From positions 62,001 to 126,000 of the forward strand of contig CAJTDK010000009.1 in NCBI GenBank assembly GCA_910575105.1: 64,000 nt of DNA, read 5' to 3'. Made by a program: the position numbers and the translations under genes. How positions within the stretch are numbered: position 1 is the stretch's first letter; each line of letters opens with the position of its first letter. Shown here piece by piece: positions 1 to 64,000 of this stretch. The notes below the pieces were generated by a model that worked only from the letters and a program-made list of their open reading frames with translations, was not told the origin of the DNA and searched no databases. The stretch is from Lachnospiraceae bacterium (GTDB lineage Bacteria > Bacillota > Clostridia > Lachnospirales > Lachnospiraceae).

Positions 1-794
1 CGGAGATTTCGGTCAAGGCGGACGCAAAGGAGGCCATCGTGAAGCTGCTTGAGTATACACCGGAATTTGATTTTGCCGGGTGGCGGCAGCGGGTCCGGGT
101 CTGGAAGCGGAAACGGCCGCTGGCGGCGGGACAGTACAGTGATAGCGGGGTGACACCTTTTGCGGTCATCCAGAAGATCAATCAGCTCTTTTCCGATGCG
201 GTCATCGTCACGGATGTAGGGCAGAATCAGCTCTGGACAACCCAGTTCCTTGAGCTGACGCGCGGAAAGCGCCTGCTGACTTCCGGCGGCTTTGGGACCA
301 TGGGGTACGGCCTTCCGGCGGCGCTTGGGGCGAAGCTTGGGAATCCGCATAAGGATGTCCTGGCCGTCTGCGGTGACGGCGGCCTACAGATGACGGTCCA
401 GGAGCTGGCTACAGCGGTCGTCTACGAGCTGCCGGTCATCATCTGTGTCCTGAACAACGGTTATCTGGGAAATGTGCGCCAGTGGCAGGAGATGTTCTAT
501 GGCAGGCGTTATTCCTGCACCTGCATGAGGTATCGGAGAAGCTGCCCGGACAGATGCAGCGCGCCCTCCAGAAGGTGCCCGGAATACACGCCGGATTTTG
601 TGCGGCTGGCAGAAAGCTACGGGGCGAAGGGAATCCGCGTCTCGGAGGGCGGGCAGATTGGGCGGGCGCTGATGGATGCCAGGGGAGAGCGGAAGGTTCC
701 GGTAGTGATCGAATTCATCATTGGGCGGGAGGAGAATGTACTTCCCATCGTGCCGCCGGGGAAAGGAATTGAGGAGATGGTATTTGCAGAGTAA
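1..794 (+). CDS. ilvB: Acetolactate synthase large subunit, 3' part (window-truncated)
   Basis: This is the C-terminal part of a thiamine-diphosphate enzyme that condenses two pyruvates (or pyruvate plus 2-ketobutyrate) in branched-chain amino acid synthesis. The frame is open to the window edge, so the GTG at 39 is internal and the gene starts upstream. The visible part holds the TPP-binding domain: DVGQNQLW, GFGTMGYGLPAALGAKL, and the metal/TPP motif GDGGLQM followed by NNGYLGNVRQW. Oddity: at 516-578 a cysteine-rich stretch (YSCTCMRYRRSC..., five Cys in 21 residues) sits between the NN motif and the TPDFVRLAESYGA segment, where many ALS proteins have a short loop. Could also be a catabolic ALS. 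Family call is firm; anabolic role is inferred. Confidence 0.93.
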   Translation, partial: EISVKADAKEAIVKLLEYTPEFDFAGWRQRVRVWKRKRPLAAGQYSDSGVTPFAVIQKINQLFSDAVIVTDVGQNQLWTTQFLELTRGKRLLTSGGFGTMGYGLPAALGAKLGNPHKDVLAVCGDGGLQMTVQELATAVVYELPVIICVLNNGYLGNVRQWQEMFYGRRYSCTCMRYRRSCPDRCSAPSRRCPEYTPDFVRLAESYGAKGIRVSEGGQIGRALMDARGERKVPVVIEFIIGREENVLPIVPPGKGIEEMVFAE

Positions 795-874
795 TACCAG
801 TATTCCTTGTTGCAGGAAATGGGATTGAGTGGTATCATTTTCATAGGTCGTGGGGCCTGTCAGGAGGGTTTGAT

Positions 875-1189
875 ATGCAGAAAGATAAAAACGTTGATAA
901 TCATACATTTTCAGAAGACTCCCCGGTCAGCGATCTGAGGAGCATACCGGGCGTGGGCACGAATATAGAGCGGCACATGCACAATATCGGTATCCGGTGC
1001 GTCGCGGACTTAAAAGGCAGGGATCCGGAGGAGCTGTATCAACTGGACTGCCTGAAAAAAGGCTTTAAAGAAGATCGCTGCGCGCTGTATGTGTACCGTT
1101 GTGCGGTGTATTTTGCCGAGCATGAGGAGCGCGAGGCGGAAAAGTTAAAATGGTGGTACTGGAAGAATAAGGAGTATCCGGAGCGATAA
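875..1189 (+). CDS. Cdd1-like helix-hairpin-helix protein (pathogenicity locus family)
   Basis: A 104-residue cytoplasmic protein with a GGAGG ribosome site just before the ATG. Residues 20-60 read as a helix-hairpin-helix (LRSIPGVGTNIERHMHNIGI), a fold used for non-sequence-specific DNA contacts. The following ADLKGRDPEELYQLDC and a C-terminal RCALYVYRCAVYFAE segment match the small Cdd1/'pathogenicity locus' family, named after a gene next to the Clostridioides toxin locus; no biochemical function is established for it. It is monocistronic: a strong hairpin follows its stop and the next gene is convergent. The role in DNA binding is an inference from the HhH motif. Confidence 0.75.
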   Translation: MQKDKNVDNHTFSEDSPVSDLRSIPGVGTNIERHMHNIGIRCVADLKGRDPEELYQLDCLKKGFKEDRCALYVYRCAVYFAEHEEREAEKLKWWYWKNKEYPER

Positions 1190-1191
1190 TA

Positions 1192-1216
1192 CAGCGGATG
1201 ATCAATATCCGCTGTA
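1192..1216. terminator. Bidirectional hairpin between convergent genes
   Basis: ACAGCGGAT and ATCCGCTGT form a perfect 9-bp stem with a 7-nt loop, right after the Cdd1 stop and followed by TTTTGC. A second palindrome, GTGAATATTCAC (1233-1244), lies just past the end of the opposing lipoprotein gene. Confidence 0.7.
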
Positions 1217-1245
1217 CGGTTTTGCTTCGGAGTGAATATTCACGC

Positions 1246-1779
1246 TTATTCATCAAGAAGGGAATGGTAAAATTCTGTCTCTTCATCAGAACCTTCAGAA
1301 TAAAAGACGAGATATTCCACGGGAACAGGCACGCCCTTCATGCTTTCTTCAGAGACTTCTATTTTGATGACATCGGTATCCTCATATATGGTAATTGTCA
1401 TGTTCTTTTCCAACTCCCCTTTGTGAAGGCGGGAGACGGGATACTTGTAGGAGACGATATGATATTTTTCCGCTGCGCTGTCAGCGGTTTTTTCCCATTC
1501 TGCCTGCCGCTCTTCGGAGTACGAAGCTGAGTCAGAGGGAAAGCAGTGATTATATTGATACAGGATCTCCTCGTCCCGGATGATCTTTTCCGGTTCGCTG
1601 CTATCCGGCAGATACACCTTAAGCAAAGCCAGATTATCCAGTTCATCAGCAGTATATTTTTTAGCCGGGCTTTCGCCCCTTTGTCCAGAACATCCGCCGC
1701 ACGGAAGGAGGAAACAAAGCGCCAATAGAAAGAGCGGCCTGAGTCTTATCAGGCGTTCCTTACCCCTTTTCTTACGCAT
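1246..1779 (-). CDS. Putative lipoprotein
   Basis: A 177-residue protein with a basic start, a hydrophobic stretch (LFLLALCFLL) and a lipobox-like PCGGC around residue 30, so it is probably lipid-anchored outside the membrane. The rest is acidic and charged, with no catalytic motif I recognise; YTADELDNLALLKVYLPDSS starts the mature domain. Its start overlaps the end of the upstream XRE regulator by 8 bases, so the two are translationally coupled. Function unknown; a stress or envelope-sensing accessory of the XRE membrane protein is possible but only inferred from the coupling. Confidence 0.7.
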   Translation of the reverse strand: MRKKRGKERLIRLRPLFLLALCFLLPCGGCSGQRGESPAKKYTADELDNLALLKVYLPDSSEPEKIIRDEEILYQYNHCFPSDSASYSEERQAEWEKTADSAAEKYHIVSYKYPVSRLHKGELEKNMTITIYEDTDVIKIEVSEESMKGVPVPVEYLVFYSEGSDEETEFYHSLLDE

Positions 1780-2698
1780 CTTCGTCCCTCCTTTCCAGTA
1801 GCAGCCTGCATGCGGCGGCTAACAGGCAGCAAAAAAGAATAAGTATGGGCGCGTATGGGCTCCAGGCATTTGTCGCCAAACCGATCATGGCCGCGCAGGC
1901 GGTAACGGGAAACGCCGCATATATCCAGCGGTACCGGCGCGCAGGTGGATTTCCGGGAGATTGGGAAGCATTTCTGGTAATCAGGCTGTCTGTATACATA
2001 GACATCCCGGCCCATATGATCAGAGACAGCCATACCGCGTCAGCCAGTGTGCTGAAGATATTGCAGACTGCAGGTTCAAAATGAGCCAGTAAGTCCAACT
2101 CAAGCTCAGAGCTTGCCAGCAGAATCACCACTCCGGCAATTATCATCACCGCATAATGTCTTCTGCGCGTGTCCCTTCTCTGCCGGAATTCCCTGAATAC
2201 GCTGTCATCAAAGATGAGAGGTCCGGTTCTGATCTCCTGATATTGCCTGGGCTTGGAAAAATACCAGATAACCAGGCTGATTCCGGCTGTCATCGCGGTC
2301 CAGTATAACAGGGATGTTACGAAGTTGTGATATCCCGGATAGTCAAAGAGATCAGATAAGACCAGCAGGCTGATGCCGACGGTAAGCTGCAGGATATTCT
2401 GCCTGCTGCAGGACAGGTATCCGTCAAGCATCTCCTGGCTGACGTAATAACCGCTGTTTGGCAGCAGAGTCTTCCCGCGGGTTTCCTCAGGTGATTCCTC
2501 ATACTCGTCTTTCAGCAGGTAATCCAGGGATACGCCGAAGATCTCACTGATCTGTATCAGCTTTCCGACCTCCGGCATTCCCTTGTCGTTCACCCATTTC
2601 CCGGCCGCCTGCCGGGATACATTAAGCTGCTCCGCCAAATCCTCCTGGGACATGCGGCTGTCCTTTAATAATAATTTCAGTTTCTGCCCGAATGTCAT
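1772..2698 (-). CDS. XRE-family HTH regulator with membrane-spanning C-terminus
   Basis: A 308-residue protein. Residues 1-65 form a classic XRE/Cro helix-turn-helix (KLKLLLKDSRMSQEDLAEQL, then NVSRQAAGKWVNDKGMPE and ISEIFGVSLDYLL). After a short linker there are several hydrophobic segments (about residues 103-145, 180-240 and 265-300) typical of membrane-attached XRE regulators of Firmicutes, where the membrane part is thought to sense the envelope. It is co-transcribed with the downstream lipoprotein (8-base overlap). An 11-bp inverted repeat upstream of its start is a candidate autoregulatory site. Targets unknown. Confidence 0.8.
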   Translation of the reverse strand: MTFGQKLKLLLKDSRMSQEDLAEQLNVSRQAAGKWVNDKGMPEVGKLIQISEIFGVSLDYLLKDEYEESPEETRGKTLLPNSGYYVSQEMLDGYLSCSRQNILQLTVGISLLVLSDLFDYPGYHNFVTSLLYWTAMTAGISLVIWYFSKPRQYQEIRTGPLIFDDSVFREFRQRRDTRRRHYAVMIIAGVVILLASSELELDLLAHFEPAVCNIFSTLADAVWLSLIIWAGMSMYTDSLITRNASQSPGNPPARRYRWIYAAFPVTACAAMIGLATNAWSPYAPILILFCCLLAAACRLLLERRDEDA

Positions 2699-2724
2699 CG
2701 TTTGTTCCCTCCTGTAGATAATTT

Positions 2725-2758
2725 CCGTTTAGTGGATGATAAAGAAACCAGTAAACGG
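2725..2758 (-). promoter_or_regulatory. Inverted repeat upstream of XRE gene (candidate operator)
   Basis: CCGTTTAGTGG (2725-2735) and CCAGTAAACGG (2748-2758) form an 11-bp inverted repeat with one mismatch and a 12-bp spacer, located 27-60 bp upstream of the XRE start. The size and position fit a dimeric HTH operator. Binding by the adjacent XRE protein is inferred. Confidence 0.5.
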
Positions 2759-2842
2759 TAATTATTTTACTTCCTGTCAGCAGTAAATACAACCAACCTG
2801 CGGTTTCCGGGCGTCAACTTTGCGTTTCGTTAAAGTCTTTAC

Positions 2843-4045
2843 TTATTCGGACGCCTTGAAATTGTAGATGGGTTTCATCACATCGATAATGTCAACGGAT
2901 TCCTGGATGACACCGATGATGTCCTCCAGAGATTTGTACGCCATGGGCGCTTCGTCTAAGGTGGCTTCGCTGACGGAGGTAGTGTAGATTCCTTTCATGG
3001 TCTCCTGATATTCCTCCATGGTGAGCCTTTCCTTTGCCGCGCGTCTGGACATAAGCCTTCCCGCGCCGTGGGGTGCAGAGTAGTTCCAGTCGGCATTCCC
3101 CCTGCCGACGGCAAGGACACTGCCATCTCTCATATTGATGGGAATCAGTACCTTCTCTCCGGCGTGGGCGGCGATAGCCCCTTTTCTTAAGATCATCTCC
3201 TGGGTATCGATGTAGTTGTGGATGGTGTGGAAGGATTCTTTAACGGTAAGGCCGCACATATCCAGAATGATCTTAGCCATCCGCTCCCGGCTTAGACAGG
3301 CAAAACGCTGGCAGATGTTCACGTCATGGAGATAGTCTTCAAGATAAGTCCCGTACAGGAAGCACAAGTCTTCCGGTATGGAAGTCTTCCGCTTCTTCCA
3401 TGCGATTTTTTCCAGCGCTGCCTGGATCTCCTGCCGTCTTCCCTCCGCCTTGTAGCTGTCGATTATGCGCTGGCGCTCCTGAAAATAGATTTCCTTCCCT
3501 TTTGCCAGGTCAATGGCAAGCTGCTGATATATCTCCGCCACCTGCTTGCCAAGGTTACGGCTGCCGGAATGGATGATCAGGTAGTTCGTCCCGTCCCCGG
3601 CCTGGTCAATCTCTATAAAATGGTTGCCGCCTCCGAGAGTGCCGAGGCTTCTTTCGAGCCATGCGTGATTTTTCAGTTCTCTGTAACAGATAAGCTCTGT
3701 CAGGCCGAAGGGTTCTTTCCGGTCTTCCCATACCTTCCGTCCCGAAGGGATAACGTGTGCGGCCTCATCGATCTTCTCAAGGTCGATGTCTCCTTTCCCG
3801 AGATTGACCGTGAACATGCCGCAGCCGATATCTACCCCTACGATGTTCGGAACTGCCTTGTCTGTGACAGTCATCGTAGTGCCGATAGTGCAGCCCTTCC
3901 CCGCATGAACATCCGGCATAATGCGGATGCGGCTGTCTTTTGTAAATTCGTGATCGCACATCCGGCGGATCTGTTCGACTGCTTCGTCTTCGACCACTTT
4001 TGCGTAGCAGATAGCTGTGTTTACTTTTCCTTTGATTTCAAACAT
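2843..4045 (-). CDS. rtcB: RtcB RNA ligase
   Basis: A 400-residue RtcB: joins RNA 2',3'-cyclic phosphate (or 3'-phosphate) ends to 5'-OH ends with GTP and Mn2+, in RNA repair. Signature elements are visible: GVDIGCGMFT, LGGGNHFIEI, HSGSRNLGK, HNYIDTQEM and the C-terminal SAPHGAGRLMSR carrying the histidine that is guanylylated. The open frame runs 42 codons further upstream, but the ATG at 4045 (MFEIKGKVN) has a GAGGAGG ribosome site and matches the family start, so I chose it. The neighbourhood is monocistronic, with its own promoter in the divergent gap. No RtcA or archease gene is seen nearby. Confidence 0.95.
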   Translation of the reverse strand: MFEIKGKVNTAICYAKVVEDEAVEQIRRMCDHEFTKDSRIRIMPDVHAGKGCTIGTTMTVTDKAVPNIVGVDIGCGMFTVNLGKGDIDLEKIDEAAHVIPSGRKVWEDRKEPFGLTELICYRELKNHAWLERSLGTLGGGNHFIEIDQAGDGTNYLIIHSGSRNLGKQVAEIYQQLAIDLAKGKEIYFQERQRIIDSYKAEGRRQEIQAALEKIAWKKRKTSIPEDLCFLYGTYLEDYLHDVNICQRFACLSRERMAKIILDMCGLTVKESFHTIHNYIDTQEMILRKGAIAAHAGEKVLIPINMRDGSVLAVGRGNADWNYSAPHGAGRLMSRRAAKERLTMEEYQETMKGIYTTSVSEATLDEAPMAYKSLEDIIGVIQESVDIIDVMKPIYNFKASE

Positions 4046-4115
4046 ATGGATAAGCCTCCTCTCATCGGGCTGCCCTGAGGCGCAGATTATGTGTGTGAAT
4101 AAAATATTTTCTTTC

Positions 4116-4143
4116 ATTATAGCACCGGCCGGGGTGTTTTCAA
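4116..4143 (-). promoter_or_regulatory. rtcB promoter
   Basis: On the minus strand TTGAAA-N16-TATAAT, reading towards rtcB. Good sigma-A match about 70 bp upstream of the start codon. Confidence 0.55.
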
Positions 4144-4231
4144 AGTGGGAAAGATTGCTTTGGTTATTCATCAGGAGTGAGGTGAGGTTTTGAATCTGGG
4201 AACATATTATAATAGCAATGAGGTTATCTTT

Positions 4232-5110
4232 ATGCTAGAATATTCAAGGGTTATGGCAAAGCTTTTGCAGAGCGCTGCGGAACAAAGGCAGGCCGTATTG
4301 AAATTACGGAAGGAAGGTAAGAGAAATCGCAGGATGGATAGGGAAGGACAAGAGCAAAGACTGCCTGAAAGGGATATCCGGACAATCGGAATTATCGAGG
4401 ATGACAGGCTGTTAAATCAGGCATTGGATATGAGCCTTAAAAATGCGGGCTACGCTACGGTCTGTGCGAGGACGAGAGCGGAGGCACTGGCTCTTATGGG
4501 AAACGGGGAGGCGCTGCTGCTGATCGACATCGGGCTTCCGGATGGAGACGGCATCGGCCTGTATCAGGAACTTAAGAGCAAGTTTTGTGCCAGGCTGCAG
4601 GCAGGAGATCAGACACAATTACATCACGAACGCATGAGCCTGGCTATTTTCCTGACGGCCAGAGACGAGGAGAAGGATATGCTTGCCGCCTTTGACATGG
4701 GCGCGGATGATTACGTGGTCAAGCCCTTTTCCATGAAAGTGCTGCAAAAAAGGATTGAGGCCGTACTGAAGCGGGACGCCAGGGAAAGCAGGGAAAGGGC
4801 AGAGCAGACGGTTTGTGCGGGGGAGCTTGTCCTTTACCCTGAACGGAAGCGGGTATTTGTAAAAGGCCGGGAGATATCCCTGACGGCCAAAGAATACCGG
4901 CTGTTGGAGTATCTGATGGTAAATCAGGGGCAGGTGCTCACAAAGGAAAACATTCTGGAGCATGTATGGGGGATTGACGGACAGTTCGTGGTGGATAATA
5001 CGGTGAGTGTGACGATAAATCGTTTACGCAGGAAGATCTCGCCGGGTTCAGAAGGAGCCTGCCGCATTAAAAATGTGTTTGGGATCGGGTACCGGATAGA
5101 GGTTAGCTAA
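4232..5110 (+). CDS. OmpR-family response regulator
   Basis: A receiver plus winged-helix regulator. The receiver shows the acidic pair IIEDD, the phospho-acceptor in LLLIDIGLPDGDG, the Thr of FLTARDE and the Lys of VVKPF. The C-terminal domain (SLTAKEYRLLEYLM ... VSVTINRLRRKI ... FGIGYRIE) is OmpR-type. Two oddities: about 50 residues precede the receiver, and about 15 extra residues (ARLQAGDQTQLHHER) interrupt the receiver between alpha-3 and beta-4. The start is uncertain: ATG 4232 has TGAGG at good spacing; TTG 4190 and ATG 4334 are alternatives, the last giving a normal-length protein. It heads a regulator-kinase-ABC-permease cluster and probably controls the ABC genes at the direct repeats at 6170. 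Confidence 0.88.
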   Translation: MLEYSRVMAKLLQSAAEQRQAVLKLRKEGKRNRRMDREGQEQRLPERDIRTIGIIEDDRLLNQALDMSLKNAGYATVCARTRAEALALMGNGEALLLIDIGLPDGDGIGLYQELKSKFCARLQAGDQTQLHHERMSLAIFLTARDEEKDMLAAFDMGADDYVVKPFSMKVLQKRIEAVLKRDARESRERAEQTVCAGELVLYPERKRVFVKGREISLTAKEYRLLEYLMVNQGQVLTKENILEHVWGIDGQFVVDNTVSVTINRLRRKISPGSEGACRIKNVFGIGYRIEVS

Positions 5111-5161
5111 AGGCCGGGAGCCGGGCAGAGTGTAACGGTAGGATAAAAGGGGCAGCATGGG

Positions 5162-6082
5162 ATGTATATAGCGATATTTTTTGGTATCCTCGCGGGAGTT
5201 TTCTGCGGCGGGGCGGGGATGTATCATTGGCAGAGAAGGCAGAGAGAACAGGAATTAAAACGAATTGCCGGGCTTGCGGAGGATATTTTGGCTGAGCGGG
5301 TAATCAGAGGGGCGGCATCAGGCCAGGAGACGCTTTGCGGGAAGCTGGAGCATCGGCTTGTGCGTGTGCAGGAGATGATGCAGGGCAGCCGGGATGAAGC
5401 GAAGAGGAGCCGGGATGAGATCCAGAGGCTCATATCCGAGATCGCCCACCAGATGCGCACGCCTCTTACGAATCTGGAGACGTATCTTGGATTTTTACAG
5501 GAGATGGCGGAGGATGATGAAAACGATGGGGTATTACGGTCATTGGATGCTGCGGGGGAGAGCGCGGGGAAACTGCATTTTCTCGTGGAGAGCTTTATTC
5601 GGATGTCCCGGTTAGAGCAGCATATCATCCAGATTAAAAAAGAAGAGACGGATATCCTTAGGACTGTCAGAAATGCGCTGGGGCAGATACAGTGCCAGGC
5701 GGAGGAAAAAGAGCTTAATGTCACGGTGAGCCTTCCCGGACAGGCGGGCCTGGCCCATGACGCTAACTGGCTGGGGGAGGCGCTTTTTAATCTTTTTGAC
5801 AATGCGGTAAAGTACAGCAGGATTGGAGAGAAGATTGAGGTGTCCGTGACGGAAAGTGAGATGTTTTTAAAGGTACGGGTGAGAGATTACGGCATCGGTA
5901 TTGAGGAAGGAGAGGAGGGCCAGATCTTTAAGCGGTTTTACCGGGGGAGGCGGGTCACTGCTCAGGAAGGGTTCGGGCTCGGGCTTTACCTGGCGCGTGA
6001 GATCGTGGGCAGGCATGGCGGGTTTCTGGCGGCAAGAAGAGAAGAGCCGGGGCTTACGATGGAGATGAACCTTCCGCGGTGA
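5162..6082 (+). CDS. Sensor histidine kinase
   Basis: A 306-residue kinase with a single N-terminal membrane helix (residues 1-20) and almost no extracellular part. A coiled region leads to the HisKA box (SEIAHQMRTPLTNLETY, His96) and a HATPase_c domain with N-box NLFDNAVKYS, G1 RDYGIGI, F-box FKRFYRG and G2 GFGLGLYLAREI. Lack of an outside sensor suggests it senses through the partner ABC permease, as in Bce-like modules; this is inference. It lies 51 bp downstream of its response regulator and upstream of the ABC genes it probably governs. Confidence 0.9.
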   Translation: MYIAIFFGILAGVFCGGAGMYHWQRRQREQELKRIAGLAEDILAERVIRGAASGQETLCGKLEHRLVRVQEMMQGSRDEAKRSRDEIQRLISEIAHQMRTPLTNLETYLGFLQEMAEDDENDGVLRSLDAAGESAGKLHFLVESFIRMSRLEQHIIQIKKEETDILRTVRNALGQIQCQAEEKELNVTVSLPGQAGLAHDANWLGEALFNLFDNAVKYSRIGEKIEVSVTESEMFLKVRVRDYGIGIEEGEEGQIFKRFYRGRRVTAQEGFGLGLYLAREIVGRHGGFLAARREEPGLTMEMNLPR

Positions 6083-6169
6083 CTGCGTCGGCTGCTGATC
6101 AGGCGGAAGATGGAAATATAGACAAGTGAAAGGTACGGTTCGCGTAGATTTACGGAAATATACTGAGTC

Positions 6170-6202
6170 TGTTAGAGATTTGTTAGATTTGCCCGGTATA
6201 GT
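6170..6202 (+). promoter_or_regulatory. Direct repeats at a promoter before the ABC genes
   Basis: TGTTAGA occurs at 6170-6176 and again at 6181-6187, an 11-bp period, followed by TATAGT (6197-6202) as a -10 candidate. Tandem half-sites one helical turn apart over the -35 region are the usual binding pattern of phosphorylated OmpR-type regulators that replace a weak -35. It sits between the kinase stop and the ABC ATPase start. Confidence 0.55.
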
Positions 6203-6281
6203 AGTAGCTGCGGGAGCTTTTGAGAGAACAAAAGCCCGGGAAGATCAGGCGGACGGACGTCCGCCGAAGGAGGAGATTACT

Positions 6282-6956
6282 ATGGAGATGTTAAGAGCCG
6301 CCGGCCTGAAAAAATATTATGTCACGGAGACTTACGAAGTCCGTGCCCTTGATGATGTGACCCTGTCCGTACCGGACGGGGAATTTTTGGCGGTTGTGGG
6401 TACTTCTGGGAGCGGCAAGACCACGCTGCTTAATCTGCTTGGCGGGCTGGATGTGCCGACAGAAGGAGGCGTATGGATACGGGGAAGCAGCTTAAGAGAT
6501 ATGAATCCGGAGGAAAGGACCATTTTTCGCAGGAGGAATATCGGATTCGTGTTCCAGCAGTACAACCTGGTTCCGGTGCTGAGTATTTATGAAAATATCG
6601 TGCTTCCACTCAGGCTCGACGGTGCGGCGGTTGATTCCGGGCTGCTTGGGCAGGTGACGGAGAGCCTGGGGATCGCGGACAAGCTTTGGCGGCTGCCGCA
6701 CACGTTATCCGGCGGACAGCAGCAGAGGGCGGCTATCGCCCGCGCACTCATGGCAAAGCCGGCCATACTTCTGGCTGACGAGCCTACGGGGAACCTGGAT
6801 TCGGTCACCAGCATGGAAGTGACAGGGATTCTTAAGTCATGTGCGGAAAGATTTCATCAGACGGTGGTTGTGGTGACCCATCAGGAAGAAGTGGCCCAGA
6901 TGGCGGACCGTATTGTGCGGCTTGAGGACGGCAGAATCTGCGGGAGGGAGAGATGA
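6282..6956 (+). CDS. ABC transporter ATP-binding protein (MacB/LolD type)
   Basis: A 224-residue ATPase: Walker A GTSGSGKTT, Q-loop FVFQQYNLVP, signature LSGGQQQRAAIARAL, Walker B ILLADEPTGNLD, H-loop VTHQEEV. The ATG at 6282 has an AAGGAGGA site 8 bases upstream; the longer frame from 6126 has no ribosome site and would add a non-homologous leader through the promoter region. It pairs with the FtsX-type permease that starts inside its stop codon (ATGA overlap). Such pairs export peptides or lipids or work as mechanical envelope machines; the substrate is unknown, and control by the upstream two-component system is inferred. Confidence 0.93.
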   Translation: MEMLRAAGLKKYYVTETYEVRALDDVTLSVPDGEFLAVVGTSGSGKTTLLNLLGGLDVPTEGGVWIRGSSLRDMNPEERTIFRRRNIGFVFQQYNLVPVLSIYENIVLPLRLDGAAVDSGLLGQVTESLGIADKLWRLPHTLSGGQQQRAAIARALMAKPAILLADEPTGNLDSVTSMEVTGILKSCAERFHQTVVVVTHQEEVAQMADRIVRLEDGRICGRER

Positions 6957-9649
6957 TGGAGCATCATGGATATGTCCCTAATGATAACCAGCCGGTGATC
7001 CGGATGCTGGCGAGGGAGATCGGAAGATGCAATAAGGGCAGGAACCGGATCCTTGCAGGGGCGGTCTGCCTGTGTGTCGTTACGCTGACCATGGTGTTCG
7101 GCATTTCCTTCGGCAAGGTGCGGGCGGAGTACACGCGGGCAGTGAGGGCGGCCGGTACTGCTGCGTCAGCCTGTATCGAGGGCGCACAGCCGCAGCAGTA
7201 CGAGAAGGTACGCACGCTTAGCTATGTAAAGGAGGCGGGGAGAAGCATTCTGGCCGGAGAGGGAATAGCCGGGGAAGGAGATGTAAGTAAAAATGCTGAC
7301 AGTCAGAGACGTGTCTGCCGGATTCTGGTGCTTGATGGGCAGGCATGGGAAAAAATCGTGAAACCGGCCTATACAGATATCTCCGGGCACTATCCGGAAA
7401 ATAGTCAGGAGCTGATGCTGCCGGTGAAAGCCTTAAAAACTCTGGGGATTTCAAAGCCGGAGATGGGGATGCGGATAGATCTTACGGTGAATGTAGGACT
7501 TTTTCGGACCGAACAGGAGGAGTTTTCGCTGTGCGGCTGGTATACGGACTATACGGAGGACCGTCCGGGACTTGCCTGCGGTTACATTTCGGAAGAAAAA
7601 TCAAGGGAATGGGGATTTGCTATCGAAAAGGAATCGGATATTCTGATCTGCCCGTCAGACAGCATGGACTGGCGGGAGACGGAAAAGCGGCTGTATGAGG
7701 ATGTGCCGGGGGAGATAAAGCTGTCCGTTCAGAATACGGCGGCCCATGATGCGGTGCGCCTGGCGGCGGGCGGGTATGATACGGCGGTTCTGGGTGCAGC
7801 CGTGGTACTTGGTGGGATGTTTTTTCTGGTCTACAATGTGATGGGGATTTCTATGGCAGGAGATATCCGCCAGATGGGCCTTCTGAATACCATCGGCACT
7901 ACGGGCAGGCAGATTTGCAAGGTCTATCTTTGCCAGATGATAAGCGTTGTGGCTTTGGGGGCGGCAGCAGGGGCGGTTCTGGCCTCAGCAGTTCTGTGGG
8001 CTGTGATACCGGAAATTCTGGGGAGCCAGTATCTTAGGAGCTTTGGCGGCGCAGGAGAGGTCCGGTTTTTCTATGTGGAAATACTTGCTGCTGCGGTGGC
8101 ATTTGCGGCGCTGCTTACGTTTGGCGTGTCAGCCTGGGTAATCTTTCGTACAGTAAATATGTCCTGTGTGGAAAGTGTGAATTATACAGGGGTAAAGCCT
8201 GGGAAGAGAAAGACAGCGAAGATGAAGGCGCGGGCGGGATGCAGGAGGAGAAGCGCCAAAGGAGAGCTTTTTTATCTGGCGTGGCAGAATGTGACGCGGC
8301 ATCGGGGAAGGTTTGGTCTGACGGTATTCTCGATGTTTCTTGGCATTTCTGCGTTTTTCGGGGCTTTATATATTACGGAGCAAAGTGATTACACCCGTGT
8401 GATCGGGCGGCACCCGGATTTTCTCATCGCGGGAAAGTTCAGCCGGTTCGGGCAGGAGGAAGGGCACGGTGCGGAATATACCTTCCGTGATGCCGGGAAG
8501 GATCCGCTTGAGACTGATGGGGATAGTCTTGACCTGCTGGATGATAACTACTATGACGAATACTCACCCATTTCCCCAGAGGTAAGAGAGCGTATTTTAG
8601 GTCTTGAAGGGGTAAAGCGGGAGACGGTCCACGTCACGGAGGGCGCGTATATGATCACGATGATTTCCAGGAAAGCAGTCCTGCCATTTACGGAGGAATC
8701 GCAGGGAATGGAAAGCATCGGCCAGGTTAACGGTTCGCCGGTGATTGAAGGGTTCGGGGCGGATGTTATCCAGATCCTTTCACGGGAAGAGATAGCTGAG
8801 CTTAAAAGGTATGTGAAGGAGCATCGCCTCGGGGTGGATATGGACAGCCTTGAAGACGGCGCCGGCGTGGTGATACTCCACGACCACGGGCTGTCGCCGA
8901 AGCAGGAGAAGGAGGCGGCAGGAAGCGTGGGGGAGCCGGTGTATTTTACTGCGCTTGGAACGAAGGAGGAGATGCAGAGCCGGATGAGGGCAGATGATGT
9001 AAAGGAATGGGAGCAGGATGAGGTACAGGAGCCGGAAGGGGTAGAGAGGCCAGAGGGGATAGAAAAAGAGCCGGAGATCTTTTCCCTGTGCGGCTATCTC
9101 GATAACCGGGCAGAGGGCTTTCCGCGCATCCGGCAGACCTGGCATGGCTCCGAGGGGTTGCTCTATTTCCTGATCAGTGAGGAAGGGTTTAGGAAACTGC
9201 CTGCAAAGAAAAAGACGCTTTGCATGGAGCTGGATGCAGAGGAGGAAATGGAGCCGGAGGTTAAAAGGCAGATCATAAATATCTGTCTGGAGGAGAATAA
9301 GAGACGGGAGGAGGTGCCTGGGACGGGGGAAGATGGAAGCGGGGAAGCCGGGATTTTTGCGGTCTGCAAGTCGGAGCTTTTAGCCGGAGCCGAAGGGTAT
9401 ATCCGGGGGAGCCGTATGATCTTCGGGAGCATCAGCGCGGTGCTCTTATTCGCGGGGCTGACTAATTTTCTGAATGTAATGGTTACGGGGGTCATATCCA
9501 GAAGGAAAGAGCTTGAGGTTATGGAATGTGTGGGGATGACGAAGAGGCAGAGGAGGAGAATGCTGATGATGGAAGGGATGTGTTACTTTTTGGCTGCAGG
9601 CGTGCTTGTAGGAGTAATCGGAGGCGGGGCGATGATGGCGGCCAGGTAA
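6953..9649 (+). CDS. FtsX-type ABC permease, C-terminus apparently shortened
   Basis: An 898-residue permease. It has an N-terminal membrane helix (about 34-52), an extracellular region, an FtsX block at about 275-405, a second single helix at about 455-475, a long acidic extracellular domain rich in Glu/Asp, then GSRMIFGSISAVLLFAGLTN and a helix ending GVLVGVIGGGAMMAAR. FtsX domains normally continue about 50-60 residues to a last transmembrane helix; here the frame stops straight after the penultimate helix. The stop codon immediately precedes a MITE copy, and the stop would be the same without it, so the insertion did not create it. It is the partner of the ATPase just upstream (4-base overlap). 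Confidence 0.88.
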   Translation: MMEHHGYVPNDNQPVIRMLAREIGRCNKGRNRILAGAVCLCVVTLTMVFGISFGKVRAEYTRAVRAAGTAASACIEGAQPQQYEKVRTLSYVKEAGRSILAGEGIAGEGDVSKNADSQRRVCRILVLDGQAWEKIVKPAYTDISGHYPENSQELMLPVKALKTLGISKPEMGMRIDLTVNVGLFRTEQEEFSLCGWYTDYTEDRPGLACGYISEEKSREWGFAIEKESDILICPSDSMDWRETEKRLYEDVPGEIKLSVQNTAAHDAVRLAAGGYDTAVLGAAVVLGGMFFLVYNVMGISMAGDIRQMGLLNTIGTTGRQICKVYLCQMISVVALGAAAGAVLASAVLWAVIPEILGSQYLRSFGGAGEVRFFYVEILAAAVAFAALLTFGVSAWVIFRTVNMSCVESVNYTGVKPGKRKTAKMKARAGCRRRSAKGELFYLAWQNVTRHRGRFGLTVFSMFLGISAFFGALYITEQSDYTRVIGRHPDFLIAGKFSRFGQEEGHGAEYTFRDAGKDPLETDGDSLDLLDDNYYDEYSPISPEVRERILGLEGVKRETVHVTEGAYMITMISRKAVLPFTEESQGMESIGQVNGSPVIEGFGADVIQILSREEIAELKRYVKEHRLGVDMDSLEDGAGVVILHDHGLSPKQEKEAAGSVGEPVYFTALGTKEEMQSRMRADDVKEWEQDEVQEPEGVERPEGIEKEPEIFSLCGYLDNRAEGFPRIRQTWHGSEGLLYFLISEEGFRKLPAKKKTLCMELDAEEEMEPEVKRQIINICLEENKRREEVPGTGEDGSGEAGIFAVCKSELLAGAEGYIRGSRMIFGSISAVLLFAGLTNFLNVMVTGVISRRKELEVMECVGMTKRQRRRMLMMEGMCYFLAAGVLVGVIGGGAMMAAR

Positions 9650-9656
9650 CATAATG

Positions 9657-9803
9657 GTTACTATTCACGGCCCGGGGGCCGCTCATAGCAACGATTCGCG
9701 GCGGCATTCCTAAGTTTTGCTGCGCAAAAGCCGCCCCTCACTCCTGTATCATGTTCTTACGGAATGCGCAGCCAGTGCGCATTCCTGACCCATGAACAGT
9801 AAC
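9657..9803 (+). mobile_element. MITE-like element, copy A (full, 147 bp)
   Basis: Non-coding element with inverted ends: left GTTACTATTCACGG, right end reads GTTACTGTTCATGG on the other strand (12 of 14 match). It is flanked by a perfect 8-bp direct repeat ACATAATG (9649-9656 and 9804-9811), a target-site duplication. Internally it has three hairpins: CGGCCC/GGGCCG; GGCGGC...GCCGCC enclosing TTTTGC/GCAAAA; and GGAATGCGCA-GCCAG-TGCGCATTCC (9761-9785, perfect 10-bp stem). Copies B-E are at 46714, 38374, 12221 and 19710. It lies 7 bp after the permease stop and 16 bp before the bioY operator. Confidence 0.88.
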
Positions 9804-9819
9804 ACATAATGACAACCAA

Positions 9820-9872
9820 TTGTAAACTTATAATAAAAACAGGTTGACAATTATTTCCTCCTGTTATATAGT
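9820..9872 (+). promoter_or_regulatory. bioY promoter with BirA-like operator
   Basis: Sigma-A promoter TTGACA (9844-9849), 17-bp spacer, TATAGT (9867-9872). TTGTAAAC (9820-9827) and GTTGACAA (9843-9850) form an inverted repeat (7 of 8) with a 15-bp spacer whose right half covers the -35. That is the architecture of biotin operators bound by biotinyl-AMP-loaded BirA. No birA gene is in the window; regulation is inferred from the motif and the biotin genes. Confidence 0.7.
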
Positions 9873-9923
9873 TGTTAAAGATTTATTTGATCATACCACA
9901 GGATAACAGGAGGATTTTATTTT

Positions 9924-10490
9924 ATGGAAACAGTGACGACAAAGAAGCTTTCGACGAAGAATCTGGTCCTATGCGGGATGTTTACCGCGCTGACGGCAAT
10001 CGGGGCATTTATCCAAGTGCCGGTTCCCTACATGGATTACTTTACCTTGCAGTTCTTTTTCGTATTACTTGCCGGGTTGGTACTGGGCGGGAATAAAGGG
10101 GCGCTGTCAGTAGGCTGTTATGTGCTTTTGGGTCTTTTGGGGCTTCCCATATTCGCGGCGGGAGGCGGGATAGGCTATGTCCTCAGGCCCAGTTTCGGAT
10201 ACCTGCTCGGATTTGTTGTAACTGCTTATGTGACAGGAGTACTTAGTGAAAGGTTAAAGACATGTCCGAAGAACTTTTTCCTGTCCTGCCTTGCGGGATT
10301 TGCCGTAACTTATGCTATCGGCATTGCCTACAAATATATGATCCTTAATTTTTATGCCAATACACCGGCCACGTGGGCAGTGATCTTCCTGTCCTGCTTC
10401 CCTCTGGACATGCCGGGCGATTTTATTCTCTGCATCCTGGCATCCGGCGTAGGGCTGCGCCTGAGAAAAGCAGGATTTTATGCAGATTAA
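9924..10490 (+). CDS. bioY: Biotin transporter BioY
   Basis: A 188-residue integral membrane S-component that captures biotin, alone or with a shared ECF ATPase/T module. About six hydrophobic helices; family marks include TKNLVLCGMFTALTAIGAFI, PYMDYFTLQFFFVLLAGLVLG, GLPIFAAGGGIGYVLRPSFGYLLGF and the C-terminal FPLDMPGDFILCILASGVG. ATG 9924 follows CAGGAGG. It heads bioY-bioB-bioD, consistent with coordinated uptake and late synthesis of biotin under BirA. No bioA or bioF lies here, so the cell probably uses imported dethiobiotin precursors or has those genes elsewhere. Confidence 0.95.
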   Translation: METVTTKKLSTKNLVLCGMFTALTAIGAFIQVPVPYMDYFTLQFFFVLLAGLVLGGNKGALSVGCYVLLGLLGLPIFAAGGGIGYVLRPSFGYLLGFVVTAYVTGVLSERLKTCPKNFFLSCLAGFAVTYAIGIAYKYMILNFYANTPATWAVIFLSCFPLDMPGDFILCILASGVGLRLRKAGFYAD

Positions 10491-10534
10491 CAAGCAGGGC
10501 TGTGCCTGAGAAAAGCAGGATTTTATGTGGATTA
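10446..10534 (+). repeat. Tandem near-duplication of the bioY 3' end
   Basis: The block GGGCTGYGCCTGAGAAAAGC plus the following AGGATTTTATG and GATTAAC occurs at the end of bioY and again directly behind it with a period of about 46 bp and few changes. The second copy is non-coding because bioY has already stopped. It separates bioY from the bioB ribosome site. Confidence 0.75.
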
Positions 10535-10577
10535 ACGAATGGCAGGCTGTGGAATTAAGGAAGGGGAAAGTAAAGTT

Positions 10578-11549
10578 ATGTCAATTGTCAGTGAATTGAA
10601 GGAAAAGGTGGAAAACGGCGGGGAGATCTCAAGGGAAGAAGCGCTTGAGCTTTATGAGGCGCCGCTTGAGGAGCTGTGCAGGGCAGCGGATGAGTTAAGA
10701 AAACAGTTTTGCGGAAATGGGTTTGACATCTGCACCATCATCAACGGAAAGAGCGGGAGGTGTTCGGAGAACTGCAAATTCTGCGCCCAGTCCGCCTATT
10801 ACCGCACTGATGCTATGGAATACCCGCTGCTTGACACACAGGAAATCGTCCGTCAGGCGAGATACAATGCAGACAGAGGAGTGCTCAGGTACTCGATCGT
10901 AACCTCCGGGCGGGCCCTTAAGGATTCAGAAGTGGAGCAGATGTGCGCGGCGATCCGGGAGATAAAAAAAGAGGTGGATATCGAAGTATGCGTATCCTTC
11001 GGTCTGCTTAGCGAAGCGCAGTTCCGTAAGGTGAAGGAAGCGGGTGCATCGCGGGTACATAATAATCTGGAGACATCCCAAAGAAACTTTCCGAATATCT
11101 GCACTACCCACACCTTTGAGGATAAGACTGCGGCTATAAAGGCGGCAAGGGCGACAGGGCTTTCCGTGTGCAGCGGCGGGATCATGGGACTTGGAGAGAC
11201 GAAAGAAGACCGGATAGACATGGCGGTATCCCTGCGCGAGCTGGGCGTGAAAAGCGTCCCGGTAAATATGCTGAACCCTATTCCGGGTACGCCCTATGAG
11301 AAAAATGAAAGGCTTACGGAGGACGACATGCGCCGGATCGCAGCGGTGTACCGTTTTATCCTGCCGGATGCTTCCATCCGTCTGGCCGGGGGAAGAGGGC
11401 TGATGAAGGATAAGGGTGAAGGATGCTTTCAGTCCGGGGCAAATGCGGTGATTTCCGGGGACATGCTGACTACTTCCGGCTACACGATAGAGTCCGATAT
11501 GGAGATGATCAGCAGATTAGGCTATAAGGCGGTGCTGTGCAATGGGTAA
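10578..11549 (+). CDS. bioB: Biotin synthase BioB
   Basis: A 323-residue radical-SAM enzyme that inserts sulfur into dethiobiotin. The [4Fe-4S]-SAM cluster motif CSENCKFC (C-x3-C-x2-C) is present, followed by QSAYY. Downstream elements SFGLLSEAQF, RVHNNLETS (Asn and Arg ligands near the second cluster) and GGIMGLGET are typical, and the end carries RLAGGRGLM. The start at 10578 is chosen because AAGGAAGGGG lies upstream; the ATG at 10539 has no ribosome site and lies in the duplicated stretch. Its last 8 bases overlap bioD, so the two are coupled. Confidence 0.96.
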   Translation: MSIVSELKEKVENGGEISREEALELYEAPLEELCRAADELRKQFCGNGFDICTIINGKSGRCSENCKFCAQSAYYRTDAMEYPLLDTQEIVRQARYNADRGVLRYSIVTSGRALKDSEVEQMCAAIREIKKEVDIEVCVSFGLLSEAQFRKVKEAGASRVHNNLETSQRNFPNICTTHTFEDKTAAIKAARATGLSVCSGGIMGLGETKEDRIDMAVSLRELGVKSVPVNMLNPIPGTPYEKNERLTEDDMRRIAAVYRFILPDASIRLAGGRGLMKDKGEGCFQSGANAVISGDMLTTSGYTIESDMEMISRLGYKAVLCNG

Positions 11550-12210
11550 GGGATTATTTGTTACCGCCACCGGAACTGATATGGGGAAGACTTACGTCAC
11601 CGCACTGATGGTGAAGAAGCTGAAGGACGCCGGATACCGGGCAGGATACTATAAGGCGGCGCTTTCCGGGGCGGAAAATATTGAAGAGAGCGATGCCGGA
11701 TATGTAAAAAAGAGATCGGGGATCAGCCAGCCCGATAACACGCTTCTTTCCTATCTGTATAAGCCGGCAGTGTCCCCGCATCTGGCGGCCAGGATAGAGG
11801 GGAATCCCGTAGATATGGAAAAGGTGAAAGCAGATTACTTAAGCGTTCTTGAAAAGCATGATTACGTGACCGTAGAAGGAAGCGGCGGGATCGTGTGCCC
11901 GATCCGGTGGGACAGCAGGCAGAAGCTGCTCTTGGAGGATATCGTGAAGGCGTTAAAGCTTCCCGCAGTCATCGTGGCGGACGCGGGCCTCGGGACGATC
12001 AATTCTGCTGTGCTGACGTCAGAGTACCTGAAGCTTCGCGGTATCGGCGCAAAGGGGATTATCCTGAATCATTACAGCGGGGGCGTCATGCAGGAGGATA
12101 ATGTGCGGATGCTTGAAAGCTTAACCGGCCTTCCGGTACTTTGCCTTGTGGCAGAGGGGGATACAGAGCTTGGGATGGAGGAAGATGTGCTGGCATCGCT
12201 TTACCGGTAG
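11542..12210 (+). CDS. bioD: Dethiobiotin synthetase BioD
   Basis: A 222-residue ATP-dependent enzyme that closes the ureido ring of dethiobiotin from 7,8-diaminononanoate and CO2. It begins with the P-loop GTDMGKTY (residues 10-17), has the substrate Lys in YYKAALSG (family often YKPVQSG), the VEGSGGIVCPI segment and the dimer-interface ILNHYSGG. Third gene of the biotin operon, overlapping bioB by 8 bases. The operon ends here: ten bases on lies a truncated MITE copy with a hairpin that may act as terminator. Confidence 0.95.
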   Translation: MGKGLFVTATGTDMGKTYVTALMVKKLKDAGYRAGYYKAALSGAENIEESDAGYVKKRSGISQPDNTLLSYLYKPAVSPHLAARIEGNPVDMEKVKADYLSVLEKHDYVTVEGSGGIVCPIRWDSRQKLLLEDIVKALKLPAVIVADAGLGTINSAVLTSEYLKLRGIGAKGIILNHYSGGVMQEDNVRMLESLTGLPVLCLVAEGDTELGMEEDVLASLYR

Positions 12211-12220
12211 AGCGGTTTTT

Positions 12221-12278
12221 GCATCATATTCTTACAGAACGCGCAGCCAGTGCACATTCCTGACCCGTGGATATTAAC
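12221..12278 (+). mobile_element. MITE-like element, copy D (right-half remnant)
   Basis: 58 bp matching the right half of copy A, from the GTATCATG-type segment through the GCGCAGCCAGTGC hairpin to the right end (here ATATTAAC). The left half is missing, no target duplication is visible and the stem has decayed at several bases, so it is an old remnant. It begins 11 bp after the bioD stop. Confidence 0.75.
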
Positions 12279-12327
12279 GTTTTTACCATTCCAAATGAAA
12301 GATATTATTGAAAAATGTAAAATTGCA

Positions 12328-12356
12328 TTGAAATGAAAATATGCCGGACGTATAAT
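12328..12356 (+). promoter_or_regulatory. Promoter of the amylosucrase-like gene
   Basis: TTGAAA (12328-12333), 17-bp spacer, TATAAT (12351-12356), 35 bp upstream of the ATG, with AGAGGTGG as the ribosome site. Confidence 0.75.
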
Positions 12357-12391
12357 AAAAGGAGTTAAATTAAATAGGCAAGAGGTGGCAT

Positions 12392-14797
12392 ATGGGCAGC
12401 AGATCAACAAGAAAAAAGAAAAAAGCCGCTGCAAAGAAAGCGGCTGTAAATGTACAGGTACAGGCTAAAAAAGCGGCAGAAGCCGAAGTTAAGGCCGAAA
12501 AAGAAGTGAAAGCAGCAGAAGCAAAGGCCGCAGAAAAAATGGAAGCTGCAGCGGAAGTGAAAGCTGCAGACACAGAGATTAGAGCTGAAAACGAAGCAGA
12601 AGCAGCAGATATAGAGGTGAAGGCTGGAAAAGAAGCGCCGGCAGCAGAAGCAAAGACTGAAAACGAAGCAGAAGCAGCAGATACAGAAGTAAAGGCTGGA
12701 AAAGAAGCGGAAGCAGCAGATACAGAAGTAAAGGCTGGAAAAGAAGCGGAAGCAGCAGATACAGAAGTACGGGTTGAAAAAGAAGCAGAAGTTGAAGCAT
12801 CAGAGCCAGAATCAGAATCAAAACCGGAAGTTGAAGCATCAGAGCCGGAAGTTAAGACATCAGAGCCGGAAGTTAAGACATCAGAGCAGATACCTGCATC
12901 AGAAACCGCAGAGCCAGACCCAGGCCCGGAAGCAACGGATGCGGACACGCAGGATCGGAACAGAAGGGATCCGGCTTTCGTGCGGCGGTTTGAAAGACAT
13001 TTTGATGAGCTGAAATGGCTTTATATTGAACTTTACGAGAATGATTCTATGTTCGCGGAGCTGTGCGACAATATCCACCGTTTCTACGAAGAGCGGAACA
13101 AGGATTTAAAGAAGCTTGATCGTGAGCGGGAAGAAGACCCAAACTGGTATAAGAATAACGATATGCTCGGCATGATGCTTTATATCGACAATTTTGCAGG
13201 CAATATGAAGGGTGTGCAGGAGAAGCTTGACTATCTGGAGAAATGCAACGTGAACTACATCCATCTGATGCCGTTCCTTGATACCGTAGAGGGACGCTCT
13301 GACGGCGGATATGCGGTGGCGGATTTCCGTAAAGTGCAGGAAAGATTAGGTACTATGGAGGATTTGGAGAGCCTTACAGCAGCCTGCCATAAGAAGCAGA
13401 TGAATGTGTGTATGGATTTTGTCATGAACCATACCTCCGAGGATCATGAGTGGGCAAAGCGTGCGCGTCAGGGAGATGGCGAGTACATGAGCCGGTATTT
13501 CTTCTTTAACAATGATACGATCCCGAAGATGTATGAGCAGACCGTACCCCAGGTGTTCCCGACGACAGCGCCGGGCAATTTCACCTGGCTTCCAGATGCC
13601 GGACATTTTGTCATGACATCCTTCTATCCATACCAGTGGGATCTGAACTATAGAAATCCGCGGGTATTTAACGAGATGATGTATAACTTCCTCTATCTGG
13701 CCAACAAGGGAATTGACATTATCCGTATTGATGCGGTGCCCTATATCTGGAAAGAGCTGGGGACGCAGTGCCGGAATCTTAAGCAGGTACATACGATCGT
13801 GCGCATGATGAGGATCATCAGCGAGATCGTATGTCCGAGTGTACTGCTTCTGGGCGAAGTAGTGATGGAACCGGAGAAGGTAGTGCCGTATTTCGGGACG
13901 GTAGAGAAGCCGGAATGCCATATGCTGTACAATGTAACAACGATGGCAACTACATGGCATACTGTGGCTACGAGGGATGTGAGCCTGTTAAAAAAACAGC
14001 TTGACATCGTAAATGGCTTACCTAAGGAGTACGTGTTCCTGAATTATCTGCGCTGTCATGACGATATCGGATGGGGCTTAGATTACGGGACACTGATGAA
14101 CGAAGGCAAAGGCGAGCGCTCACACAAGCAGTACCTGAACGCTTATTTCCAGGGGTATGCCGGGGACAGCAACAGCCGCGGCGAGCTCTACAACGCGGAT
14201 CCGGTCAGCGGTGACGCCAGATTCTGTGCGACGACCGCATCCATGTGCGGGATTGAAAAGGCAGGCTTTGAGCAGGATGATGAGGCGATGGAGCGTGCGA
14301 TCAGGTTCGATGTCACACTCCACGCTTACATGTTCATGCAGTCCGGTATCCCGGTGCTCTACAGTGGTGATGAGATCGCACAGGTCAATGACTACAGCTA
14401 TAAAGAGGACTATAACAAGGCGGACGATTCCCGTTATCTCCACAGAGGGAAGATGAATTGGGAGAATGCGGCGAAGATAGACGACCCTGAGACAGTAGAG
14501 GCGAAGGTATTCCAGAGCCTGAGTAAGCTTGAGAAGATCAGGAAGAGTGAGAAGGCGTTTGTTTCCTACGCGGATTCATGGACGATCGACACATGGGATG
14601 CGGGGATTCTTGGAATGGGAAGATACTATGACGGGGACAAGATCATCGGCTTGTTCAATTTCAGTGAGTACGACCGCATTGCGTGGGTGAATGAGACTGA
14701 TGGGATCTACGAGGACATTCTCACCGGGCAGATCGTCCAGCCGGTTGCGCTGAACGTACCCGCATACGGGTTTTATTACCTGAAAAAGATTAATTGA
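12392..14797 (+). CDS. Amylosucrase-like GH13 enzyme with repetitive charged N-terminus
   Basis: An 801-residue protein in two parts. Residues 1-190 are Lys/Glu/Ala-rich, starting with a basic patch (TRKKKKAAAKKAA) and continuing with 13-residue repeats (EAADTEVKAGKEA type) and SEPEVKT repeats. There is no signal peptide, so it is cytoplasmic. Residues 190-801 are a GH13 barrel of the amylosucrase/sucrose-hydrolase subfamily: RIDAVPYIWKELGT with nucleophile Asp447, GEVVMEPEKVV with acid/base Glu489, and LRCHDDIGW with Asp557. Amylosucrase makes alpha-1,4-glucan from sucrose; hydrolysis, or sucrose phosphorylase-like use, is possible. The length of the catalytic part is normal, so the extension is an add-on. 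It is monocistronic with its own promoter and a strong terminator. Confidence 0.88.
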   Translation: MGSRSTRKKKKAAAKKAAVNVQVQAKKAAEAEVKAEKEVKAAEAKAAEKMEAAAEVKAADTEIRAENEAEAADIEVKAGKEAPAAEAKTENEAEAADTEVKAGKEAEAADTEVKAGKEAEAADTEVRVEKEAEVEASEPESESKPEVEASEPEVKTSEPEVKTSEQIPASETAEPDPGPEATDADTQDRNRRDPAFVRRFERHFDELKWLYIELYENDSMFAELCDNIHRFYEERNKDLKKLDREREEDPNWYKNNDMLGMMLYIDNFAGNMKGVQEKLDYLEKCNVNYIHLMPFLDTVEGRSDGGYAVADFRKVQERLGTMEDLESLTAACHKKQMNVCMDFVMNHTSEDHEWAKRARQGDGEYMSRYFFFNNDTIPKMYEQTVPQVFPTTAPGNFTWLPDAGHFVMTSFYPYQWDLNYRNPRVFNEMMYNFLYLANKGIDIIRIDAVPYIWKELGTQCRNLKQVHTIVRMMRIISEIVCPSVLLLGEVVMEPEKVVPYFGTVEKPECHMLYNVTTMATTWHTVATRDVSLLKKQLDIVNGLPKEYVFLNYLRCHDDIGWGLDYGTLMNEGKGERSHKQYLNAYFQGYAGDSNSRGELYNADPVSGDARFCATTASMCGIEKAGFEQDDEAMERAIRFDVTLHAYMFMQSGIPVLYSGDEIAQVNDYSYKEDYNKADDSRYLHRGKMNWENAAKIDDPETVEAKVFQSLSKLEKIRKSEKAFVSYADSWTIDTWDAGILGMGRYYDGDKIIGLFNFSEYDRIAWVNETDGIYEDILTGQIVQPVALNVPAYGFYYLKKIN
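12599..12787 (+). repeat. 39-bp in-frame tandem repeats
   Basis: Units at 12599-12637, 12671-12709, 12710-12748 and 12749-12787 (the first separated by a diverged spacer). The second and third are identical over 39 bp, encoding a 13-residue Glu/Ala/Lys repeat inside the N-terminal extension of the amylosucrase-like gene. Recent slippage or unequal exchange is likely. Confidence 0.88.
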
Positions 14798-14815
14798 TTT
14801 TGTGATGATTGTGAC

Positions 14816-14852
14816 TGCAGCGGCGGGGAAAGCGATGTTTCCCGCCGCTGCA
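14816..14852 (+). terminator. Terminator after the amylosucrase-like gene
   Basis: TGCAGCGGCGGG pairs with CCCGCCGCTGCA (12 bp, extended by AA/TT) around a short loop, followed by AATTTTATTTTTA. Confidence 0.92.
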
Positions 14853-14887
14853 AATTTTATTTTTATCTTAAGAATCGGCTGATATGG

Positions 14888-14916
14888 TTGTAGATTGGAG
14901 GTTTTTCAGGTATGCT
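14888..14916 (+). promoter_or_regulatory. Promoter of the SanA-like gene
   Basis: TTGTAG, 17-bp spacer, TATGCT. Moderate sigma-A match 60 bp before the ATG. Confidence 0.4.
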
Positions 14917-14975
14917 GTAGCCAGACGATACAATACGGCAGGAAACCGTGTACATAAAGACAGGAGAGATATACC

Positions 14976-15761
14976 GTGAAAAAAGGATGGAAAGATAAGG
15001 TTGACCGATTAAAAAAAATGGGCCCCAAGAAGCTGTTCAGGCTTTTTCTGACATGTTCTGCAGCCGGAATGGTCCTGCTTCTGGGAACCAACGGCTTTGT
15101 GAAATTGTCGGTTGGAAGACAGATCGTCACCATAGAGGAGCTTGAGGAAGAGCTGGCGGACAGGCCAGAGACGGAGAATGCAAATCAGCTATCCGGAAAA
15201 GAGGCCGGAGATGAAATCGACGCGGTCTTAGTGCTCGGCGCCCAGGTAAAGCCGGACGGGAGCTTGAGCAAGATGCTAAAGGAACGTCTCGACACGGGCA
15301 TATCTATATACAAGGCAGGGATTACAGACCGCATGATCATGAGCGGCGATCACGGAAGAGAAGATTATGATGAGGTAAATGCCATGAAAAACTACGCCAT
15401 AGAGCAAGGCGTACCATCTGGATGTATATTTATGGATCATGCGGGATTTTCTACTTATGAGAGCATGTACAGGGCGAAAGAGATCTTCGAGGCAGAGCGT
15501 CTCGTTGTGGTGACCCAGAAGTACCATATGTACCGTGCGCTCTATGACGCGAAGGCTCTGGGGATAGAGGCTGCCGGGGTAACCTGCGATACGAGAGTAT
15601 ACAGCGGAGATAAGTACAGGAAGCTCCGGGAGATGGCGGCAAGGATTAAGGATGTGGGATATACCATCGCAAAACCCAGGCCCACCTATCTCGGAGATGT
15701 GATACCGGTATCGGGAAACGGGGACGTGACCAACGATAAGCCTGCGGTATCACTCGACTAA
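14976..15761 (+). CDS. SanA/YdcF-like DUF218 membrane protein
   Basis: A 261-residue protein with a basic N-terminus, one membrane helix (about residues 22-45) and an extracytoplasmic DUF218 domain. Family marks: AVLVLGAQVKPDGSLSKMLKERLD, MIMSGDHGREDYDE, STYESMYRAKEIF and VVVTQKYHMYRALYDAKALG. DUF218 proteins such as SanA affect envelope integrity and vancomycin exclusion in enterobacteria; the chemical activity is not settled. Its 3' end overlaps the convergent deacetylase gene by 12 bases. The start has AGGAGAG upstream. Confidence 0.88.
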   Translation: MKKGWKDKVDRLKKMGPKKLFRLFLTCSAAGMVLLLGTNGFVKLSVGRQIVTIEELEEELADRPETENANQLSGKEAGDEIDAVLVLGAQVKPDGSLSKMLKERLDTGISIYKAGITDRMIMSGDHGREDYDEVNAMKNYAIEQGVPSGCIFMDHAGFSTYESMYRAKEIFEAERLVVVTQKYHMYRALYDAKALGIEAAGVTCDTRVYSGDKYRKLREMAARIKDVGYTIAKPRPTYLGDVIPVSGNGDVTNDKPAVSLD

Positions 15762-16826
15762 TTTTTTAAAGCTTGCCAGCGACTGGCCCATAGACATACG
15801 GACGCGCGGAAGGAGCAGCGGATTATCACCCGGCTTCGCGCGTCCGTATTCTGTCGTAACGGCACAGTTAAAGCCGGCATCTTTTACCGCTTGTACACAG
15901 CTGTCGTTGTAGTCGCCGTAGGGGTAGGCAAATGCATCCCCGTTGCCGCCGATCTTGATGGATTTCTGAAGGTCGGCAACCGCTTCGTCGTGGTCCATGA
16001 CCGGGAAGATCCCTCCGTGGCCGATATTGCCGCCGCCCCGGTGCATATTGTAGGAATGGGACTGGAAGGTCATGTATTCACTGGCATATTTTTTTACTTT
16101 CTTCTTCCCGTCGATATTGCCGATGAGAAAAGAAGTGACAGGTATCTGATATTTTTCAAAGAGTGGGACACCTAAGTTGAGGAAGCTGTAGGCGCCGTCG
16201 TCAAAGGTGAGCACCACGCTCTTTTCCGGGAGGAGCAGGTCGCCCTCTACGTATGCCTTTACCTCTTCCCAGGTGGGGTAGTAATAGTTGTTCTCGGTCA
16301 GGTACTTAAGCTCCTCCTCAAGGGCATGGACCTCGATGAAGTTGCTGTTGAGCTTATCCTTGGGCGGGTTGTCTTTATCATAGACATAGTGGTACATGCA
16401 GATCGCAAGGCCGTTAGTTTTGTGCTTTTCCTCTGTGGCCGTGTTCTTTGCAAGCTGGACTTCCTTATTAATATTATCTTCGGCGGCATCGCTTTCCTGC
16501 TGTCCGTCCGGGCTGTCACCGCTGTCCGCCTGATTATCATCGGTACTGTCCAGGCTGTCACCGCTGTTCGCCTGATTGTCATCGGTACTGTCCGGACTGT
16601 CATCGCCGCCGGATGTTTGCGCTTCCTGATCTTCAGACTTTCCGACATCGGCCTGCGCTGAAGCTTTTGCCTTCTGTGCCTTTTTCGCGCCGGCTTCCTC
16701 CTTCTTCTGCCAGACAAGGATACCGCCAAGGACAGCGATAAGAAGGATAAGGATAAACAGCATCACACTCCGGATGCGTCTGTATCTGCGTTTCTTAGGA
16801 CTGACCGGTCTTTTGCTACGGCTCAT
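15750..16826 (-). CDS. Membrane-anchored polysaccharide deacetylase
   Basis: A 358-residue protein: basic N-terminus, one membrane helix (about residues 20-41), a long Ser/Asp/Gln-rich linker (about 45-115) with two copies of a DSTDDNQA(N/D)SGDS repeat, then a NodB-type domain. Catalytic marks are LTFDDGAYSF (Asp-Asp), FQSHSYNMH (the two metal His) and FAYPYGDYND. Such enzymes de-N-acetylate peptidoglycan or exopolysaccharide amino sugars outside the membrane and can confer lysozyme resistance. The convergent 12-base overlap with the SanA-like gene puts two envelope genes side by side. Substrate is not determined. Confidence 0.9.
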   Translation of the reverse strand: MSRSKRPVSPKKRRYRRIRSVMLFILILLIAVLGGILVWQKKEEAGAKKAQKAKASAQADVGKSEDQEAQTSGGDDSPDSTDDNQANSGDSLDSTDDNQADSGDSPDGQQESDAAEDNINKEVQLAKNTATEEKHKTNGLAICMYHYVYDKDNPPKDKLNSNFIEVHALEEELKYLTENNYYYPTWEEVKAYVEGDLLLPEKSVVLTFDDGAYSFLNLGVPLFEKYQIPVTSFLIGNIDGKKKVKKYASEYMTFQSHSYNMHRGGGNIGHGGIFPVMDHDEAVADLQKSIKIGGNGDAFAYPYGDYNDSCVQAVKDAGFNCAVTTEYGRAKPGDNPLLLPRVRMSMGQSLASFKKLVE

Positions 16827-16943
16827 GGAATCATCCTCTTTTCAAAAAATTAAGGCCGCGCCCGCTCACGGCATGACCTTAATTACCATTATAGCATATC
16901 TGTTAGGCTCCTCAAGTCCGAAAGCATTACGGTTTCCTTACAT

Positions 16944-18323
16944 TTACTTTAAGAAAATATGAATCAGCCGGTGATAAAGCTTACGGTAGGGCTGATAGCG
17001 CATCGGCAGATCCAGCCAGGTCTTCTTGTCCACGATACTTTTGTAATGGGAAAATGTATCAAATCCGGCTTTCCCGTGGTAAGCGCCCATGCCGCTCTCA
17101 CCGAAGCCGCCGAAGCCCATCTCGCTTGTGGCAAGGTGGATGATGGTATCATTGATGCATCCGCCGCCGAAGCCGCACAGAGAGGTTACTTTTTTAACCG
17201 CGCTTTTGTCGGAAGTAAACAGATAGAGTGCCAGCGGGTGCGGCATAGTGTTGATGTTTGTGACTGCCTCATCCAGGGAATCATACACCAGTATCGGCAG
17301 GATGGGGCCGAAGATCTCTTCATGCATAACGGCGTCGCTGAAAGTCACCCTGTCCATGACCGTCGGCTCGATCTTTAATGCCTGACGGTCAAAGCTTCCT
17401 CCGCAGACGATCTTAGATTCGTCGAACAGTCCGAGGATACGGTTAAAATGTTTTTCATTGATGATTTTTCCATAAGTTTTATTCTCCAGCGGGCGGGCGC
17501 CGAACTGCTTTTTGATCTGCTGCTTTATGGCAGCCAGAAGCTTATCCTTTATTATCCGGTCACAGTAGATATAGTCCGGAGCGACACAGGTTTGTCCGCA
17601 GTTTAAGTATTTTCCGAACACGATCCGTTTTGCGGCCAGCTTAATGTTGGCAGTCCTATCTACGATGCAGGGGCTTTTGCCGCCCAGCTCAAGGGTGACC
17701 GGGGTGAGGTGCTCCGAAGCCTTGTGCATCACTTCCCTGCCTACAGACTGGCTTCCGGTGAAAAAGATATAGTCAAAATGTTCATTCAGCAGGTAGCTGT
17801 TCTCGGCGCGCCCTCCGGTGACTACCGAGACGTATTCCCGGCTGAAACACTCTTCGACGATCTTTTTCATGATCCTGCTGGTGCATGGCGAGTAGGCGCT
17901 CGGCTTAAGGATCGCCGTATTTCCGGCGGCTATGGCATCGGCCAGAGGCTCCATGGTGAGCATGAACGGGTAGTTCCAGGGGCTCATGATCAGCACGACT
18001 CCGTAGGGAGAGGGCTTTTTGTAGCTTTTGGCGTGAAACTGCGCCAGCGGGGTAAGCACGCACTTTTCCTTCGTAAAAGAAAAGATATGTTTGATCAGAT
18101 AAGAAAGCTCGCTTAAGGTCATCCCTGTCTCGCACATGTAGCTTTCAAATTCACTTTTTCCCAGATCCGCCTTTAAAGCCTTGTGTATCTCGTCTTCATA
18201 TTTCAGGATGCATGCTTTGAGCTTTACGAGCGCCCTGAGCCGCACCTCCACGGGAAGAGTGGCTCCTGTGCGGAAATATTTGCGCTGCAAGAGGACAAGC
18301 TCTTTGATTTCATTTGCATTCAT
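16944..18323 (-). CDS. Aldehyde dehydrogenase (class 3 type)
   Basis: A 459-residue NAD(P)-dependent aldehyde dehydrogenase of the short ALDH3/YwdH type. Visible: the oxyanion Asn in SPWNYPF, cofactor-binding LKPSAYSP and FFTGSQSVGREV, general base in VTLELGGKSP, catalytic Cys in YLNCGQTCVAPDY, and EEIFGPILP. It ends HIFLK with no clear membrane tail. It lies 78 bp downstream of an iron alcohol dehydrogenase on the same strand, so the two may interconvert an alcohol, aldehyde and acid. A MarR gene upstream is the likely regulator. Substrate unknown; medium to long aliphatic aldehydes are usual for the family. Confidence 0.93.
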   Translation of the reverse strand: MNANEIKELVLLQRKYFRTGATLPVEVRLRALVKLKACILKYEDEIHKALKADLGKSEFESYMCETGMTLSELSYLIKHIFSFTKEKCVLTPLAQFHAKSYKKPSPYGVVLIMSPWNYPFMLTMEPLADAIAAGNTAILKPSAYSPCTSRIMKKIVEECFSREYVSVVTGGRAENSYLLNEHFDYIFFTGSQSVGREVMHKASEHLTPVTLELGGKSPCIVDRTANIKLAAKRIVFGKYLNCGQTCVAPDYIYCDRIIKDKLLAAIKQQIKKQFGARPLENKTYGKIINEKHFNRILGLFDESKIVCGGSFDRQALKIEPTVMDRVTFSDAVMHEEIFGPILPILVYDSLDEAVTNINTMPHPLALYLFTSDKSAVKKVTSLCGFGGGCINDTIIHLATSEMGFGGFGESGMGAYHGKAGFDTFSHYKSIVDKKTWLDLPMRYQPYRKLYHRLIHIFLK

Positions 18324-18401
18324 AGGTGGAACCTCCTTTTATACGTTATACAGATCTGTACATTAACTGTTCGTCTGCCCGTCTGTCCGTTACGGTTAGC
18401 T

Positions 18402-19649
18402 TTACCTGCAGACAGTAACGTCTGTCTGGCTAAGGTCAGCATCCTGCGTTTCGTCCATCAACTGGTAGTAGAAATCTTCCAGCTTAAGATTATCCATCAG
18501 GACAGGTACCGGATAGAGCGGGTTCGCTTCTTTATCTGCGTAGTGGGCAAGCTTCGGGATATCTACATCTCGGATCTCCGGAATATGGTTGCCGATGCCA
18601 AAGCGCTCTTTCATATCTTTTACCGCCTGGATAAATGCCGCTGCCGACTCGCCGACGGGAGTCTCCGGCTCTGAGATGCCTGCGGCGACAGCCAGCCGGT
18701 GAAGCTTTTTGTGTATGGTTTCCCTGTAGGCTTCCAAGACAAAGGGGAGGATCACTGCGTTGGCAAGGCCGTGGGGGACGTTGTATTCCCCGCCCAGGGA
18801 ATGGGCTACGGCGTGTACATATCCTACGTAGGACTTGGTAAATGCGCAGCCTGCGTAGAAAGAGGCGTGAAGCATATTTCTTCTGGCATCAATATTTTTT
18901 CCGTCGTTGTATACGGTATCGATATTTTCGAAGATGAGACGCACCGCCAAAAGGGCGTTCTTTCTGGTGCCGTAGGTGGTGGAATTGCCGATATATGCTT
19001 CTACAGCGTGCGTCAGGGCGTCCATCCCGGTGGTGGCTGTGATGGAGGGCGGAAGGCTTATGGTCACCTTCGGATCCAGTACGGCGTACCTTGGGATCAG
19101 CGGGAAATCGTTGATGGCGTATTTGTGCCTTGTCTCGGCATCGGTGATGACAGCCGCAAGTGTCGTCTCGCTCCCGGTTCCTGCAGTGGTGGGGATGGCC
19201 ATGAGCAGCGGAAGCTTTTTATGAACTTTTAAGATGCCCTTCATCTTAGCGAGAGACTGCTTTGGCTTCACCGCCCTTGCACCAACAGCTTTCGCACAGT
19301 CCATACTGGAGCCTCCGCCGAAGCCGATGATGGCGTCGCATCCATTTTCACAGTAGATCTGAAGAGCCTCTGCCACATTCGCCGTGGTGGGGTTGGCGAC
19401 GGTCCTGTCGTAGATATAATAAGGAATGCTGTTGTCAGCCAGTGCTTTTTCCAGCGGTCTGGTAAGTCCCAGACCGCGGATGCCGGCATCGGTGATGATC
19501 AGTACGGCGCTGCATCTCTTCTTCTTTAAAATATCCGGGATTCCCTTGACGCTTCCGATGATCTCCGGGGTTCGGTAAGGGAGGAAGGGAAGCGCGATCT
19601 TAAATGCAGTCTGGAAGGTTCTGCAGTACATTTTCCTGAGTGGGTTCAT
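18402..19649 (-). CDS. Iron-containing alcohol dehydrogenase
   Basis: A 415-residue group III alcohol dehydrogenase. The NAD-binding GFGGGSSMDCAKAVGA, PTTAGTGSETT, and metal ligands in DALTHAVEAY and HAVAHSLGGEYNVPHG are present. ATG 19649 (MNPLRKMYC) has GAGGA upstream; the frame extends to 19721, but that part would be encoded inside MITE copy E, so the shorter start is preferred. Together with the aldehyde dehydrogenase downstream it forms a two-step aldehyde/alcohol pair; MITE copy E lies between it and marR, so it may have separated an earlier marR-adh-aldh operon. Confidence 0.93.
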   Translation of the reverse strand: MNPLRKMYCRTFQTAFKIALPFLPYRTPEIIGSVKGIPDILKKKRCSAVLIITDAGIRGLGLTRPLEKALADNSIPYYIYDRTVANPTTANVAEALQIYCENGCDAIIGFGGGSSMDCAKAVGARAVKPKQSLAKMKGILKVHKKLPLLMAIPTTAGTGSETTLAAVITDAETRHKYAINDFPLIPRYAVLDPKVTISLPPSITATTGMDALTHAVEAYIGNSTTYGTRKNALLAVRLIFENIDTVYNDGKNIDARRNMLHASFYAGCAFTKSYVGYVHAVAHSLGGEYNVPHGLANAVILPFVLEAYRETIHKKLHRLAVAAGISEPETPVGESAAAFIQAVKDMKERFGIGNHIPEIRDVDIPKLAHYADKEANPLYPVPVLMDNLKLEDFYYQLMDETQDADLSQTDVTVCR

Positions 19650-19709
19650 GGTTGTTATCCTCTTTCTTCTTAATTCCTTTATCAAATACTGACAGACAGC
19701 TTGGCTAAA

Positions 19710-19771
19710 GTTGCTATTCACGGCCTAGGGGCCTAGCAACGATTCGTGGCTGCATTCCTGAGAACAATAAC
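19710..19771 (+). mobile_element. MITE-like element, copy E (62 bp, internally deleted)
   Basis: Left end GTTGCTATTCACGG with the CGGCCTAGGGGCC hairpin and CAACGATTCGTGGCTGCATTCCTGAG, then straight to the right end AACAATAAC; the middle hairpins are missing. It is flanked by a perfect 8-bp repeat TGGCTAAA (19702-19709 and 19772-19779). The duplication overlaps the marR stop codon. Intact ends plus target duplication show that the deleted form was itself mobile, or lost its centre after insertion. Confidence 0.85.
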
Positions 19772-19774
19772 TGG

Positions 19775-20257
19775 CTAAACGGTCCGTCGGGAGGTTTCAT
19801 TTTCAAGGTTTTGACAGACTTTTTCAAGATTTTCCGCAATTTTAAATAGTATGCGATAGAAGATATCTCGCTCTTCCGGGGTGATTCCCAGTCCTCCTGC
19901 AATAGTCGCGTGCATGATCAGGCTGGTGACCTTTTTGGCGCAGGTGTGTCCGGATTCGGTAAGGACTGCTTTGGCGCGGTATTTTTTTGTGTCTTTTGCC
20001 ATATTGTCTGATAAGTAAGTGATGAGCCCTGTTTTTTCCAAATCGGAAAGGATCCTGGAGATGCCTGCCTTATCCTCCCGGCATATACTGCACAGATCGG
20101 CGGCGGTCAGGCCATCGGGATGTCCGGACAAGTAGTGAAGGCACATGACGTGAGTTCCTTTTAGTCCCAGGGAGTCCATGCGGTGCCTTTTGATCTTCTG
20201 TATGCTTTTGTAGATCCGAGTCACACCGGCAGTAAGCTTCTCAAATCTGTCAATCAT
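19775..20257 (-). CDS. MarR-family regulator
   Basis: A 160-residue MarR protein with the winged-helix pattern LKGTHVMCLHYLSGHPDGLT ... ICREDKAGISRILSDLEKTGLI ... KAVLTESGHTCAKK. ATG 20257 follows GGAGG. It is upstream of and parallel to the iron alcohol dehydrogenase and divergent from the FMN-reductase/SGNH gene, so either could be its target. A palindrome GTTGATTAGTCAAC lies 20 bp upstream of its start, between promoter and gene, a good autoregulatory site. MarR proteins usually repress until a small aromatic or oxidant binds. Confidence 0.88.
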   Translation of the reverse strand: MIDRFEKLTAGVTRIYKSIQKIKRHRMDSLGLKGTHVMCLHYLSGHPDGLTAADLCSICREDKAGISRILSDLEKTGLITYLSDNMAKDTKKYRAKAVLTESGHTCAKKVTSLIMHATIAGGLGITPEERDIFYRILFKIAENLEKVCQNLENETSRRTV

Positions 20258-20276
20258 ATAAACCTCCGGGCGAGAT

Positions 20277-20333
20277 GTTGATTAGTCAACTTCTTGACAG
20301 GAAGAATATAGCAGTTTGAAAAAGGATTGTCAA
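20277..20333 (-). promoter_or_regulatory. marR promoter and palindrome
   Basis: Minus strand TTGACA (20333-20328), 17-bp spacer, TATATT (20310-20305), then the inverted repeat GTTGA-TTAG-TCAAC (20277-20290) downstream of the -10, where a bound repressor would block transcription. Confidence 0.65.
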
Positions 20334-20363
20334 TAGGAAAAGTGATTTGAATGAATTTTTTTG

Positions 20364-20392
20364 TTGACAAAGTAATTTAGCAACTATACTAT
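20364..20392 (+). promoter_or_regulatory. Promoter of the FMN-reductase/SGNH gene
   Basis: TTGACA (20364-20369) followed by TATACTATATA; with 17-bp spacing the -10 is TACTAT, with 15-bp it is TATACT. The GTTG...CAAC half-sites around it (20363, 20381) resemble the neighbouring MarR palindrome. Confidence 0.5.
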
Positions 20393-20476
20393 ATATAAAG
20401 AAGAAACATATTTAGGGAAGGGGAATCATGTATTTACTGGGGTTAGGTTAAAAAGGGAAAAGAAAGGAAGATGATC

Positions 20477-21835
20477 ATGAAAATATTTGTGATAAAAAGT
20501 AGTTACCACAAGGAAAGCTCTTCTAACTATCTGGCAGATCAGTTTATAAAGGGAGCTAGGGAGTCGGGACATGAAATCAGTGAATTTGACTTAAAGGAGC
20601 ACAAGGTAAAGCCGTGTACGGGATGTGGATATTGCGGAATATATACTGTGGATAGCGGAAAATGCAGCCAGAAGGATGACATGGATATAGTATGGAATCA
20701 GATGATGTCGTCAGATATGGTAGTATTCGTGACTCCATTGTATTTTTGGGGAATGGCAGCGCAATTGAAGGCTCTTGTGGACAGATTCTGCGTTTTTAGT
20801 ACGGAGCTGAAGAAAAAGCAGATGAAATCCGCAATGATTGTGGCTGCATGGAATGATGATGATTGGACGATGGACAGCATAGAGCATCATTATGAGACAT
20901 TGTGTGATTATCTGCATTTTCAGAATCAGGGGACCATGCTGGCGAAGGGATGTGGTACTGTAGAAATGACAAGAAATACTGTATTTCCTTATGAAGCGTA
21001 CAGATTTGGGAAAAGTCTGACTGATAGCGGTAATAATAGAAGAAACCCCAAGAATAAGCTTAAAGTGCTTTTTGTAGGGAACAGCCATACTTATTATAAT
21101 GATATGCCGCAACTGTTTAAGCAAATCTGTCAGGATAATGGAAAAAATGTAGAGGTTCAGATGATTGCAGAGCCAGGTGTGCCGTATTCATGGCATTTAG
21201 AGCACTATATTGATCTTCGGTTTGCACTGATGCATGGGGAATTTGACTATATGGTTATGCAACAGGCGGCGCATCCGGGACCATCCAAAGAAGATACTTT
21301 GAGGGATGGGGAGACTTTGGCCAAGTTTGCAAGAAAATATGGAGTCGTTCCATTGCAGGTGGTTCCCTGGGCGGAACAGGACAAACCGGAGCACCAGAAA
21401 GAGATGTATGAAATATATGAAGAGCTGGCACAAAAGATACAGGCAGATTTGATTCCTACAGGAAGAATATTTGAGTGTATAACGAAAGATCACCCTGAGA
21501 TCAGTATGTATTACAAAGATGGGGAGCACGCATCAGCATACGGTACTTATGCCCATACTCTCTGTATATATGCAGCAATTTTTAAAGAGAAGGTATATGG
21601 GCTTAAGGGCGCTTACAGTTATGAATCTCTTCCGATATCGGAGGAGGCATGGGAAAAGATACAGGAAACTTATCAATTGTCAGAGCAGGATCCAGAGAAT
21701 GAGGAGCTGCGTATGGCTGCATATAACTCCTGGGATAAATATATAGTACCGGTCATGGACATAGAAAAACTCCGTGTTGAGCTTGATCCAGACAAGGCAA
21801 GGATTATTTGCTGTACGATAGATGATCAGGTATAA
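20477..21835 (+). CDS. FMN reductase-SGNH hydrolase-like fusion
   Basis: A 452-residue two-domain protein. Residues 1-185 are an NAD(P)H-dependent FMN reductase-like flavodoxin fold: MKIFVIKSSYHKESSSNYL at the phosphate loop, CTGCGYCG, a further Cys in GKCSQKDDM, and VFVTPLYFWGMAAQLKALVDR. Residues about 195-450 begin LKVLFVGNSHTYYNDMPQLF, an SGNH block-I-like Ser (GNSHT), and later DGEHASAYGTY gives the Asp-x-x-His pair, so a Ser/Asp/His hydrolase is plausible. The family of the second half is not one I can name. ATG 20477 is preferred over 20471, which abuts the AGGAAG ribosome site. The gene is AT-richer than the left of the window and precedes the MFS-patB-ridA genes. Confidence 0.75.
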   Translation: MKIFVIKSSYHKESSSNYLADQFIKGARESGHEISEFDLKEHKVKPCTGCGYCGIYTVDSGKCSQKDDMDIVWNQMMSSDMVVFVTPLYFWGMAAQLKALVDRFCVFSTELKKKQMKSAMIVAAWNDDDWTMDSIEHHYETLCDYLHFQNQGTMLAKGCGTVEMTRNTVFPYEAYRFGKSLTDSGNNRRNPKNKLKVLFVGNSHTYYNDMPQLFKQICQDNGKNVEVQMIAEPGVPYSWHLEHYIDLRFALMHGEFDYMVMQQAAHPGPSKEDTLRDGETLAKFARKYGVVPLQVVPWAEQDKPEHQKEMYEIYEELAQKIQADLIPTGRIFECITKDHPEISMYYKDGEHASAYGTYAHTLCIYAAIFKEKVYGLKGAYSYESLPISEEAWEKIQETYQLSEQDPENEELRMAAYNSWDKYIVPVMDIEKLRVELDPDKARIICCTIDDQV

Positions 21836-21923
21836 GGTCTTAAGCAATATTGAAATAGAACAAATTGCCTGTTAAAAATAAGAGAATCGTTGTCAGATTG
21901 AACGAAAAACTGGGAATAATATA

Positions 21924-21980
21924 TTGACGACAATTAGTTTATCTGCTATACTAAAGTAAATAAAGTTTAGCGCATAAACT
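21924..21980 (+). promoter_or_regulatory. Promoter and operator of the MFS-patB-ridA operon
   Basis: TTGACG (21924-21929), 17-bp spacer, TATACT (21947-21952). Just downstream, AGTTTA-GCGCA-TAAACT (21964-21980) is a perfect 6-bp inverted repeat covering the start region. The same AGTTTA/AAACT arms occur before the second marR gene (25942), which points to that MarR as repressor. Confidence 0.75.
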
Positions 21981-22043
21981 ATATGGCCATAGAACATGCA
22001 AAGGACTGGATATTTTTAACACACAAGAGAGGAGAATTTATTT

Positions 22044-23330
22044 ATGGGCGAAGAAAAGAAACCCAGGATCAAGATGGGCAGACAAGCGTGGATGACAGTA
22101 TTTTTCTGCGGTATGGGCATGACAGCGTTTGATATCCAATATCTGGTGAGAAATTATTACGTATTGTATAAAGAGGCGACCGGAAACACGGACGGGCAGA
22201 TCGGAACGATTTTAAGTGCGGTGGGAGTAGCAGCAGTAATCGCATATTTTTACAATGGTTTTTTATCGGATTTAGTTAAGCCAAGAACTTTACTGAGTAT
22301 TGCATATTGTATTGCAATTGTAAGTTGTATTGTTCTGATGCTTAATCCGGGATATATAGTTGCTACCGTATGCTTTGTCGTCTTTGCGTTGACACCCCTA
22401 TGGGCTTCGGTTACAAAATTGATAGCCAGTACAACACCAGAAGAACTCAGCGGAAAAGTTTTTGGATGGCTTGATTCATTTAACGGGTTAACAGGTCTGG
22501 TCATTGGCTTTGTTGCATCATGGATTGTTGCTAAAGCCAACGCGGCAGTCGCTATGCGGCTGGTTTTGATTCTATATATGTGTATGGCAGTATTGTCATT
22601 AATTGGGCTCCAGATTATTTGCAGCGGCGGAAAGGGAGAAGTGAAGACAAATTCTGAAGAAGATAAAATGTCGATTAAAAATCTGTCCATTCTCTTTAGG
22701 GATCCTAACCAATGGCTTGTATGGCTGGGGATTGCATTTGGCTATACCGGATATATCGGCCTCACCTATCTGAGTCCCATGCTTGCAGAATATTTTGGCG
22801 TTTCAACGGCGGCGATCACGGCGTTAAATACTATACAGAATAATGGTATTACATTTGTTTTGCCGATCATATCGGGATGGTTGAGCGATAAGGCCGGGGC
22901 GGTGCGTTCCTACTTTATCTGGCTGGCATTTTATATCCTGAGTATGGGTATTGTTCTTATCATTCCGTGGACACCGGCATTCTTTATGGTAGGTATATTG
23001 AGTGTGCTTCTGCTGGCATGCTCGGTAAAGGGACGGTCTCCGTTATCAAGCTCTATGCTGACGCATGTGCGGACACCGTTATGGCTGTTTGGAACATCGG
23101 TAGGAATCGAAAGCCTGATTCTGACGATTCCGGATACATTCGCGTATTCCATTGCTGCGGGCTGGATTGAAAAATATCAGATGACAGGTTATAAGTATGT
23201 GTTTCTCGCGTGTCTGGTATTTGCAGCATTAGGATTGGTCTGTAACATCATTCTTGATAAGAGAATGAGAGATGGCAAGACATCCGAGAAGTTCTTTGCT
23301 CAGTTAAGAGGAGAGACTGTTGAGAAATAA
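22044..23330 (+). CDS. MFS transporter
   Basis: A 428-residue membrane protein with about 12 helices in two halves joined by a cytoplasmic loop around residues 198-215 (SGGKGEVKTNSEEDK). Typical MFS features: DGQIGTILSAVGVAAVIAYF, then FLSDLVKPRTLLS between helices 2 and 3 (the D-x3-R-x2-like loop), and SGWLSDKAGAVRSYF in the second half. Substrate not recognisable from sequence. It is first in an operon with a PatB-type C-S lyase and RidA, so uptake of a sulfur amino acid, a cysteine conjugate or a beta-substituted alanine is a reasonable guess. AGAGAGGAG is the ribosome site. Confidence 0.85.
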   Translation: MGEEKKPRIKMGRQAWMTVFFCGMGMTAFDIQYLVRNYYVLYKEATGNTDGQIGTILSAVGVAAVIAYFYNGFLSDLVKPRTLLSIAYCIAIVSCIVLMLNPGYIVATVCFVVFALTPLWASVTKLIASTTPEELSGKVFGWLDSFNGLTGLVIGFVASWIVAKANAAVAMRLVLILYMCMAVLSLIGLQIICSGGKGEVKTNSEEDKMSIKNLSILFRDPNQWLVWLGIAFGYTGYIGLTYLSPMLAEYFGVSTAAITALNTIQNNGITFVLPIISGWLSDKAGAVRSYFIWLAFYILSMGIVLIIPWTPAFFMVGILSVLLLACSVKGRSPLSSSMLTHVRTPLWLFGTSVGIESLILTIPDTFAYSIAAGWIEKYQMTGYKYVFLACLVFAALGLVCNIILDKRMRDGKTSEKFFAQLRGETVEK

Positions 23331-23364
23331 CTAATATGACAAGATATAAATGAGGTGAAAAATT

Positions 23365-24546
23365 ATGGGAAAATATAACTTTGATGAAATAATTGACAGG
23401 TCGGATTCCAATTCTCAAAAGTATGATGCAGGACGCGTATACAATCCATATTTGCCGGATGAATACATTCCGATGTGGGTAGCAGACATGGACTTTGCTG
23501 TGCCGCAGCCGATTCTGGATGCGATGAAGGCGCGTATTGATAAAAGAATACTTGGGTATGCAAACTATACTTCTACGTTGAGCGACGGGTATTTTGATGC
23601 GATCAGCAGCTGGCTGAAACGCCGGCATAGTGTTGAGGCAAAGCGGGAGAATATTGCGTTTTTTGCAAGTATCATCAATGCATCGAGAGAGGCAATTGCA
23701 CAAATGTCCAGCGACGGGGACGGAGTGATGTATTTTGTACCTGGGTATCCGTGGATTACAGAAACAGTAAAGGAGTTTAACCGCAAGATCGTACAATTGC
23801 CGCTTAAGCATGACGATACAGGGTATTATACAATTGACTTCGATGCTTTTGAGCAGGAGGCGAAAAAGATTGAAAATACACTGCTGATCTTCATCAATCC
23901 ACACAATCCCAGCGGACGTGTATGGACGGAGGAGGAACTTCGGAAATTGACAGACATATGTTTTGATAATAATGTCAGGATTTTTGTAGACGAAGTGCAT
24001 GGCGACCTGACAAGGTCATCTGTTAAGACAATATCCCAGGCCGCACTTTATCCAAACGATCCGCGTATTGTAACAGCGAATGCAATCAGTAAAAGTTTTA
24101 ATTGTGCGGGGAATAATCATTCTTATGTACTTACTTATGACGCGAAGCTGAAAGCGGCCTTTGACGACAGCCGTTACAGTGGCTCTATGAATCCCCTTTC
24201 TGTAGAGGCGATCATTGCTGCGTACAATGAGTGCGAGGAGTGGCTGGATGAATTGCGGGAGTATATAGACGGCAATATTGAGTATCTGGATCAGTATTTA
24301 AGAGAGAATCTTCCAAGGGTTAAATTTTGTAAACCGGAGGCAACTTATCTGTGCTGGATTGACCTGAGTGCATACGGAATGACGGAGGAGGAGTTGTTTA
24401 GAACCATTTCGGCAGCAGGCCTGTATCTGGAATATGCCAGTGATTTCATTGCGAATGCAGATGGATTTGCACGCATGAACCTTGCATGTCCGAGAAGTAC
24501 GGTAGAAAAAGCATGTGAGATACTTAAGAAAGCATTAGAGGGATAG
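23365..24546 (+). CDS. PatB/MalY-type PLP C-S lyase
   Basis: A 393-residue fold-type I PLP enzyme of the MalY/PatB group. Visible: [23 protein letters not shown], the PLP-contacting Asp209 in FVDEVHGDL, the Schiff-base Lys243 in [12 protein letters not shown], and the C-terminal [11 protein letters not shown] with the carboxylate-binding Arg. This group cleaves cystathionine and other cysteine S-conjugates to a thiol, pyruvate and ammonia, through 2-aminoacrylate. It is followed after 2 bases by ridA, whose product hydrolyses that reactive intermediate, a strong functional match. An aminotransferase activity cannot be excluded. Confidence 0.9.
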
Positions 24547-24548
24547 AG

Positions 24549-24929
24549 ATGAACAAATCAAAATTAGAGACAGACAGGGCACCAGCGGCTATCGGGCCTT
24601 ACTCCCAGGCAATCCATACAGAAGATATGATATACATATCGGGGCAGCTTCCGATCGATCCCGTGACTGGCGAATTTGGCGGGGATATGATTCAAACTCA
24701 GACGATGCGATCGCTGCAGAACATCAAAGAAATTTTAAATTCTGAAAATATGGATATGCATAATGTCGTAAAGACAACGGTATTGCTGAAAAATATGGAT
24801 GATTTTGCTGAAATGAACAAGGTATATGCACAATTTTTTGAAGAACCATATCCGGCGCGGGCAGCGTTTCAGGTTGCAAAGCTTCCAAAGGACGCATTAA
24901 TTGAAATAGAAGCGATCGCGGTAAAGTGA
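24549..24929 (+). CDS. ridA: RidA-family 2-iminopropanoate deaminase
   Basis: A 126-residue RidA (YjgF/YER057c/UK114) protein, normally a trimer that speeds hydrolysis of enamine/imine intermediates made by PLP enzymes. Key elements: [41 protein letters not shown] with the following Y, the substrate-binding Arg in [23 protein letters not shown]. It sits 2 bases after the PatB-type lyase, which releases 2-aminoacrylate, so it probably protects against that product. Last gene of the operon; a hairpin follows. Confidence 0.94.
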
Positions 24930-24937
24930 TCAGCAGT

Positions 24938-24969
24938 CAGAAGACCTGGCTTAATAGCCTGGTCTTCTG
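24938..24969 (+). terminator. Hairpin after ridA
   Basis: CAGAAGACC (24938-24946) and GGTCTTCTG (24961-24969) form a perfect 9-bp stem with a 14-nt loop. No long T-run follows directly, but a second hairpin, AAGGAC/GTCCTT with TTTTCT, lies at about 25047-25071. Confidence 0.65.
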
Positions 24970-25386
24970 TTGGTGTGAGGTAAAGAGAGGGTGTTGGCAT
25001 GTGGAAAAAACAGGAGAACTGCCAGAGATTTTTGGAAAGTTCGCCGAACAGAGAAGGACGTCTTTTGTCCTTTTTTCTATTTTGCGGATTTGAAATAAGA
25101 TCCGGCTCCAGCCACAGGGTTCGATGTCTATACGGTTGTGTATGGAGAAGGATTGTTCAATAGATAAAGTAAATAATGAATTAGTTGATGAGGAAGGGGA
25201 TGTTACGGGGGAGTGGAAATGACCTTTTGCCATCCGCTGAATATGGAGGCAAGCAGGATTAAAGCATCTGTCGATGAAAAAAGAAGCTGCCCTATACGCA
25301 GGTGGAAACAGACTTTTCTACTGCGGACATCGGGCAGTTAAACACTAGGGTCAAAGCATTTAAGAAATATTGTGATAGTTTTGATC
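24970..25386. other. Gene-poor stretch between ridA and the second marR
   Basis: About 420 bases without a convincing gene. Besides a second terminator-like hairpin near 25050, only short open stretches are present. One of them, reading KKKLPYTQVETDFSTADIG then LNTRVKAFKKYCDSF and ending at 25411, looks protein-like but has no start and runs into the marR end, so it may be a decayed gene tail. Confidence 0.4.
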
Positions 25387-25875
25387 TTAATCTTTATCAA
25401 ACAGGCTGATATACGTCTTTAAGACTTTATAGAATGCATCCAGTTCTTCAATCGTGCATTCAGCAAGCAGCTCCTGTTGGGTCTGCATGATATCAAGGTT
25501 ATCATACATCTTATGGGCGGTGCTCAGCCGCTGCCCGGTTTCTGTCGCATATAGGTGTGCGATACGGCCGTCCTCATCGTTTTGTTTGCGGGTGATAAGT
25601 CCTTTTTTTTCTAATTTTGCGACATTTTGAGAAACTGCTCCTTTTGTTCGGTTCCACATCTTGGATAACTCGCTGACAGTAATACCCGGTGTATCAGAAA
25701 TCATAGTTAATGTGTGAACTTCTACCATATTAATTTCGGGTCCGACACCGCCGTAAATACGTTTTTCATTGATATAGGAGTTGTAAATGGATACAAACGA
25801 GTATACAAGGTCTGCCCGGGGGCTTAACTGGGCGTAGACACGGTCGATTTCTTCCTTATTGTTAAGAGAAAACAT
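25387..25875 (-). CDS. MarR-family regulator of the MFS-patB-ridA operon (putative)
   Basis: A 162-residue MarR protein: helices, then EVHTLTMISDTPGITVSELSKMWNRTKGAVSQNVAKLEKKGLITRKQNDEDGRI, a textbook winged helix with recognition helix at about residues 62-82 of the protein. The upstream region has the repeat ATAGTTT-N6-AAACTAT, and the same arms occur at the promoter of the MFS-patB-ridA operon, which ends just before this gene. Autoregulation and repression of that operon are therefore inferred. The ligand is unknown but may be the transported compound. Confidence 0.88.
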   Translation of the reverse strand: MFSLNNKEEIDRVYAQLSPRADLVYSFVSIYNSYINEKRIYGGVGPEINMVEVHTLTMISDTPGITVSELSKMWNRTKGAVSQNVAKLEKKGLITRKQNDEDGRIAHLYATETGQRLSTAHKMYDNLDIMQTQQELLAECTIEELDAFYKVLKTYISLFDKD

Positions 25876-25941
25876 ATAGACAATTCCTTTCTGTTTTATG
25901 TGGACTTCTATACGATAACATAATCATGGGGAAATGACAAG

Positions 25942-25961
25942 ATAGTTTAGGTAAAAACTAT
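25942..25961 (-). promoter_or_regulatory. MarR-type operator upstream of the second marR
   Basis: ATAGTTT (25942-25948) and AAACTAT (25955-25961) are a perfect 7-bp inverted repeat with a 6-bp spacer. A minus-strand promoter TTGTCA-N17-TATCGT lies between it and marR, so the operator is immediately upstream of the -35. Confidence 0.6.
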
Positions 25962-26022
25962 TAAAGGTTTAGTATTGTAGTAGCTGCTTATAGAGTGAAC
26001 TGTAATATAACCGGGCAACTAT

Positions 26023-26051
26023 TTGTCAGTATGAGATTATTGATGTATACT
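26023..26051 (+). promoter_or_regulatory. Promoter of the amidase lipoprotein gene
   Basis: TTGTCA (26023-26028), 17-bp spacer, TATACT (26046-26051), 32 bp before the ATG. Confidence 0.65.
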
Positions 26052-26082
26052 GTAACTGATGCAAGCCTGAATGGAGGAAATT

Positions 26083-26973
26083 ATGGGATATAGAAAGCTG
26101 ATACGGATGCTATGGATAATGTGTATGGGGAGTATGATTTTGTACGTGCTTTCCGGGTGCGGGGGAAAGGAAGATGAGAAGGAAAAGGAATGGCAGCCTG
26201 AGGATCTTGTGATTCAAAAGGAAGAACCGTCAGAGGAGAAGACAGAAAGTGACGGTCAGGAGCCATTAAAAGAGAAAATAGTGGAAGCTGCAAATGAGCC
26301 GGAAGGACAGGAGGAGCCAAAGGCCGCCAGCGGACCGGAGCAGAACGGGTATCTGGTGGTGATCGATGCAGGGCATCAGGCAAAGGGAAACAGTGAGAAG
26401 GAGCCGGTGGGACCGGGAGCATCCCAGATGAAGGCGAAGGTCGCCTCCGGGACGAGCGGGGTGTCCACGAAGGTTCCGGAGTACGAGCTTACGCTGGCGG
26501 TGTCACTTAAGCTGCGGGATGAGCTTTTTGCCAGGGGATACAAAGTTATAATGGTGCGGGAGCAAAATGACGTGGATATCTCTAATGCCGAGCGGGCTGA
26601 AGCTGCGAACGAGGCAGGAGCGGACGCATTTATCCGTATTCACGCCAACGGCGCAGAAAGCAGCAGTGCAAACGGTATGATGACCATCTGCCAGACACCT
26701 GCAAATCCCTATAACGGTGAGCTGTATGAAAAGAGCAGTTCCCTGGCAGAGAAAGTGCTTGACTGCGCGGTAGCAAAAACCGGGGCGAAAAGAGAGCGGG
26801 TCTGGGAGACGGGCACGATGAGCGGGATCAATTGGGCGAAGGTACCTGTGGCCATTGTGGAGATGGGTTATATGACAAACCCCGAGGAAGATAAAAAGAT
26901 GCAGGAAGAAGAGTACCAGAAAAAAATCGCTGAGGGGATTGCGGACGGGGTGGACGCATACCTGGGGCAGTAG
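26083..26973 (+). CDS. N-acetylmuramoyl-L-alanine amidase lipoprotein
   Basis: A 296-residue exported amidase. A hydrophobic N-terminus with lipobox VLSGC anchors it; residues about 25-90 are a Glu/Lys-rich linker; then an Amidase_3 domain with zinc ligands in [11 protein letters not shown], the Glu in [10 protein letters not shown], the His of IRIHANGA, and the catalytic Glu in [14 protein letters not shown]. It cleaves the bond between MurNAc and the stem peptide during wall turnover or separation. ATG 26083 (MGYRKLIRM) is preferred because GGAGG sits just ahead of it, within the first codons of the longer frame. Monocistronic. Confidence 0.92.
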
Positions 26974-27171
26974 GGAGGAATAAGGAGCAGGCAGCATTCA
27001 AAAAGGGAAAATGAACAGTTTCCGCGTGCCGGGAAATTCAGGGAAGATCAAGCCTGGCAGGGGCAATGAATTAGAGCAAGCTGGATAGCGGCCTTTATAA
27101 AACAAATTTATGTACGAGAGAGGCGGTTTATTTCGGTGCCGGATATAAAAATAAGAAGAAAAGTGATAATT

Positions 27172-27513
27172 ATGCAAAAAAGAATAGGAATACTACTATG
27201 CAGTATGACTATATTAATGAATGTTATATCAGTTAATGTGCAGGCTGCCGGAAATGCGAAAGTAAGCCTTCAGAGCTGGAATCCTGCTGATTCTGGGAAA
27301 CACCTGGACTGGGGCGGAACTAGCAAATATATAAAAGAATTAAAAAGTCTGCACGTATGTCTGCATGAATTAGGGCACGCGCTTGGACTCGGGTGTAATC
27401 AAAACAGTGATGTGATGTACGCGGAAAGTTCATGGGTCATAAAACTGTCTAAAAATGATAAGGCATCTTACGATAAAGCCTATAAAAAGATTAGTTATAG
27501 TCTGCTGTTTTAA
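27172..27513 (+). pseudogene. Matrixin-like secreted metalloprotease, internally deleted
   Basis: A 113-residue product: signal peptide (IGILLCSMTILMNVISVNVQAA), then the N-terminal KHLDWGGTSKYIKEL typical of small clostridial matrixin-like proteases, then directly the zinc helix CLHELGHALGLG and a SDVMYAESSW Met-turn. Related proteins as I recall them have roughly 60-80 residues between these parts, so an in-frame deletion is likely. The third zinc ligand of HExxHxxGxxH is Cys here (GLGCN). I therefore read it as a degenerate protease, probably inactive. The start at 27172 (MQKRIGILL) is chosen over the GTG at 27136, which has no ribosome site. Region is AT-rich. Confidence 0.6.
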
Positions 27514-27551
27514 TCAAGTAATATAAAAAATTGTGGAAAAAGGAATTTGAT

Positions 27552-28184
27552 ATGAGAAGAAAAATAATGTATACATTAATAATTTCCTGTGTAATATGCA
27601 CTGCGGCAGCATGCGGGCAAAAGAAAGCTTCTGAGGAAAAGGATGTACCCATAGCGAGAATATCAGGTTCGTATTATGTAGATCCCTATGATCCAGTGGC
27701 GGTTACTAGCAGTGCAGATTATGCATTTGTCGGTAATGTGGTTAAGCATAAAGGATATGAATATGAGGACGGCGAAAGACCGTATACGAATTATGACATC
27801 CGTGTGATCAAAAACCTTAAGGGTGAATTAAAAACGGATATAGATATTCCGATCACTAAGAGAGGAGGAATGGCTGTTGACGGAAGCTGTTATGAAGTAT
27901 ATGAAGATGATTTCCTGCCAAAAGAAGGAGATGTTTGTATTTTTACTGCATATGGAACGGAAGAAGGCGAATTAGTAGTAATAGGAGCGAATTCGACACT
28001 GTTGCTTGAGATGCCGGAAGATTTTGTATCTGCAATTAATGGGAATACCGAGGAATATATTGAAAAAGTATTAGAAAAGAATGAAGAATACCGGACATAT
28101 GTGGATGCTTCCAAGAATCTGCTCCCCGCCAGTGAAGTAGAAGCGATACCTGTGGACCATTATAAATGTGATTACGAACAATAA
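27552..28184 (+). CDS. Hypothetical lipoprotein
   Basis: A 210-residue protein with a signal peptide ending CTAAACG (lipobox AAAC). The mature part starts with charged residues, then VPIARISGSYYVDPYDPVAVTSSADYAFVGNV, reminiscent of small beta-rich export proteins that follow secreted protease genes in Firmicutes; no catalytic motif seen. ATG 27552 (MRRKIMYTL) has AAGGAA upstream; the frame opens 7 codons earlier. It lies 38 bp after the decayed protease and may have been its partner. Function unknown. Confidence 0.7.
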   Translation: MRRKIMYTLIISCVICTAAACGQKKASEEKDVPIARISGSYYVDPYDPVAVTSSADYAFVGNVVKHKGYEYEDGERPYTNYDIRVIKNLKGELKTDIDIPITKRGGMAVDGSCYEVYEDDFLPKEGDVCIFTAYGTEEGELVVIGANSTLLLEMPEDFVSAINGNTEEYIEKVLEKNEEYRTYVDASKNLLPASEVEAIPVDHYKCDYEQ

Positions 28185-28201
28185 TTTATACTTTACAAGC
28201 G

Positions 28202-28465
28202 GTGCTGTTCGATCTGCATTTCAGTGAGGAAAATGAGGACGTATTGCAGAAGTATCATTACAACCATGACAGGATAAAGGAGCATCTGGCAGAGATTGCC
28301 GAAAACCGTCTTCATGCCCAGGGAAAAACTTGGAAGAAACTGCCCGAATATGTGATATGGAGCCAGGGGAGGTGGAGGATGTACTATTCGGGGAATGTTT
28401 TTTCATTGCCTTCTTTACCGCAACCTGATCCGAAACCTTACAGCGATTGTAAGTGGTCATTTTAA
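28202..28465 (+). CDS. Small hypothetical ORF
   Basis: An 87-residue frame starting with GTG (LFDLHFSEENEDVLQKYHYN), acidic-basic with a Trp/Tyr-rich end (YVIWSQGRWRMYYSG). No clear ribosome site, no known domain, and it sits in an AT-rich stretch next to a decayed gene. It may be a fragment of a larger lost gene. Low confidence as a real protein. Confidence 0.3.
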   Translation: MLFDLHFSEENEDVLQKYHYNHDRIKEHLAEIAENRLHAQGKTWKKLPEYVIWSQGRWRMYYSGNVFSLPSLPQPDPKPYSDCKWSF

Positions 28466-28597
28466 GCCTCACTTGCTACAATACCTTTGTAAGAAGCTGC
28501 CGGCTGAAGTGGACGCTGGCTTACCGAAGATGAGCGCTCAAAAAAGATAAAAAGGGATAGAAGATATGAAATCGGAACCAGGCAGGAGGTAGAAAAA

Positions 28598-29377
28598 ATG
28601 GGCCATAACAAGATTTTAGAGGTTGAAGATATAATCAAAATATACGGCAGGGGTGAGAACCGCACAGAGGCTCTTAAGGGGATCAGCTTTGATGTACTGG
28701 AGGGAGAATTTTTAGGGATCATGGGACCTAGCGGGTCAGGAAAGACGACGCTCCTTAACAGTATCGCCACGATGATCCGGGTGACGTCGGGGAAGATCCG
28801 GCTTAAGGGGGAGGACATCTGTGCGTTTAAGGGAAAGGAGATTTCGAGTTACCGGGGCAAGGCCATCGGGTATCTGTTTCAGGAGTTTGAGCTTCTTGAC
28901 AACCTGACGGCCAGGGAGAATATCATCCTGCCTCTGGCCCTTCACGGGATGACCGGCAGTGAGGCGGAGGGGATGCTTAAGAAGCTGGCGTGGCATTTCG
29001 GCATTGAGGAGGTGCTTGATAAATTCCCCTCCCAGATGTCCGGAGGGCAGAAGCAACGGGTGGCGGCAGTGAGGGCGCTGATCGGGGAACCGGGCATCGT
29101 GCTGGCGGATGAGCCGACGGGAGCGCTTGACAGCAGGAATTCTAAGGTGCTGATGGACCGGCTTTCGGCGGTCAACAAAGAAGAGGGCAAAACCATCGTG
29201 ATGGTCACTCACGATGCCAATGCCGCAAGCTACTGTTCAAGGATATTGTTCATTCAGGACGGGCGGCTGTTCCATGAGCTTAGGAGGAATGTTCAGACAG
29301 AGACTACGGAAGGATTTTATGAGCGGATTGTGACCGTTTTATCACAGTTGGGAGGAGGCAGTGCAAATGTTCTTTAG
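28598..29377 (+). CDS. Bce-type ABC transporter ATP-binding protein
   Basis: A 259-residue ATPase: Walker A GPSGSGKTT, Q-loop YLFQEFELLD, signature MSGGQKQRVAAVRAL, Walker B IVLADEPTGALD, H-loop VTHDANAA. GGAGG precedes the ATG. It is followed, with an 11-base overlap, by a 10-helix-type permease and then by a response regulator and an intramembrane-sensing kinase: the complete BceAB-RS arrangement used to sense and resist peptide antibiotics such as bacitracin and mersacidin. The actual antibiotic cannot be told from sequence. Confidence 0.94.
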   Translation: MGHNKILEVEDIIKIYGRGENRTEALKGISFDVLEGEFLGIMGPSGSGKTTLLNSIATMIRVTSGKIRLKGEDICAFKGKEISSYRGKAIGYLFQEFELLDNLTARENIILPLALHGMTGSEAEGMLKKLAWHFGIEEVLDKFPSQMSGGQKQRVAAVRALIGEPGIVLADEPTGALDSRNSKVLMDRLSAVNKEEGKTIVMVTHDANAASYCSRILFIQDGRLFHELRRNVQTETTEGFYERIVTVLSQLGGGSANVL

Positions 29378-31424
29378 ACAGATCAGGCGCAACGCTGCAA
29401 AAAACCGGAAGAGCAACGGATTGTTTTTCGGCTCTCTTGTGATCGCAGTGATCGCATTTTATACACTTTTATCTATGGATAAGCAGGATGTCATGCGTTT
29501 TTTAAGTACAATTGAAAGCGACGCAGTGAGAAAGCTTTTGCTGCTGGTTCCAGTGATCTATGTGGTGTCGCTGTTTTTCGTGTTTTTTCTTGTGTACTTT
29601 TCCTATCACTATCAGCTAAATGAGCGGAAAAAGGAGCTGGGACTGTACCTGATGCTGGGGATGAAGAGAAGCAGCCTGTTCGCCATGCTGATGGCAGAGA
29701 CGCTGCTCAACAGTCTGATCTCGCTGGCGATCGGCATCCCGGCAGCGCTCTTTCTTACGGAGGCCATCAGCCTGACTACGGTGAAGCTTGTCGGGCTTGG
29801 GATCATCGGCCACAAGGTGACATGGTCACTTACGGCGGTTATCGGGACGGCTGTGGGATTTGTGGCAGTACAGCTTATCTCCATGCTGGTCCTGAGCATC
29901 CGTTTTGCCCGCACCGAGCCGGCGCTTCTTCTTAAGCCAGATGCGGCGGATACCCAGGAGATGGCGGCCGGGAAGAGCAGCGGGGGCTTCTTTGCTGCAG
30001 GATGTATCCTGCTTGGAGCCGCTTATGGGCTGGGAGTTACAGTTCTTGGAAGCTTTCATGTGGCGGCCGTCATGCTTACCCTGATCCTTGGGACGGCCGG
30101 GACGTTCCTCTTGTACCGGGGGGCAGGCGCGGTCATCGCAGGGAGGATTCGGAAGAAAGGGCCGGAAAGACCGGGGCTTTATACCTTTACAGGAAGACAG
30201 ATACAGGAAAATGTGCTCTGCCAGTATAAGACGATGGCGGTATCAAGCCTGCTTTTGCTTATCGCTCTGTCCTGCGTCTCCTACGGGATCGGTACGGTGG
30301 TGGGTTCTCAGGCAGCGACAGCGAAGACGGCAGATTTTTCCATTCAGGACGATGAAGACGGCGGAACCGGGGAAGAGGTCCTTAAGGTGCTTAAGAGCCG
30401 GGAGTGTAAAAAGTATATTTCCGCCTATTATCCGGTGTGTCTGGGCATGACGGATGCAGAGGTACACCAGGTGTCGCTGGACGGACTTAAGTATGCTGTC
30501 AGCTCGCTTAGAGGTGTGAAAAATAAGGATATCCAGGAGAATGTGATAGAGTATATGGATGATGACGGGGGGCACGAGTATTTTATCGCCCAGTCCAGTT
30601 ATAACCATATCCTTGAAGCGGCCGGGAAAGAGAAACTAAGCCTTAAGGACGGCGAGGCGGCTTTCTACACTTCAATGCGGGAATATCCTGACCGCACGGA
30701 TATATACCGCGGCGCGCTGAAAAACGGGGCGTATATCGAAGTGGACGAAGAGAGGTATCAGCTTCTTGAAGAAGTTTATTCTGACAATGTTGTTGCTGAC
30801 CGCCAGATTACCCTTGAAAAGGCATTTATCGTACCGGATGAGCTGTATCAGGAGCTCATGCCGGACAATGACGGATTGTTCTGCTACAATGTACTGCTAA
30901 AAAAAGAACTGACGGAGAAGGAAGGATTTATGCAGACGCTTCAAAAGGTATCGGCGATCTTTCAGGAAAAGGGGCTTGTCTATGAGAGCTATCTTTCCGG
31001 GATCGGCAGGAGACTGTTCTTTACAGTTGCAGGAAGCTATATTACAATCTATCTTGGAATCCTGTTTATGGTGATTGCCAACACGTCCATCGCCTTAAAG
31101 TACCTGATGCAGCAGCAGGCCAACCGGAAGCGGTACCGCACGGTGCTGATGCTTGGGGCGGATATAGGGGAGATCTGCCGGTCTTCGGCAAAGCAGATCT
31201 ATCTTTTTTCCGGTATGGTGCTTCTGGTATCGTCGGTAAGCGCCTTCTTTGCCATATGGTCGATGTTCAACGGCTTCTTCCGGCTGCCTTACGGGGCGTC
31301 GCTTAGAAATGTCCTGATCCTTACGGGGGCGGCTTTTGCTGTATTTATTGCAATACAGATGATTTATGTTATCATAATAGAAAGGACGGGCCGGAAGGAT
31401 ATACGGAGCCTGAATACAAGATAA
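29367..31424 (+). CDS. Bce-type FtsX permease
   Basis: A 685-residue permease with the BceB layout: first helix after MFFRQIRRNAAKNRKSNGLFF, FtsX block 1 (YHYQLNERKKELGLYLMLGMKRSSLF...), more helices to about residue 315, a large extracellular domain (about 320-540) that in BceB binds the peptide, and FtsX block 2 (ALKYLMQQQANRKRYRTVLMLGAD) with the last helices. ATG 29367 follows GGGAGGAGG and overlaps the ATPase end. It passes information to the partner kinase in characterised systems, so the kinase needs no large sensor. Confidence 0.93.
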   Translation: MFFRQIRRNAAKNRKSNGLFFGSLVIAVIAFYTLLSMDKQDVMRFLSTIESDAVRKLLLLVPVIYVVSLFFVFFLVYFSYHYQLNERKKELGLYLMLGMKRSSLFAMLMAETLLNSLISLAIGIPAALFLTEAISLTTVKLVGLGIIGHKVTWSLTAVIGTAVGFVAVQLISMLVLSIRFARTEPALLLKPDAADTQEMAAGKSSGGFFAAGCILLGAAYGLGVTVLGSFHVAAVMLTLILGTAGTFLLYRGAGAVIAGRIRKKGPERPGLYTFTGRQIQENVLCQYKTMAVSSLLLLIALSCVSYGIGTVVGSQAATAKTADFSIQDDEDGGTGEEVLKVLKSRECKKYISAYYPVCLGMTDAEVHQVSLDGLKYAVSSLRGVKNKDIQENVIEYMDDDGGHEYFIAQSSYNHILEAAGKEKLSLKDGEAAFYTSMREYPDRTDIYRGALKNGAYIEVDEERYQLLEEVYSDNVVADRQITLEKAFIVPDELYQELMPDNDGLFCYNVLLKKELTEKEGFMQTLQKVSAIFQEKGLVYESYLSGIGRRLFFTVAGSYITIYLGILFMVIANTSIALKYLMQQQANRKRYRTVLMLGADIGEICRSSAKQIYLFSGMVLLVSSVSAFFAIWSMFNGFFRLPYGASLRNVLILTGAAFAVFIAIQMIYVIIIERTGRKDIRSLNTR

Positions 31425-31435
31425 GGAGACAGAAT

Positions 31436-32110
31436 TTGAATACGATCGTAATTGTTGAAGATGACCCTTATCTCAGGGAAGAGCTGGAGCATGCACTTTC
31501 TAGGGAAGGGTACCGGGCGGTAAGCGTTTCTTCTTTTGAGGAGCCGGAGAAAGAAATACTGGAAAGCGGACCGGATCTGATCCTGCTGGATGTGAATCTC
31601 CCCGGAAGATCAGGATTTGAACTGTGCAAATGGCTTAAGGCGCGGGTATCCGTCCCTGTCCTGATCCTTACGGCGCGGGATACGCTGGCGGATGAGCTGT
31701 ATGCACTGGGGCTTGGCGCGGATGATTTCCTCACCAAACCGTGCCATCCAAAGCGCCTTGCGGCGCGGGCGGAGCGTATTCTTAAGACCTATCAGGAGAT
31801 GCGCAACCTGGTGCGGGCAGGGGATGTGATGCTGGATGTGGATACGGGCAGGGTCATCTGGGGAAAGCAATCTGTTACGCTGCCCGAGACAGAATGGAGG
31901 ATACTGAAGCTTCTTATGGAGCGTTACCCGTCTGTTGCGGGCAAGCAGGAGATCGTGGATGCGCTGTGGGGAGGCGGGGAATATGTGGATGAGAATATTC
32001 TCCAGGTGAACATGGCAAGGCTCAGGAAGAATCTGGACAGTATAGGGCTTAAGCATCTGGTGAAGACGGTGAGGGGGAGCGGCTATTGTCTGGAGGTGAC
32101 GGGGCTATGA
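31436..32110 (+). CDS. BceR-like response regulator
   Basis: A 224-residue OmpR-family regulator with a TTG start 6 bases after AAGGAGA. Receiver: VEDDPYL, phospho-acceptor in LILLDVNLPGRSG, TARDT, and the Lys in DFLTKPCHPKRL. The winged helix has VTLPETEWRILKLLMERY and VNMARLRKNLD ... TVRGSGYCLE. It sits 11 bp after the permease gene and overlaps the kinase start (ATGA). It should activate the ABC genes upstream in response to kinase signalling. Confidence 0.94.
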   Translation: MNTIVIVEDDPYLREELEHALSREGYRAVSVSSFEEPEKEILESGPDLILLDVNLPGRSGFELCKWLKARVSVPVLILTARDTLADELYALGLGADDFLTKPCHPKRLAARAERILKTYQEMRNLVRAGDVMLDVDTGRVIWGKQSVTLPETEWRILKLLMERYPSVAGKQEIVDALWGGGEYVDENILQVNMARLRKNLDSIGLKHLVKTVRGSGYCLEVTGL

Positions 32111-33162
32111 AGGGAATGCGTATATGCTTGAAGATGCGCCTGCACTGGATCATCCTGCTGCTTTTATCGGACCTGTTCTTCACCTTCCTGGTGTGGCTTG
32201 CCAATCCCGGCGCGCTGAGAAGCCTTGCCTTTATCATCCTGCTCTATACATTGCTGGCAGCGGCGGCAGGCTGTGCTGTTGAACGGATAAAGGTAAGTGT
32301 TAAGCTTAAGGCATGGGAAGCTTACTTTGAAAGACAGGGGGAATACGGGGAGCAGGAGCTTTTGGCAGTGACGGATAAGGTGTGGCATAAAGCCATACAG
32401 GAGGCTTTCGGGCTGCTTAATGCGGAACGCATGCAGAACAGTGAAAGGCAGCAGGAGCTTTTGAGCTATCAGGAGTTTATCGAGGCATGGACTCACGAGG
32501 TCAAGACGCCCCTGTCCCTTTCGGAGCTGGTTCTGGAAAACCGCAGGGAGGAGATGTCGGACCACGTATACCGCCGGATGCAGTATGTGCAGCGCATGGT
32601 AGGGATGGATGTGGAGAGGATTCTTTATTACGCCAGGCTACACGCGGAGCATGTGGACTATAAGTTCGAGCGGATATTCCTGCCGGAGTGCGTTAAGGAT
32701 GCGCTGGAGGAATTTTCCGGTGTGGCGGAGGAAAAGGGGGTGGCTGTGCGGGTAGAAACAGCGCCCTCCTGGATCGTCAGCGACCGTAGGGTGATTGGAT
32801 TTATGCTGTCCCAGATTCTTGGAAATGCGTTTAAATATACGAAAAAGACGGGAGGAACCGTAGAAATCGCCGGGTGGGAAGACCAAGGGGAAGGAAAAGA
32901 AAAAGAGAAAGGGAAGATTCACCTTGCCGTCAGGGATAACGGTGAGGGAGCCCCGCAGGAGGATGTCCCGTTTCTGTTTGACAAGGGCTTTACCGGCAGC
33001 CATCCGGGGCGGCAGAATGCCACGGGGATGGGGCTTTATTTTGTAAAGAAGTATGCAGAGATCCTGGCGGTGGACGTCCGGGTGGAGGAAGAGCGGATTC
33101 CTGCTGGAGGATTTGGGATAGAGCTTATATTCCCGGTGGTCTCGCCGCGGGAAACAATATAG
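32107..33162 (+). CDS. BceS-like intramembrane-sensing histidine kinase
   Basis: A 351-residue kinase with two N-terminal helices (about residues 10-32 and 38-58) and almost no extracellular loop, the mark of intramembrane-sensing kinases. Histidine box FIEAWTHEVKTPLSLSEL, N-box QILGNAFKYTKK, G1 VRDNGEGAPQED, F-box LFDKGFTG and G2 ATGMGLYFVKKY. A basic/acidic insert (EGKEKEKGK) lies within the ATPase domain. Start 32107 overlaps the regulator's stop. Closes the Bce-like operon. Confidence 0.94.
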   Translation: MKGMRICLKMRLHWIILLLLSDLFFTFLVWLANPGALRSLAFIILLYTLLAAAAGCAVERIKVSVKLKAWEAYFERQGEYGEQELLAVTDKVWHKAIQEAFGLLNAERMQNSERQQELLSYQEFIEAWTHEVKTPLSLSELVLENRREEMSDHVYRRMQYVQRMVGMDVERILYYARLHAEHVDYKFERIFLPECVKDALEEFSGVAEEKGVAVRVETAPSWIVSDRRVIGFMLSQILGNAFKYTKKTGGTVEIAGWEDQGEGKEKEKGKIHLAVRDNGEGAPQEDVPFLFDKGFTGSHPGRQNATGMGLYFVKKYAEILAVDVRVEEERIPAGGFGIELIFPVVSPRETI

Positions 33163-33256
33163 TGTCGGAAGAAATTATACTGTGCGGAAAAGTCGCTGCC
33201 GGTCACAGGGTAAATAATCATGAAAAATATCTGGATGAAGGAGCTGAGGTGTGATA

Positions 33257-34165
33257 ATGGACATTAAAGACTTAGAGATATTTCTGGCGGTCGTACAGGA
33301 AAAGAGCATAGCGAAGGCATCAAAGCGTCTCTACATGACGCCTCAGGGGATCAGCAGGATCGTAAAAAATCTGGAGACAGAGCTGGACTGCCAGTTGTTT
33401 ACGCGCAATAGCTTAGGTATGGCGCTGACGGAGAGCGGAGAGCGTTTCCTGGAGTATGCAAGGAAGGATACCGGGGATTATTATCAGATGAAAAATGATA
33501 TTCTTCATATCGAGCAGCGAAAGAACGGCATGGTAGACCTGCTGTCTGCATACGGGATCCTGAGGCTGGTCACACCGGATTGCATCACTGCATTCCGAAA
33601 AGCTCATCCGGAGATAGAGTTTCACTACCGGGAATATCCGGATCTTCAGGCAGAGCGGCTGTTTGCCGAGAAGGAGGGGAACGTCGCTTTCTCTATCGGA
33701 AAGTTCGACGGAGAGATGTATGAGGTCGTACCGCTGGAGACATTTCCCATAAAGCTGCTGGTCAATGAAAAGCACCCCTTAAGCAGGCGGGAGAGTGTCA
33801 CCATCAGGGATCTGGAGGGGGAGCCGCTCTATATCGAGAGCAGCCAGTTTGTCATCTATCACCTGATCGTGGGCAAATGTCTTGCGGCGGGCTTTGAGCC
33901 GGATGTGGTGTTCGAGACCAGCGGGTTCAGCCTGTGCCATAAGATGGTGAAGGCCAACAAGGGAATATCGGTGACGGTGGATTTTGTCTATGAGGATATG
34001 AAAGGAACAGGCATGCGGCTGATCCCCTTTTCTGACGGGAAATATGAGTGGAATGCCTGCATGATCACCCGGAGGGAGGAGCATGCCAATGAGGCTGTAC
34101 AGAAGTTCAGGAGGCATATCCAGGAGTGGCTTGAAAAGATCAGAAACGGCGAGATCATCAGATAG
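33257..34165 (+). CDS. LysR-family regulator
   Basis: A 302-residue LysR protein: N-terminal winged helix (LEIFLAVVQEKSIAKASKRL, MTPQGISRIVKNLETELDCQLF) and a periplasmic-binding-like effector domain. ATG 33257 is preferred (AGGTG upstream); a GTG lies two codons earlier. It is parallel to and directly upstream of the C_GCAxxG_C_C protein and TDT carrier genes, separated by a strong hairpin and a region with an ATAG-N7-CTAT box, so it probably regulates them. Effector unknown. Confidence 0.88.
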   Translation: MDIKDLEIFLAVVQEKSIAKASKRLYMTPQGISRIVKNLETELDCQLFTRNSLGMALTESGERFLEYARKDTGDYYQMKNDILHIEQRKNGMVDLLSAYGILRLVTPDCITAFRKAHPEIEFHYREYPDLQAERLFAEKEGNVAFSIGKFDGEMYEVVPLETFPIKLLVNEKHPLSRRESVTIRDLEGEPLYIESSQFVIYHLIVGKCLAAGFEPDVVFETSGFSLCHKMVKANKGISVTVDFVYEDMKGTGMRLIPFSDGKYEWNACMITRREEHANEAVQKFRRHIQEWLEKIRNGEIIR

Positions 34166-34218
34166 CCCTTCATTCGCAATAAGTTGTTGATGCCATGAAA
34201 CAAAAAGTTTCACAAAAG

Positions 34219-34271
34219 AAGGATTTTCTGCGAAATCAATAAATTCTAACCGCAGGGAATCCTTATTTTTT
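34219..34271 (+). terminator. Terminator after lysR
   Basis: AAGGATT-TT-CTGCG (34219-34232) pairs with CGCAG-GG-AATCCTT (34251-34264), then ATTTTTTG. Twelve paired bases with a small internal loop and a T-run. Confidence 0.88.
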
Positions 34272-34318
34272 GTGCGGAATTTCAGATTTATAGATAATAG
34301 AGATAAATGGATATGTTT

Positions 34319-34363
34319 ATAGAATTTAACTATTTTCCGGTATCCTCGGGCGTGGACTATAAT
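34319..34363 (+). promoter_or_regulatory. LysR-type box and promoter before the C_GCAxxG_C_C gene
   Basis: ATAG-AATTTAA-CTAT (34319-34333) is an inverted repeat with T-N11-A geometry, as in LysR sites. A -10 TATAAT lies at 34358-34363; the -35 is poor, consistent with an activator-dependent promoter. Inferred target of the upstream LysR protein. Confidence 0.5.
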
Positions 34364-34399
34364 GAAAAGGACAAAGCTTTATTAAGGAGGAGAATCAAT

Positions 34400-34900
34400 A
34401 TGATGAACGTAAAGATTAATGCAAAAGAGGTTAGCCTGAAAAAGGTGCAGAAGGATGCGGAGGACTCTTATCGCGGAGGATTTTTCTGCTGCGAGGCTGT
34501 TATGGATGCGATCCGCTCGAATTTTGAGATTGATGTGCCGAAGGAGGTTATCGGCATGGCATCGGCGATGTCGGTGGGAGCAGGACGCTCGGGATGTATG
34601 TGCGGGGCATTAAACGGCGGTATCCTCGCTCTTGGAATGGTATTTGGAAGGACAGAACCTTTAGGGCCGAAGGATCCGGATGTCAATAAATGTATGTCTT
34701 ATTCCAATGAATTGCACAACTGGTTCAAGGAGAATAATAAGAAAAATGCTGTCTGCTGCAGGGTTCTTACCAAGGAGTTCGACATGGGAAAAGGCGAGCA
34801 TAAGGAGCAGTGCATCTGGTTTACCGGGCTGTGCGCATGGAAGGTTGGAGAGATCATGTGCAGGGAGCTTGGCATCACCAATACAGATGATGCGGCATAA
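34400..34900 (+). CDS. C_GCAxxG_C_C family redox-type protein
   Basis: A 166-residue cytoplasmic protein of the cysteine-pattern family named C_GCAxxG_C_C. The pattern is visible as FFCCEAVM, SGCMCGALNGG, KCMSY, NAVCCRVL and HKEQCIWFTGLCAWKVGEIMC. The spaced cysteines suggest metal or redox chemistry; the function is not known, and many members sit beside selenium, sulfur or electron-transfer genes. AAGGAGG lies 9 bases before ATG 34400; the longer frame from 34307 includes the promoter region and is not used. It is followed after 46 bp by a TDT transporter, probably co-transcribed and LysR-controlled. Confidence 0.88.
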   Translation: MMNVKINAKEVSLKKVQKDAEDSYRGGFFCCEAVMDAIRSNFEIDVPKEVIGMASAMSVGAGRSGCMCGALNGGILALGMVFGRTEPLGPKDPDVNKCMSYSNELHNWFKENNKKNAVCCRVLTKEFDMGKGEHKEQCIWFTGLCAWKVGEIMCRELGITNTDDAA

Positions 34901-34946
34901 TTTTGCGGATTTGGCAGACAATAAGAGGGAAACGAGGTAAAGAGCA

Positions 34947-35864
34947 ATGAAAAATGTAATTCAGAAAGTGTCAATTCCGGTATGCGGGGTGATGCTTGGG
35001 ACGGCGGCGCTGGGCAATCTTCTGCAGAACTATTCGGAGGGGATCCGCTATGTATGCGGGGCATTTTCGGCATTTCTTCTGGTGCTGGTACTCCTGAAGC
35101 TGATCCTTTTTCCCGGGAAGGTAAAGGAGGATATGGGCAATCCCATTATGGCAAGTGTGGCGGGGACATTTCCTATGTCGCTGATGATCTTAAGCACTTA
35201 TGTTAAGCCTTTCATTGGCCAGGTGTCTTTTTATATCTGGGCGCTGGCAATTGCGCTTCATCTTGCGCTGATCATCTATTTTACGGTGAAATTTATCCTT
35301 AAGCTTCAGATGTCGAAGGTCTTTGCAAGCTATTATATCGTGTATGTGGGAATTGCGGTAGCAGCGATCACGGCTCCGGCTTACGAAAAGCCGGCGGTAG
35401 GGAGCGCGGCGTTCTGGTTTGGGTTCGTTACCCTGATCATCCTTCTGGTTCTGGTCACCTACCGGTATCTGAACTTTAAGGAGATCCCAGAGCCTGCAAG
35501 GGCGCTGGTCTGCATCTATGCGGCGCCTACAAGTCTTTGCATCGCCGGATATGTACAGTCGGTGACACCGAAGTCGAAGGGATTTTTGCTGGGAATGTTC
35601 GTGGCGGCGACGCTCCTTTATTTATTCGCGCTGGTAAAAGCGGTTTCGTTTTTAAAGCTTCCATTTTATCCGAGTATGGCGGCGTTTACCTTCCCGTTTG
35701 TGATCAGTGCGATCGCGGCAAAGCAGACGATGGCGTGTCTTGCAAATATGGGAAGCCCTGTGCCGGCGCTTCGCATCATTGTGCTGGCTGAGACTGTTGT
35801 CGCGGTGCTTTTTGTGGTGTATACGTATGTGCGGTTTATGATGGCAATCTTTGGAGGTAAGTAA
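34947..35864 (+). CDS. TDT-family (TehA/SLAC1-like) transporter
   Basis: A 305-residue membrane protein with ten hydrophobic helices, of the tellurite-resistance/dicarboxylate transporter family, which includes TehA, the malic acid carrier Mae1 and SLAC1 anion channels. Marks: IPVCGVMLGTAALGNLL at helix 1, NPIMASVAGTFPMSLMI at helix 3, and APTSLCIAGYVQ, YPSMAAFTFPFVISAIA near the end. Likely passes a small anion (dicarboxylate, chloride, sulfite or similar). Paired with the C_GCAxxG_C_C protein under a LysR gene; the substrate is not known. Confidence 0.88.
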   Translation: MKNVIQKVSIPVCGVMLGTAALGNLLQNYSEGIRYVCGAFSAFLLVLVLLKLILFPGKVKEDMGNPIMASVAGTFPMSLMILSTYVKPFIGQVSFYIWALAIALHLALIIYFTVKFILKLQMSKVFASYYIVYVGIAVAAITAPAYEKPAVGSAAFWFGFVTLIILLVLVTYRYLNFKEIPEPARALVCIYAAPTSLCIAGYVQSVTPKSKGFLLGMFVAATLLYLFALVKAVSFLKLPFYPSMAAFTFPFVISAIAAKQTMACLANMGSPVPALRIIVLAETVVAVLFVVYTYVRFMMAIFGGK

Positions 35865-35905
35865 GAGAAGGAAAGCTGGCAGTACAGGATAACTGGCAGT
35901 AGAAG

Positions 35906-35952
35906 AACAGGGGCGTTTCGGGGCAGTGATGACGTGTTTCGGAACGCCTGTT
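35906..35952 (+). terminator. Hairpin after the TDT gene
   Basis: AACAGGGGCGTT pairs with AACGCCTGTT (two-base bulge) across a 20-odd-base loop, then TTGC. Weak T-run. Confidence 0.45.
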
Positions 35953-36022
35953 TGCATCGGGTCATCCATATTTTATGATGGATACAGACATGGAAAAATA
36001 TGGATGGCGAGGTGCAAAGGTT

Positions 36023-36910
36023 ATGGAACTGATTTTGGGATTATTTTATGAGAAACGCGGAGACTGCCTGGAACAAAGGTCTGTCATCTGTGCTGTAGTG
36101 CTGGCGCTTTTTCTCGGCGGGGTCTGTCATGGCCTGTCAGTCCGCGCAGATGACCGAGACAGCGTCAGGGCAATGGAGACGGCCGGATGTGCAGCTTCTT
36201 CGGTTACGCCAGGTGCGGCGGCAGCTTTAAGGCCGGATATCGAAAGGATCAGCGGCGGATTGCTGAAGGAAGAGGAAGGGACGGCGGTACCGGAGGCTTC
36301 TGCAAAAGCACGGGACATGGACGATGGCGGCGGTGCTGAGACTGTGAATGCGGATGGATCTGCTGCGGATAAGCCGGCAGATCCAAGCCCGGCAAAGACT
36401 AAGGCGGCTTATGGGAAAGCTGCAGTGGCAGAGAAAAAAAGGCCAGCATTTGCAGACAGGAAAGAAAAAAAGGCATTATTTGCCGCGGACAGGGAAGGGG
36501 CGGCCGATGTGCCTGAAAAAACGTCTGGGGCTTTGCACAGGATAACAGAGATTCTGGGGGCGCCGGGGGCTGCGGCGGGGAGAGAGATATCCGGGTTCGT
36601 CTGTGATGACAGGGGGTATATCACCGGCTACCGGGACAGCAGGAAGTTCTTGAAGGACTCTCTGGCGGTGCTGCCCAAAGACAGCGCCTGTACAGGGGTG
36701 ACGAAGGCGGCGTTTAAGGGGCTGGAGGATGAGATAGCGGAAATCTTTGTGACGGCGAATATCATGTACATTGAAGAAGGGACATTCGATGGGCTGGTAA
36801 ATCTGGTATATATCGAGGCTGATCCGCAGAATACAGCGTTTTACTCGGCAGACGGGATCCTTTACCGGAGGGACGGAAGGATCTTTGCGCGTCCTCAGAG
36901 ATTGATGTAA
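36023..36910 (+). CDS. Secreted BspA-like leucine-rich-repeat protein
   Basis: A 295-residue protein with one N-terminal hydrophobic segment (VICAVVLALFLGGVCHGLSVRA, signal peptide or anchor), a long Ala/Lys/Glu-rich low-complexity middle (about residues 45-180), and a C-terminal segment resembling one or two BspA-type LRR units: AEIFVTANIMYIEEGTFDGLVNLVYIEADPQNTAFYSADGILYRRDG. Such proteins are cell-surface binding modules, here very short. ATG 36023 has GAGGTG upstream; the longer frame from 35975 lacks one. No partner gene; function unknown. Confidence 0.68.
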   Translation: MELILGLFYEKRGDCLEQRSVICAVVLALFLGGVCHGLSVRADDRDSVRAMETAGCAASSVTPGAAAALRPDIERISGGLLKEEEGTAVPEASAKARDMDDGGGAETVNADGSAADKPADPSPAKTKAAYGKAAVAEKKRPAFADRKEKKALFAADREGAADVPEKTSGALHRITEILGAPGAAAGREISGFVCDDRGYITGYRDSRKFLKDSLAVLPKDSACTGVTKAAFKGLEDEIAEIFVTANIMYIEEGTFDGLVNLVYIEADPQNTAFYSADGILYRRDGRIFARPQRLM

Positions 36911-36917
36911 ATAGTGC

Positions 36918-36947
36918 TTGCATATTTTGTGTATGTACGCGTACAAT
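36918..36947 (+). promoter_or_regulatory. dsdA promoter with palindrome
   Basis: TTGCAT (36918-36923), 18-bp spacer, TACAAT (36942-36947). The 12-bp perfect palindrome TGTACGCGTACA (36934-36945) overlaps the -10, a good repressor site. The regulator is not identified in the window. Confidence 0.55.
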
Positions 36948-37022
36948 CTTGGTAGGAAGACTGATATGCGGTGGTCTGCCGCAAGATCATTTCTGCAATA
37001 GGAGAAGAAGGAGGAAGAGATC

Positions 37023-38339
37023 ATGGGTGAAGCGTATAAAAGCCTGCCGGTTGTCAGGAAGCTTTCGGCGGCGGAGGAGACGGCGTGGATCAATCCGGGA
37101 AAGGTTCCGCATAAGGAGAGTAACCTGAAGATCGGAATGGCGGATATTGAGGACGCCGAAGCGCGGCTTGGGCGGTTTGCACCGTTTATCATGAAGTGCT
37201 TTCCGGAGACGGAGAAGGAGGGCGGGCTGATTGAGTCTGCGCTGGTTCCGGTTCCAGAGATGCAGAAGTACCTTGAAGAAATCTGCGGGGTTCGTATGCC
37301 GGGGAAGCTTTTGCTAAAACAGGACAGCCATCTTGCGATCGCTGGTTCCGTTAAAGCCCGCGGGGGGATCTATGAGGTGCTCAAACACACAGAGGAACTT
37401 GCCGTGGAGGCAGGGCTGATCAACGCCGAGGACGATTACGCCAGACTCGCAGAGCCGGAATGCAGGGCATTTTTCAGCCAGTACACGATCCAGGTCGGCT
37501 CTACAGGGAATCTTGGCCTGAGTATTGGAATCGCCAGCGCGGCAGTAGGCTACAGGGTGGTGGTGCACATGTCCGCGGACGCAAGACAGTGGAAGAAAGA
37601 CATGCTGCGAAGCCACGGCGTTATGGTGGTGGAGTACGAGTCTGACTACAGCGCGGCAGTAAAGGAGGGGCGTCGGCTGTCTGATGAAGATCCGAAAAGT
37701 TATTTTGTAGATGATGAAAATTCGGTGAATCTTTTCATGGGCTATGCCGTAGCCGCAAAGCGCCTGAAAAAACAGCTTGATGAGCAGAACATCCTTGTTG
37801 ACGGCGCGCATCCGCTGTTTGTCTATATTCCCTGCGGAGTGGGCGGCGCTCCTGGGGGAGTGACTTTTGGCCTGAAAGAGATCTGGGGAGATGATGTGCA
37901 CTGCTTTTTCGTGGAACCTGTGCAGGCGCCGGCGATGCTCTTAGGCATGGCATCCGGGCTGCACAACGGGATCGCCGTGCAGGATATCGGCCTTACGGGA
38001 GTGACTAACGCAGACGGTCTGGCGGTAGGACGTCCCTCTGGGTTCGTGGGAAAAGTGATGGAGCCGCTTCTTTCCGGAGAATTCACGCTGGCAGACAAGA
38101 AGCTCTATGATTATATGCGCGCCCTCCTGGACACGGAAAAAATCTTCCTAGAACCAAGCGCCTGCGCCGCTTTCGAAGGTCCCGTAAAGTTACTGGCCTA
38201 TGATGAGACCAGAGAATATATCAGGAAAAACGGATTAGAAAAAGCTATGGAAAACGCTGCCCACATCGCCTGGGCCACCGGCGGAAGCCTGGTTCCTGAA
38301 GAAATCCGTAAGGAGTACAAAAACACATATCTCGATTAA
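37023..38339 (+). CDS. dsdA: D-serine ammonia-lyase
   Basis: A 438-residue PLP enzyme that deaminates D-serine to pyruvate and ammonia. Family marks: KLLLKQDSHLAIAGSVKARGGIYEVL with the PLP Lys111, VGSTGNLGLSIGI (phosphate loop), KKDMLRSHGVMVVEYESDYSAAV, and IPCGVGGAPGGVTFGLK. AAGGAGGAAG precedes the ATG. The next large gene is pyruvate:ferredoxin oxidoreductase, so D-serine carbon may go directly to acetyl-CoA; the two are separated by MITE copy C and a PFOR promoter. No dsdC or dsdX gene adjoins it. Confidence 0.94.
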   Translation: MGEAYKSLPVVRKLSAAEETAWINPGKVPHKESNLKIGMADIEDAEARLGRFAPFIMKCFPETEKEGGLIESALVPVPEMQKYLEEICGVRMPGKLLLKQDSHLAIAGSVKARGGIYEVLKHTEELAVEAGLINAEDDYARLAEPECRAFFSQYTIQVGSTGNLGLSIGIASAAVGYRVVVHMSADARQWKKDMLRSHGVMVVEYESDYSAAVKEGRRLSDEDPKSYFVDDENSVNLFMGYAVAAKRLKKQLDEQNILVDGAHPLFVYIPCGVGGAPGGVTFGLKEIWGDDVHCFFVEPVQAPAMLLGMASGLHNGIAVQDIGLTGVTNADGLAVGRPSGFVGKVMEPLLSGEFTLADKKLYDYMRALLDTEKIFLEPSACAAFEGPVKLLAYDETREYIRKNGLEKAMENAAHIAWATGGSLVPEEIRKEYKNTYLD

Positions 38340-38373
38340 AAATATTTTCAGACGGGAGGCGATAAAGATGTAT

Positions 38374-38472
38374 GAGCATGATACAGGAGTGAGGGGCGGC
38401 TTTTGCGCAGCAAAGCTCGGAATGCCGCCGCGAATCGCTGCTATGAGCGGCCCATGGGCCGTGAATAGCAAC
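38374..38472 (-). mobile_element. MITE-like element, copy C (99 bp, right end missing)
   Basis: Minus-strand copy: starts at 38472 with GTTGCTATTCACGG, then a perfect CGGCCCATGGGCCG palindrome and the GGCGGC...GCCGCC hairpin. It ends in the TGTATCATGCTC segment and lacks the terminal GGAATGCGCA hairpin and right end. No target duplication is visible. It lies 34 bp after the dsdA stop and 40 bp before the PFOR promoter. Confidence 0.82.
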
Positions 38473-38511
38473 TTGTACAGAAAAAGGAACAAAATTAGGC
38501 GCAACAACCAC

Positions 38512-38540
38512 TAGACTTTTATTCGCCGCCGGACTATAAT
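38512..38540 (+). promoter_or_regulatory. PFOR promoter
   Basis: TAGACT (38512-38517), 17-bp spacer, perfect TATAAT (38535-38540), 59 bp before the ATG; AAGGAGGAAC is the ribosome site. Confidence 0.6.
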
Positions 38541-38598
38541 ATTTATACACGTCAATTTATTGTAAATTGTATTAAATTTTAAGGAGGAACAACAAAAA

Positions 38599-41500
38599 AT
38601 GGCAAGAAAAATGAAGACCATGGATGGTAATCAGGCAGCGGCTCACGCTTCATATGCTTACACCGAAGTTGCAGCCATTTACCCGATCACCCCGTCATCT
38701 GTTATGCCGGAGCATGTAGATGAGTGGGCTACTGAGGGAAGGGAGAATATTTTTGGACAGACAGTCCAGGTAACAGAGATGCAGTCTGAGGCAGGAGCGG
38801 CAGGAGCGGTACACGGCTCTCTGGCAGCAGGCGCTCTTACAACGACATTTACCGCGTCTCAGGGATTATTGCTTATGATTCCTAACTTATATAAAGTAGC
38901 AGGTGAGCAGCTTCCGGGTGTATTCCACGTATCGGCGCGTGCTCTTGCAAGCCATGCATTATCCATCTTTGGCGATCACTCTGACGTTTACGCATGCCGT
39001 CAGACAGGAGCAGCTATGCTCTGCGAGTCCAGCGTACAGGAGGTTATGGACCTGACGCCGGTTGCGCACTGTGCAGCGCTTAAGGGCAAGCTTCCTTTCA
39101 TCAACTTCTTCGACGGATTCCGTACATCCCACGAGATCCAGAAGATCGAGACATGGGATTATGAGGATCTTAAGGAGCTTGTTGATATGGATGCCATCGA
39201 CGCATTCAGGAATCATGCCCTGAACCCGAACCATCCGTGCCAGAGAGGTTCCGCTCAGAATCCGGACATCTTCTTCCAGGCAAGAGAAGCATGTAATCCG
39301 TACTACGATGCTATGCCGGCGATCGTACAGGAGTATATGGACAAGGTTAATGCTAAGATCGGTACAGATTACAAGCTGTTTAACTACTATGGGGCAGCAG
39401 ACGCTGAGAAGGTTATCGTTGCTATGGGCTCTGTGTGTGATACTATTGAGGAGACCATCGACTACCTGATGGCAGCAGGCGAGAAGGTTGGTGTTGTTAA
39501 GGTTCGTCTTTACAGACCGTTCTGCGCGCAGGCGCTGATTGATGCGATCCCGGATACTGTGAAGTATATCAACGTTCTTGACAGGACAAAAGAGCCTGGA
39601 GCACAGGGCGAGCCGTTATACCTTGACGTTGTTTCCGCGCTGAAGGGCAGCAAGTTCGACGCAGTTCCGGTTAACAGCGGACGTTACGGCTTAGGATCCA
39701 AGGATACGACACCTGCACAGATTGTTGCAGTATTTAACAATGCGGATAAAGCAAGATTCACCATCGGTATTGAGGACGATGTGACCAATCTTTCCCTTGC
39801 AACAGGACCGGCTCTTGTTACAACTCCGGAAGGAACGATTAACTGTAAGTTCTGGGGTCTTGGCGCAGACGGAACAGTAGGCGCGAATAAGAACTCCATC
39901 AAGATTATCGGCGACAATACAGATATGTACGCACAGGCTTACTTTGACTATGACTCAAAGAAATCCGGCGGCGTTACCATGTCTCACCTGCGTTTTGGTA
40001 AGAAGGCGATCAAGTCCACTTACCTGATCCGTCAGGCGAATTTTGTAGCATGCCACAACCCATCCTATGTTGACAAATACAACATGGTACAGGAATTAGT
40101 AGACGGCGGAACATTCCTTCTGAACTGCCCATGGGATATGGAAGGTCTTGAGAAGCATCTTCCGGGACAGGTTAAAGCATATATCGCTGACCACAACATC
40201 AAGTTCTACACCATCGACGGAATCAAGATCGGTAAGGAGATCGGTCTTGGCGGACGTATCAATACCGTGCTTCAGTCAGCGTTCTTCAAGCTGGCAGCGA
40301 TTATTCCGGAGGCAGAGGCGATCGACCTGATGAAGGCTGCCGCTAAGGCTACCTACGGAAGAAAGGGCGACAAGATTGTTCAGATGAACTATGACGCCAT
40401 CGACGCAGGCGCTAAGCAGGTTGTAGAAGTAGCTGTTCCGGATTCATGGAAATCCTGTCCGGACGAAGGATTATTCTCACCAGAGGTTAAGGGCGGAAGA
40501 GAAGACGTTGTTGACTTCGTTAAGAATATCCAGACAAAGGTTAATGCACAGGAAGGAAACACACTTCCGGTATCTGCATTCAATGACTATGTAGACGGCT
40601 CTACACCGTCCGGTTCTTCTGCATACGAGAAACGCGGTATCGCAGTTGATATCCCGGTATGGAAAGAGGAGAACTGTATCCAGTGTAACCGCTGCGCATA
40701 TGTATGTCCGCACGCAGTTATCCGTCCGGTAGCGCTTACCGAGGACGAGCTTGCCAAGGCTCCGGAGGGAACAAAAGCGATCGACATGATCGGTATGCCG
40801 GGCATGAAGTTCACTATGACCGTATCCGCACTTGACTGTACAGGCTGCGGTTCCTGTGCGAACGTATGCCCTGGAAAGAAGGGGGAGAAGGCGCTCGTTA
40901 TGGAGAACATGGAGGCCAATATTGCTTCTCAGGAAGTATTTGACTTCGGAAGAGCGATCGAGGTGAAACCGGAGGTTGTTGCCAAGTTCAAACCAGAGAC
41001 AGTTAAGGGCAGCCAGTTCAAACAGCCGCTCCTTGAGTTCTCGGGCGCATGTGCAGGCTGCGGCGAGACTCCTTATGCAAAACTGATCACACAGTTATTC
41101 GGTGACAGAATGTATATTGCGAATGCAACAGGATGCTCCTCAATCTGGGGTAACTCTTCACCGTCCACACCATACACCGTTAACGAGAAGGGACAGGGTC
41201 CTGCATGGTCCAACTCCTTATTCGAGGATAACGCTGAGTTTGGTTACGGTATGCTGCTTGCTCAGAAGGCGATCAGAAAGAGATTAAAAGCAGAGGTTGA
41301 GACTGTTGCGGCAGCAGATGTTTCCGATGAGATCAAGGCTGCATGTAAGGAATATCTTGACACCTTCAACTGCGGCGCAAGCAACGGAGACGCTACAGAC
41401 AAATTAGTTGCGGCATTAAGCGGTGTTGACTGTGATACATGCAAAGACATCGTGAAGAATAAAGACTTCCTCGCTAAGAAGTCCCAGTGGGTATTCGGCG

Positions 41501-42132
41501 GCGACGGATGGGCTTACGATATCGGATTCGGCGGCGTTGACCATGTGCTTGCAAGCGGCGAGGACATTAACGTTATGGTATTCGATACAGAGGTTTACTC
41601 CAACACAGGCGGACAGTCCTCCAAGGCTACGAAGACAGGCGCTACCGCACAGTTCGCGGCAGGCGGAAAAGAGACGAAGAAGAAAGATCTTGCCGGAATC
41701 GCGATGAGCTACGGCTATGTATATGTTGCCCAGATCGCGATGGGCGCTGACTTCAACCAGACTGTAAAGGCAATCGCTGAGGCAGAGGCTTATCCGGGAC
41801 CGTCACTGATCATCGCTTACGCTCCATGTATCAACCATGGTATTAAGAAGGGCATGAGCAAGGCTCAGACCGAGGAGCAGTTAGCTGTAGAGTGCGGATA
41901 CTGGAACAACTTCCGGTTCAATCCGGCTGCAGAGGGCGCGAAGTTCACGCTGGACAGCAAAGAGCCTAAGAAGGAAGAGTATCAGGCATTCCTTGACGGA
42001 GAGGTTCGTTACAATGCACTGAAGAGAGCTAATCCGGAGAAGGCTGAGAGATTGTTCACAAAGAACGAGGCAGAGGCTATGGAGAGATACGCTTATCTGA
42101 AGAAACTGGTTACTCTGTATGGGGAAGACTAA
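38599..42132 (+). CDS. nifJ: Pyruvate:ferredoxin (flavodoxin) oxidoreductase
   Basis: A 1177-residue single-chain PFOR: oxidises pyruvate with CoA to acetyl-CoA and CO2, reducing ferredoxin, the central step of clostridial fermentation. Domains in order: N-terminal pyrimidine-binding region ([27 protein letters not shown]), core and CoA region, two 4Fe-4S motifs ([15 protein letters not shown] and [13 protein letters not shown]), and the TPP domain with [32 protein letters not shown] and [14 protein letters not shown]. Full length, strong SD, its codons look biased to frequent ones, as for a highly expressed gene. Flanked by its own promoter and terminator. Confidence 0.98.
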   Translation: [1177 protein letters not shown]

Positions 42133-42191
42133 GATTGATAAATAAGACAAAGAGGTTACCGGTCACAGAGTGAAGGGTAACATGTAGAGAA

Positions 42192-42219
42192 GGCGGCCGC
42201 GGCAAGCGGCTGCCTTTTT
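42192..42219 (+). terminator. PFOR terminator
   Basis: GGCGGCCGC (42192-42200) pairs with GCGGCTGCC (42206-42214, one G-T pair), loop GGCAA, then TTTTTA. Confidence 0.92.
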
Positions 42220-42233
42220 ATGGAAGAAAATTA

Positions 42234-42263
42234 TTGTATAGAGAGACAGGGCTATAGTATAAT
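42234..42263 (+). promoter_or_regulatory. Hemerythrin promoter
   Basis: TTGTAT (42234-42239), 18-bp spacer, TATAAT (42258-42263), 57 bp before the ATG. Confidence 0.6.
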
Positions 42264-42319
42264 ATATTCGTCTGGTTTAATCCGGAAGGAAATATCTGGC
42301 AACAAAGGAGAGAGGATAC

Positions 42320-42715
42320 ATGACGAAGTATGAGCTTACAAAAGATCTGGAAACGGGAAATGCAATGATCGACCAGGAACACAGGGAGCTGTTTGGGGCA
42401 GTCAACCGCCTGTTTGAGGCATGCAGCAAGGGGCAGGGGAGAGCCGGTATAGATCCGGCAGTCCAGTTTCTGCTGGGCTATGTGGACAAGCATTTTGCTC
42501 ACGAGGAACGGCTGCAGCAGACGAGCGGCTATCCAAATATGGCGGCGCACAAGACCTTCCATGCAGGCTATAAAAAGACGTTGAAGGAGCTTGCGGCGCA
42601 GCTTCCTGCTGAGGGAGCGACAGTAGGGGATTTGAGCAAACTGAACAAGCATATCGCTGTGCTGATCAGCCATATCCGGAACGAGGATAAGAGGCTTGGA
42701 GAGTTTTTGAAATAA
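42320..42715 (+). CDS. Bacteriohemerythrin
   Basis: A 131-residue single-domain hemerythrin, a four-helix bundle with a non-haem di-iron site that binds O2. Iron ligands are in order: MIDQEHRELF (His21), YVDKHFAHEERLQQ (His and Glu), MAAHKTFHAGY (His, His) and NKHIAVLISHIRNEDKRL (His, Asp). GGAGAGAGG is upstream of the ATG. In an anaerobe it probably scavenges or delivers oxygen, or protects oxygen-labile enzymes; it stands right behind PFOR, which is oxygen-sensitive, but has its own promoter. Confidence 0.94.
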   Translation: MTKYELTKDLETGNAMIDQEHRELFGAVNRLFEACSKGQGRAGIDPAVQFLLGYVDKHFAHEERLQQTSGYPNMAAHKTFHAGYKKTLKELAAQLPAEGATVGDLSKLNKHIAVLISHIRNEDKRLGEFLK

Positions 42716-42744
42716 AAAGGCCTGTCTATACAGAAAGCGTGCTC

Positions 42745-42798
42745 TTGCGTTTTGCTGGCTGCAATGCTATATTAGAGAAAATACTTTAATAAAGTATA
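42745..42798 (+). promoter_or_regulatory. ROK gene promoter and operator
   Basis: TTGCGT (42745-42750), 17-bp spacer, TATATT (42768-42773). Just downstream TACTTT-AAT-AAAGTA (42782-42796) is a perfect inverted repeat. TTAATAAAGTATA (42786-42798) recurs exactly at 44127-44139 before the polyol dehydrogenase gene. Confidence 0.7.
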
Positions 42799-42808
42799 GA
42801 GGTGAAAG

Positions 42809-43933
42809 ATGAAAAAGCAGTCAACAAACATGGAAGTCAAAAAGAATAACCGGAATTATATCTTCCGCTACATATGTAAGCATGGCGTAGTGTCCAATCC
42901 GGACATTTCCTATGCCGTTAAGATGAGCCTGCCTACGGTGACGCAGAACACGAAGGAGCTTATCGGGCGCGGGCTGGTGGAAGAGACGGGCGAGCTTGAG
43001 TCAACAGGGGGAAGGAGGGCGAAGGGACTTACTGTGGCGGCGAACGCGAAGCTGGCGGTGGGACTGGATATCACGAAGAACCATATCGGGCTTATCCTTA
43101 CGAATCTGACGGGAGAGATCTTGAGGTATAACCGGATTTTTCTGCCTTTTTCGGACGGGGAGGATTATTACCTGACGGTGAATGACAGGCTGGAGGAGTT
43201 CCTTGACGAAGTGTCTGCAGACAGAGAGAAGTTGCTGGGGCTTGGAATCTCCTTTCCCGGTATCGTTGATCTGGATAGGGAGCTGATCGTCCATTCCCAC
43301 ATATTGGGCGTTGATTCGGTGCCGTTTGCATCGGTGAGCCGCTTTTTTGCCTATCCCTGCTATTTTCTGAATGATGCCAATGCGGGGGCATACGCAGAGG
43401 GGATACGTTCAGAGAGCATGGAGCGTTTCTTTTATATATCCCTGAGCAATACGGTAGGCGGAGCGCTTTTTGACAATGATGAGCTGATACAGGGGAAGGG
43501 GTTTAGGTGCGGGGAAGTGGGGCACATGACTGTTGTGCCGGACGGTGCACCCTGCTATTGTGGGAAACAGGGATGTCTGGACGCCTACTGTGCGGCTGTG
43601 TATCTGTCAGACGCTGCGGATGGAAAGCTGGAGCGGTTCTTTGCAGGGCTTGGGCGCGGGGAGGAAGCGTTCTGTAAGGTCTGGGACCGCTATACGGATT
43701 ATCTTGCCATAGCGGTCAACAATATCCATATGATCCTGGACTGTGATATCGTTCTGGGCGGATATGTAGGAAGCTTCGCCCGGGGACATATCCAGGAGAT
43801 CCGGGAGAAGGTGTCAAAGAGAAATACATTTGCGGGGGACGGCGCATTTATCAAAAGCTGTAATTATAAGACGGGGGCGGCGGCTCTGGGCGCGGCGCTT
43901 AAGGTGATCGAGCTGTTTATTAAGGAAATCTAA
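42809..43933 (+). CDS. ROK-family transcriptional regulator
   Basis: A 374-residue ROK repressor (XylR/NagC type). N-terminal winged helix (YRNYIFRYICK... DISYAVKMSLPTVTQNTKELIGRGLVEETG) and a ROK domain with LTVAANAKLAVGLDI (P-loop-like start), GLGISFPGIVD, NDANAGAYAEG and the zinc motif GEVGHMTVVPDGAPCYCGKQGCLDAY. Such proteins sense a sugar or sugar phosphate. The next genes are a polyol dehydrogenase and a GPH carrier, and a 13-bp sequence is shared by this gene's and the dehydrogenase's upstream regions, so it probably controls both and itself. Confidence 0.92.
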   Translation: MKKQSTNMEVKKNNRNYIFRYICKHGVVSNPDISYAVKMSLPTVTQNTKELIGRGLVEETGELESTGGRRAKGLTVAANAKLAVGLDITKNHIGLILTNLTGEILRYNRIFLPFSDGEDYYLTVNDRLEEFLDEVSADREKLLGLGISFPGIVDLDRELIVHSHILGVDSVPFASVSRFFAYPCYFLNDANAGAYAEGIRSESMERFFYISLSNTVGGALFDNDELIQGKGFRCGEVGHMTVVPDGAPCYCGKQGCLDAYCAAVYLSDAADGKLERFFAGLGRGEEAFCKVWDRYTDYLAIAVNNIHMILDCDIVLGGYVGSFARGHIQEIREKVSKRNTFAGDGAFIKSCNYKTGAAALGAALKVIELFIKEI

Positions 43934-44078
43934 AAAATGAAATAAGAACAGATGGAGGGATTCTGGTGACAGAGTCTCTTTTTTTGTCCTTCAAAGCTTC
44001 TTTATCGTTGTTTTTACTAAAAAGTAATGCGTCAAATTGGAGATAATGACGAAATGAAATCGGGATCGACGTTTTCTA

Positions 44079-44139
44079 TTGACAAATCATTTAGCAAACA
44101 CTAAAATAAATACATAATAAAATAGATTAATAAAGTATA
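44079..44139 (+). promoter_or_regulatory. Promoter and operators of the polyol dehydrogenase
   Basis: TTGACA (44079-44084), 17-bp spacer, TAAAAT (44102-44107). TTTAG-CAAACA-CTAAA (44090-44105) is an inverted repeat within the core promoter, and TTAATAAAGTATA (44127-44139) matches 13 of 13 bases of the ROK operator. Negative control by the ROK protein is inferred. Confidence 0.7.
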
Positions 44140-44160
44140 TATAAAAAGGAGGATACAACA

Positions 44161-45216
44161 GTGGAAGGAACGATGAAAACGGCGGTGATGCTCGGTGTCG
44201 GGGAGATGGGATTTGAGGAGAGGGAGATTCCGGCGGTGAAGGATAACGAGGTGTTAGTGAAGCTGGAATATATAGGGATATGCGGAAGCGATCTGCATTA
44301 CTATGAGACGGGCGCCATCGGCAATTATGTAGTGGAGCCGCCCTTTGTCCTGGGGCACGAGCCGGGAGGCACCGTAGTTGAAGTGGGAAAGGCGGTCAGG
44401 CATTTACAGGTGGGGGACAGAGTGGCATTAGAGCCGGGAAAGACATGCGGACACTGTGAATTCTGTAAGACCGGACGCTACAATCTCTGCCCGGATGTGG
44501 TATTTTTTGCCACACCGCCGGTTGACGGAGTATTCCAGGAGTATGTTGCCCACGAGGCGGATCTGTGCTTTAAGCTGCCGGAGAATGTAAGCACGCTGGA
44601 GGGCGCCCTGATCGAGCCTCTGGCGGTAGGGTTCCACGCGGCGATGCAGGGAGGCGCGAGGGCAGGACAGACAGCGGTAGTCATGGGTGCGGGCTGCATC
44701 GGCCTGGTGACGATGATGGCGTTAAAGGCTATGGGCGTATCGAAGGTCTATGTAGTGGATATTATGGAAAAGCGTCTGGAAAAAGCTCTGGAGTTAGGCG
44801 CTGACGGGGTGATCAACGGAAAAGAAAGGGATGCGGTACAGGAGGTACTGACGCTTACCGACGGAAGAGGGTGCGACCTTGCAGTCGAGACTGCCGGAAC
44901 GGACTTTACCACAGTACAGACCATACATATGACAAAGAAGGGCTCCAATATCGTGCTGGTAGGCTACAGCAAGAACGGGGAGATGACGTTGCCTATGAGC
45001 CTGGTTCTTGATAAAGAACTGACATTTAAGACCGTATTCCGCTACCGTCACATCTATCCCATGGCGATTGAGGCAGTGGCAGCGGGAAAGGTGAATTTAA
45101 AAGGGATCGTGACGGATGTGTTTTCACTGGATGAGGCGCAGAAGGCTATGGATTACAGCGTCAGCAACAAGGCAGATATCGTGAAGGCAGTTATCCGTAT
45201 CGCGGGAGAAGAGTAG
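44161..45216 (+). CDS. Zinc-dependent polyol (sorbitol/xylitol-type) dehydrogenase
   Basis: A 351-residue medium-chain dehydrogenase. Catalytic zinc site: GICGSDLHYY and GHEPGG; structural zinc: CGHCEFCKTGRYNLCP (four Cys). NAD-binding VMGAGCIGLVTMMALKAMG and VDIMEKRLEKALELGAD with the acidic residue favouring NAD. GTG 44161 is chosen since AGGAGG lies 8 bases ahead; an ATG at 44173 is possible. Substrate class (L-iditol, xylitol, sorbitol or similar) is from family resemblance and from the neighbouring GPH carrier and ROK regulator. Confidence 0.9.
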   Translation: MEGTMKTAVMLGVGEMGFEEREIPAVKDNEVLVKLEYIGICGSDLHYYETGAIGNYVVEPPFVLGHEPGGTVVEVGKAVRHLQVGDRVALEPGKTCGHCEFCKTGRYNLCPDVVFFATPPVDGVFQEYVAHEADLCFKLPENVSTLEGALIEPLAVGFHAAMQGGARAGQTAVVMGAGCIGLVTMMALKAMGVSKVYVVDIMEKRLEKALELGADGVINGKERDAVQEVLTLTDGRGCDLAVETAGTDFTTVQTIHMTKKGSNIVLVGYSKNGEMTLPMSLVLDKELTFKTVFRYRHIYPMAIEAVAAGKVNLKGIVTDVFSLDEAQKAMDYSVSNKADIVKAVIRIAGEE

Positions 45217-45322
45217 GGCTTATCCGTGTCAGGAAGCCCGTGAGAGAAAGGGTAAATGTTTTTCTAGGAAGGCCCGGGGAGAAGGATAAAGGAAAATATG
45301 CAGGCAGGAGGCAGAAGGAGTA

Positions 45323-46693
45323 ATGGGAAATAAAGATTTGGATGTAAAGGTACCGTTGATCAGCAAGATCGCATACGGGATGGGAGATGTGGGCTGTAAT
45401 TTCAGTTGGATGTTCGTCGGCAACTTTCTGATGATATTTTATACCGATGTGTTTGGTATCGGTATGAGCGCAGTGGCCGGCCTGATGCTGTTCTCACGGT
45501 TCTGGGATGCCATCAATGATCCGGTCATCGGGGGACTCAGTGACAAGACCCACACCAGATGGGGAAGATACAGACCATGGCTTTTGATCGCGGCGCCTCT
45601 TACGGCGGTAGTGCTGATGCTGACCTTCTGGGCGCACCCAGACTGGCCGGATACGGCGAAGATCGTCTATATGGCAGTTACATATTGTATCCTTGTGCTG
45701 GGCTACACCTGTGTCAATATTCCTTACGGCACCCTGTGCGGTGCGATGACGCAGAATATCGAGGAGCGGGCGAAGATCAATACTTTCCGTTCTGTCAGTG
45801 CGATGATTGCCATCGGCATTATCAATATTGTGACGGTTCCGCTGATCACCGCTCTCGGTGGCGGTAATGACAAAAGAGGCTACCTTTTGATCGCTGTACT
45901 GTACGGATGTATCTTCGCGGCATGCCACATTTTCTGCTTCGCAAAGACGAAAGAAGTAGTGGAGGTCCCGGAAAAGGAAAAGACCTCCCTGAAGGTTCAG
46001 CTTTCTGCCGTTAAAAAAAATAAACCGTATATGATCGCGGTGGCGGGGCAATTCCTGTCCGGAATCACTCTTTACGGGAGAAATGCGGATGCGCTGTACT
46101 ACTTTACCTATGTGGAGGGGGATCAGGCATTATTCAGTACATACTCGCTGTTTATCATTATCCCTTCGATCATCGGCGCGGCGTGCTTTCCGTTTGTATT
46201 CAGGCTGACGAATAATAAAGGGCGTTCGGCGTCCATCTTTGCCCTGCTGACAGGAATAAGCATGTTCTGTATGTATTTTTTCACCGATGGTGGGTCGCCG
46301 GTTCCTTTCTACGCATGTTCCTGCCTGGCACAGTTCTTTTTCTCGGGCTTCAACACAGCTATCTACGCGATCGTACCGGACTGTGTGGAATATGGAGAGT
46401 GGAAGACCGGGCTTCGGAACGACGGTTTCCAGTACGCCTTCATCTCCCTGGGCAATAAGATCGGGATGGCGATCGGGACCTCTGTACTTGCGGGCATTCT
46501 GGGAATGCTTGGATATGTGGCGAACCAGCAGCAGAATCCGGCCGTATTGTCCGTGATCAAGCATTCCTTTACAACGGTTCCGGGAATGCTGTGGATCGTA
46601 ACGGCGGTAGTGCTGTATTTTTACCGACTGAATAAGAAAGCTTATAATCAGATCGTGGAGGAGATCCAGGAGAGAAAGAGGGCAGTGTCCTGA
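45323..46693 (+). CDS. GPH-family glycoside/polyol:cation symporter
   Basis: A 456-residue membrane protein with 12 helices of the glycoside-pentoside-hexuronide symporter family. Marks: KIAYGMGDVGCNFSW at the start, RFWDAINDPVIGGLSDKTHTRWGRYRPWLL (loop 2-3, cation site), NIPYGTLCGAMTQNIEERAKIN and YGEWKTGLRNDGFQYAFISLGNKIG. GGAGG sites precede the ATG. It lies 106 bp after the polyol dehydrogenase, so it most likely imports that enzyme's substrate. The operon is closed by MITE copy B, 20 bp after the stop. Confidence 0.93.
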   Translation: MGNKDLDVKVPLISKIAYGMGDVGCNFSWMFVGNFLMIFYTDVFGIGMSAVAGLMLFSRFWDAINDPVIGGLSDKTHTRWGRYRPWLLIAAPLTAVVLMLTFWAHPDWPDTAKIVYMAVTYCILVLGYTCVNIPYGTLCGAMTQNIEERAKINTFRSVSAMIAIGIINIVTVPLITALGGGNDKRGYLLIAVLYGCIFAACHIFCFAKTKEVVEVPEKEKTSLKVQLSAVKKNKPYMIAVAGQFLSGITLYGRNADALYYFTYVEGDQALFSTYSLFIIIPSIIGAACFPFVFRLTNNKGRSASIFALLTGISMFCMYFFTDGGSPVPFYACSCLAQFFFSGFNTAIYAIVPDCVEYGEWKTGLRNDGFQYAFISLGNKIGMAIGTSVLAGILGMLGYVANQQQNPAVLSVIKHSFTTVPGMLWIVTAVVLYFYRLNKKAYNQIVEEIQERKRAVS

Positions 46694-46713
46694 TTGGAGG
46701 GAGAAGACCAGTT

Positions 46714-46858
46714 GTTACTATTCATGGTACAGGAGCCGCTCATAGCAACGATTCGTGGCAGCATTCCTAAGTTTGCTGCGCAAAAGCCGCCATCACTCCT
46801 GTATCATGCTCTTACGGAATGCACAGCCAGTGCGCATTCCTGACTCATGAACAATAAC
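46714..46858 (+). mobile_element. MITE-like element, copy B (full, 145 bp)
   Basis: Left end GTTACTATTCATGG; the right end on the opposite strand reads GTTATTGTTCATGA (11 of 14). Flanked by a perfect 8-bp duplication GACCAGTT (46706-46713 and 46859-46866). Over its length it is close to copy A, with the same three-hairpin plan, but CGGCCCGGGGGCC is replaced by a decayed GGTACAGGAGCCG. Lies between the GPH carrier and the lysine riboswitch promoter. Confidence 0.88.
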
Positions 46859-46898
46859 GACCAGTTAACAAAAAATTGCAAAAAAAGTACGACATACA

Positions 46899-46927
46899 TT
46901 GACAACAGACCTTAAACATGTTAAAAA
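46899..46927 (+). promoter_or_regulatory. Promoter of the riboswitch-NhaC transcript
   Basis: TTGACA (46899-46904), 17-bp spacer, TAAAAA (46922-46927), about 27 bp before the aptamer. Confidence 0.6.
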
Positions 46928-46953
46928 TGTACTATATGAATAACAGAAGACAT

Positions 46954-47107
46954 GATAGAGGCGCGGATTTCATCAGTAGTGCAGGGCCATAGTCGGGGGA
47001 CTGTCCTGCAGGAAAGGGGAAGCCGCCGAAGAGACCCTCTCCCCAAGGATGATCTCTGGGACGCAGGCAGAATATGTTGCGGACTGTCACAGAAGTGGAG
47101 CGCTATC
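46954..47107 (+). promoter_or_regulatory. Lysine riboswitch (L box)
   Basis: Aptamer with conserved blocks in order: GATAGAGGCGCG (5' side of P1 and J), TCATCAGTAGT, GGAAAGGGGAAGCCGCCGAAG, then CTGGGACGCAGGC, GGACTGTCAC and the closing GGAGCGCTATC. P1 pairs GATAG with CTATC. The match to the lysC-type L box of Bacillus is strong by eye. It is followed at 47144 by a terminator, so lysine should stop transcription into the NhaC carrier gene. Expression-platform alternatives (anti-terminator) are not resolved here. Confidence 0.94.
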
Positions 47108-47143
47108 GGTGTATGGAGTATGATATATAATAGAGATAGTTGT

Positions 47144-47196
47144 ATGCCATGAGCGCGCCCGGAAAAAGCGTTGTTCATGGCATTTTATATTTTTTA
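47144..47196 (+). terminator. Riboswitch-controlled terminator
   Basis: ATGCCATGA (47144-47152) and TCATGGCAT (47175-47183) form a perfect 9-bp stem, then TTTATATTTTTT. Lies between aptamer and gene. Confidence 0.88.
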
Positions 47197-47215
47197 CCTT
47201 CAGAAAGGATTTGAG

Positions 47216-48850
47216 ATGATGAGAGAAAAGAAAAAAGCAATGTGGGGGGTAATTACACTCCTCGGGATTCTCCTGATGAGCAGTATGACCGTATTTGCGG
47301 CAGACGATGCAGCAGAGTACGTGCCGGCGATGTACGCCTCCTTCTGGTCGCTGGTTCCTCCAGTGGTGGCCATCGTTCTTGCGCTGATTACAAAAGAGGT
47401 TTACAGCTCCCTGTTTATCGGAATTGTGATCGGAGGAGTATTTTATTCGGGATTTTCTTTTGAAACGACGGTACTCCATGTATTTCAGGACGGTATCGTG
47501 GGGGTTCTTACGGATGCCTACAATATGGGAATCTTAGTGTTCCTTGTTATTCTGGGCGTTATGGTCTGTATGATGAACAAGGCGGGCGGTTCGGCGGCTT
47601 TCGGGCGCTGGGCCAGCGAGCATATCAAAAGCCGTGTGGGGGCGCAGCTCGCGACGATCCTTCTCGGCGTGCTGATTTTTATTGATGACTATTTTAACTG
47701 TCTGACGGTGGGAAGCGTGATGCGGCCGGTGACGGATAAGCACAATGTGTCCAGGGCGAAGCTTTCCTACCTGATTGATGCGACGGCGGCTCCGGTGTGC
47801 ATCATCGCGCCGATCTCTTCCTGGGCGGCAGCGGTGACCGGATTTGTAGAGGGGGAGGACGGATTTTCCATCTTTATCCGTGCCATTCCGTTTAACTACT
47901 ATGCGATTCTTACGATTGTCATGATGGTGACTGTCGTGCTGTTAAAGATGGATTACGGCCCGATGAAGCTGCATGAGAAGAATGCAGTCGCGGGGGATCT
48001 CTACACAACTCCGGACCGTCCTTATGCCAATGCGGAGGAAGATATAACGGAGAGCAGGGGCGGGGTCATCGATCTGCTCTTCCCGGTTATCGTGCTGATC
48101 ATCTGCTGTGTCATCGGTATGATCTACACAGGCGGATTCTTTAGCGGAACCGGCTTTGTGGAGGCGTTTTCCGGAAGTGATGCGTCTGTCGGGCTGATGC
48201 TTGGAAGCTTCTTTGCCTTTGCTGTCACCATCGTGTTCTATGCGGTAAGGAAGGTGCTGAAGTTCAATGAGTCGATGGCTTGCATCCCGGACGGCTTTAA
48301 GGCGATGGTTCCGGCGATCCTGATCCTGACCTTTGCGTGGACGTTAAAGGCGATGACAGACAGTCTCGGGGCGAAGGAGTATGTGGCGGCAGTCGTTGAA
48401 AATGCTACCGGGCTGTTAAGCCTTCTTCCGGCGATCATCTTCCTCGTAGCGTGTTTCCTTGCATTTGCGACAGGAACATCCTGGGGAACCTTTGGCATCC
48501 TGATCCCGATCGTTGTAGCGGTATTTGTCGGGAAGAATGAGACGATGATGATCATGTCCATCTCCGCATGTATGGCGGGGGCAGTCTGCGGCGATCACTG
48601 TTCGCCGATCTCGGATACGACGATCATGGCATCTGCGGGGGCACAGTGCAACCACGTCAACCATGTGACGACGCAGCTTCCGTATGCGGTTACAGTGGCG
48701 GTAGTGTCCTGCGTGACATACCTGCTCGCGGGAGTCTTGCAGAATTTTATCGCGGGTGCGCTCGTGGCGGTTATCGCGCTTGTGATCGGAATCGTGCTGA
48801 TGATCGGTACATTACTTGTGATGCGGATGATGACGGCAGAAAAGAATTAG
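47216..48850 (+). CDS. NhaC-family lysine transporter (LysW-like)
   Basis: A 544-residue membrane protein with about 12-14 helices and a cleavable-looking N-terminus (LLGILLMSSMTVFAAD). NhaC superfamily marks: SLFIGIVIGGVFYSG, FIDDYFNCLTVGSVMRPVTDKHNVSRAKLSYLIDATAAPVCIIAPISSW and FATGTSWGTFGILIPI ... GDHCSPISDTTIMASAGA. By sequence alone this would be called a Na+/H+ antiporter, but the lysine riboswitch in its leader makes it a lysine (or related amino acid) importer of the LysW kind. ATG 47216 follows AAAGGA; earlier in-frame starts lie inside the terminator. Ends with a strong hairpin. Confidence 0.9.
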   Translation: MMREKKKAMWGVITLLGILLMSSMTVFAADDAAEYVPAMYASFWSLVPPVVAIVLALITKEVYSSLFIGIVIGGVFYSGFSFETTVLHVFQDGIVGVLTDAYNMGILVFLVILGVMVCMMNKAGGSAAFGRWASEHIKSRVGAQLATILLGVLIFIDDYFNCLTVGSVMRPVTDKHNVSRAKLSYLIDATAAPVCIIAPISSWAAAVTGFVEGEDGFSIFIRAIPFNYYAILTIVMMVTVVLLKMDYGPMKLHEKNAVAGDLYTTPDRPYANAEEDITESRGGVIDLLFPVIVLIICCVIGMIYTGGFFSGTGFVEAFSGSDASVGLMLGSFFAFAVTIVFYAVRKVLKFNESMACIPDGFKAMVPAILILTFAWTLKAMTDSLGAKEYVAAVVENATGLLSLLPAIIFLVACFLAFATGTSWGTFGILIPIVVAVFVGKNETMMIMSISACMAGAVCGDHCSPISDTTIMASAGAQCNHVNHVTTQLPYAVTVAVVSCVTYLLAGVLQNFIAGALVAVIALVIGIVLMIGTLLVMRMMTAEKN

Positions 48851-48865
48851 AGACGATGGGAAATG

Positions 48866-48894
48866 GGCAGGAATCCGGTAAGCGGGTTCCTGCC
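48866..48894 (+). terminator. Terminator after the lysine transporter
   Basis: GGCAGGAA (48866-48873) pairs with TTCCTGCC (48887-48894), then TTTGCGG. The stem is perfect, the T-run short. Confidence 0.75.
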
Positions 48895-49261
48895 TTTGCG
48901 GTGCCTCCCCATGAAACACTTTCCTGCGGACTTTGCGGCAAATGCAAAGCTCGGAGTGAAAAGTAATCGAGGAAGAAAAAATAGAAAAATTTAATAGATG
49001 AATTCGGTGATTTTGGATCGTATGATGTTCATTTGACATATTATCGCTATATTATCAGAAAAGAAGCATCCTCGTTCCGGGCACATTAGGAAATGTGATG
49101 AAAATTATTTCTCATAAATGAAAAATATTTCTTTATATTTCGAATAATCTGACAAATTTCTCAGTTAAAATCCATAATATCCATAGAAAATGCAAATAAA
49201 TAAAATATTTTTGAACCAAAAACCAATAAGTCCGGCCTAAATATATGGAAAAACAGCAAAG
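48895..49261 (+). other. AT-rich regulatory gap before grdX
   Basis: No gene. The first 70 bases are mid-GC (TTTGCGGCAAATGC and GCAAAGCTCGGAG resemble a short piece of the MITE middle, too short to claim). From about 48970 it is very AT-rich with many A/T tracts, which suits an intrinsically bent region between a sigma-54 enhancer and promoter. The direct repeats at 49098-49132 lie here. Confidence 0.5.
49098..49132 (+). promoter_or_regulatory. Direct repeat, candidate enhancer site
   Basis: ATGAAAATTATTTCT (49098-49112) and ATGAAAAATATTTCT (49118-49132) are 14 of 15 identical, exactly 20 bp apart (two helical turns), 130-165 bp upstream of the sigma-54 promoter. Position and phasing fit an upstream activator site for a bacterial enhancer-binding protein; direct repeat geometry is less usual than a palindrome. 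Confidence 0.45.
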
Positions 49262-49262
49262 T

Positions 49263-49278
49263 TGGCAGAAACTTTGCT
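49263..49278 (+). promoter_or_regulatory. Sigma-54 promoter of grdX-grdE-grdB
   Basis: TTGGCAGAAACTTTGCT: the -24 GG (49264-49265) and -12 GC (49276-49277) are separated by exactly 10 bases, as sigma-54 requires. The start would be near 49289, giving an 80-base leader. The overlapping perfect repeat AGCAAAGTT/AACTTTGCT (49255-49278) may add repressor control. rpoN is encoded at 56317. Confidence 0.75.
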
Positions 49279-49369
49279 ATATTAGTAGAGTAAAGGGATT
49301 ATTGCCTGAAATAAAAGAAAGACGGATGGTGCAGATGACGGTAAAACAACGCGGAAAGGGGAGCACAGG

Positions 49370-49768
49370 ATGAAAGGCGTAATGGTGACTAACAATTATA
49401 GGTGTCTGGAAAAATGGGAAGGAAGGCTTCGGATTGACTATAACAAAGAATGGGGATATCTGGACGTGCTTCTGGCGACGAGGGATTACATCCACAGAGG
49501 ATATTTTCTTCTGACCCATCCCCTTGCCGGGAGCGTGAAGCCGAACCAGACGCCCTTCAAGTCAGTGATCCTGGCAGAGGAATCTTTGGAGGGAGCAGAG
49601 GAATTCCGGGATCTGGCGCTGATCGAGGAGAGCATTGAGGCGTACCGCAAATTCATGAAGAACCGTCCGCTCCCCGGATGGCCGGAACAGACAGCAGAAG
49701 ATTTCCGGACCATCGATCTTTCTCTGATGGAAGGCGTTATGTCAAATCCGATGATGAACAGAAGGTAG
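49370..49768 (+). CDS. grdX: GrdX-family protein
   Basis: A 132-residue small cytoplasmic protein of the GrdX family, found at the head of glycine/sarcosine/betaine reductase gene clusters; its biochemical role is not established. Recognised by the TNNYRCLEKWEGRLRIDY start, LLATRDYIHRGYFLLTHPLAGSVKPNQTPFKSVIL and the C-terminal LMEGVMSNPMMNRR. GGGGAG precedes the ATG. First gene of the operon, 19 bp before the reductase B subunit gene. Confidence 0.85.
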   Translation: MKGVMVTNNYRCLEKWEGRLRIDYNKEWGYLDVLLATRDYIHRGYFLLTHPLAGSVKPNQTPFKSVILAEESLEGAEEFRDLALIEESIEAYRKFMKNRPLPGWPEQTAEDFRTIDLSLMEGVMSNPMMNRR

Positions 49769-49787
49769 AGCAGGAGGTGCAGCAGCA

Positions 49788-51074
49788 ATGAAATTGGAAT
49801 TAGGTAAGATTTACATCAGTGATGTCCAATTTGCGGAAAAGACCTATGTGGAGAACGGGACATTGTATGTATGTAAAGCGGAGATTGAACGGCTTGTCCT
49901 TGAGGATGAGCGGCTTGCAGGCGCGAGGGTGGAGCTTGCAAGGCCCGGCGAATCTGTCCGGATATCTCCGGTAAAGGACGTGATCGAGCCGAGAGTGAAG
50001 GTAGAAGGCGGCGGAGACATATTCCCGGGAGTGATCGGGAAGGTGGGGCAGGTCGGTGAAGGAAGGACTCATGCACTTGTGGGGGCGACAGTCATCACCT
50101 GCGGGAAGATTGTAGGGTTTCAGGAGGGCGTCATCGACATGTCAGGGCCCACGGCGAAATATACACCTTTTTCCCAGACGAATAATGTGTGCGTAGTCAT
50201 CGAGCCGGCAGAAGGGCTTGAGACTCACGATTACGAGGCGGCAGGCAGGATGGCGGGCCTTAAGACGGCGGTGTACGTTGCCGAGGCGGCGAGAGATCTT
50301 ACGCCGGATGAGGTGGTGACTTACGAGACGAAGCCGCTCCCTATGCAGATCGCCCAGTATCCGGAGCTTCCGAAGATCGGGTACGTACATATGCTGCAGT
50401 CTCAGGGGCTTTTGCACGATACGTATTATTACGGCGTGGACGCGAAGAAATTCGTTCCGACGATTATGTATCCGACAGAGATCATGGACGGCGCCATCGT
50501 CAGCGGGAACTGTGTGGCGCCTTGCGATAAAGTGACGACATACCATCATCTGAACAATCCGGTGATCGAGGACCTATACCGGCATCACGGAAAGGACCTG
50601 AATTTTGTAGGCGTGATCCTTACCAATGAAAATGTGTTCCTTGCAGATAAGGAGCGCCACTCTGACATGGTGGCGAAGCTGGCAGAGTTTCTCGGGCTTG
50701 ACGGGCTTCTCATCACCGAGGAAGGGTACGGCAACCCGGATACGGATCTGATGATGAACTGTAAGAAGGTGGCCCGGGCGGGCGTGAAGGTGGTCATTAT
50801 CACTGATGAATTCCCGGGGCGCGACGGGAAATCCTACTCTCTGGCAGACGCGGTGCCGGAAGCGGACACGATGGTATCCTGCGGGCAGGGCAACCTGATC
50901 GTTCATTTCCCGCCGATGGACAGGCTGATCGGCACGATGGACTATGTGGAGAGCCAGATCGGCGGGTACGCCGGCTGTATGAATGAGGACGGCAGCTTTG
51001 ACGCCGAGCTTCAGATCATCATCGCATCAACGATCGCAAACGGCTTTAACAAACTGGCCGCCCGCACTTATTAG
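49788..51074 (+). CDS. grdE: Glycine/sarcosine/betaine reductase component B, alpha/beta proprotein
   Basis: A 428-residue proprotein of Stickland reductase component B. It is cleaved at an Asn-Cys bond to give two subunits, the new N-terminal Cys becoming a pyruvoyl group that forms a Schiff base with the amine substrate. The site is visible: IVSGN|CVAPCDK at Asn241-Cys242, the position described for the Eubacterium acidaminophilum protein. Start MKLELGKIYISDVQFAEKTYVENGTL is typical; AGGAGGTG precedes the ATG. It pairs with the selenoprotein subunit 16 bp downstream. GrdG (sarcosine) and GrdI (betaine) are close homologues, so substrate is not settled and the symbol is by best overall likeness. 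Confidence 0.9.
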   Translation: MKLELGKIYISDVQFAEKTYVENGTLYVCKAEIERLVLEDERLAGARVELARPGESVRISPVKDVIEPRVKVEGGGDIFPGVIGKVGQVGEGRTHALVGATVITCGKIVGFQEGVIDMSGPTAKYTPFSQTNNVCVVIEPAEGLETHDYEAAGRMAGLKTAVYVAEAARDLTPDEVVTYETKPLPMQIAQYPELPKIGYVHMLQSQGLLHDTYYYGVDAKKFVPTIMYPTEIMDGAIVSGNCVAPCDKVTTYHHLNNPVIEDLYRHHGKDLNFVGVILTNENVFLADKERHSDMVAKLAEFLGLDGLLITEEGYGNPDTDLMMNCKKVARAGVKVVIITDEFPGRDGKSYSLADAVPEADTMVSCGQGNLIVHFPPMDRLIGTMDYVESQIGGYAGCMNEDGSFDAELQIIIASTIANGFNKLAARTY

Positions 51075-51090
51075 GAAGGAGGAAATGAAC

Positions 51091-52398
51091 ATGGCAAAAT
51101 ACAGGATCGTACATTATATCAATAACTTTTTCTCCGGAGCCGGCGGCGAGGAGGCGGCAGGCATGAAGCCGGAGGTTCATCAGGGACCTGTGGGGCCGGG
51201 GCTTGCGTTAGAAACGGCTTTCGGGGAGGACTACGAGGTCGCGGCTACTGTTGTGTGCGGCGACAATTACTTCGGGGAGAACCTTGAGGATGCCACGGCG
51301 GAACTGATCGGCATGATCAGGCTCTATGAGCCGGATCTGTTTATCGCGGGGCCTGCATTCAACGCGGGGCGCTACGGGGTGGCGTGCGGAACCATCTGCA
51401 AGGAAGTGGAGAGAGAGCTTGGGATTCCGGTGCTTACGGGCATGTATGAGGAGAATCCGGGCGTTGACATGTTCCGCAAGGAGCTGATCGTGATAAAGAC
51501 AAAGAACTCTGCGGCAGGCATGAGAAAGGCAGTGCCGGTCTTTAAGAATCTGGGGGAAAAGCTGGTGAAGGGCGAGGAGATCTTAGGGCCGGATACCGAA
51601 GGCTATCTGGAGCGGGGAATCCGTGTGAATTACTTTGCAGAAAAACGCGGCTCCGAGCGTGCCATAGAGCTGCTTTTGAAAAAATGTAAGGGGGAGGAAT
51701 GTCCTACAGAGTATCCGATGCCGAAGTTTGACCGGGTAGAGCCTGCGGCTCCGGTTACGGACATGGCGCATACGAAGATTGCTATCGTTACCTCTGGCGG
51801 CATCGTTCCTCAGGGGAATCCGGACCATATCGAATCCTCCAGCGCCACCAGGTACGGAATATACAGCGTCGCGGGAATGGAGCGGATGGACAAGAAAGAC
51901 TTTATGACCGTTCACGGCGGCTATGACCGGGCGTTTGTCACGGAGGACCCGAACCTGGTCATCCCCCTTGACGTGCTCCGCGAGATGCAAAAGGAGGGAG
52001 TAATCGGCGAGCTTGCCGACTACTTTATCACGACCACCGGAACCGGGACGTCCACCGGGAACGCAAAAGCATTCGGAGAGGATTTTGTAGGAAGGCTTAA
52101 GGAGGATAAGATCGGCGCGGTCATCCTCACCTCCACATGAGGCACCTGTACCCGTTGCGGTGCAACGATGGTGAAGGAGATTGAGCGGGTAGGCATTCCG
52201 GTCGTGCATATCTGTACGGTAGTTCCGATTTCGAAGACGATCGGGGCGAACCGGATTGTGCCGGCGGTCGGGATTCCGTATCCTCTGGGAGATCCGACAA
52301 AATCGCCGGAGCAGAGCAAGAAGATCAGAAGGGAGCTGGTGGAGAGAGGGCTTAAAGCGCTGGAGACACCGGTGAGTGGACAGACTGTATTTGAATAA
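51091..52398 (+). CDS. grdB: Reductase component B selenoprotein subunit (UGA = Sec)
   Basis: A 435-residue selenoprotein. The frame has an in-frame TGA at 52138-52140 and continues GTCTRCGATMVKEIER to a TAA at 52396. The context AVILTST-U-GTCTRCGA is the conserved selenocysteine site of GrdB/GrdF/GrdH, so U350 is Sec, not a stop or frameshift. The Sec selenol attacks the substrate carbon and hands a carboxymethyl group to GrdA. Other marks: HYINNFFSGAGGEE, FIAGPAFNAGRYGVACG, TSGGIVPQGNPDHIESSSAT and HGGYD. ATG 51091 has AGGAGG 8 bases ahead; ATG 51085 is too close. No GrdA, GrdC or GrdD is in the window. Confidence 0.95.
52142..52163 (+). promoter_or_regulatory. Candidate bacterial SECIS hairpin
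   Basis: GCACC (52142-52146) and GGTGC (52159-52163) pair around a 12-base loop, starting one base after the UGA. Bacterial SECIS elements lie directly behind the Sec codon in the coding region. The stem is short; a mixed fold is possible. Confidence 0.55.
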
Positions 52399-52407
52399 AT
52401 GAAGGAA

Positions 52408-52448
52408 GGCGCATATGCCGGTTTCGTAAACCCGCTGGTATATGCGCC
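52408..52448. terminator. Bidirectional terminator between grdB and the convergent gene
   Basis: GGCGCATATGCC and GGTATATGCGCC form a 12-bp stem (one G-T), with inner GGT/ACC pairing. Followed by TT GATTGG; on the minus strand the stem precedes GGAAGG. Confidence 0.82.
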
Positions 52449-52459
52449 TTGATTGGAAA

Positions 52460-53059
52460 CTATGAATAGGAAAATTGAGTGTGCTGGCGGCGGTACGTGT
52501 CGTTGTCCTTCTGGCGCAGTTCGTTTTCCACCTGCGCAAGCTGTGATTCAAGCTGCTTGATCTTTCGCTCGTCCGTCTCGGAATTTAACTGTTTCTGAAG
52601 TTCGGCCTGCTTCTTTTTCAGCTTTTCAATCTCACGGTCAACCTTGTCAGTATTGCCGGTGCAGGTTTCTGCTTTTTTGTCGTTGCCGGCATTCTTGTTT
52701 TCTTCCGGAGAACCGGTATTCTTGCTGTCCTCCAGAGAATCAGCATTCTTGTCCTTTGCCGGAGAACTGCCATTCTTGATGTCCTCGGCATCTTCAGCGC
52801 GTTTTGGATCGTCAAAATGAATCTTCGGCTTGCCGTTTTCATCGTTTTCCAGCCAGTAGCGTCCGATGGGCTCCTTTTTTTCTTCCGGTATGTATTCATC
52901 CATCACCGGCGCTGCCGGCTGGCTTAGTGATACATCGCCGGTGCGGGAGACGGCTTCGGTCTTTTGCACCTCGGATGGCTTTTGGGCGCGCTCAGCCGGC
53001 GTGGGCTGATATGGTTCCTCATGGAGTTTGTTCGGGTTCATATTCGTAATAGGGTTCAT
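52460..53059 (-). CDS. Hypothetical coiled-coil protein
   Basis: A 199-residue soluble protein without signal peptide or membrane segment. N-terminal NPITNMNPNKLHEEPYQP, a DVSLSQPAAPVMDEYIPEE region and YWLENDENGKPKIHFDDP look like a conserved module; residues about 90-130 are Asn/Asp/Lys/Glu-rich with a doubled (D/E)(D/E)SKN(T/A)GS(P) motif; residues 135-185 are a strongly predicted coiled coil (EIEKLKKKQAELQKQLN...). I do not recognise the family. Start MNPITNMN has GAGG upstream. Convergent with grdB; probably monocistronic. Confidence 0.6.
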   Translation of the reverse strand: MNPITNMNPNKLHEEPYQPTPAERAQKPSEVQKTEAVSRTGDVSLSQPAAPVMDEYIPEEKKEPIGRYWLENDENGKPKIHFDDPKRAEDAEDIKNGSSPAKDKNADSLEDSKNTGSPEENKNAGNDKKAETCTGNTDKVDREIEKLKKKQAELQKQLNSETDERKIKQLESQLAQVENELRQKDNDTYRRQHTQFSYS

Positions 53060-53140
53060 TTTTAGGTTCCTCCAATCTTGAAATATTCCGGCAGATGTTC
53101 ATTGCCTGGTATCTTCAGCATACCACCCATTCACGGAGTT

Positions 53141-54478
53141 TCAAGGTTTTTGGGCTGGAATGTCTTCTGGATGTAATGAAATGTTAAGCAGCACGTTCAG
53201 GGAAAAATGCGGGCCTTCTTTTTCTGCCAGTAATGTGCCGTGATATTTTTCGGCGGCTGTCTGGATATTTTTCAAACCGGTTCCCATAGGCGGCAGAGGT
53301 TCATCCGGGCAGGTGTTTTCAAATTCCAGCATATAGAGATCGCCCTGCCGCTCTCCAAAGATGCGGACTGACCTTGCTCCGTTTGCAGCCCGGCAGGCAT
53401 TTACCGCATTGTCCAGAGCATTTGCAAAGATCACGCACAGGTCAAAGTCATCGATGCCGCAGGATTTCGGCAGGATAAGGGAGACTTCTGCTTCAATGCC
53501 GCAGGCCTTTGCTAGGGACAGCTTTTCGCTCAGCAGGATATCCACCACCGGATTCCCTGTCTGATAGGGAAAGGACAGGGAGGAAGAGATGCTTTCCAGC
53601 GAGTGCAGGTAGTCTGCGGCTTCCCTTTGTTTCCCGCCGGATAGAAGCCGGCTTAATACGGACAGGTGGTTCTTGATATCGTGGCGGAAGGCTCTTGTCT
53701 GCTCATAGCGCGCCTGGGCTTCGGCAACGTAGATTTTTTGCGCTTGCGCTGCCTGGGTCAGGGAGGTCAGCGCCGCCTGTGCCTTGAATCCCCGGCAGAC
53801 GCGCCGGTAGGCGTAGATCGTACACAGCAGCGCGCCTAGCCCGAGAGCCTGCAGAACGAGCAGGGCAACGTGCTTTCCGGCTTCGGTCAGTGAGAAGGAC
53901 AGGGAGGAGACGATGGCAACGGTCTGCGTGTAAGAGGTCTGTATGATATACAGCTCTGCGGTGAAAAAGAACAGCACCGGGAACAGGAGTAGGGGAACCA
54001 GAAGCGGCCCGTTATCCGGATCCTGTCCCGCCTCCTCTAAGGAAAGGGATTTTGCCACAAGGATGTAGCAGCAGGCGCAGACGGAAAAGGCGGCGGCCAT
54101 TGCCAGGAGAATCAGCACATACAGGAAAGCATTTCCCACCAGATAAGGGAACAGGAGTGACTCTGCTGAATTGACGAGGCCGAAGGAAAGCTGGGAGATA
54201 TAGAGTGCAAGGATGGCGGCGGTCCATGACACAGCCGGCCGGTTTCCCAGGGCGAAGCGGCAGAGCCCGTACAAGATAAGCAGTTCTCCGGCAACGGCGG
54301 GAATCCAGGCAAGGGAAAACCGGCCAAAGATCCACTCAAAGGCGCACAGAAGGGAAAGGTATGCGGCAAAGTGGCAGAGCTTGGGCGTTTTCCCGGTAAG
54401 ACGGCTGATGAAGAGGAGGTGCATCACGCCCTGTACCACGAGGCAAAAGCTGTTGAGGACAAAGATAAAATAATCCAT
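53141..54478 (-). CDS. GHKL-type (AgrC-like) sensor histidine kinase
   Basis: A 445-residue kinase with about six N-terminal helices (residues 1-220), a coiled linker, the phospho-acceptor motif TRAFRHDIKNHLSVLSRLL (His near 268), and a GHKL ATPase domain with FANALDNAVNACR (N-box) and MGTGLKNIQTAAEKYHG. This is the AgrC/CitA-like class that partners LytTR regulators and often senses peptides. It starts one base after the LytTR gene's stop and is the last gene of a three-gene operon headed by a sigma-54 activator. Ligand unknown; no AgrD-like peptide gene was seen. Confidence 0.9.
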   Translation of the reverse strand: MDYFIFVLNSFCLVVQGVMHLLFISRLTGKTPKLCHFAAYLSLLCAFEWIFGRFSLAWIPAVAGELLILYGLCRFALGNRPAVSWTAAILALYISQLSFGLVNSAESLLFPYLVGNAFLYVLILLAMAAAFSVCACCYILVAKSLSLEEAGQDPDNGPLLVPLLLFPVLFFFTAELYIIQTSYTQTVAIVSSLSFSLTEAGKHVALLVLQALGLGALLCTIYAYRRVCRGFKAQAALTSLTQAAQAQKIYVAEAQARYEQTRAFRHDIKNHLSVLSRLLSGGKQREAADYLHSLESISSSLSFPYQTGNPVVDILLSEKLSLAKACGIEAEVSLILPKSCGIDDFDLCVIFANALDNAVNACRAANGARSVRIFGERQGDLYMLEFENTCPDEPLPPMGTGLKNIQTAAEKYHGTLLAEKEGPHFSLNVLLNISLHPEDIPAQKP

Positions 54479-54479
54479 A

Positions 54480-55193
54480 TCAGAATTTCCTTCCTTTCAT
54501 ATAACGCAGGAGCGCCTGACGGAGATCCTGTTCACGGAGCCTGGAGACGGGAATACTGCCTCCCGTCGACAAGGTGATCTGTCCGGCGCCGCATCCGCTG
54601 ATGCAGCCGAGATTGACGATAAAGCTTCTGTGGCATCGGAAAAAACGGCTGTCAAGGCGCTCTCCGAAATCTTCCAGCTTCTCATAACAGTCGGTGACCT
54701 TCCCGCCGCTCTGGTGGATATAGATCTTGCGGCCCTGTACTTCACAGTACACAATCTCTGACATACGGACGACCTCGCAGGAGTTCCCCTTCTTTATGAC
54801 GATGCTGCTGCTCTTTTGCTGCGCCAGGGACTGTACCGCCCTGTCCATAGTACGGCAAAAATGTTCGCCATCTAGGGGCTTTAGCAGGTAATCGCTGGCC
54901 TGCACTTCAAATGCGTCGAATACACATTCCTTCAGGATGGTCACAAAGATCAGAAGGCCGTGGTAATTGCGCTGCCGCAGTATACGGGCAGTCTCCATCC
55001 CGTCCGGTTCTTTCATCTGGATATCGAGAAAGATCAGGTCAAAATCACAGCCGCTGCCCAGCAGGGACGAACTGTCCGGGAAGGTTTCGACGCGGTAGGG
55101 AATGAACGGTTTTTCTTTCATATATGCACAGAGCTTTGCTGAGATTTCTTCCGCCATATACGGCTCGTCATCACAGATTGCAAAATTGATCAT
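54480..55193 (-). CDS. LytTR-family response regulator
   Basis: A 237-residue regulator. Receiver: ICDDEPYMAEE, phospho-acceptor in LIFLDIQMKEPDG, and a Lys in YLLKPLD. The C-terminal LytTR domain: RMSEIVYCEVQGRKIYIHQ ... YEKLEDFGERL ... FFRCHRSFIVNLGCI ... IPVSRLREQDL. It starts 5 bases after the sigma-54 activator's stop, with GAGGTGAT of that stop region as ribosome site, and directly precedes its kinase. LytTR proteins bind direct repeats at promoters; targets unknown. Confidence 0.93.
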   Translation of the reverse strand: MINFAICDDEPYMAEEISAKLCAYMKEKPFIPYRVETFPDSSSLLGSGCDFDLIFLDIQMKEPDGMETARILRQRNYHGLLIFVTILKECVFDAFEVQASDYLLKPLDGEHFCRTMDRAVQSLAQQKSSSIVIKKGNSCEVVRMSEIVYCEVQGRKIYIHQSGGKVTDCYEKLEDFGERLDSRFFRCHRSFIVNLGCISGCGAGQITLSTGGSIPVSRLREQDLRQALLRYMKGRKF

Positions 55194-55198
55194 TTACA

Positions 55199-56182
55199 TC
55201 ACCTCAACTGATATTCCTGTATCTTATTGAAAATCTGGCGGGAGCTTATGCCGAGCTTCCGGGACGCTTCGGCCACATTTCCGTCAAGCTTTTCCAGCAC
55301 CCATTTCAGATATTCTCTCTCGCTTTTCTTTTTATATTCTTTCCAGGGGATAATGGATGAAAAGGTATCCGTCCCTCTCTCTTTAGCGGTGCCGCAGATA
55401 TTGTAGAGGGTGGGGAGGGCTTCCTCAGTCACTATGCCATCCTGGGAGAGGATCACCATCCGTTCGATGATATTTTTCAGTTCCCGGATGTTCCCGGGGT
55501 AATCGTAGGCGAACAGAAAGTCCTTTACTGCGCTGTCCAGCGCGCGGATTGTGATGCCGTTCTCCTTCTGGAGCTTCTGGAAGAAAAAGTCGATGAGCGC
55601 AGGCAGGTCTTCTTTTCGCTCGCGCAGGGCGGGAATCTTTATGACGATAGTGCTGATCCGGTAGAAAAAATCCTCCCTGAATTCCCGGCTGCGGATCTTC
55701 TCGGGAAGATCCTGGTTGGTGGCGGTGATAAGCTGGAAGTCGATCTCCCGCTTGGTGTTGCTGCCGATCCGCTCGATCTGTTTTGTCTCCAGGGCGCGCA
55801 GCAGCTTGATCTGGGTGGTCAGGGACAGGTCGCCGATCTCGTCCAGAAAGAGGGTCCCGTGGTTGGACAGCTCAAATTTGCCGGTGTGGGTCTTGGAGGC
55901 GCCGGTAAAGGAACCCTGCTCGTGCCCGAACAGCTCGGATTCCAGAAGGGTCTCCGTAAATGCGCTGCAGTTGACGGCGACAAAGTTCTGGCCGCTCCTG
56001 CGGCCGCAGGCGTGGATGTAGCGGGAGGCAATCTCCTTGCCGCAGCCGGATTCGCCGGTCAGGAGTACATTTGCATGGGAGTCGGCGACGCGCTCACAGA
56101 AGTTAAGAGTCTGCCGGAATAAGGGGCTTTTGGTCTCGAGGTGAAATTGCTTTTTTAAGGTCTCTTTTTTTGTGTTTGGCAT
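55199..56182 (-). CDS. Sigma-54-dependent enhancer-binding protein without sensor domain
   Basis: A 327-residue AAA+ activator, PspF-like in plan. It starts with about 20 residues then the AAA+ core: Walker A TGESGCGKE (43-50), the sigma-54 contact loop GSFTGA (90-95, a variant of GAFTGA), Walker B GTLFLDEIGDLS, sensor regions and an arginine finger (REFREDFFYRIS). The end is a Fis-type helix-turn-helix (LDGNVAEASRKLGISSRQIFNKI). It has no receiver, PAS or GAF domain, so it needs another control. ATG 56182 has AAGGA upstream; the frame runs 50 codons further, without a motif. Co-operonic with a LytTR two-component system and divergent from rpoN; the likely activator of the grdX promoter. Confidence 0.92.
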   Translation of the reverse strand: MPNTKKETLKKQFHLETKSPLFRQTLNFCERVADSHANVLLTGESGCGKEIASRYIHACGRRSGQNFVAVNCSAFTETLLESELFGHEQGSFTGASKTHTGKFELSNHGTLFLDEIGDLSLTTQIKLLRALETKQIERIGSNTKREIDFQLITATNQDLPEKIRSREFREDFFYRISTIVIKIPALRERKEDLPALIDFFFQKLQKENGITIRALDSAVKDFLFAYDYPGNIRELKNIIERMVILSQDGIVTEEALPTLYNICGTAKERGTDTFSSIIPWKEYKKKSEREYLKWVLEKLDGNVAEASRKLGISSRQIFNKIQEYQLR

Positions 56183-56316
56183 GTCAGGTATCCTTTTTAA
56201 AGTGAATGATATCATCATTATATAAGAAATGGCGCCTTTGCACAAGAAAGTTTCTTTTATCGCTTGTAGAGATCGGAAAAATTGTATAGAATAAGAAGGT
56301 ACAAAAGGAGATAATA

Positions 56317-57666
56317 ATGGAACTAAAGACACAGGTGAATCAGAAGATGACGCTGTCTGCGCATATGCAGCAGTGTCTTGAGATATTGGCTATGGACAAT
56401 GTGGAGCTTGGGGAATTTCTTGCGGAGCAGTCTATGGAGAATCCAGTCATGGAATTGTCTGATACTGCCGTGTGGACGCAGTACACTCCGGCGATGGTTC
56501 ATGTGGAGCGGGAACAGCCGGAGGATGAAGAGGAGACCGGCCGGGAGATCGCAGCGTCGGAGAGCGCGAACAGCGATCTTTATTTTCAACTGTCCGAGTA
56601 TCGTCTGGCGCCGGATGTGAGGAAGGCGGCAGAGTATATCATCGAGAGCCTTGACGGGCGGGGATATTTTACGGACGGTATAGCGGAGAGCGCGCAGGTG
56701 CTTGGGCTGGAGAGCGGCGCGGTGGAGAAGGCGCTTGAGGTGGTAAAGCAACTGGAGCCGAAGGGGATCGGTGCGTCGGATCTGAAGGAGTGCCTGCTTT
56801 TGCAGCTTGCGTCCGAGTATCCGCAGGAAGAGACGGCGAGAGAGATATTAGAGCATTATCTGGATGATTTTTCCAAAGGAAGATATGAGAAGATCAGCAA
56901 AAAGACGGGAAAGCCCAAGACGCAGATCATGGAGGCGGGAGACATCATCCGCAGGCTAGACCCGAAGCCTTTTGGCGGCGGGAGACTGCCGATGCGTACA
57001 AGGTATCTGTCGGCGGACCTTGCGCTGGTGATGTACGGGGATTCCTTCGATATCGTCCTCAATCAGACCTATCTGCCGGAGATTGGGGTCAGCCGCCTCT
57101 ATGTTGACATGTTAAGCGGCGATGTGGATGAGCAGACGAAACAGTATATCCGGGAGCGTTATGAGAAGGCAAAGTGGATCAGGGAATGTGTGCAAAAGCG
57201 GCAGAGGACGCTTCTTAGGATCGCGGAGCTGGTCTTTAGGGATCAGACGGAATTTCTGGCCTGCGGGCCGTCGGGGATACGGCCGTTGACGCTTAAGGAG
57301 GCGGCGGATGAGCTTAAGCTTAGCAGCTCCACCGTAAGCCGCGCAGTCAGGGGCAAATATATCCAGACCCGGTGGGGCATCTATCCGCTTAAGGCTTTCT
57401 TCGGCGGAGGGATCCGGACGGAGGAAGGGACGGTCAGCGCAGCGCAGGTACGTGCCGTGATCGGCCGGATGATCGAGAAGGAGGATAAGGCTCATCCCTT
57501 GAGCGACAGTAAGCTTGCGACTATGCTTAAGGAACGGGGGATGCGTGTGTCCCGCAGGACGGTCGCGGCGTACCGGGAGCGGCTGGGAATTCCGGCATCA
57601 GCGGTGCGCAGGGCAGAGCATTTTTATAAAGGAGATGGCGGCGGCTTGGATGGGGCTGCCCATTAA
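56317..57666 (+). CDS. rpoN: RNA polymerase sigma-54 factor
   Basis: A 449-residue sigma-54. Region I (MELKTQVNQKMTLSAHMQQCLEILAMDNVELGEFLAEQSMENP) is typical for activator contact, followed by the acidic region II, a core-binding region III, a helix-turn-helix (LTLKEAADELKLSSSTVSRAVRGKYIQTRWGIYPLKAFF) and the RpoN box, here VSRRTVAAYRERLGIP. Region I is intact, so it should need an ATP-driven activator, matching the divergent enhancer-binding gene. AGGAG lies before the ATG. It ends 124 bp before the M16C protease gene. Confidence 0.96.
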   Translation: MELKTQVNQKMTLSAHMQQCLEILAMDNVELGEFLAEQSMENPVMELSDTAVWTQYTPAMVHVEREQPEDEEETGREIAASESANSDLYFQLSEYRLAPDVRKAAEYIIESLDGRGYFTDGIAESAQVLGLESGAVEKALEVVKQLEPKGIGASDLKECLLLQLASEYPQEETAREILEHYLDDFSKGRYEKISKKTGKPKTQIMEAGDIIRRLDPKPFGGGRLPMRTRYLSADLALVMYGDSFDIVLNQTYLPEIGVSRLYVDMLSGDVDEQTKQYIRERYEKAKWIRECVQKRQRTLLRIAELVFRDQTEFLACGPSGIRPLTLKEAADELKLSSSTVSRAVRGKYIQTRWGIYPLKAFFGGGIRTEEGTVSAAQVRAVIGRMIEKEDKAHPLSDSKLATMLKERGMRVSRRTVAAYRERLGIPASAVRRAEHFYKGDGGGLDGAAH

Positions 57667-57789
57667 CCTTGCTTGGTGTAAGAAGGCGTGCAGGGAGCCG
57701 ATGCGAAGCAGTATGAAACGGATCTTCATTCATCAGCCTGGCTGGTCCGGGGTGTTGGAGATTCAGATAGAAGGGAGATTAAGACAAAG

Positions 57790-60711
57790 ATGAGTATCAG
57801 AGATGTGAAGGGGTATGAGCTAATCAAAGAAGAAGCATTGAAAGGGATCAAGGCGAAGGGGTATCTTCTCAGGCATAAAAAGAGCGGTGCGCGGGTGATC
57901 TATGTGGAGAATGAGGACAATAACAAAGTATTTTCTATAGGATTCCGCACGCCGCCGGACGACAGCACGGGAGTGCCGCATATTCTGGAGCATTCCGTGC
58001 TCTGCGGCTCGAAGAATTTTCCGGCTAAGGATCCGTTCGTGGAGCTGGTGAAGGGGTCCCTCAATACATTTTTAAATGCTATGACCTATCCTGACAAGAC
58101 CGTATATCCGGTGGCGAGCTGCAACGACAAGGATTTTCAGAACCTGATGCATGTATATATGGACGCAGTGCTCTATCCGAATATTTATGAGCATGAAGAG
58201 ATCTTCCGGCAGGAGGGGTGGAGCTACAAGCTTGACTCTGCCGAAGATAAGCTTACCTACAACGGTGTGGTATACAATGAGATGAAGGGGGCCTTTTCTT
58301 CGCCGGAGGGTGTGCTTGACCGGGTGGTTTTGAATACGCTGTTTCCGGACACCTCCTATGCCAATGAGTCCGGCGGGGACCCGGAGGTGATTCCAAAGCT
58401 TAGCTATGAGCAGTTCTTGGATTTTCACCGGCGGTATTATCATCCGTCCAACAGCTATATCTATCTGTACGGCGATATGGATATCGAAGATAAATTGAAC
58501 TGGCTTGATAGAGAATACTTGTCTGCGTTTGACTTCCAGCCGGTGGATTCTGTGATCAGGGTGCAGCATCCGTTTGAGGCTATGCAGGAGAAAACCATTG
58601 AATATTCCATAGCAAGCGATGAATCTGAGGAGGACAATACCTATCTTTCCTACAATAAAGTGATCGGAACAAGTCTTGACCGGGAGCTTTATCTTGCTTT
58701 TGAGATTCTGGATTACGCACTTCTGTCAGCGCCAGGGGCGCCGCTTAAGAAGGCGCTCACGGATGCAGGTATCGGGAAAGATATTATGGGCTCCTATGAT
58801 AACGGTATCCTTCAGCCCGTGTTTTCCGTGATTGCGAAGAATGCTAATGAAGGGCAGAAGGAGGCATTTATCAGGGTGATCGAGGATGTGCTTTCCGGCA
58901 TCGTGAAGGACGGGATCGATAGGAAAGCTCTGGAGGCGGGGATTAATTATCATGAATTCCGCTACCGGGAGGCGGATTTCGGCAATTACCCGAAGGGGCT
59001 GATGTACGGACTGCAGATCTTGGAAAGCTGGCTCTATGATGAGAATGAGCCGTTTATGCATATTGAAGCTTTGGATACCTTTGCGTTTCTGAAGGAAAAG
59101 GTGGGAACCGGGTATTATGAGGAGCTGATCGGGAAGTATCTGCTTGACAATCCTCATGGGGCGATCGTGACCGTCAAGCCCCAAAAGGGGCGGACGGCCA
59201 GGATGGATGCTGCCCTTGAACGGAAATTGCAGGAGTATAAGGCGACCCTTAGCGAACAGGAGATCGGGGAGCTTGTGGAACGTACAAAGGGGCTTGAGGA
59301 GTACCAGTCTGAGCCGGAGAGCAAGGAGGCGCTGGAGCGCATACCGGTGCTTAAGCGCCAGGATATTTCCAGGGAGATCGAGCCGATCGTCAATGAGGAG
59401 CTTAACCTGGCGGGCATTCCGGTTATCTTCCATGAGATCGAGACCAATGGCATCGGCTATGCGGATGTGCTGTTTGACATGTCCTCGGTCAGCGAGGATC
59501 TTCTGCCTTATGTGGGCATCCTGCAGTCTGTTCTTGGGATCATCGATACGGAGCATTATGATTACGGCACATTGTTCAATGAGATCAATGTGCATACGGG
59601 AGGCATCGGCACCTCCCTTGAGATCTACAACGATGTGACGAATATCCGGGAGAAAGCGTTCAAGTCTACGTTTGAGATCAAGGGAAAGGCGCTGTACGGT
59701 AAGCTTCCGGTGGTATTTGCCATGATGGAGGAGATCTTGACGGCGTCGAAGCTTGAGGATACGAAGCGGATCAAGGAGATCCTTTCCATGGTGAAGTCAA
59801 GGCTTCTGATGCGGTTCCAGTCGGCAGGACACCAGACGGCGGCGCTTCGGGCGCTGTCTTATGCGTCTCCTTCAGCGAAGCTTAAGGATATGACGAACGG
59901 GATTGCGTTCTACGAGACGGTTTCTCATATTGAAGAGCATTTTGATGAGGAGAAGGAAGAGCTGGTAAGGATTCTTAAGAAGCTTTCGGCGCAGATTTTC
60001 CGTGGGGACAGGATGATGATCAGCTTCACGGCTTCTAAGGAAGGGCTTGAGGGGCTTGAACCCCTTGTGGATAAGCTGAAGAACAGCCTGTTTGCCGGGG
60101 AATGTGAGGATACAAGATGTGTGCTTCACTGTGAGAAGAAGAACGAGGGCTTCAAGACGGCGTCTAAGGTGCAGTATGTGGCGAAGACGGGCAACTTTAT
60201 CGATAACGGCGCGTCCTATACCGGCGCCCTGCAGATCCTGAAGGTGATCTTAAGCTATGACTATTTGTGGCAGAATATCCGTGTGAAGGGCGGGGCATAC
60301 GGCTGCATGAGCAATTTTAACCGGATCGGGGAGGGGTACTTTGTGTCCTACCGCGACCCGCATCTGGAGCGGACTTTTAAGGTCTACGACGGTGTTGTGG
60401 ATTATCTTAAGGATTTTACCGTCAGCGAGCGCGACATGACGAAATATATCATCGGAACCATGAGCAATATCGACCAGCCGATGACTCCGGCGACAAAGGG
60501 AGAGCGATCCATGAACCTGTATATGAATAAGGTAAGCGCCGAGATGATCCGGGAGGAGAGAAACCAGATCCTTGACGCCACCCAGGAGGATATCCGCGCC
60601 CTCCACCGTGTGGCAGAAGCAGTGCTTAAGGCGGACCAGCTCTGTGTCATCGGCGGGGAGGAGAAGATCGAGGAGAATAAGGAGCTGTTCGGTACGGTGA
60701 CGGGATTTTAG
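57790..60711 (+). CDS. M16C-family zinc metallopeptidase
   Basis: A 973-residue inverzincin of the presequence-protease (PreP/Cym1) type. The HxxEH motif is HILEH (64-68) with NTFLNAMTYPDKTVYPV following, and the second Glu region EHEEIFRQEGWSYKL; four repeated M16 halves are joined by a helical hinge near residue 480-540. Length matches the family. It degrades peptides in the cytoplasm of clostridia; some are moved outside. ATG 57790 (MSIRDVKGYEL) is chosen over the longer frame at 57688, which lacks homology and reads out of the rpoN tail. Separate transcription is likely. Confidence 0.92.
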   Translation: MSIRDVKGYELIKEEALKGIKAKGYLLRHKKSGARVIYVENEDNNKVFSIGFRTPPDDSTGVPHILEHSVLCGSKNFPAKDPFVELVKGSLNTFLNAMTYPDKTVYPVASCNDKDFQNLMHVYMDAVLYPNIYEHEEIFRQEGWSYKLDSAEDKLTYNGVVYNEMKGAFSSPEGVLDRVVLNTLFPDTSYANESGGDPEVIPKLSYEQFLDFHRRYYHPSNSYIYLYGDMDIEDKLNWLDREYLSAFDFQPVDSVIRVQHPFEAMQEKTIEYSIASDESEEDNTYLSYNKVIGTSLDRELYLAFEILDYALLSAPGAPLKKALTDAGIGKDIMGSYDNGILQPVFSVIAKNANEGQKEAFIRVIEDVLSGIVKDGIDRKALEAGINYHEFRYREADFGNYPKGLMYGLQILESWLYDENEPFMHIEALDTFAFLKEKVGTGYYEELIGKYLLDNPHGAIVTVKPQKGRTARMDAALERKLQEYKATLSEQEIGELVERTKGLEEYQSEPESKEALERIPVLKRQDISREIEPIVNEELNLAGIPVIFHEIETNGIGYADVLFDMSSVSEDLLPYVGILQSVLGIIDTEHYDYGTLFNEINVHTGGIGTSLEIYNDVTNIREKAFKSTFEIKGKALYGKLPVVFAMMEEILTASKLEDTKRIKEILSMVKSRLLMRFQSAGHQTAALRALSYASPSAKLKDMTNGIAFYETVSHIEEHFDEEKEELVRILKKLSAQIFRGDRMMISFTASKEGLEGLEPLVDKLKNSLFAGECEDTRCVLHCEKKNEGFKTASKVQYVAKTGNFIDNGASYTGALQILKVILSYDYLWQNIRVKGGAYGCMSNFNRIGEGYFVSYRDPHLERTFKVYDGVVDYLKDFTVSERDMTKYIIGTMSNIDQPMTPATKGERSMNLYMNKVSAEMIREERNQILDATQEDIRALHRVAEAVLKADQLCVIGGEEKIEENKELFGTVTGF

Positions 60712-60829
60712 CAGGATGCTTATTATCCGGTGAAAAGGCGGAGGCTGTGATAGACCTGCATGTCAGCGGATGAAAGAGTTTATGGCGGTAAAACGCTTCA
60801 ACAAACAGTTGTGCATAAAAGGAGAAAGT

Positions 60830-61726
60830 ATGAATAAAGATTATAAGTCGGGCTTTGTGACGCTGATCGGGCGGCCTAATGTGGGGAAATCTACGCTGAT
60901 GAACTACCTGATCGGACAGAAGATCGCCATCACCTCTAACAAGCCCCAGACCACCAGAAACCGTATCCAGACGGTTCTTACCACCGAGAAGGGGCAGATC
61001 GTGTTCGTGGATACGCCGGGCATCCACAAGGCGAAGAATAAGCTGGGAGAATATATGGTGAATGTGGCGGAGCGCACGTTGAATGAGGTGGACGTGGTGC
61101 TCTGGCTGGTGGAGCCTACGACCTTTATCGGGGCGGGGGAGCAGCATATCGCAAAGCAGCTTAAGCGGGTGGATACGCCGGTCGTCCTTGTCATCAATAA
61201 GATCGACAGTGTGAAGCGGGAGGAAGTCTTTGCGGCGATTGATGCCTATAAGGATATCTACGATTTTGCGGAGATCGTGCCGGTGTCGGCCAGGAGCGGG
61301 AGCAATGCGGGTGAGCTTATGGACGTGGTGATGAAGTATCTTCCTTACGGGCCGCAGTTCTACGATGAGGATACGGTGACGGACCAGCCGGAGCGCCAGA
61401 TCGTGGCAGAGCTTATCCGGGAGAAGGCGCTCCACTCTCTGGAGGAGGAGATTCCCCACGGCATCGCGGTGGCCATCGACCGGATGAAGCGGCGGGGGAA
61501 GGTGATGCATATCGATGCCACCATCATCTGCGAGCGGGATTCCCACAAGGGGATAATTATTGGAAAACAAGGAAATATGTTGAAAAAGATCGGCAGCACG
61601 GCGCGTTTTGAGATTGAAAAAATGCTGGAATGCCAGGTAAATCTTAAGCTTTGGGTGAAGGTGAAGAAGGACTGGCGGGACAGTGAATACCTGATGAAAA
61701 ATTTTGGATACCGCGAGGACGAATAG
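60830..61726 (+). CDS. era: GTPase Era
   Basis: A 298-residue GTPase that binds the 3' end of 16S rRNA and helps mature the 30S subunit. G motifs: G1 GRPNVGKST, G2 TTRNRIQTV, G3 DTPG, G4 NKID, G5 SAR. The C-terminal KH domain is present (ATIICERDSHKGIIIGKQGNMLKKIG). ATG 60830 (MNKDYKSG) has AAAGGAGA upstream; the frame runs further up without homology. Next come yqzL and recO, the usual Firmicutes order. Confidence 0.97.
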   Translation: MNKDYKSGFVTLIGRPNVGKSTLMNYLIGQKIAITSNKPQTTRNRIQTVLTTEKGQIVFVDTPGIHKAKNKLGEYMVNVAERTLNEVDVVLWLVEPTTFIGAGEQHIAKQLKRVDTPVVLVINKIDSVKREEVFAAIDAYKDIYDFAEIVPVSARSGSNAGELMDVVMKYLPYGPQFYDEDTVTDQPERQIVAELIREKALHSLEEEIPHGIAVAIDRMKRRGKVMHIDATIICERDSHKGIIIGKQGNMLKKIGSTARFEIEKMLECQVNLKLWVKVKKDWRDSEYLMKNFGYREDE

Positions 61727-61805
61727 AATAGACCTTCTATGGGGGAATCTAATCTTAAAGGCTGGGACAGGCATTTGCCCCGGCGTCAGAAGATGAGGTG
61801 AGCGC

Positions 61806-61982
61806 ATGGAAGAACAATACTGGAACCGTTTTGCCAGGACGGGAAAAATAGCGGACTACCTGACTTACAGGGGGATTGCGATCTGTAAGCAGGTGATGGG
61901 CCGCTGCGAAGGAGATACAGGCAGTGAATCAGATTACATTGACTGGGATGGTGCTGTCAGCAGCGCCGATGGGGGAGTATGA
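61806..61982 (+). CDS. YqzL-like small protein between era and recO
   Basis: A 58-residue protein beginning MEEQYWNRFARTGKIADYLTY, then YRGIAICKQ. Tiny proteins starting with W-x-x-F-x-x-[ST]G-x-[IV]-x-x-YL sit between era and recO in many Firmicutes (YqzL). GAGGTGAGC lies before the ATG. Its last 59 bases overlap the start of recO in another frame, a likely translational coupling. Function unknown. It is short enough to be missed by usual length cut-offs. Confidence 0.7.
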   Translation: MEEQYWNRFARTGKIADYLTYRGIAICKQVMGRCEGDTGSESDYIDWDGAVSSADGGV

Positions 61983-62667
61983 CAGGCGCGTAGTGCTCCT
62001 TACTAAGGAGCGGGGGAAGATCGCGGCATTTGCGCGGGGTGCGAGAAAGCCGAACAGCGCGCTGGTGGGCGTGACAAGCCCGTTTACATTCGGAACATTT
62101 GAAGTCTATGAGGGGCGGACATCCTATACGCTGGTGTCGGCCTCTGTTTCCAATTATTTTGAGGAGCTGCGCATGGATGTGGAGGGAGCGTATTATGGCT
62201 TTTACTTTCTGGATATTGCCAATTATTACGGGAGGGAGGCCAACGATGAGACAGCGCTTTTGAAGCTTCTCTACCAGACGCTAAGAGCCCTTGTCAATCC
62301 TCATATTCCCAATAAACTTATCCGCTATATCTATGAGCTAAAGGCGGTCAGCGTAAACGGAGAAGGCCCCCAGGTATTTTCCTGCGTCTGCTGCGGGGAC
62401 AAGGAGAGAAAGAAGGTGTTCAGCGTGAAGCGGGGCGGACTTTTGTGCGAGAACTGCGCGGGGCGGGCGAAGGATGGAAAGGAGCTTTTGCCTTCTACGT
62501 TGTATGCCATGCAGTATATCGCGGCTACGCCGGTGGAGAAGCTTTATACCTTTGTGGTGAAGGAAGAGGTGCTTAAGGAGCTTGGAGAGGTCGTGGGGGC
62601 GTATATGGAGGAGTATGTGGGGAGGAAGTTTAAGTCGCTAGAGATCCTGGGGACGGTTGCGGAGTAG
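61924..62667 (+). CDS. recO: DNA repair protein RecO
   Basis: A 247-residue recombination mediator that helps load RecA on SSB-coated DNA with RecR. N-terminal OB fold (GMVLSAAPMGEYDRRVVLLTKERGKIAAFARGARKPNS), a helical middle (YYGFYFLDIANYYGREANDETALLKLLYQTLRAL), and a zinc-binding pattern FSCVCCGD ... GLLCENCAG. GTG start with AAGGAG 9 bases upstream, overlapping yqzL. Ends 46 bp before coaBC. Confidence 0.95.
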   Translation: MNQITLTGMVLSAAPMGEYDRRVVLLTKERGKIAAFARGARKPNSALVGVTSPFTFGTFEVYEGRTSYTLVSASVSNYFEELRMDVEGAYYGFYFLDIANYYGREANDETALLKLLYQTLRALVNPHIPNKLIRYIYELKAVSVNGEGPQVFSCVCCGDKERKKVFSVKRGGLLCENCAGRAKDGKELLPSTLYAMQYIAATPVEKLYTFVVKEEVLKELGEVVGAYMEEYVGRKFKSLEILGTVAE

Positions 62668-62713
62668 AGGAAGAGATAAAGGGGTTCGAAGAATAAAAGA
62701 AAGGAAGAAAGCT

Positions 62714-63919
62714 ATGTTAAATGGAAAAACCATTCTCCTCGGCGTCACCGGCGGAATCGCCGCATACAAGAGCGCGTCTCTTGCCAGCCTTTTAGTAAAG
62801 TCAGGAGCCGAGGTACGCGTTCTCATGACGGAGCACGCGAAGAATTTTATCAATCCGATTACCTTTGAGTCGCTGACGGGACACAAGTGTGTTTCGGACA
62901 CCTTCGACCGGAACTTCGAGTTCAAAGTGGAGCATGTGGCGCTTGCGAAAAAGGCGGATGCGGTCATCATCGCTCCGGCGACAGCCAATGTGACCGCAAA
63001 GCTGGCTCACGGCATTGCGGACGATATGCTGACGACAACGGTGCTTGCCTGCCGGTGCCCGAAGATCGTCGCTCCTGCCATGAATACCGCGATGTATGAG
63101 AATCCTGTGACCCAGGACAATCTGAACACCCTGCGCCGTTACGGCATGGAGATTGCAGAGCCGGACAGCGGATATCTGGCCTGCGGGGACGTGGGCGCAG
63201 GGAAGATGCCCGAGCCGGAGGTTCTTTTGGAGTACGTTTACCGGGCCTGCGCATTTACTGGAGAGCAGAAGGATATGGAAGGGCTGAAGGTGCTGGTCAC
63301 GGCAGGTCCTACCCAGGAGGCAGTGGATCCTGTGCGGTATATCACCAACCATTCTTCTGGGAAAATGGGCTATAGCATCGCCAGGATGTGCATGCTTAGG
63401 GGGGCGTCAGTCACACTCGTGACAGGAAAGACAGCAATCAGGGCTCCGATGTTCGTGGATGTGGTTCCTGTGGTGTCGGCAAAAGAGATGTATGATGCGG
63501 TCGTCTCAAGAAGTGAGGAGATGGACATCATCATCAAGGCGGCAGCCGTTGCGGATTACCGCCCACGTCATGTGGCGGAGGAGAAGGTGAAGAAAGGGGA
63601 CGGTCAGATGGTAATCGAGCTGGAACGGACGGACGATATCCTGGCAGATTTAGGCAGCCGTAAGAGGGACGGGCAGTTTTTGTGCGGATTTTCCATGGAG
63701 ACGGAGCGTATGATTGAGAATTCCAGGAAAAAGCTTGTCAGGAAAAATCTGGACATGATCGCGGCGAATAACCTGAAGGTTCAGGGAGCGGGATTTGAGA
63801 CGGACACGAATATCGTCACGCTGATCGGAAAGGATTTCCAGGAGGAGCTGCCGATGATGGATAAGGGACAGGTGGCGTCCTGCCTTCTCGACAAAATATT
63901 GGAACTTATGAAGTCATAG
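62714..63919 (+). CDS. coaBC: CoaBC bifunctional pantothenate-pathway enzyme
   Basis: A 401-residue fusion for coenzyme A synthesis: N-terminal flavin-dependent 4'-phosphopantothenoylcysteine decarboxylase (CoaC: GVTGGIAAYKSASL, ADAVIIAPATANVTAKLAHGIADDMLTTT, PAMNTAMYENP with the catalytic region) and C-terminal phosphopantothenoylcysteine synthetase (CoaB: VTAGPTQEAVDPVRYITNHSSGKMGYSIA, KAAAVADYRP, and the KKGDG-Lys region). ATG 62714 has GAAAGGAAG upstream; the earlier frame is a leader. Complete length for the family. Confidence 0.97.
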   Translation: MLNGKTILLGVTGGIAAYKSASLASLLVKSGAEVRVLMTEHAKNFINPITFESLTGHKCVSDTFDRNFEFKVEHVALAKKADAVIIAPATANVTAKLAHGIADDMLTTTVLACRCPKIVAPAMNTAMYENPVTQDNLNTLRRYGMEIAEPDSGYLACGDVGAGKMPEPEVLLEYVYRACAFTGEQKDMEGLKVLVTAGPTQEAVDPVRYITNHSSGKMGYSIARMCMLRGASVTLVTGKTAIRAPMFVDVVPVVSAKEMYDAVVSRSEEMDIIIKAAAVADYRPRHVAEEKVKKGDGQMVIELERTDDILADLGSRKRDGQFLCGFSMETERMIENSRKKLVRKNLDMIAANNLKVQGAGFETDTNIVTLIGKDFQEELPMMDKGQVASCLLDKILELMKS

Positions 63920-63942
63920 GAAAAAATACTTAGGAGAAATAT

Positions 63943-64000
63943 ATGATGAATACGATAATCAGGCAGTCAATTTTAAGCGGTATGCTGGTGGGCATCGGCG
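63943..64000 (+). CDS. Start of a membrane protein, probably formate/nitrite transporter family (window-truncated)
   Basis: Only the first 19 codons are visible: MMNTIIRQSILSGMLVGIG. A Gln-Ser-Ile-Leu-x-Gly-Met-x-x-Gly-Ile-Gly start resembles the first helix of FNT-family channels (formate, nitrite, hydrosulfide). AGGAG lies 8 bases before the ATG. Too short to be sure. Confidence 0.4.
   Translation, partial: MMNTIIRQSILSGMLVGIG

Follow-up and report, generated by a model that had tools for sequence, protein, structure and literature searches.

Sigma-54 control of sarcosine reductase is already known in C. difficile. A -24/-12 promoter, TTGGCATAGAAAATGCTTT, has been mapped in front of the sarcosine reductase operon CD1740-CD1741, which has SarR with the two-component system SarRS (PMC7438776), and SarR control of grdGF has been predicted for Clostridioides (Nie et al. 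2019, PMC6615313). No -24/-12 promoter drives transcription of the main glycine grd operon in C. difficile (PMC7438776). The preliminary description of the DNA treated here could not confirm a precedent for a Grd component-B operon, a position that is overtaken by the SarR/grdGF system (PMC6615313, PMC7438776).

We analysed a stretch of 64,000 nucleotides from a Lachnospiraceae bacterium, below called the window (64 kb). Like the SarR (CD1739)/grdGF system of C. difficile it has a sigma-54 promoter before a sarcosine reductase operon and a related activator gene nearby, and the C. difficile locus L119 has the same 16-bp palindromic site in two copies, GAGAAAAAAACTTCTC. The mapped promoter TTGGCATAGAAAATGCTTT was also found here before grdG in L119, matching the CD1740 entry. 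Of the features that mark the SarR-grdGF regulon, the grdGF target, the related activator beside the operon and the common site motif are all present, and the receiver-domain response regulator is not, since the activator is a protein of 327 aa in which that domain is absent. This is the first of the new features of the locus, C. difficile SarR having both a receiver domain and the partner SarS. The others are the spacing of the two sites, 20 bp as compared to 23 bp in C. difficile, an extra rpoN gene that adjoins, and grdX at the head of the operon. The activator gene is also placed differently, downstream of the operon and on the opposite strand.

Two other systems are less close. PrdR and the prd genes are similar in that a Stickland reductase is under sigma-54 and a dedicated activator, but the enzyme is a different one, the activator of the window scores 331 bits to the PrdR model (cut-off 795), and the PrdR site belongs to the TGT-N10-12-ACA class (Nie et al., PMC6615313) as compared to GAAA-N4-TTTC in the window. 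The PspF-type activators likewise consist of AAA+ and Fis-type HTH only, with no regulatory domain, an arrangement seen in 11 among 490 EBPs in Clostridiales (Nie et al., PMC6615313), but the activator is not orthologous to PspF (240.8 bits to the PspF model, cut-off 443.6).

We consider it very probable, judging from the sequence comparisons below, that grdX-grdG-grdF has a complete sigma-54 regulatory region in the 180 bp at 49098-49278. A promoter, paired sites, an activator, a sigma factor and a target were all found at the level of sequence, and they occur together across genera.

The target operon

The operon consists of three genes, the last of them with a selenocysteine element:

49370-49768, plus strand, grdX (NCBIfam GrdX, 135.5 bits, cut-off 40)
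49788-51074, plus strand, grdG, sarcosine reductase component B alpha subunit (NF040793, 864 bits, cut-off 780)
51091-52398, plus strand, grdF, component B beta subunit, a selenoprotein (NF040794, 825.5 bits, cut-off 800)
52141-52178, plus strand, SECIS_4 selenocysteine insertion element (Rfam RF01990, 59 bits, gathering cut-off 38)

The GrdF score was taken with TGA read as Sec; the in-frame TGA Sec codon is at 52138-52140 and the SECIS_4 element lies directly 3' of it. The selenoprotein also scores 627.9 bits to the glycine GrdB model (cut-off 602.2), and for the alpha subunit the GrdG cut-off was the only one passed. The GrdG and GrdF family scores together with the SECIS element thus point to component B of sarcosine reductase and not to grdE-grdB, and the operon label grdX-grdE-grdB of the preliminary description has to be replaced, as NCBIfam names the sarcosine-specific GrdG and GrdF instead. 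From the family models the substrate would be sarcosine; glycine reductase grdE-grdB was rejected because the best model is not glycine-specific. The GrdA gene is found elsewhere in the genome. The genome has another grd region, at C4, for which sigma-54 control was rejected, as there is no perfect -24/-12 core in the 18-kb stretch L149.

The promoter element

Sigma-54 promoters have GG and GC 10 bases apart within TTGGCA/TTGC, start transcription about 12 bp past the GC, and depend on rpoN. The candidate promoter and the inverted repeat that overlaps it are placed as follows:

49262-49278, plus strand, predicted sigma-54 promoter TTGGCAGAAACTTTGCT, with -24 TTGGCA and -12 TTTGCT
49255-49278, inverted repeat AGCAAAGTT/AACTTTGCT, overlapping the promoter and not conserved as a palindrome

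In TTGGCAGAAACTTTGCT the GG is at 49264-49265 and the GC at 49276-49277, with 10 bases between them in the TTGGCA/TTGC setting, and the grdX ATG at 49370 is 91 bp 3' of the element, which agrees with the earlier reading of GG and GC 10 apart some 90 bp before grdX. The predicted transcription start would be near 49289.

With at most one mismatch, the -24/-12 hexamer core has 13 matches in the window, as compared to 8.9 expected, and in genome-wide pattern searches the perfect core TGGCAN6TTGCW was found 18 times in 4.24 Mb, as compared to 8 for the reversed pattern. As these counts are not beyond chance in either the window or the genome, the hexamer core alone is weak evidence. The setting of the core is beyond chance, in its position, its conservation and the tandem palindromes above it. 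The element at 49262-49278 is the only one of the 18 perfect cores that is both intergenic and directly 5' of a gene on the same strand; the core L002 is not clearly intragenic, but no gene on its strand follows closely, and the remaining perfect sites (4254 and 4577 of the window among them) were rejected, nearly all of them lying within genes. Four genomes of this group agree in every base of the -24 and -12 hexamers. Taken with the comparisons below, a sigma-54 promoter before grdX-grdG-grdF is strongly supported as a prediction.

A weak sigma-70-like match, CTGACA-18-CATAAT, is present at 49149-49178, upstream of the sigma-54 promoter, and was rejected as a promoter, there being three such matches against a chance level of 1.7. 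An Rfam search of the leader gave no riboswitch or other element, the SECIS in grdF being the only match.

Predicted activator sites

Between the antiporter gene upstream and the promoter, three further features were recognised:

49098-49113, predicted activator site 1 (UAS), palindrome ATGAAAATTATTTCTC, core GAAA-N4-TTTC
49118-49133, predicted activator site 2 (UAS), palindrome ATGAAAAATATTTCTT, at a spacing of exactly 20 bp from site 1
49185-49231, AT-rich block AAATAAATAAAATATTTT...AATAAGT, between the activator sites and the promoter, conserved in four group genomes

A de novo ZOOPS EM search of 256 bp upstream of 19 SarR-linked promoters gave one palindromic motif, AAGAAATAWATTTCTT, with the core GAAA-N4-TTTC and a log-likelihood of 110-120 (widths 16-20 bp) as compared to 24-40 for shuffled sequence. 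Within the 64-kb window the best match is 49118-49133 and the second-best is 49098-49113. Two or more copies of the motif were found in 18 of 22 SarR loci, in none of 62 grdG loci without SarR and in about 1% of shuffles; since the motif and its matrix came from the very loci in which copies were then counted, the window included, the weight lies with the controls, and independence of the matrix can be claimed only for the control loci, the shuffles and the pattern search of the genome. In this last search the tandem palindrome pair without mismatch occurred once in the genome.

The activator sites of sigma-54 systems are usually found 100-250 bp upstream (PMC6615313), and the tandem palindromes, at 130-165 bp upstream, are where such sites would be expected. 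The preliminary description, whose promoter element has been borne out, overlooked these paired palindromes. The spacing of the sites is 20 bp in 13 loci (the window and 12 others) and 23 bp in five, of which three are from C. difficile, one is from Peptoclostridium and one is L100. The activators of the 23-bp loci keep the receiver domain, and on the activator tree these five form one clade with full support. The predicted sites are concrete enough to be open to footprinting. The AT-rich block is 78% identical to three relatives, as compared to 33% for 49136-49175 and 52% for 49232-49254.

Comparison of grdG loci

The genome contigs were searched with GrdG, which gave 80 named loci, and a SarR-like EBP was defined as one with at least 45% identity. 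Of 21 loci that have such an EBP, 20 also have a -24/-12 element (one mismatch at most) before the operon, as compared to 8 of the 66 loci that lack the EBP (Fisher p=2.4e-12, a value that overstates the independence of the loci as they share ancestry). The preliminary description had suggested a search for the same element before grd operons of relatives, and its sigma-54 promoter is now backed by conservation, by the link to a SarR-like gene and by the activator sites. Two of the eight loci with promoter and without EBP, L028 and L056, belong to the same group and are incomplete, and for L028 the activator is present in the longer stretch L145. By these comparisons the sigma-54 control seen for a Stickland-type selenoenzyme in C. 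difficile is extended to a group of gut Lachnospiraceae and several other Bacillota lineages.

The only EBP-positive locus that lacks the promoter, and also the activator sites, is L057 from Lachnospiraceae bacterium MD308. Here the rpoN gene at 4561-5364, beside the activator, has an internal deletion, there is no other rpoN in the genome, and the reading frame of grdX is interrupted by a stop codon. As its rpoN is broken and its promoter and sites are lost, L057 can be regarded as a natural knockout. In L058 the rpoN beside the activator is reduced to a remnant. In L055 (Lachnospiraceae bacterium 3-2) the linked rpoN, rpoN1, is absent and two other rpoN genes are present, and the promoter core, the activator and the tandem sites are intact. 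From the loss in L057 and the retention in L055 it follows that the promoter goes with having a sigma-54 of some kind, which need not be the linked one.

It is in the light of these loci that a chance -24/-12 look-alike, with the operon driven by a sigma-70 or sigma-A promoter, has to be judged. There are 18 perfect cores in the genome, most of them intragenic, and C. difficile transcribes its main glycine reductase operon without a -24/-12 promoter (PMC7438776), but a look-alike would not be expected to be conserved, linked to a SarR-like gene, preceded by tandem activator sites and lost jointly with rpoN, and we regard this explanation as extremely improbable.

The inverted repeat over the promoter

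The perfect inverted repeat that the preliminary description saw over the promoter is real. Its arms, AGCAAAGTT at 49255-49263 and AACTTTGCT at 49270-49278, are 9 bp long and perfect, with a loop of 6 bases, and it is the only perfect repeat of at least 7 bp within 48951-49372. Given the promoter bases, the null probability of a 9-bp perfect repeat is about 0.0024, and the repeat was therefore worth examining.

The same description proposed that a repressor could use the palindrome to block the promoter. The repeat would then be an operator, and a repressor that keeps out the sigma-54 holoenzyme would give a double lock on the operon. Apart from the low null probability, it speaks for this that arms of 7 bp are still found in G057 and of 6 bp in L055, and that the part of the left arm lying outside the promoter shows 81% conservation, as compared to 52% for its upstream flank. 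However, the symmetry is largely that of the promoter itself (GTTGGCA and AACTTTGC), and the perfect 9-bp arms are seen in the window only. Among the three nearest relatives the perfect arms shorten to 7 bp (G057), 6 bp (L055) and 5 bp (L056) with no compensatory change, and they measure 3-6 bp in the sigma-54 promoters of 18 further operons of this type. As the arms decay without compensation, a repressor site is unsupported; a functional palindrome was rejected, the symmetry not being kept among the 22 promoters tested, and an operator at 49255-49278 is in our opinion very unlikely. The repeat may have a lineage-specific role, judging from the conservation of its left arm, but most likely it has no function separate from the promoter.

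The repeat can also be read on the minus strand, where 49280-49253 would form an 11-pair stem followed by a T-run, a weak terminator-like hairpin that could act as an intrinsic terminator against antisense transcription running upstream from grdX. The stem has only 3 G-C pairs, there is no minus-strand gene between the repeat and grdX, and G057 and L055 keep neither the stem nor the T-run, which makes such a terminator hardly credible.

The activator and its proposed mode of action

The activator and rpoN genes are found 3-4 kb downstream of the operon:

55199-56182, minus strand, SarR-like sigma-54 activator, 327 aa (Pfam PF00158 and PF02954)
56317-57666, plus strand, rpoN (sigma-54), divergent from the activator gene (TIGR02395, 374 bits, cut-off 277)

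The activator has the AAA+ and Fis-type HTH domains, and in Pfam no receiver or sensor domain was found in its 327 aa, and nothing before the AAA+ domain. Its identity to the EBPs encoded next to grdGF in other genera is 49-58%, and to the C. difficile EBP 49-50%. There are only two convincing EBPs in the genome, this being one of them. It carries the motif GSFTGA, an allowed variant of GAFTGA (PMC6615313), and the genome thus encodes both an rpoN and an activator of the GAFTGA type.

In the most probable reading, regulation proceeds as follows. Sigma-54 RNA polymerase would sit at 49262-49278 as a closed complex, and the SarR-like activator (55199-56182) would bind the palindromes at 49098-49113 and 49118-49133. 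The bound activator would loop across about 130 bp and open the promoter by ATP hydrolysis, with a transcript beginning near 49289, and sarcosine or a related signal would be the inducer. Without a receiver domain, the activator would lack the phosphorylation entry point expected of its C. difficile relative. Control may be exerted on its synthesis or through a partner protein, or there may be none. An activator branch that has lost the receiver, and whose sites differ in spacing by 3 bp (20 as compared to 23), raises the question of how sarcosine would be sensed in the absence of the kinase.

No SarS-like kinase was seen beside the activator, the adjoining kinase being of the GHKL type with a LytTR regulator. 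The genes at 52460-55193 on the minus strand, beside the sarcosine reductase genes, encode the LytTR regulator, the GHKL kinase and a small coiled-coil protein. The same set is present in C. difficile L119, at +2984 to +5585 relative to grdG, and these neighbours might supply the missing signal input.

Sigma factors and a second module

The genome has more than one rpoN gene, as have Ralstonia, Xanthomonas and Bradyrhizobium with their paralogous rpoN genes. Each of 57 Clostridiales genomes had a single sigL (Nie et al., PMC6615313), in contrast to the two rpoN genes here, each beside an activator and a likely target. The second module consists of a PAS-type activator, a divergent codB-codA and the second rpoN, rpoN2. 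In the window's genome it is split by contig ends, at G000:C36 (L148:1501-3013) and G000:C10:403-711 (L147), and it is found also in G057 (L146:1332-7048) and at L162:4409-10155. Its promoter reads CAGGCA instead of TTGGCA, identically in three genomes.

The linked rpoN could be a private sigma factor that alone recognises the grdXGF promoter. Its gene is divergent to the activator gene in the window and in G057, and rpoN2 lies beside the second activator and codB-codA; the RpoN box of the grd-linked sigma-54 (window, L145 and L057) reads TVAAYRE or TIAAYRE, thus AAYRE as compared to AKYRE in most others compared, and the -24 element differs between the modules. A strictly private rpoN is weakened by L055, in which promoter core and activator are both still present without rpoN1, alongside two other rpoN genes, and we find this alternative improbable. 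A more general suggestion would be that the sigma-54 of this group has shrunk to self-contained cassettes of rpoN, activator and operon, in which the sensorless SarR is switched by a partner, possibly GrdX, and not by phosphorylation. The linkage of rpoN1 with the sensorless SarR and grdXGF, and of rpoN2 with the PAS activator and codBA, was observed; strictly exclusive pairing is less likely in view of the one relative in which rpoN1 has gone and the promoter has stayed, and we regard the suggestion as improbable.

Upstream of the operon, at 47171-48850, is a gene for an NhaC-family Na+/H+ antiporter, a possible sarcosine transporter. An NhaC-family gene is found upstream also in L055 (93% identity) and L082 (70%).
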